DNA from: an uncultured Lachnospiraceae bacterium
GTDB taxonomy: Bacteria > Bacillota > Clostridia > Lachnospirales > Lachnospiraceae
Direction of reading: 5' to 3'
Assembly (NCBI GenBank): GCA_902783305.1
Contig: CACZQU010000223.1
Coordinates: 1-13,269, forward strand
DNA: 13,269 nucleotides
Shown here in pieces: positions 1 to 13,269 of this stretch (position 1 is its first letter; every line of letters begins with the position of its first letter). The translations under genes were made by a program, and so were the position numbers. A model generated the notes under the pieces. That model was not told the DNA's origin. It searched no databases and saw nothing but the letters and a program-made list of their open reading frames with translations.

Positions 1-2
1 AG

Positions 3-464
3 GAATATTTCAGCTACGCTCCTTACTCGGAATCCATGATTTTCTCGCAGTTTCTGGAAATCCTGGTTCTGATCGGCCGGAATCATAAAGCCTTCATCGG
101 CCAGAATATGACACCGGTAAACTCCCGGCAGAAAGAATACGCGGATAAATTCCGGTATGTGACCAGCTATGTGGAAGAGCATTTTGCGGAGGATATCTCC
201 CTCGATCAGATCGCGGATATGGCAGGTTTTTCCAAATACCATTTTTCCCGGCTGTTCAGGCAGTATACCGATATGTCTTTTTACCGGTACCTGAACCAGA
301 AAAGAATTGACCACGCGCGGACACTGCTGGCCAACCCCTCCCTGACGGTGATCGAGGTTGCCCTGCAGTCCGGCTTTTCCAGCCTGTCCGCGTTTCTGAG
401 AATGTTCAAGCAGATTAACCAGTGTACCCCTACCGAATTCAGAAACATGTACAAATGGGAATGA
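3..464 (+). CDS. AraC-family transcriptional regulator, 5'-truncated by the window edge
   Basis: This is the C-terminal DNA-binding part of an AraC/XylS-type regulator. The reading frame is open to the left edge and continues upstream of the first ATG at 36 with EYFSYAPYSES, so the real start and the N-terminal sensory domain lie outside the window. Two helix-turn-helix units are visible. The first is at about 195-257 (ISLDQIADMAGFSKYHFSRL). The second is at about 345-413 (TVIEVALQSGFSSLSAFLRM), followed by the family-typical ending with F, K and TPTEFRNMY. The stop (462-464) lies inside the left arm of a palindromic hairpin shared with the convergent radical SAM gene. Members of this family often control sugar use or stress genes. 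The target here cannot be deduced; the GH3 gene is far away, and the regulator is convergent with the peptide operon rather than part of it. Confidence 0.93.
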   Translation, partial: EYFSYAPYSESMIFSQFLEILVLIGRNHKAFIGQNMTPVNSRQKEYADKFRYVTSYVEEHFAEDISLDQIADMAGFSKYHFSRLFRQYTDMSFYRYLNQKRIDHARTLLANPSLTVIEVALQSGFSSLSAFLRMFKQINQCTPTEFRNMYKWE

Positions 465-489
465 CGATTCACGACAGTGAATCGTCATT
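460..489. terminator. Perfect inverted repeat between convergent genes, probable bidirectional terminator
   Basis: The arms AATGACGATTCAC (460-472) and GTGAATCGTCATT (477-489) are perfect 13-bp complements around a 4-base loop, GACA. The hairpin begins inside the stop codon of the AraC-family gene and lies 11 bases past the radical SAM stop on the other strand. This is the place where a shared terminator is expected between convergent genes. Neither strand has a clear run of T after the stem, so it may instead stabilise the two 3' ends or be a binding site for a dimeric protein. Confidence 0.6.
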
Positions 490-500
490 CGTAAGAGTCT

Positions 501-1886
501 TCAATCCGTACCTGTCCGGCTCTTCCCCTTGAGCAGCATTTCCTGCGTCCGGCGCATCTGCTCCTCCCGGCAGTAATACTCTCTGATCGGGCACCTGGAA
601 AAAGGAGTACATCGGGGCAGGAACGGGCAGTCTGTGCACTTCTGACGCACTTCTCCCACCTCCATATAGGAAGCCAGGATCTTAGGAAGGGTGACGCCGT
701 CCGCGACATTTCCAAAGGAGGTTCCGGGCTCGCAGAAGCTGCAGGCATATAAATCCCCTGTCGGGGCGATGACGACATTTCCCTCCGGGTTATCCGCCAT
801 GCAATGGTTGACGCAGAAGCCCGCAGCGTGCCTGGGCCTTGAAGGCAGAAAGCCATTCTCCCGTATCCACCGGTCTGCCTGCTCCAGCCGCCGCAGCAGC
901 GGCCGGCAGGTGCTGCTTTGAAGCGATGCATGCAAAGGCGCAAAGACCACGGACAGCTCTTCTTTTTTTTCGATGATCCGGCTCAGATCCGCAAGAAATT
1001 CCGGGATGTCATCCATGTTTTCTTCGTCCACATTGCATCGGATATTCACCCGTATTCCCCGCTTCATCAGCCGGTTCACATTTTCCATGACCCGCCGGTA
1101 CGTGTCGTCGTAATGATAATAGTTCTTTCTCCGGAAGTATTCTTCTCCGGCGCAGTCCATGGAAACCTTGACGCTCTTCATGTGCCAGGATCCGGCCATC
1201 CGCTGCGCGGCGGCATCCGTAATCAGGCTTCCGTTTGTCGTCATCACGGACGTAAACGGTACCTTGCCGTTTTCCAGTCCTGCACAGATCCGGTCGATGA
1301 CCCGGGAAGCCAGCAAGGGCTCCCCTCCGAACCATTTCAGGTGAAGCGTCGTATCCTTTCGCCGGCTGGCCAGAAGGAAGGAAATGGTTTTTTCGACGGT
1401 TTTCTCATCCATCCCGGTCCGGGGAAGTCCCTCTTCAAAGCAATAGCTGCATCTGGCGTTGCAGCTCCAGGTCGGCAGGATCGTATATCCCGAATATCCC
1501 GGTTTCCGGGCACAGAGTCTGTGCAGCCGGTACAGATCCAGGTAAAAAGCTGTCTCATCCCTGCTCCCGGGAACCAGGAAATAATTCTGCATCAGGCTGT
1601 ACAGCTCCGGATCCTCCTGAATCTGATCCGCGGTAAACCGGGAATCCGGATGAACGATGATTTCCGGCTCCACGTATTGCAAGGTGAGAGTGTTGTACAG
1701 GCGGCACGCCTTGAGTCCCATCCTCTGCCCCGTTTCCGGTAAGGGGGAAGCAGGCGATGAATCGTCTGCCTTGCCGTCCTCCGACCAGACAATAAACTGC
1801 GACCACCGGTATGACTGTCCCGGGGAAAGGGTCTGCTTTTTCAGCAGCCTTTCCAGGGAAGGAATCCTGGGCCAGATCTCTTTCAT
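501..1886 (-). CDS. Radical SAM/SPASM domain protein, putative peptide maturase
   Basis: This 461-residue enzyme has the radical SAM signature CNARCSYC (Cys142, 146, 149) that holds the 4Fe-4S cluster cleaving S-adenosylmethionine. It is followed by GGEP at 187-190 (SAM binding) and the MTTNGSLIT strand at 215-223. The C-terminal third is a Cys-rich SPASM domain: Cys358, Cys362, GDLYAC with Cys382, then Cys385, 417, 420, 426, 432 and 439. That is enough to hold two auxiliary Fe-S clusters. Residues about 57-125, with LYNTLT, resemble the leader-binding N-terminal region of SPASM peptide maturases. The family installs thioether or C-C crosslinks, or other changes, in small peptides. The nearby 44- and 51-residue peptide genes are the obvious candidate substrates. 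The ATG at 1886 has an AGGGG ribosome site about 8 bases upstream. The gene is preceded by a terminator, so it is probably expressed by read-through. The exact chemistry cannot be told from sequence. Confidence 0.92.
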   Translation of the reverse strand: MKEIWPRIPSLERLLKKQTLSPGQSYRWSQFIVWSEDGKADDSSPASPLPETGQRMGLKACRLYNTLTLQYVEPEIIVHPDSRFTADQIQEDPELYSLMQNYFLVPGSRDETAFYLDLYRLHRLCARKPGYSGYTILPTWSCNARCSYCFEEGLPRTGMDEKTVEKTISFLLASRRKDTTLHLKWFGGEPLLASRVIDRICAGLENGKVPFTSVMTTNGSLITDAAAQRMAGSWHMKSVKVSMDCAGEEYFRRKNYYHYDDTYRRVMENVNRLMKRGIRVNIRCNVDEENMDDIPEFLADLSRIIEKKEELSVVFAPLHASLQSSTCRPLLRRLEQADRWIRENGFLPSRPRHAAGFCVNHCMADNPEGNVVIAPTGDLYACSFCEPGTSFGNVADGVTLPKILASYMEVGEVRQKCTDCPFLPRCTPFSRCPIREYYCREEQMRRTQEMLLKGKSRTGTD

Positions 1887-1933
1887 GACAAATTACCCCT
1901 GTAGATGATTATTGCGTAAACGATTTTCGGGAG

Positions 1934-1978
1934 AAAAAAGGCCGCAGCCCAGGACCATATCAGGTCCTGACTGCGGCC
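1934..1978 (-). terminator. Intrinsic terminator between peptide gene and radical SAM gene
   Basis: On the - strand a GC-rich stem is formed by GGCCGCAGTCAGGACC and GGTCCTGGGCTGCGGCC, with one small internal bulge and a 6-base loop. The + strand positions are 1963-1978 and 1940-1956. It is followed directly by six T residues (complement of 1934-1939). It lies 9 bases after the stop of the 44-residue peptide gene and about 50 bases before the radical SAM start. It should end most transcripts after the peptide genes and let a fraction reach the maturase gene, giving an excess of precursor over enzyme. Confidence 0.9.
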
Positions 1979-1986
1979 GATCCTGA

Positions 1987-2121
1987 TCAGTCGTCGCCGC
2001 CAAACAGATCACTCCTGCCGGCATCCTCGCCCGGTCTTCCGCCGCAGCTGCTGGTCAGAATGATATCCTCGGTATCGATCTGCAGGATTTCCACTGATGG
2101 CTGTTCATATTTTTCTTTCAT
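1987..2121 (-). CDS. Small peptide (44 aa), candidate RiPP precursor
   Basis: A 44-codon gene starts at ATG 2121 after a strong ribosome site, GAGGAGGAATTGAA, and stops with TGA at 1987-1989. The N-terminal half begins MKEKYEQPSVEILQ and continues with TEDIILTSS. The C-terminal half, from Cys26, is CGGRPGEDAG, then RSDLFGGDD, and is rich in Gly and Asp. The Y-x-x-P-x-V pattern recalls the leader motif bound by RRE domains in lasso and related peptides. From memory, short clostridial peptides with a Y-x-x-P start and an E/D-D-x-I-x-T-S segment are common next to modification enzymes, but I cannot name a family. A leader of about 25 residues and a core starting at the single Cys is inference. 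Adjacency to a radical SAM/SPASM gene and the terminator in between support the precursor role. Confidence 0.78.
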   Translation of the reverse strand: MKEKYEQPSVEILQIDTEDIILTSSCGGRPGEDAGRSDLFGGDD

Positions 2122-2160
2122 TTCAATTCCTCCTCATGGATGATTGCAATACCAAAATGC

Positions 2161-2190
2161 CTCCGGCGGATTGTTCCGCGCTTACGATAA
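2161..2190. repeat. Partial copy (C) of the intergenic palindromic element
   Basis: This stretch repeats the core GGATTGTTCCGCGCTT (2168-2183) of the two full elements, with the same small hairpin CGGA-TTGT-TCCG. It lacks the TGACTCC/GGAGTCA outer stem: CCTCC replaces GACTCC on one side, and the other end runs into ACGATAAGTGAT before copy B begins at 2197. It lies directly upstream of the 44-residue peptide gene, in tandem with copy B, and looks like a decayed or truncated copy. Confidence 0.7.
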
Positions 2191-2196
2191 GTGATC

Positions 2197-2246
2197 TGAC
2201 TCCAACGGATTGTTCCGCGCTTTGCGCTCTCACCATCCTGGAGTCA
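2197..2246. repeat. Intergenic palindromic element, copy B
   Basis: The element is bounded by inverted 7-mers, TGACTCC (2197-2203) and GGAGTCA (2240-2246). Inside are two small hairpins, CGGA-TTGT-TCCG and GCGC-TTT-GCGC. It shares the GTTCCGCGCTT core and the outer stem with copy A at 2443-2491. It lies between the stop of the 51-residue peptide gene and the start of the 44-residue one. Confidence 0.8.
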
Positions 2247-2255
2247 TAAGCTCCT

Positions 2256-2411
2256 TCAGTCAAAGATTTCCGGCAGTTCCGTCTCCGGATCGCTTCCGCC
2301 GGAAACGTATCCGGTCTGTTCCTCCGTCAGCTGCTGCTTCTCCTGACCGTTTCCTGCCTGATCCGGTCCTTCGGGTTCCTGGGTAAAACCATTCCAATAA
2401 TTATCGCTCAT
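2256..2411 (-). CDS. Small acidic peptide (51 aa) with a double-glycine-like leader motif
   Basis: The start is ATG 2411, preceded by GGAGAAAG at proper spacing. A longer in-frame start at 2492 lies inside the repeat element, has no ribosome site and is rejected. The protein begins MSDNYWNGFTQEPEG and has a Gln/Glu-rich middle. Residues 28-39 read LTEEQTGYVSGG, which resembles the double-glycine leader of peptides exported and cleaved by peptidase-containing ABC transporters: Val at -4 and Leu at -12 fit, Thr at -7 does not. If cleaved after Gly39 it would leave an acidic 12-mer, SDPETELPEIFD. There is no Cys, so a thioether-forming radical SAM enzyme could not use it in the usual way. No such transporter is in the window. 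It follows the giant surface protein gene by 98 bases and precedes the second peptide gene. The function is unknown. Confidence 0.7.
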   Translation of the reverse strand: MSDNYWNGFTQEPEGPDQAGNGQEKQQLTEEQTGYVSGGSDPETELPEIFD

Positions 2412-2442
2412 TTTTTCTTTCTCCACTTTCCAGAAAACAATC

Positions 2443-2491
2443 TGACTCCTGCGGACTGTTCCGCGCTTAGCGCCCCCGGATCCCGGAGTCA
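2443..2491. repeat. Intergenic palindromic element, copy A
   Basis: Inverted 7-mers TGACTCC (2443-2449) and GGAGTCA (2485-2491) close a 49-bp element. Inside are three short self-complementary segments: GCGGA-CTGT-TCCGC, GCGC-TTA-GCGC and a CCGGATCCCGG-type palindrome. The predicted fold is a closing stem with three arms. It shares the core GTTCCGCGCTT and the outer stem with copy B (2197-2246). It lies between the stop of the giant protein gene and the start of the 51-residue peptide gene. Confidence 0.82.
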
Positions 2492-2509
2492 TTCATCATC
2501 GGTTACGGT

Positions 2510-5500
2510 TCAGCTCTGACGGAAGGCCATGGTCTTCTGATAATAATAGTAAAGCGCCATGACCGAGTCCTTTGCCTCTTTGTTGCCGGCATAGTTTTTG
2601 GAGTTCAGCAGACTCCTGACATAAGCCAGCACGGAAATCTGAATCGTAAAGCTCCCTCCTGCGTTTCCGGTAACGGTGATGGTATCGGCAAGCTGTGATG
2701 CATTGATCCCCTCGATATCCAGCCGGTAGCTTCCATCCACCATTCTGACTGCCCGGAAGGTATTCCCGTTCATCACGGCGGAGGCGCTGAGTGACACATT
2801 GTTCTTCACATTCAGGTAAAGCGTCACCGCCGTCTCCGAGTTCAGCCTGACGCTGAAATACACCTTGCCCAGGCTGGAGGATCCTGCGTCCACAGACAGC
2901 CTGTAATTGTCCACGGCAGCCTTGACCGCATTTTCATCATAGGACGAGGCATAATGGGTCGGCATCGTTGTATAATCCACCCCGTATCTCCACCCGTTGT
3001 AATCCGCCATAAAGGGCTGCGTGAAGTGCCCATAATCCGCCATCGCCCTGACCAGACTGATCGTCGCGGTATTGTACGAGGAGGAATGCAGCTCGAAATA
3101 CCTGATGTACCTGTCCACAGAATACTCCTGCCGGATCGTCTGGCTTCCTCCGTCCCCGTAATGGAAAACAGCCTCGATGGTCTCTGCCATCATGAGCGCA
3201 TCCACATAGACGGTGTAGAGCTTGCGCCCGTCATCGGAATCCCTGGCATCCCGGGTATATACGCGGCTCGAATTGCCATGGACGGTAAAATCCATGTAGC
3301 TTCCCGGACTCTTTTCCGTGTCCTGGAAATCAATGCCAAAGGTAACGCCGATCTGCCCTGTCAGCACCAGAGAGTGGCCTTTGAAAACCGGCTTTCCCTT
3401 CCAGTTTGCGGTTACCGTGAGATCCCGATCTGCCTTGACGGGGGTTCCGGCCGCCTTTTTCCCTTCAACCGTGCTCACCGTCCATCCGTCAAAGGCAAAG
3501 TTCACACGGGTGAAGCCGCATTCCGGAAGCTTGTATTCCTCACCCTTGTCTACATATACCGGGTTCATGGTTCCTTTCGCGTCCTCATGTCCCTTTTCAA
3601 AGGTGATCCTGACCTGCTGCTTCCATTTCGCCTCAGCCGTCGTATTGCCGCTTACGGAAATGGATACCCCTGGTTTTTTCGTGGACCAGTTCACTTCCCA
3701 GCCATCAAACTTATAGCCTGAGCGTGTCCATGGGCAGGAAGGCAGGGTATAGGAGCCGTTTTCGGATTTTTTATGGGGGACGCTATGGCTTTCCGACCTG
3801 CCGTCACCCGATTTCAGCGTCACGGTATAGGGATCCACCGTCTTCATGCTGGTGAAGGTCTGCCCGTTTTTTGTCGCCGTCGCATAGTAGTAATAGGTAT
3901 ACAGGATCAGCGAAGGCGTAGAGACCGTTCCTTCTTCCTTACAGGTATCTCCGCATTGGGGGCAGTTCAGATAGACGCTGGCTTTGGTGTAATTACTGTT
4001 CCATTCCCAGGCCAGCTCCTGGTAGGTATGCTTGCATTTTTTCTTTTCCTGCTCTTCATCCTTGCTGGGATCGCTGTCGCCGCCGTCCAGGCTTGTAGAG
4101 CCCGCTGCTGCGGCTGCTCCGGCCGCTGCTCCTCCGGCCGCGCTTCCGCCAAAGAGGTTAAAGCCGATGTAAGCAAGGCCTCCGATGATTCCTCCGATGA
4201 TCGCTACTCCGGCCAGATCCTTCAGCCAGGTGTTGTCACGCTTGCCTTGATCATTTGCGTTGTTCTTGACCTTGTTGTCTCCTTCAAACTCGACCTTACC
4301 GCCTTTTTCCACATAGATACCGCCGCCCTCGATTCCTGCGGTATTCTTTTCGATCAGAACACCGTTGAGCCGCAGCACCGCATCTATGGAAACATAGCAG
4401 CCTCCGCCTCTTGATTCCGCACGGCCATGGGTGATCCGGCTCTTTGTCTTCGCATCGTCCTCATAGACCTTGCCGCAGATCAAAGCGCGGCTTCCCGGAG
4501 ACAGGAAAATCCCGCCGCCGGTGTTTGCGTGGTTGCCATAAAGGAAGACCTCGGTAAGGGTCAGGGAGGCAGCATTTCCCAGACAGAAGGCTCCGCCGTT
4601 TCCGGTATGGTATCCTCCTGTAATAACGTCCTGAGCTTCGTCGGAGCCAGCGGCTGCCGCCGCATCTTCCCCCAGTTCCTCCAGCCCGGTTTTCACCTTT
4701 CCGCCGCCCGTGACATTCAGCGTCCCCTCCACCAGGAAGACAAAGCCGTCTGCAGCGGCGCTTTCCTGATGGCGGTCCACCACGTATCCGTTCAGGTTCA
4801 GCGAAGAGCTGACTCCGGCCGGAATCGTCATATAGGAATCCGTTTCTCCCGCGGTAATGCTGTTGTACAGATTGACCGTTTCTCCCGCGGCAAGGCGTGT
4901 CGAAACCCCCTCCCAGGTGGAGGTCCATTTCGCCGCAAATACCGTCTGCTCTTCGGTCAGTGTCGCCGTCTCTCCCGGCAGATATGAAGCAGACGCGGTG
5001 TACCAGACAAGCGTCATGCCGTCTTCCGGAGCCTCAAAGCCCTCCACGGTATCGGGAAGAGTATAGCGGATACCGCTCTTCCGCGTCGTTTTTTCTCCTG
5101 TTCCGTTTCCGGGAAGCAGCACAACCGTCCATTTTTCCCCGGTCGTCGTATCCGTATAGGTTTCACCCTCATACTCCGCAGACGCTGTATACAGGATCTC
5201 TTCCTCCTGCTCCTTCCAGGTCACCGGTACGTCCTTCAGCTCATGGGTTTCCCCGCAGATATCGGATCTCACGCACCGAAGGGTCAGGACAGCCGTCGAA
5301 TAATCCTCCGCCCATTCTGTTTTCTCCGGATCCACTTCAAATTCATGGGCATCCGTATATTCGACAAGGTAACGGTTTTCGCCCGTTCCCTGCTCACCGG
5401 CAGGCAGAAGGGAAGCATGCGTCACATAAACCGTCAGTCCTGCCGGTCCTTCCGCATCGCTGTACCCGTCGAAGGCTCCCGGATCGACCGTCACCGGTTT

Positions 5501-8500
5501 TTCCGCTCCCAGGACCAGGCTCTCAAGCGTTGCCCGGTTGTCGGCGAAGGATCTGCTTCCGATCCTTGTCAGATTTTCTGTATTTCCCGTCAGCTCCTTT
5601 ATTCCTGAGCCGGCAAAAGCATTGGCATTCACCGCCCCGATGCTTTCAGAGACAACTACGCCAAAGCCGCTGCTTTGGTAAAACCTGCCGTCCGCGCCCG
5701 CTTCCCCGCTGCCGATTGCCGTGATCTCCACAGCATTACCCGCTTCGTCTGTGTAATACTTCGGAGTCAGGATAACAAAGCCTTCCGGCAAAGCATCCAG
5801 GCCGTACAATGTCGTAAGCGCCGATTCAGCGGGATTCTCCTGCGTACCGGAATTTCCGTCATCCCGGCTGTCAGGCTCCTCCTGCCGCTCACCTGTATCT
5901 TCCCGTTCCTCTGCGTCCCCAGGCTCCTGTGCTTTCTCCCGATCCTCCTCCCGGGATTCATCATTTTCCTCCCCGGAGGTTTCTTCCACGATCTGCATGG
6001 TTTTTTCCGGTCCGGTATACCGGACTGCCTGATTCCCATCGAATTCAAACCAGGAAAAAGCCAGCTCCGCCTGGGTGGCAGGCTCACCTACAGAGCCGTC
6101 CTCCGCTTCCAGGAAGCGGTATAACGTATCTTCGATAACGATCTCGATATGCTCACGGATCCCATAAAGATATCCGCCGTCCTTTGCCGAAATGGCAGGC
6201 TCGGATTCCGGAACCTTTACCCACTCTTCCTCAACGGCAACCGTATCCGTGTACTCCACCGGATCTGTGCCGTCCTCCGGGTTTCTGACCACCTTCGCGG
6301 TAAAGGTAAACGCACCCAGCGTCCCGTCGTAGACGGGACCAGTGATCTCTCCGTCCTCCTCCCACACGACTTCGCCGCAGTCTTTACAGGCCATCCGCGC
6401 GGCTGCCTTGTGATATCCTTCCCAGGTCCAGCTGATCTGTGCATCATGGCTTTCCTTCAAGGCCACAGAGCTGCCCTGCATACAGATGACCTTGTCCGGA
6501 TCTGTCGAATAGAAATGGACTCCCGGGGCTTCATCCGGGTGATACTCCCCATAGCCTGTCACGGCTTCCTCCATATGGGATCCCTTCACGGAAAGCGGCA
6601 GCCGTACGCCGTCCTCCAGCGCTCCGGTCAGATGAAGGACACTGGCGGGATTCCAGAGGCACAGATCCGCAGTTGCGGGATCTGTCGCAGAAGAATTGCC
6701 ATAAATTTCAGGATGTCCGTACAGATTGACGGTCGCGCTGTCTGCCGCCAGTCCGCCACATACCCAGCCCTCATTCATGGCTATCATGCCGCCGCCAAGC
6801 TCCACCGTTCCTCCCGCTGCCACGAGTCCGCCGCCTTCGGCTCCCCTGTCGGTTTTATTTCCGATGATCTCACCGCCGGTGATGCAGACAGATCCTGATT
6901 CCACATAAATTCCGGCACCGTTGTAGCCGGAAGTATTTTCCGAAACCCTTCCGCCGCTCATCTGCAGATTCCCGTTCCGGACAAAGATTCCTCCGCCCCA
7001 TTTCGCGTAGTTTCCGTCAATCCTGCTGCCTCGCAGCTCAGCCGTACCGCCCTCCAGCAGCAGACCGCCGCCCTCGCCGCCGCTGAAATTGTCCGAGATA
7101 CTGCCCCCTGTCATGACAAAGCTGCCGTTATGAAGGTGCACGCCTCCGCCGCCGCGGAAGGACTGGTTGCCGCTGATCTCCCCGCTCTCCAGGGTCAGGC
7201 TGCCTTCCTCTACATAAATGCCTCCGGCTTTTTCTCCGTCACCTCCGGTGATCCTTCCGCCGCCGGCACTGTCCCGGATGACCAGGATACCGTTCTCTAT
7301 ATGGATCGCATGCCCCCAGGAGCTGCCTGAGCTGCCTGCTTTCCGGTTCAGGGTATGACCGTTCAGGTCCAGGACAACCGCTTCACGGTCGGTAAAGGTT
7401 TTGAATTCCAGCGCTTCGTCGCCCTGGCTCTCGTCCGCCTCAAGATCCATATACAGACAGACCAGGTTTTCGTATTCACCGGTTTCCTCGTTGAAAACCC
7501 AGTCTCCAAATCCGTTCAGCGCTCTCTCCAGCTCCTTCCAGGATCGGATAATCCGGGTTCTGGGCTGCTCCTCCTCCGGCGCCAAAACGGTGTCCGTATA
7601 CTCTACGCCGTTAATCTGTGCTGACGCGATATAAACCAGCTTTTCCCCGTTTTCATCGGGAACCGGTCCTCTCACTTCGGCTTCCACCATATCGCTTAAG
7701 GCTCTGCCGCAATGAATGCAGCGCAGGGAGACAGCAGCGCTGGTTGTCTGGTTCCAGCTCCAGACCGCCTCTGCCTCGTGGGTCTCGCGGAAAGCAACCT
7801 CACCGTTTTCCAGACAGGTGATTTTTCCCTCCGGGTTCCGGAAATACAGATCCTCCATTCCCTCCGGATGATACGATGCATATCCTGTGGTGATCACCGG
7901 TGAATGCGTGTCCGATACACTGACCAGATAAGGGGAATCGATGCTCAGACTTCCGGTTACCGTCAGCACGGTATCTTCCTGGTCGAGATAAAAGACATCC
8001 TCCCCGGCCATAACCTTGCTGCCGCCGGGAATGCGGCAGGTTCCTCCCCGAAGACACACACCGCTTCCGTAAGACGCGGTATTCCCGCTGATCATGGTTC
8101 CTTCCAGCAGGCTCACAATCCCATTATCCTGGAAAATCCCGCCGCCGTGAGTTGCCTGGTTATTTTCGATATCGCTTTCTGACGAAGCGAGGTTTCCGCT
8201 CCCCGACACAAAAACACCGCCGCCCCGGATCGCCTGGTTTCCGGATACGGTGACACCTTCCAGAATAACCATGCCGGAGCCGTTGATCCACAACGCCCCG
8301 CCGTAAATGGCGCAGCCTCCGGTAAGCCATCCTTCACCGCCCTGACCCAGGAGCACCAGTGTTCCGTCTTCTACATGAATCACACTTCCGTCTCCAAGCG
8401 GATTAATGGCATCTCCCAGTCCCCGGTCTATCGTGTGACCATTCAGGTCAAGGATTACCGCTCTTTTCGCAAAGGAAAACAAAAGCTCTGAATCGCCGGG

Positions 8501-9247
8501 CTCCGCCGTGATATTTTCTCCCAGCTGAAGGTAATACACTCTCCCCTTGAAGACTGCATCAGAATATGTCCTGGCTTCCCCGTAGCTGTCCGGAGCGTCA
8601 AACGCAGCCTGCAGCTCTGCCCAGGAACGGATCGGAGCAGCCGTCCGGGCACCCACCATCGCCAGCTCATCCTCCGAAGAGCCCTCTCCTGGCTCAGTCT
8701 CGAAAACGAAAGGCACGGATGAATCCTCCCCGGAGTCCGTAAATTCCGTCACCTCATCCAGATCCCCGTTTTCCGGCTGATCTTCATAGACCGTTTCCTC
8801 TGCTTCCGGGCTGGCCCCATCCGGCCCGGGATCCTCATCATCTGCTGTCTCTTCATATGGAGTCTGGTCCGGATCCGTTACAGAAGGATCTTCGTATACC
8901 GTCTCCTCCGCCTGTGAGGCTCCCGGAACTTCCTCCGGGATCCCCTCTTCCGGGATCTCCGGTTCAACGTATTCTGTTTCTTCTGTTTCAGGGGGATTCT
9001 CTCCTTCAGTGACGTATTCCGGTTTCTCCGGAAGCTCCTGTGAATCTCCTTCTGTCTGCATTTCCGGGTCCACCGAACCCCATTCGTCATCTATGCCGGC
9101 CGGCTCTTCTGTCACGTATTCCAGCGACTGGAAATCCTCCGCAGATACGGGGATCGTCGTTGTATTGGCAATCAGTGCCGCAGACAGCACAACGGACAGA
9201 GCCTGCCGGATCATCTGTAATGATTTTTTCAACTTCTTCTTTACCAT
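2510..9247 (-). CDS. Giant secreted beta-helix/InlB-repeat surface protein (2245 aa)
   Basis: The start ATG 9247 follows AAAGGTAAAGG. Residues 1-36 are a Sec signal peptide, likely cut after VSA36. Residues 37-200 are an acidic, Pro-rich stalk with repeats such as EETVYED (115-120, 150-156). Three right-handed beta-helix-like blocks follow: about 205-500, 567-940 and 1443-1665. They carry LDLNGHT-type strands and many GGGI-V and SGN turns. Four modules with a W/aromatic strand and a Cys pair occur at Cys510/513, 954/957, 1325/1331 and 1762/1765, most ending in Y-T-D-T. A BspA-like Leu-rich segment spans about 1180-1265. InlB-like repeats lie at about 1370-1441, 1807-1878 and 1879-1951. The C-terminal domain (about 1954-2245) is a beta-rich module that I recall from other Lachnospiraceae surface proteins. 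A hydrophobic Gly/Ala helix (1678-1701) interrupts the protein. No LPxTG or other C-terminal anchor is seen. A cell-surface adhesive or glycan-binding role is likely but not shown. Confidence 0.9.
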   Translation of the reverse strand: MVKKKLKKSLQMIRQALSVVLSAALIANTTTIPVSAEDFQSLEYVTEEPAGIDDEWGSVDPEMQTEGDSQELPEKPEYVTEGENPPETEETEYVEPEIPEEGIPEEVPGASQAEETVYEDPSVTDPDQTPYEETADDEDPGPDGASPEAEETVYEDQPENGDLDEVTEFTDSGEDSSVPFVFETEPGEGSSEDELAMVGARTAAPIRSWAELQAAFDAPDSYGEARTYSDAVFKGRVYYLQLGENITAEPGDSELLFSFAKRAVILDLNGHTIDRGLGDAINPLGDGSVIHVEDGTLVLLGQGGEGWLTGGCAIYGGALWINGSGMVILEGVTVSGNQAIRGGGVFVSGSGNLASSESDIENNQATHGGGIFQDNGIVSLLEGTMISGNTASYGSGVCLRGGTCRIPGGSKVMAGEDVFYLDQEDTVLTVTGSLSIDSPYLVSVSDTHSPVITTGYASYHPEGMEDLYFRNPEGKITCLENGEVAFRETHEAEAVWSWNQTTSAAVSLRCIHCGRALSDMVEAEVRGPVPDENGEKLVYIASAQINGVEYTDTVLAPEEEQPRTRIIRSWKELERALNGFGDWVFNEETGEYENLVCLYMDLEADESQGDEALEFKTFTDREAVVLDLNGHTLNRKAGSSGSSWGHAIHIENGILVIRDSAGGGRITGGDGEKAGGIYVEEGSLTLESGEISGNQSFRGGGGVHLHNGSFVMTGGSISDNFSGGEGGGLLLEGGTAELRGSRIDGNYAKWGGGIFVRNGNLQMSGGRVSENTSGYNGAGIYVESGSVCITGGEIIGNKTDRGAEGGGLVAAGGTVELGGGMIAMNEGWVCGGLAADSATVNLYGHPEIYGNSSATDPATADLCLWNPASVLHLTGALEDGVRLPLSVKGSHMEEAVTGYGEYHPDEAPGVHFYSTDPDKVICMQGSSVALKESHDAQISWTWEGYHKAAARMACKDCGEVVWEEDGEITGPVYDGTLGAFTFTAKVVRNPEDGTDPVEYTDTVAVEEEWVKVPESEPAISAKDGGYLYGIREHIEIVIEDTLYRFLEAEDGSVGEPATQAELAFSWFEFDGNQAVRYTGPEKTMQIVEETSGEENDESREEDREKAQEPGDAEEREDTGERQEEPDSRDDGNSGTQENPAESALTTLYGLDALPEGFVILTPKYYTDEAGNAVEITAIGSGEAGADGRFYQSSGFGVVVSESIGAVNANAFAGSGIKELTGNTENLTRIGSRSFADNRATLESLVLGAEKPVTVDPGAFDGYSDAEGPAGLTVYVTHASLLPAGEQGTGENRYLVEYTDAHEFEVDPEKTEWAEDYSTAVLTLRCVRSDICGETHELKDVPVTWKEQEEEILYTASAEYEGETYTDTTTGEKWTVVLLPGNGTGEKTTRKSGIRYTLPDTVEGFEAPEDGMTLVWYTASASYLPGETATLTEEQTVFAAKWTSTWEGVSTRLAAGETVNLYNSITAGETDSYMTIPAGVSSSLNLNGYVVDRHQESAAADGFVFLVEGTLNVTGGGKVKTGLEELGEDAAAAAGSDEAQDVITGGYHTGNGGAFCLGNAASLTLTEVFLYGNHANTGGGIFLSPGSRALICGKVYEDDAKTKSRITHGRAESRGGGCYVSIDAVLRLNGVLIEKNTAGIEGGGIYVEKGGKVEFEGDNKVKNNANDQGKRDNTWLKDLAGVAIIGGIIGGLAYIGFNLFGGSAAGGAAAGAAAAAGSTSLDGGDSDPSKDEEQEKKKCKHTYQELAWEWNSNYTKASVYLNCPQCGDTCKEEGTVSTPSLILYTYYYYATATKNGQTFTSMKTVDPYTVTLKSGDGRSESHSVPHKKSENGSYTLPSCPWTRSGYKFDGWEVNWSTKKPGVSISVSGNTTAEAKWKQQVRITFEKGHEDAKGTMNPVYVDKGEEYKLPECGFTRVNFAFDGWTVSTVEGKKAAGTPVKADRDLTVTANWKGKPVFKGHSLVLTGQIGVTFGIDFQDTEKSPGSYMDFTVHGNSSRVYTRDARDSDDGRKLYTVYVDALMMAETIEAVFHYGDGGSQTIRQEYSVDRYIRYFELHSSSYNTATISLVRAMADYGHFTQPFMADYNGWRYGVDYTTMPTHYASSYDENAVKAAVDNYRLSVDAGSSSLGKVYFSVRLNSETAVTLYLNVKNNVSLSASAVMNGNTFRAVRMVDGSYRLDIEGINASQLADTITVTGNAGGSFTIQISVLAYVRSLLNSKNYAGNKEAKDSVMALYYYYQKTMAFRQS

Positions 9248-9348
9248 TCTGGTTACCTTTACCTTTCAGGCCGTCTGAGACAAGTGGTCTGGTTACCATT
9301 CTGTAATAGTAACATGGTCTGAAACACTCCCGGCGGTTGGATACGGTA

Positions 9349-10128
9349 CTATTTCTGTCTGATATTTTTTGCCCTGCCGCTTCCTTCATCCTGGAAAATC
9401 TGGTCCAGAAGAGTATGATACGCCATGTGCAAAGGTGGTATTGCCGGGGTAATCAGCAGTGATTCCGGCAGCTTCACCCAGGTGAGCAGCGGGAAAAGAC
9501 ACAGATATTTCAGCCTGTATTGCATCCATTCCTGCACCACCCTGGAAGCAGGTATGCTCTTCCCCCGCGGGGCAGGAGTGAGAGATACACCTGGTGTCGG
9601 AGACAGTCCCGGCGTCGGAGTCAATCCCGGTGTCGGAGTCAATCCTCGTACCGGAGCTAATCCCGGTGTCACAGATATTCGCGGTGCCGGGGTGATACTG
9701 ATGACCACTCTCGGCGTAACCGTCGGAGTAGGCCTGATGGTGGTTCTCGAAGAAGAACCGGAGCCGGAGGATACGCCCGACGAGGAGGTGCCTGTGGAAG
9801 GATAACCGGAGCTGTAATTTGAGCTCCCCCCCGAAGTCCCGCCTGAGCTGGTATTCGTGCCTGTGCCGGACGAACCTGAACCGCTCGTACCTGAGGTATT
9901 TCCTCCTGCAGAGCTGCCCTGAGAGCCTGAAGAACCCCCTGTATTGTCATCACCGGATTCCTCCTCATCATCGTAAATCAGCAGTCCGGGAAGTTCATTG
10001 TCATATCGTTCTCCTTCGTATTCCGCTTTTACCGCAAAGCCCGTGTGTATCCCTGACACCAGTCCTGACGCAGGCAGAATAAGTGCCAGAAGCAGGCAGA
10101 TATATTTCCGCTGTTTCAAACGCTTCAA
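9349..10128 (-). CDS. Secreted Ser/Gly/Thr- and Pro-rich protein (259 aa), TTG start
   Basis: The best start is TTG at 10128, 7 bases after AAAGGAGG. It gives a clean signal peptide: MKRLKQRK, a hydrophobic core at residues 9-25, and a likely cut near VKA35. An in-frame ATG at 10215 has no ribosome site and would put 29 unlikely residues before the signal. After an acidic patch (DDEEESGDD, 53-61) comes a low-complexity Ser/Gly/Thr linker (62-128), then Thr-Pro repeats (131-188) built on a TPTPGL unit. The last 60 residues are different: a mildly hydrophobic stretch (206-236) and a charged tail ending NIRQK. No sortase motif is seen. The layout suggests a wall-spanning or O-glycosylatable stalk. 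It lies 101 bases upstream of the giant protein gene and may be co-transcribed with it. I do not recognise a named family. Confidence 0.72.
   Translation of the reverse strand: MKRLKQRKYICLLLALILPASGLVSGIHTGFAVKAEYEGERYDNELPGLLIYDDEEESGDDNTGGSSGSQGSSAGGNTSGTSGSGSSGTGTNTSSGGTSGGSSNYSSGYPSTGTSSSGVSSGSGSSSRTTIRPTPTVTPRVVISITPAPRISVTPGLAPVRGLTPTPGLTPTPGLSPTPGVSLTPAPRGKSIPASRVVQEWMQYRLKYLCLFPLLTWVKLPESLLITPAIPPLHMAYHTLLDQIFQDEGSGRAKNIRQK
9590..9679. repeat. 18-bp tandem repeat coding the Pro-Gly/Thr-Pro stalk
   Basis: Five 18-bp units lie head to tail at 9590, 9608, 9626, 9644 and 9662. The consensus is CCCGGTGTCGGAGTCAAT on the + strand; the last two units are the most diverged. On the coding strand each unit gives six residues of the L-T-P-T-P-G type. 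Unit number is likely to vary between strains by slippage or recombination, changing stalk length. Confidence 0.85.
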
Positions 10129-10159
10129 AGGGGGCCTCCTTTCCGCAGGTTTTGCTGCA

Positions 10160-10194
10160 ATGCTCCACTTGCGGGCAAGCCCGCAGTGAAGCAT
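10160..10194 (-). promoter_or_regulatory. Strong hairpin in the leader of the TTG-start gene
   Basis: Left arm 10160-10176 and right arm 10179-10194 are complementary over about 16 bp, with one G-U pair and one bulged base. In the - strand RNA the top is GCGGGCUUGCCCGC, a very stable CUUG tetraloop. It lies about 100 bases past the GH3 stop and about 23 bases before the AAAGGAGG site of the 259-residue protein. No T run follows on the - strand, so it is not a typical terminator for the GH3 gene. It may protect a processed 5' end or act in the leader. Confidence 0.5.
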
Positions 10195-10272
10195 ACCTTT
10201 TTGCACTGAAGTCATCGATTACTGTCCGGCAGCCGGTATCGTACAAGTTTACGGTTGCAAAGCCCTGCGAAT

Positions 10273-12390
10273 CTAAACCAGCGGAACCGTGACACAGCTG
10301 AGTATCGGTTTTTTGCCTGTGAGGAAGACGCTTCTGTCGTCCGGCTGGGATGTCCCGGTATAGATTTCAAACTGATCCTGGTCAAAAATCTTCTGTCCGT
10401 CCTCATTGACGACCATGAACGCCTCCGCGGGAAGAGGAATCACCACCTCTGCCTTCTCATGCGGCGAAAGTCTGACTCTCCTGAAGCCGAAAAGCTGCGG
10501 ATTGGGAACGGCGAAAGGAGACCTGGTGTTTCTGACATACACCTGGATGACATCCGAAGAGATCCGGTCCGAACGGTTCTCCACTTTTGCCGTTACCTGA
10601 GCCTTCAGCCCCTCCTCCGGAGTCCTCCCGCAGGTGAAGCCGGCGTCCGTCACACACACGTCCCCATAGGTCAGGCCATATCCGAAAGGAAACTGAGCCT
10701 CCTCCTCCATATAGCGATAGGTTCTGCCCTTCATGGAATAATCCGTAAACGCGGGAAGGGAGGAGAGATTCTGATAAAACGTGAGAGGAAGCTTTCCTCC
10801 TGGTTCCTCTTCTCCGAAAAGAACCCTGGCAAAAGCTTTTCCGCCCATCGCACCCGGATACCAGAGCATCATCACGGCATCGAAATGCTCCGCGGCATAA
10901 GACAGATCGATATCGCTTCCCGCCATCAGACACAGAATCACCGGCTTGCCGGCCGCAGCCACTGTCTCCATAAGCTCGGTCTGCACCTGCGGAAGCTGCA
11001 GTCCCTCCTTGTCTCCTGAAGCGTAGCTGTTTCCGGTATCCCCTTCCTCTCCTTCCAGGGTTTCGTCCAGGCCGACGCACAAGAGTACAATGTCGCTGTT
11101 TTCTGCCACAACAGCCGCTTCCGCCAGACGATCCTGCACAGCGGCAAGATGCTCGGTACGGTCACGGAACAGATCACAGCCTATGGAGGTCAGGACGCGT
11201 ACTTTCCCGTCCAGATAATCCTGAATTCCTTCCTGAATGGTCACATAGCGTGAGGCGGTTCCATGGTAATTCCCCACCAGAGCTTCCCTGCTGTCCGCGT
11301 TGGGGCCAATGATGCCGATGGTGTGGAGCTTATCGGCATTCAACGGCAGTATCCCGTTATTCTTAAGCAGAACGAAGCTTTCTGCCGCCGCTTTTTCCGC
11401 CAGAGCGAGATGCTCCGGGCATTCGACCCGGGTATACGGAATCGAATCATATTCGCTGCCGTCAAACAGTCCGAGCATAAACCGGCAGGTAAACAGCCGG
11501 ACAGCTGCTTCGGTGATCGTTTCCTCGGAAACCATCCCCTTCTCATACGCCTTCAGCACATACTGATAGGTGCTGCCGCAGTTCAGGTCGCAGCCGGTAT
11601 TGATCGCAAGCGCAGCAGACTCCACCGGTGTGCTGGTGATCATATGGTTTTCATGAAAATCTCTGATTGCCCAGCAGTCCGAAAGAAAATGACCCTGAAA
11701 TCCCCATTCTCCTCTCAGGATTTCCTGAAGGACAGTGCTCGCGCAGGCGGCCTCCCCGTTTACCCTGTTGTAGGCTCCCATGACCGCTTCCACGCCGGCT
11801 TCCTTCACCAGACCCTCAAAAGCAGGTAGATAGGTCTCCCACAGATCCTTCTTCGACACTTCGGCGTCAAAATGGTGCCTGTCCGCTTCCGGACCGGAAT
11901 GAACCGCGAAATGCTTGGCGCAGGCGGCAGCCTTCATTGTCTCTCCATCCCCCTGCAGCCCTTTCACAAAAGCGACGCCGAGGGATTTCGTCAGGAAAGG
12001 ATCCTCCCCATAGGTTTCATGGCCGCGTCCCCAGCGGGGATCCCGGAAAATATTGACATTGGGTGACCAGAACGTCAGCCCCTTATAAATACCTCTGTCT
12101 CCGTGAGAGGAATACGCATTATATTTCGCCCGGCCTTCCTCGGCTATGACAGAGGAAATCTCCCAGGCCAGCTCCGGGTCGAAGGTTGCGCCAATTCCGA
12201 TTGCCTGGGGAAATACCGTTGCCTGCCCTGCCCTGGCGACACCATGCAGGCCTTCTCCCCACCAGTTATAGTCCGGAATGCCAAGCCTTTTGATCGCAGG
12301 AGCGTCGTACCTGAGCTGGCTGGCCTTCTCTTCTATTGTCATTTTGCTGACCAATTCTTCCGCTTTTTTTCTGGCCTCTTCTCTTTTCAT
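10273..12390 (-). CDS. Glycoside hydrolase family 3, xylosidase/glucosidase type (705 aa)
   Basis: This is a complete GH3 enzyme that removes terminal beta-linked sugars from oligosaccharides. The N-terminal barrel has the family signatures FRDPRWGRGHETYGEDP (115-131), KHF (159-161) and LSDCWAI (236-242). Asp238 is the expected catalytic nucleophile. The SDC-x-AI form and DLNCGSTYQ (268-276) resemble the beta-xylosidase branch rather than classical SDW beta-glucosidases. The C-terminal sandwich domain starts near 335, with the acid/base likely in GLDETLEGEEGD (440-451), Glu446 or Glu448. PGAMGGKAFARVLFGEEEPGGKLPLT (512-537) is also typical, and a fibronectin III-like domain covers about 595-680. 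No signal peptide is present, so it should act in the cytoplasm on imported xylo- or gluco-oligosaccharides. The ATG 12390 has TGAGGAT upstream. No sugar transporter is adjacent. Exact substrate is inference. Confidence 0.95.
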   Translation of the reverse strand: MKREEARKKAEELVSKMTIEEKASQLRYDAPAIKRLGIPDYNWWGEGLHGVARAGQATVFPQAIGIGATFDPELAWEISSVIAEEGRAKYNAYSSHGDRGIYKGLTFWSPNVNIFRDPRWGRGHETYGEDPFLTKSLGVAFVKGLQGDGETMKAAACAKHFAVHSGPEADRHHFDAEVSKKDLWETYLPAFEGLVKEAGVEAVMGAYNRVNGEAACASTVLQEILRGEWGFQGHFLSDCWAIRDFHENHMITSTPVESAALAINTGCDLNCGSTYQYVLKAYEKGMVSEETITEAAVRLFTCRFMLGLFDGSEYDSIPYTRVECPEHLALAEKAAAESFVLLKNNGILPLNADKLHTIGIIGPNADSREALVGNYHGTASRYVTIQEGIQDYLDGKVRVLTSIGCDLFRDRTEHLAAVQDRLAEAAVVAENSDIVLLCVGLDETLEGEEGDTGNSYASGDKEGLQLPQVQTELMETVAAAGKPVILCLMAGSDIDLSYAAEHFDAVMMLWYPGAMGGKAFARVLFGEEEPGGKLPLTFYQNLSSLPAFTDYSMKGRTYRYMEEEAQFPFGYGLTYGDVCVTDAGFTCGRTPEEGLKAQVTAKVENRSDRISSDVIQVYVRNTRSPFAVPNPQLFGFRRVRLSPHEKAEVVIPLPAEAFMVVNEDGQKIFDQDQFEIYTGTSQPDDRSVFLTGKKPILSCVTVPLV

Positions 12391-12476
12391 CTCATATCCT
12401 CATTATGAAACCGGTGACAGGGAATTCTGTAACTGTATGTCCGGCTGAACAATGATGAAATCTCATCCCTGTTCAT

Positions 12477-12512
12477 AAAAGCCCTGTGGCATTATACCGC
12501 AAGGCTTTTTTT
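12477..12512. terminator. Intrinsic terminator with T runs on both strands
   Basis: Arms AAAAGCCCTGTGG (12477-12489) and CCGCAAGGCTTTT (12497-12509) pair over 13 bp with one mismatch and one G-T. The loop is CATTATA. The + strand continues with a run of seven T (12506-12512). On the - strand the stem ends in TTTT followed by ATG. It lies 3 bases after the stop of the 50-codon remnant and about 180 bases after the partial gene at the right edge, so it separates that unit from the GH3 gene. Confidence 0.8.
12491..12496 (-). promoter_or_regulatory. Possible -10 box (TATAAT) for the GH3 gene
   Basis: The terminator loop reads TATAAT exactly on the - strand, about 100 bases upstream of the GH3 start codon. 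No convincing TTGACA-like box is found 17 bases upstream. A second weak candidate lies closer to the gene: TTGTTC, a 17-base spacer, then CAGAAT. GH3 needs its own promoter if the terminator works, but which one is used cannot be told from sequence. Confidence 0.25.
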
Positions 12513-12514
12513 CA

Positions 12515-12667
12515 TCAGGACATCTGGTCATTCTGTATTTTTTCGTTATGGTTCAGCCAGACAGCAACCTTATTCCTGGTATAGTCGTTTCCGTGTTTAT
12601 GCAAACGGTATATCGCAATTGGTTTGCCCAGCTCATCGGCGCCCTGTTTCCGATCTGAAACAGTAGT
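12515..12667 (-). pseudogene. Start-less 50-codon remnant of an unknown gene
   Basis: Between the partial gene and the terminator, a - strand frame of 50 codons reads like real protein. It includes DELGKPIAIYRLHKHGNDYT and then RNKVAVWLNHNEKIQNDQMS, followed by tandem stops TGA TGA. It has no ATG at its head; in-frame TGA and TAA (12668-12673) come directly upstream. The stop is followed within 3 bases by an intrinsic terminator, as at the natural 3' end of a gene. I infer that this is the C-terminal tail of a protein whose front was lost by deletion or replacement. I do not recognise the family. It could also be a small gene using a rare start such as TTG at His-Lys-His, but no ribosome site supports that. 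Confidence 0.45.
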
Positions 12668-12688
12668 TTATCAGGTTACGGTTACGGT

Positions 12689-13267
12689 TCAGCCTGCATA
12701 GAACTCCGTTGTGGTAGGATTCGCCTGAATCAGAACAGAGCTCTGATTGTACACATCCAGCAGCTCGTCGCAGACAGCATGAACCTGATCCAGTGTCGTG
12801 TCACTCAGGTAGATAACCAGTGTGTACTCCTGGCACGGTCTCCCGGAATCGTCAGTCCAGCCGCCCTCAGCTTCCTGAATCGTATATCCGCCAAAGTATT
12901 CAATCAGGATTCCCTTCAAGGTCTCCTTCGCTTCATCCGGAGAAAATACCGGCTCATTCGTCTCCTGGTCATTCGTCCCCAGATACAGCACATACTGGAT
13001 ATCCTCATCGGTCGTTTCGGTCTGGGCCACTTCTGCGGTCTCTTCTGCCTGAGCCGCTTCTTCCGCTTCTGCCGCTGCTTCCGGCTCTGCGGCTTCTTCC
13101 GCTGCTTCCGGCTCTGCGGCTTCTTCTGCTGCTTCCGGCTCTGCGGCTTCTTCAGCTTCCGCTTCTTCTGCAGCTGCTTCAAGCTCTTCGGCTGCTTCAG
13201 CTGCTTCCGGCTCCTCAGCTTCCCCAGTTTCTTCGGTCTGCGCAGGTGTCCTGTCGTCCGCAAGCTC
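12689..13267 (-). CDS. Ala/Glu-repeat protein with a C-terminal alpha/beta domain, 5'-truncated by the window edge
   Basis: The frame is open from the right edge (ELADDRTPAQTEET...) to the stop at 12689-12691, so the start lies outside. An internal GTG at 13030 is not a believable start because the same frame continues upstream with a regular composition. The first 75 or so residues are a low-complexity Ala/Glu/Pro linker built on EAAEEAAEP repeats. The last approximately 105 residues form a compact domain. It starts DIQYVLYLGTNDQETNEPVF and contains FGGYTIQEAEGGWTDDSGRP, YTLVIYLSD and NQSSVLIQ. From memory this resembles DUF3574-like proteins, with a strand, a GGW-x-DD-G turn and a late N-Q-x-S-V-L strand. 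This is a low-certainty match and gives no function. The layout suggests a protein tethered by a flexible linker, perhaps a lipoprotein, but the N-terminus is needed to tell. Confidence 0.85.
   Translation of the reverse strand, partial: ELADDRTPAQTEETGEAEEPEAAEAAEELEAAAEEAEAEEAAEPEAAEEAAEPEAAEEAAEPEAAAEAEEAAQAEETAEVAQTETTDEDIQYVLYLGTNDQETNEPVFSPDEAKETLKGILIEYFGGYTIQEAEGGWTDDSGRPCQEYTLVIYLSDTTLDQVHAVCDELLDVYNQSSVLIQANPTTTEFYAG
13081..13160. repeat. 27-bp tandem repeat coding EAAEEAAEP
   Basis: Units beginning CCGGCTCTGCGGCTTCTT lie at 13081, 13108 and 13135. The first two are 27 bp and nearly identical; the third decays after about 22 bp. They code nine-residue Ala/Glu/Pro units in the linker of the right-edge gene. 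The near identity at the DNA level points to recent expansion, so copy number may vary between strains. Confidence 0.85.
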
Positions 13268-13269
13268 CT

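Follow-up and report, generated by a model that had tools for sequence, protein, structure and literature searches.

The window, a stretch of 13,269 nucleotides, is itself a complete contig (C223) from an assembly that is 82% complete and has 614 contigs, and it probably holds a compact RiPP operon in which a radical SAM/SPASM enzyme modifies the core of a 44-residue peptide under hairpin attenuation. This operon is best read, with the same good if incomplete confidence, as a reduced LPP-like branch to which the gene of a giant exoprotein is attached. The initial annotation had described a 51-residue peptide containing LTEEQTGYVSGG, a 44-residue peptide and a SPASM enzyme, and all three genes are real and placed as claimed, with LTEEQTGYVSGG present; left out of it were the 2245-residue exoprotein upstream and the kinship with the gene clusters of linear polyphosphorylated peptides (LPP). 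The features of the contig are as follows.

12390-10273, minus strand: xylosidase-like gene.
10215-9349, minus strand: frame rich in Gly/Ser and Pro/Thr with a signal-like start, then NELPGLLIYDDEEE.
9247-2510, minus strand: giant exoprotein, 2245 aa; its N-terminus is signal-like, it carries List_Bact repeats, and the peptide genes follow it directly.
2513..3442, minus strand: C-terminal domain of the giant exoprotein, 310 aa, also found in giants of G315, G316, G345 and Sarcina sp. DSM 11001.
2411-2256, minus strand: 51-aa double-glycine peptide with the core SDPETELPEIFD.
2167-2183, 2206-2222 and 2452-2468, minus strand: palindromic repeat AAGCGCGGAACARTCCG, the first two copies downstream and the third upstream of the 51-mer gene.
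2121-1987, minus strand: 44-aa YxxP-leader peptide, the proposed substrate, with a leader of about residues 1-24 (ending DIILTS) and the core SCGGRPGEDAGRSDLFGGDD; the border is a guess.
1934..1978, minus strand: strong hairpin 1978-1940 followed by six U at 1939-1934, between the 44-mer and maturase genes; likely an attenuator.
1886-501, minus strand: radical SAM/SPASM peptide maturase of 461 aa; an RRE-like domain is predicted near its N-terminus, at about residues 22-116.
3-464: AraC-type gene, convergent to the maturase gene.

The repeat AAGCGCGGAACARTCCG occurs at 60 places in the assembly (43 of them exact; control 0), three of which lie around the 51-mer gene, and this argues that the contig fits its genome and against misbinning.

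The 44-mer, with its Y5-E-Q-P8 leader motif and its single cysteine, C26, very likely serves as the enzyme's substrate, as had been proposed, and the argument is a comparative one. In G315, a genome of the same genus (L026, on the same contig as L112), an enzyme 54% identical to that of the window is accompanied by a 37-mer YxxP peptide and by a 58-residue counterpart of the 51-mer, in the order seen in the window; since both peptides are kept in matching order, they are more than chance frames. A scan of a genome collection, with the best 80 of 384 relatives kept, gave 77 loci, many of them labelled with ruminant hosts, most from MAGs and a few labelled as other phyla, with one (L113) from a named strain, Sarcina sp. 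DSM 11001. The window, five loci of our own search (L002 and L026-L029) and 76 of the 77 scanned loci (L112 was dropped, its contig being that of L026) together give the 82 enzyme loci considered here. In 69 of these 82 loci (best 80 of 384 relatives), a YxxP...TS leader gene is found no more than 2.5 kb from the enzyme gene and on the same strand, and the peptide of L028, 4 kb off, is not among the 69; all 91 leader matches with E < 0.5 in the same sample are on the enzyme's strand, 74 upstream and 17 downstream. The leader model was built from 12 seed peptides (11 loci, ten of them within the 82) and matched in 0/27 double-glycine control loci, 2/16 loci of other radical enzymes and 0/12 repeat loci; the 16-locus control omits L031 and L033, whose YxxP-like peptides were already known and with which the count is 4/18, and one of its two matches came from L030, where the radical enzyme is related rather closely to that of the window (E 5e-60). 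It is mainly because of this proximity, shared strand and scarcity among the controls that the 44-mer is preferred as the substrate.

The window can be seen as a minimal enzyme-plus-peptide pair from a sizeable gut-Clostridia family, for which no name was found and whose leader is present in many gut Clostridia assemblies. The initial annotation had expected enzyme and peptides to be regular companions, and this part stands for most loci, while it fails for 13 of the 82 enzyme loci (best 80 of 384), which have no YxxP peptide within 2.5 kb, and for G025, G266 and G345, where YxxP peptides occur without a full-length family enzyme. A paralogous YxxP/radical SAM locus, L002, with HprK-like and PqqD-like genes, is found in the window's own genome; a palindromic repeat of about 71 bases flanks this locus on both sides in nearly identical copies (about 92-162 and 3296-3366). 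Downstream of the G315 enzyme gene there is a short open frame, cut off (L026 2106-2249), which presumably resembles the start of a sugar-phosphate isomerase/epimerase.

Pfam recognises Radical_SAM in the enzyme (6e-14); the SPASM match, at 0.0032, stays under its cut-off (18.1 of 21.5 bits). Within the alignment of relatives, the CxxxCxxC motif (C142/146/149) and seven more cysteines (362, 382, 417, 420, 426, 432 and 439) are invariant in 52/52 rows, which is the cysteine complement by which a SPASM RiPP maturase is recognised, and the earlier suggestion that there are enough cysteines for two auxiliary clusters is borne out by the seven of the SPASM region. An RRE-like fold had also been anticipated near the N-terminus, and the structure model has such a predicted domain at about residues 22-116; its closest rows are RRE-bearing proteins, at low Z, where TigE, ThcOx and MccB are those that we take to be RRE-bearing, and Foldseek with the N-terminal domain alone returned no match. 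This domain would grip the YxxP leader of the 44-mer, much as the YxxP leader of lasso peptides is read by the B1 RRE, the difference being that in the present system the peptide has a radical enzyme as its neighbour. The window's enzyme reached the cut-off of no NCBIfam model, and SCIFF, Clo7bot, geopeptide, CefB and TIGR04463 were rejected as family names, their cut-offs lying far above its scores; in the other 51 alignment rows the same names were judged by E-values, not by cut-offs. The enzymes of the window, G315 and DSM 11001 form one supported branch (99/94), and that of G316 groups elsewhere in the tree.

Modification of the short core would most likely consist of one thioether, from C26 to E32 or D33. 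Among 87 parsed peptides (identical ones and three unparsable ones having been dropped), 27 carry exactly one Cys past the leader, which agrees with the earlier view that the product falls outside the many-Cys sactipeptide/SCIFF pattern, and in 55 the first Cys comes 0-4 residues past the leader Ser. When 89 peptides were clustered to 66, of which 59 bear Cys, an acid at Cys+3 was found 62 times in the 59 Cys-bearing cores compared with 23.4 +/- 4.3 in shuffles, the excess being smaller when counted by peptide (28/59 versus 19.0 +/- 3.3). Such an excess is consistent with PapB-like thioethers from Cys to Asp/Glu; PapB, whose native motif is CX3D, tolerates 0-6 residues between Cys and acid (PMC9413430), and the family here resembles PapB/freyrasin-type ranthipeptides in having a SPASM maturase and a Cys followed by an acid. 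The resemblance ends at the spacing, which is CX2D/E for the family excess and CX5E/CX6D in the window, instead of CX3D, and at the PapB model, to which the window's enzyme scores 91.5 bits (cut-off 340). SCIFF/CteB is similarly remote, with 52.7 bits to TIGR03974 (cut-off 425) and one Cys in the precursor rather than six. What can be offered for the family is a simple rule, namely a YxxP leader, a Ser at about Y+19 with a Cys following shortly, and often an acid at Cys+3. The core of the window, CGGRPGED, has E32 and D33 after C26 and lacks the Cys+3 spacing of the family, and for this reason we can only infer its thioether. That lack of spacing, the failure of every NCBIfam model to reach its cut-off, and the fact that the nearest folds of the enzyme include CteB, TigE and anSME, which differ from one another in chemistry, leave another modification (a sactionine, a C-C bond or epimerisation) with a substantial probability, somewhat short of an even chance, against which stand the family-wide acid excess at Cys+3 and the closeness of the first Cys to the leader Ser in 55/87 peptides.

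Between the 44-mer and the enzyme genes, the region 1915-1990 has a folding energy of -34.9 kcal/mol (z -4.15), and 0/200 shuffles were as good; the hairpin 1978-1940 was not listed by a consensus terminator scan, though folding shows it. DSM 11001 has a comparable hairpin (z -4.71) with no clear U run. The hairpin suggests attenuation, and, lying 3' of the 44-mer gene, it would yield more peptide message than enzyme message.

The kinship with LPP clusters concerns both the leader and the neighbouring genes. According to PMC13381572 (Nat Commun 2026), LPP precursors share YxxPxVLxHQxIxFETxxS, and their gene set comprises an HprK-like kinase, a discrete RRE, an SpI-like peptidase, an NTP transferase and an exporter. 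The 82 enzyme loci (best 80 of 384) include 54 with a PqqD-type RRE, 30 with an HprK-like kinase, 28 with a SipW-like or signal peptidase-like gene, 19 with a PF14907-type NTP transferase and 18 with an ABC exporter, so that all five partners are present in 4/82, four in 10/82 and none in 21/82; each partner was identified by tblastn from one or two seed sequences, which makes absences soft, and the HprK-like kinase and signal-peptidase-like identities come from below-cut-off matches. A Ser at Y+18 or Y+19 is present in 69/90 family peptides. Compared with the published motif, the 44-mer has the YxxP and a downstream Ser (Y5, P8, and S24 at Y+19) and lacks the remainder, VLxHQxIxFET. By tblastn the window has no HprK-like, RRE, peptidase, NTP transferase or exporter gene, as is the case for 20 other loci of the 82 (best 80 of 384), and the branch of the window, G315 and DSM 11001 has no LPP partner nearby, the G315 contig being short. 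Since no family-type peptidase or exporter is linked to the window's operon, leader removal and export would be supplied from elsewhere in the genome. The family departs from LPP in the addition of the radical SAM/SPASM enzyme: the main text of PMC13381572 has no word starting with radical or clostridia, and no published description of radical SAM enzymes with LPP-type clusters was found in the open-access literature. As one element of the overall reading given above, the window would probably represent a reduced branch within a clostridial family whose loci often look like LPP clusters with a radical enzyme added, a family in which LPP-type clusters and radical SAM/SPASM modification, so far described apart, would be joined by one leader.

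The place of the operon behind the giant exoprotein gene also recurs. The C-terminal 310 residues of the giant are matched in G315 (52%), G345 (38%), G316 (37%) and weakly G352, that is, in 5/64 genus genomes including that of the window, and the domain is also in DSM 11001 and in 8/397 family genomes, again including the window's. A YxxP peptide directly follows the giant in the window, G316, DSM 11001, G345, G025 and twice in G266 (seven loci, six genomes), in a census biased by the fact that all giant/YxxP/enzyme loci were found via the enzyme or the giant. The enzyme adjoins only in the window, G316 and DSM 11001, whose peptides have a Cys after TS; it adjoins in 0/4 of the giant/YxxP loci of G345, G025 and G266, genomes with only partial weak enzyme matches. 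The rule linking this Cys to an adjoining enzyme (3/3 versus 0/4, p 0.029) comes from seven loci and was noticed afterwards. Because the G316 enzyme belongs to a branch other than the window's, the link between giant and enzyme may have arisen more than once. The recurrent place behind giant exoproteins suggests a cell-surface role rather than that of a classic bacteriocin. LPEIEG occurs in this domain of the G316 and G345 giants and is absent from that of the window, and the frame at 9349-10215 resembles in its build a G345 protein with LPEL and LMPEI. The G345 locus with giant, YxxP and double-glycine peptides (L066) continues with a C11 (clostripain-family) peptidase with a signal-like start (7205-9343) and a further double-glycine-like small protein (9424-9636). 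That the giant domain always goes with the peptides was considered and rejected, given the matches without a YxxP peptide in G315:C144, G352, G285, G007, G211 and three times in G229, for which mostly 1.5 kb on each side was searched; G240 ends at a contig edge.

These loci bear on a rather doubtful alternative, in which the YxxP peptide belongs mainly to the exoprotein, as a helper, a signal or an LPP-like phosphopeptide, with the radical enzyme as an optional extra. The YxxP peptides behind giants without an adjacent enzyme in G025, G266 (twice) and G345 are what would be expected, as is the G025 locus, which joins LPP-type genes to both in the order HprK-like, PqqD, signal-peptidase-like, NTP transferase, giant and YxxP (the kinase and peptidase names being below cut-off), and the frequent Ser at Y+18/Y+19 corresponds to the LPP motif Ser at Y+18 in PMC13381572. 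Against this, the giant's domain is in only 3/82 enzyme loci (best 80 of 384), most enzyme-linked YxxP peptides being without a giant, the giants listed above lack a YxxP match in the stretches searched, and the window has no HprK-like match. Still less likely, we would think, is a giant-serving pair, in which two peptides, a YxxP one with a radical modification and a double-glycine one with an LPEI tail and no modification, are exported and act on or with the C-terminal domain at the surface, the radical enzyme being recruited only where a Cys follows the leader, in a radical SAM-using branch of LPP-type chemistry.

Under the preferred reading, with the 44-mer as the substrate, the 51-mer is probably a separate, independent double-glycine peptide of the exoprotein locus, because G345 has look-alikes of it and, as far as that 77%-complete assembly goes, no family enzyme; its earlier casting as a possible second substrate is weakened by these two look-alikes. 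The 51-mer and its G315 counterpart have LTEEQ, VxGG and DPxTxLPEIFD in common, and across the 11 residues of this last core motif, two amino-acid differences and silent changes at five codon positions separate the two genes. The leader end L-T-E-E-Q...V-x-G-G recalls Nif11/double-glycine leader peptides; the G315 counterpart, however, scores 17.1 bits to TIGR03798 (cut-off 32.3) and has a very short core ending in LPEIFD, and the window's 51-mer has no NCBIfam match up to E 1. Family-wide matches of a 51-mer alignment were rejected as specific, as they look like ordinary double-glycine leaders. The tails vary from LPEIFD in the window and G315 to LLPEL in two G345 peptides, and similar ones end secreted or membrane-anchored proteins (ILMPEL in G316, ILLPEIPID in DSM 11001). 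It is on these tails that a distinctly improbable alternative turns, namely that the 51-mer is the true substrate, or that both peptides are, with the shared LPE[ILV] tail as a maturation site for two leader types: [LM]PE[ILV] C-termini are found in 11/1604 frames on the enzyme's strand, 1/1270 on the opposite strand and 0/255 in other loci, three of the eleven belong to YxxP peptides that neighbour family enzymes (L139, L166 and L167), and G315 keeps the 51-mer counterpart. Two of the eleven, though, are probably spurious short frames (L029 2046-2147 and L116 12737-12838), the G345 look-alikes stand without a full-length family enzyme, the gene lists of DSM 11001 and G316 have enzyme and YxxP peptide without a 51-mer (for G316 also no 51-mer search match), and the leader link points to YxxP.

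Elsewhere among the YxxP/radical SAM loci, an STT3/PglB-like oligosaccharyltransferase gene lies nearby in L117 and L124 (by Pfam) and in L122, L125 and L129 (by tblastn). The YxxP peptide contains an N-x-S/T sequon in 5/5 of these loci versus 12/65 other peptide loci (Fisher p 5.1e-4, kinship ignored), and N-glycosylation of the YxxP peptides of the STT3 loci is possible.
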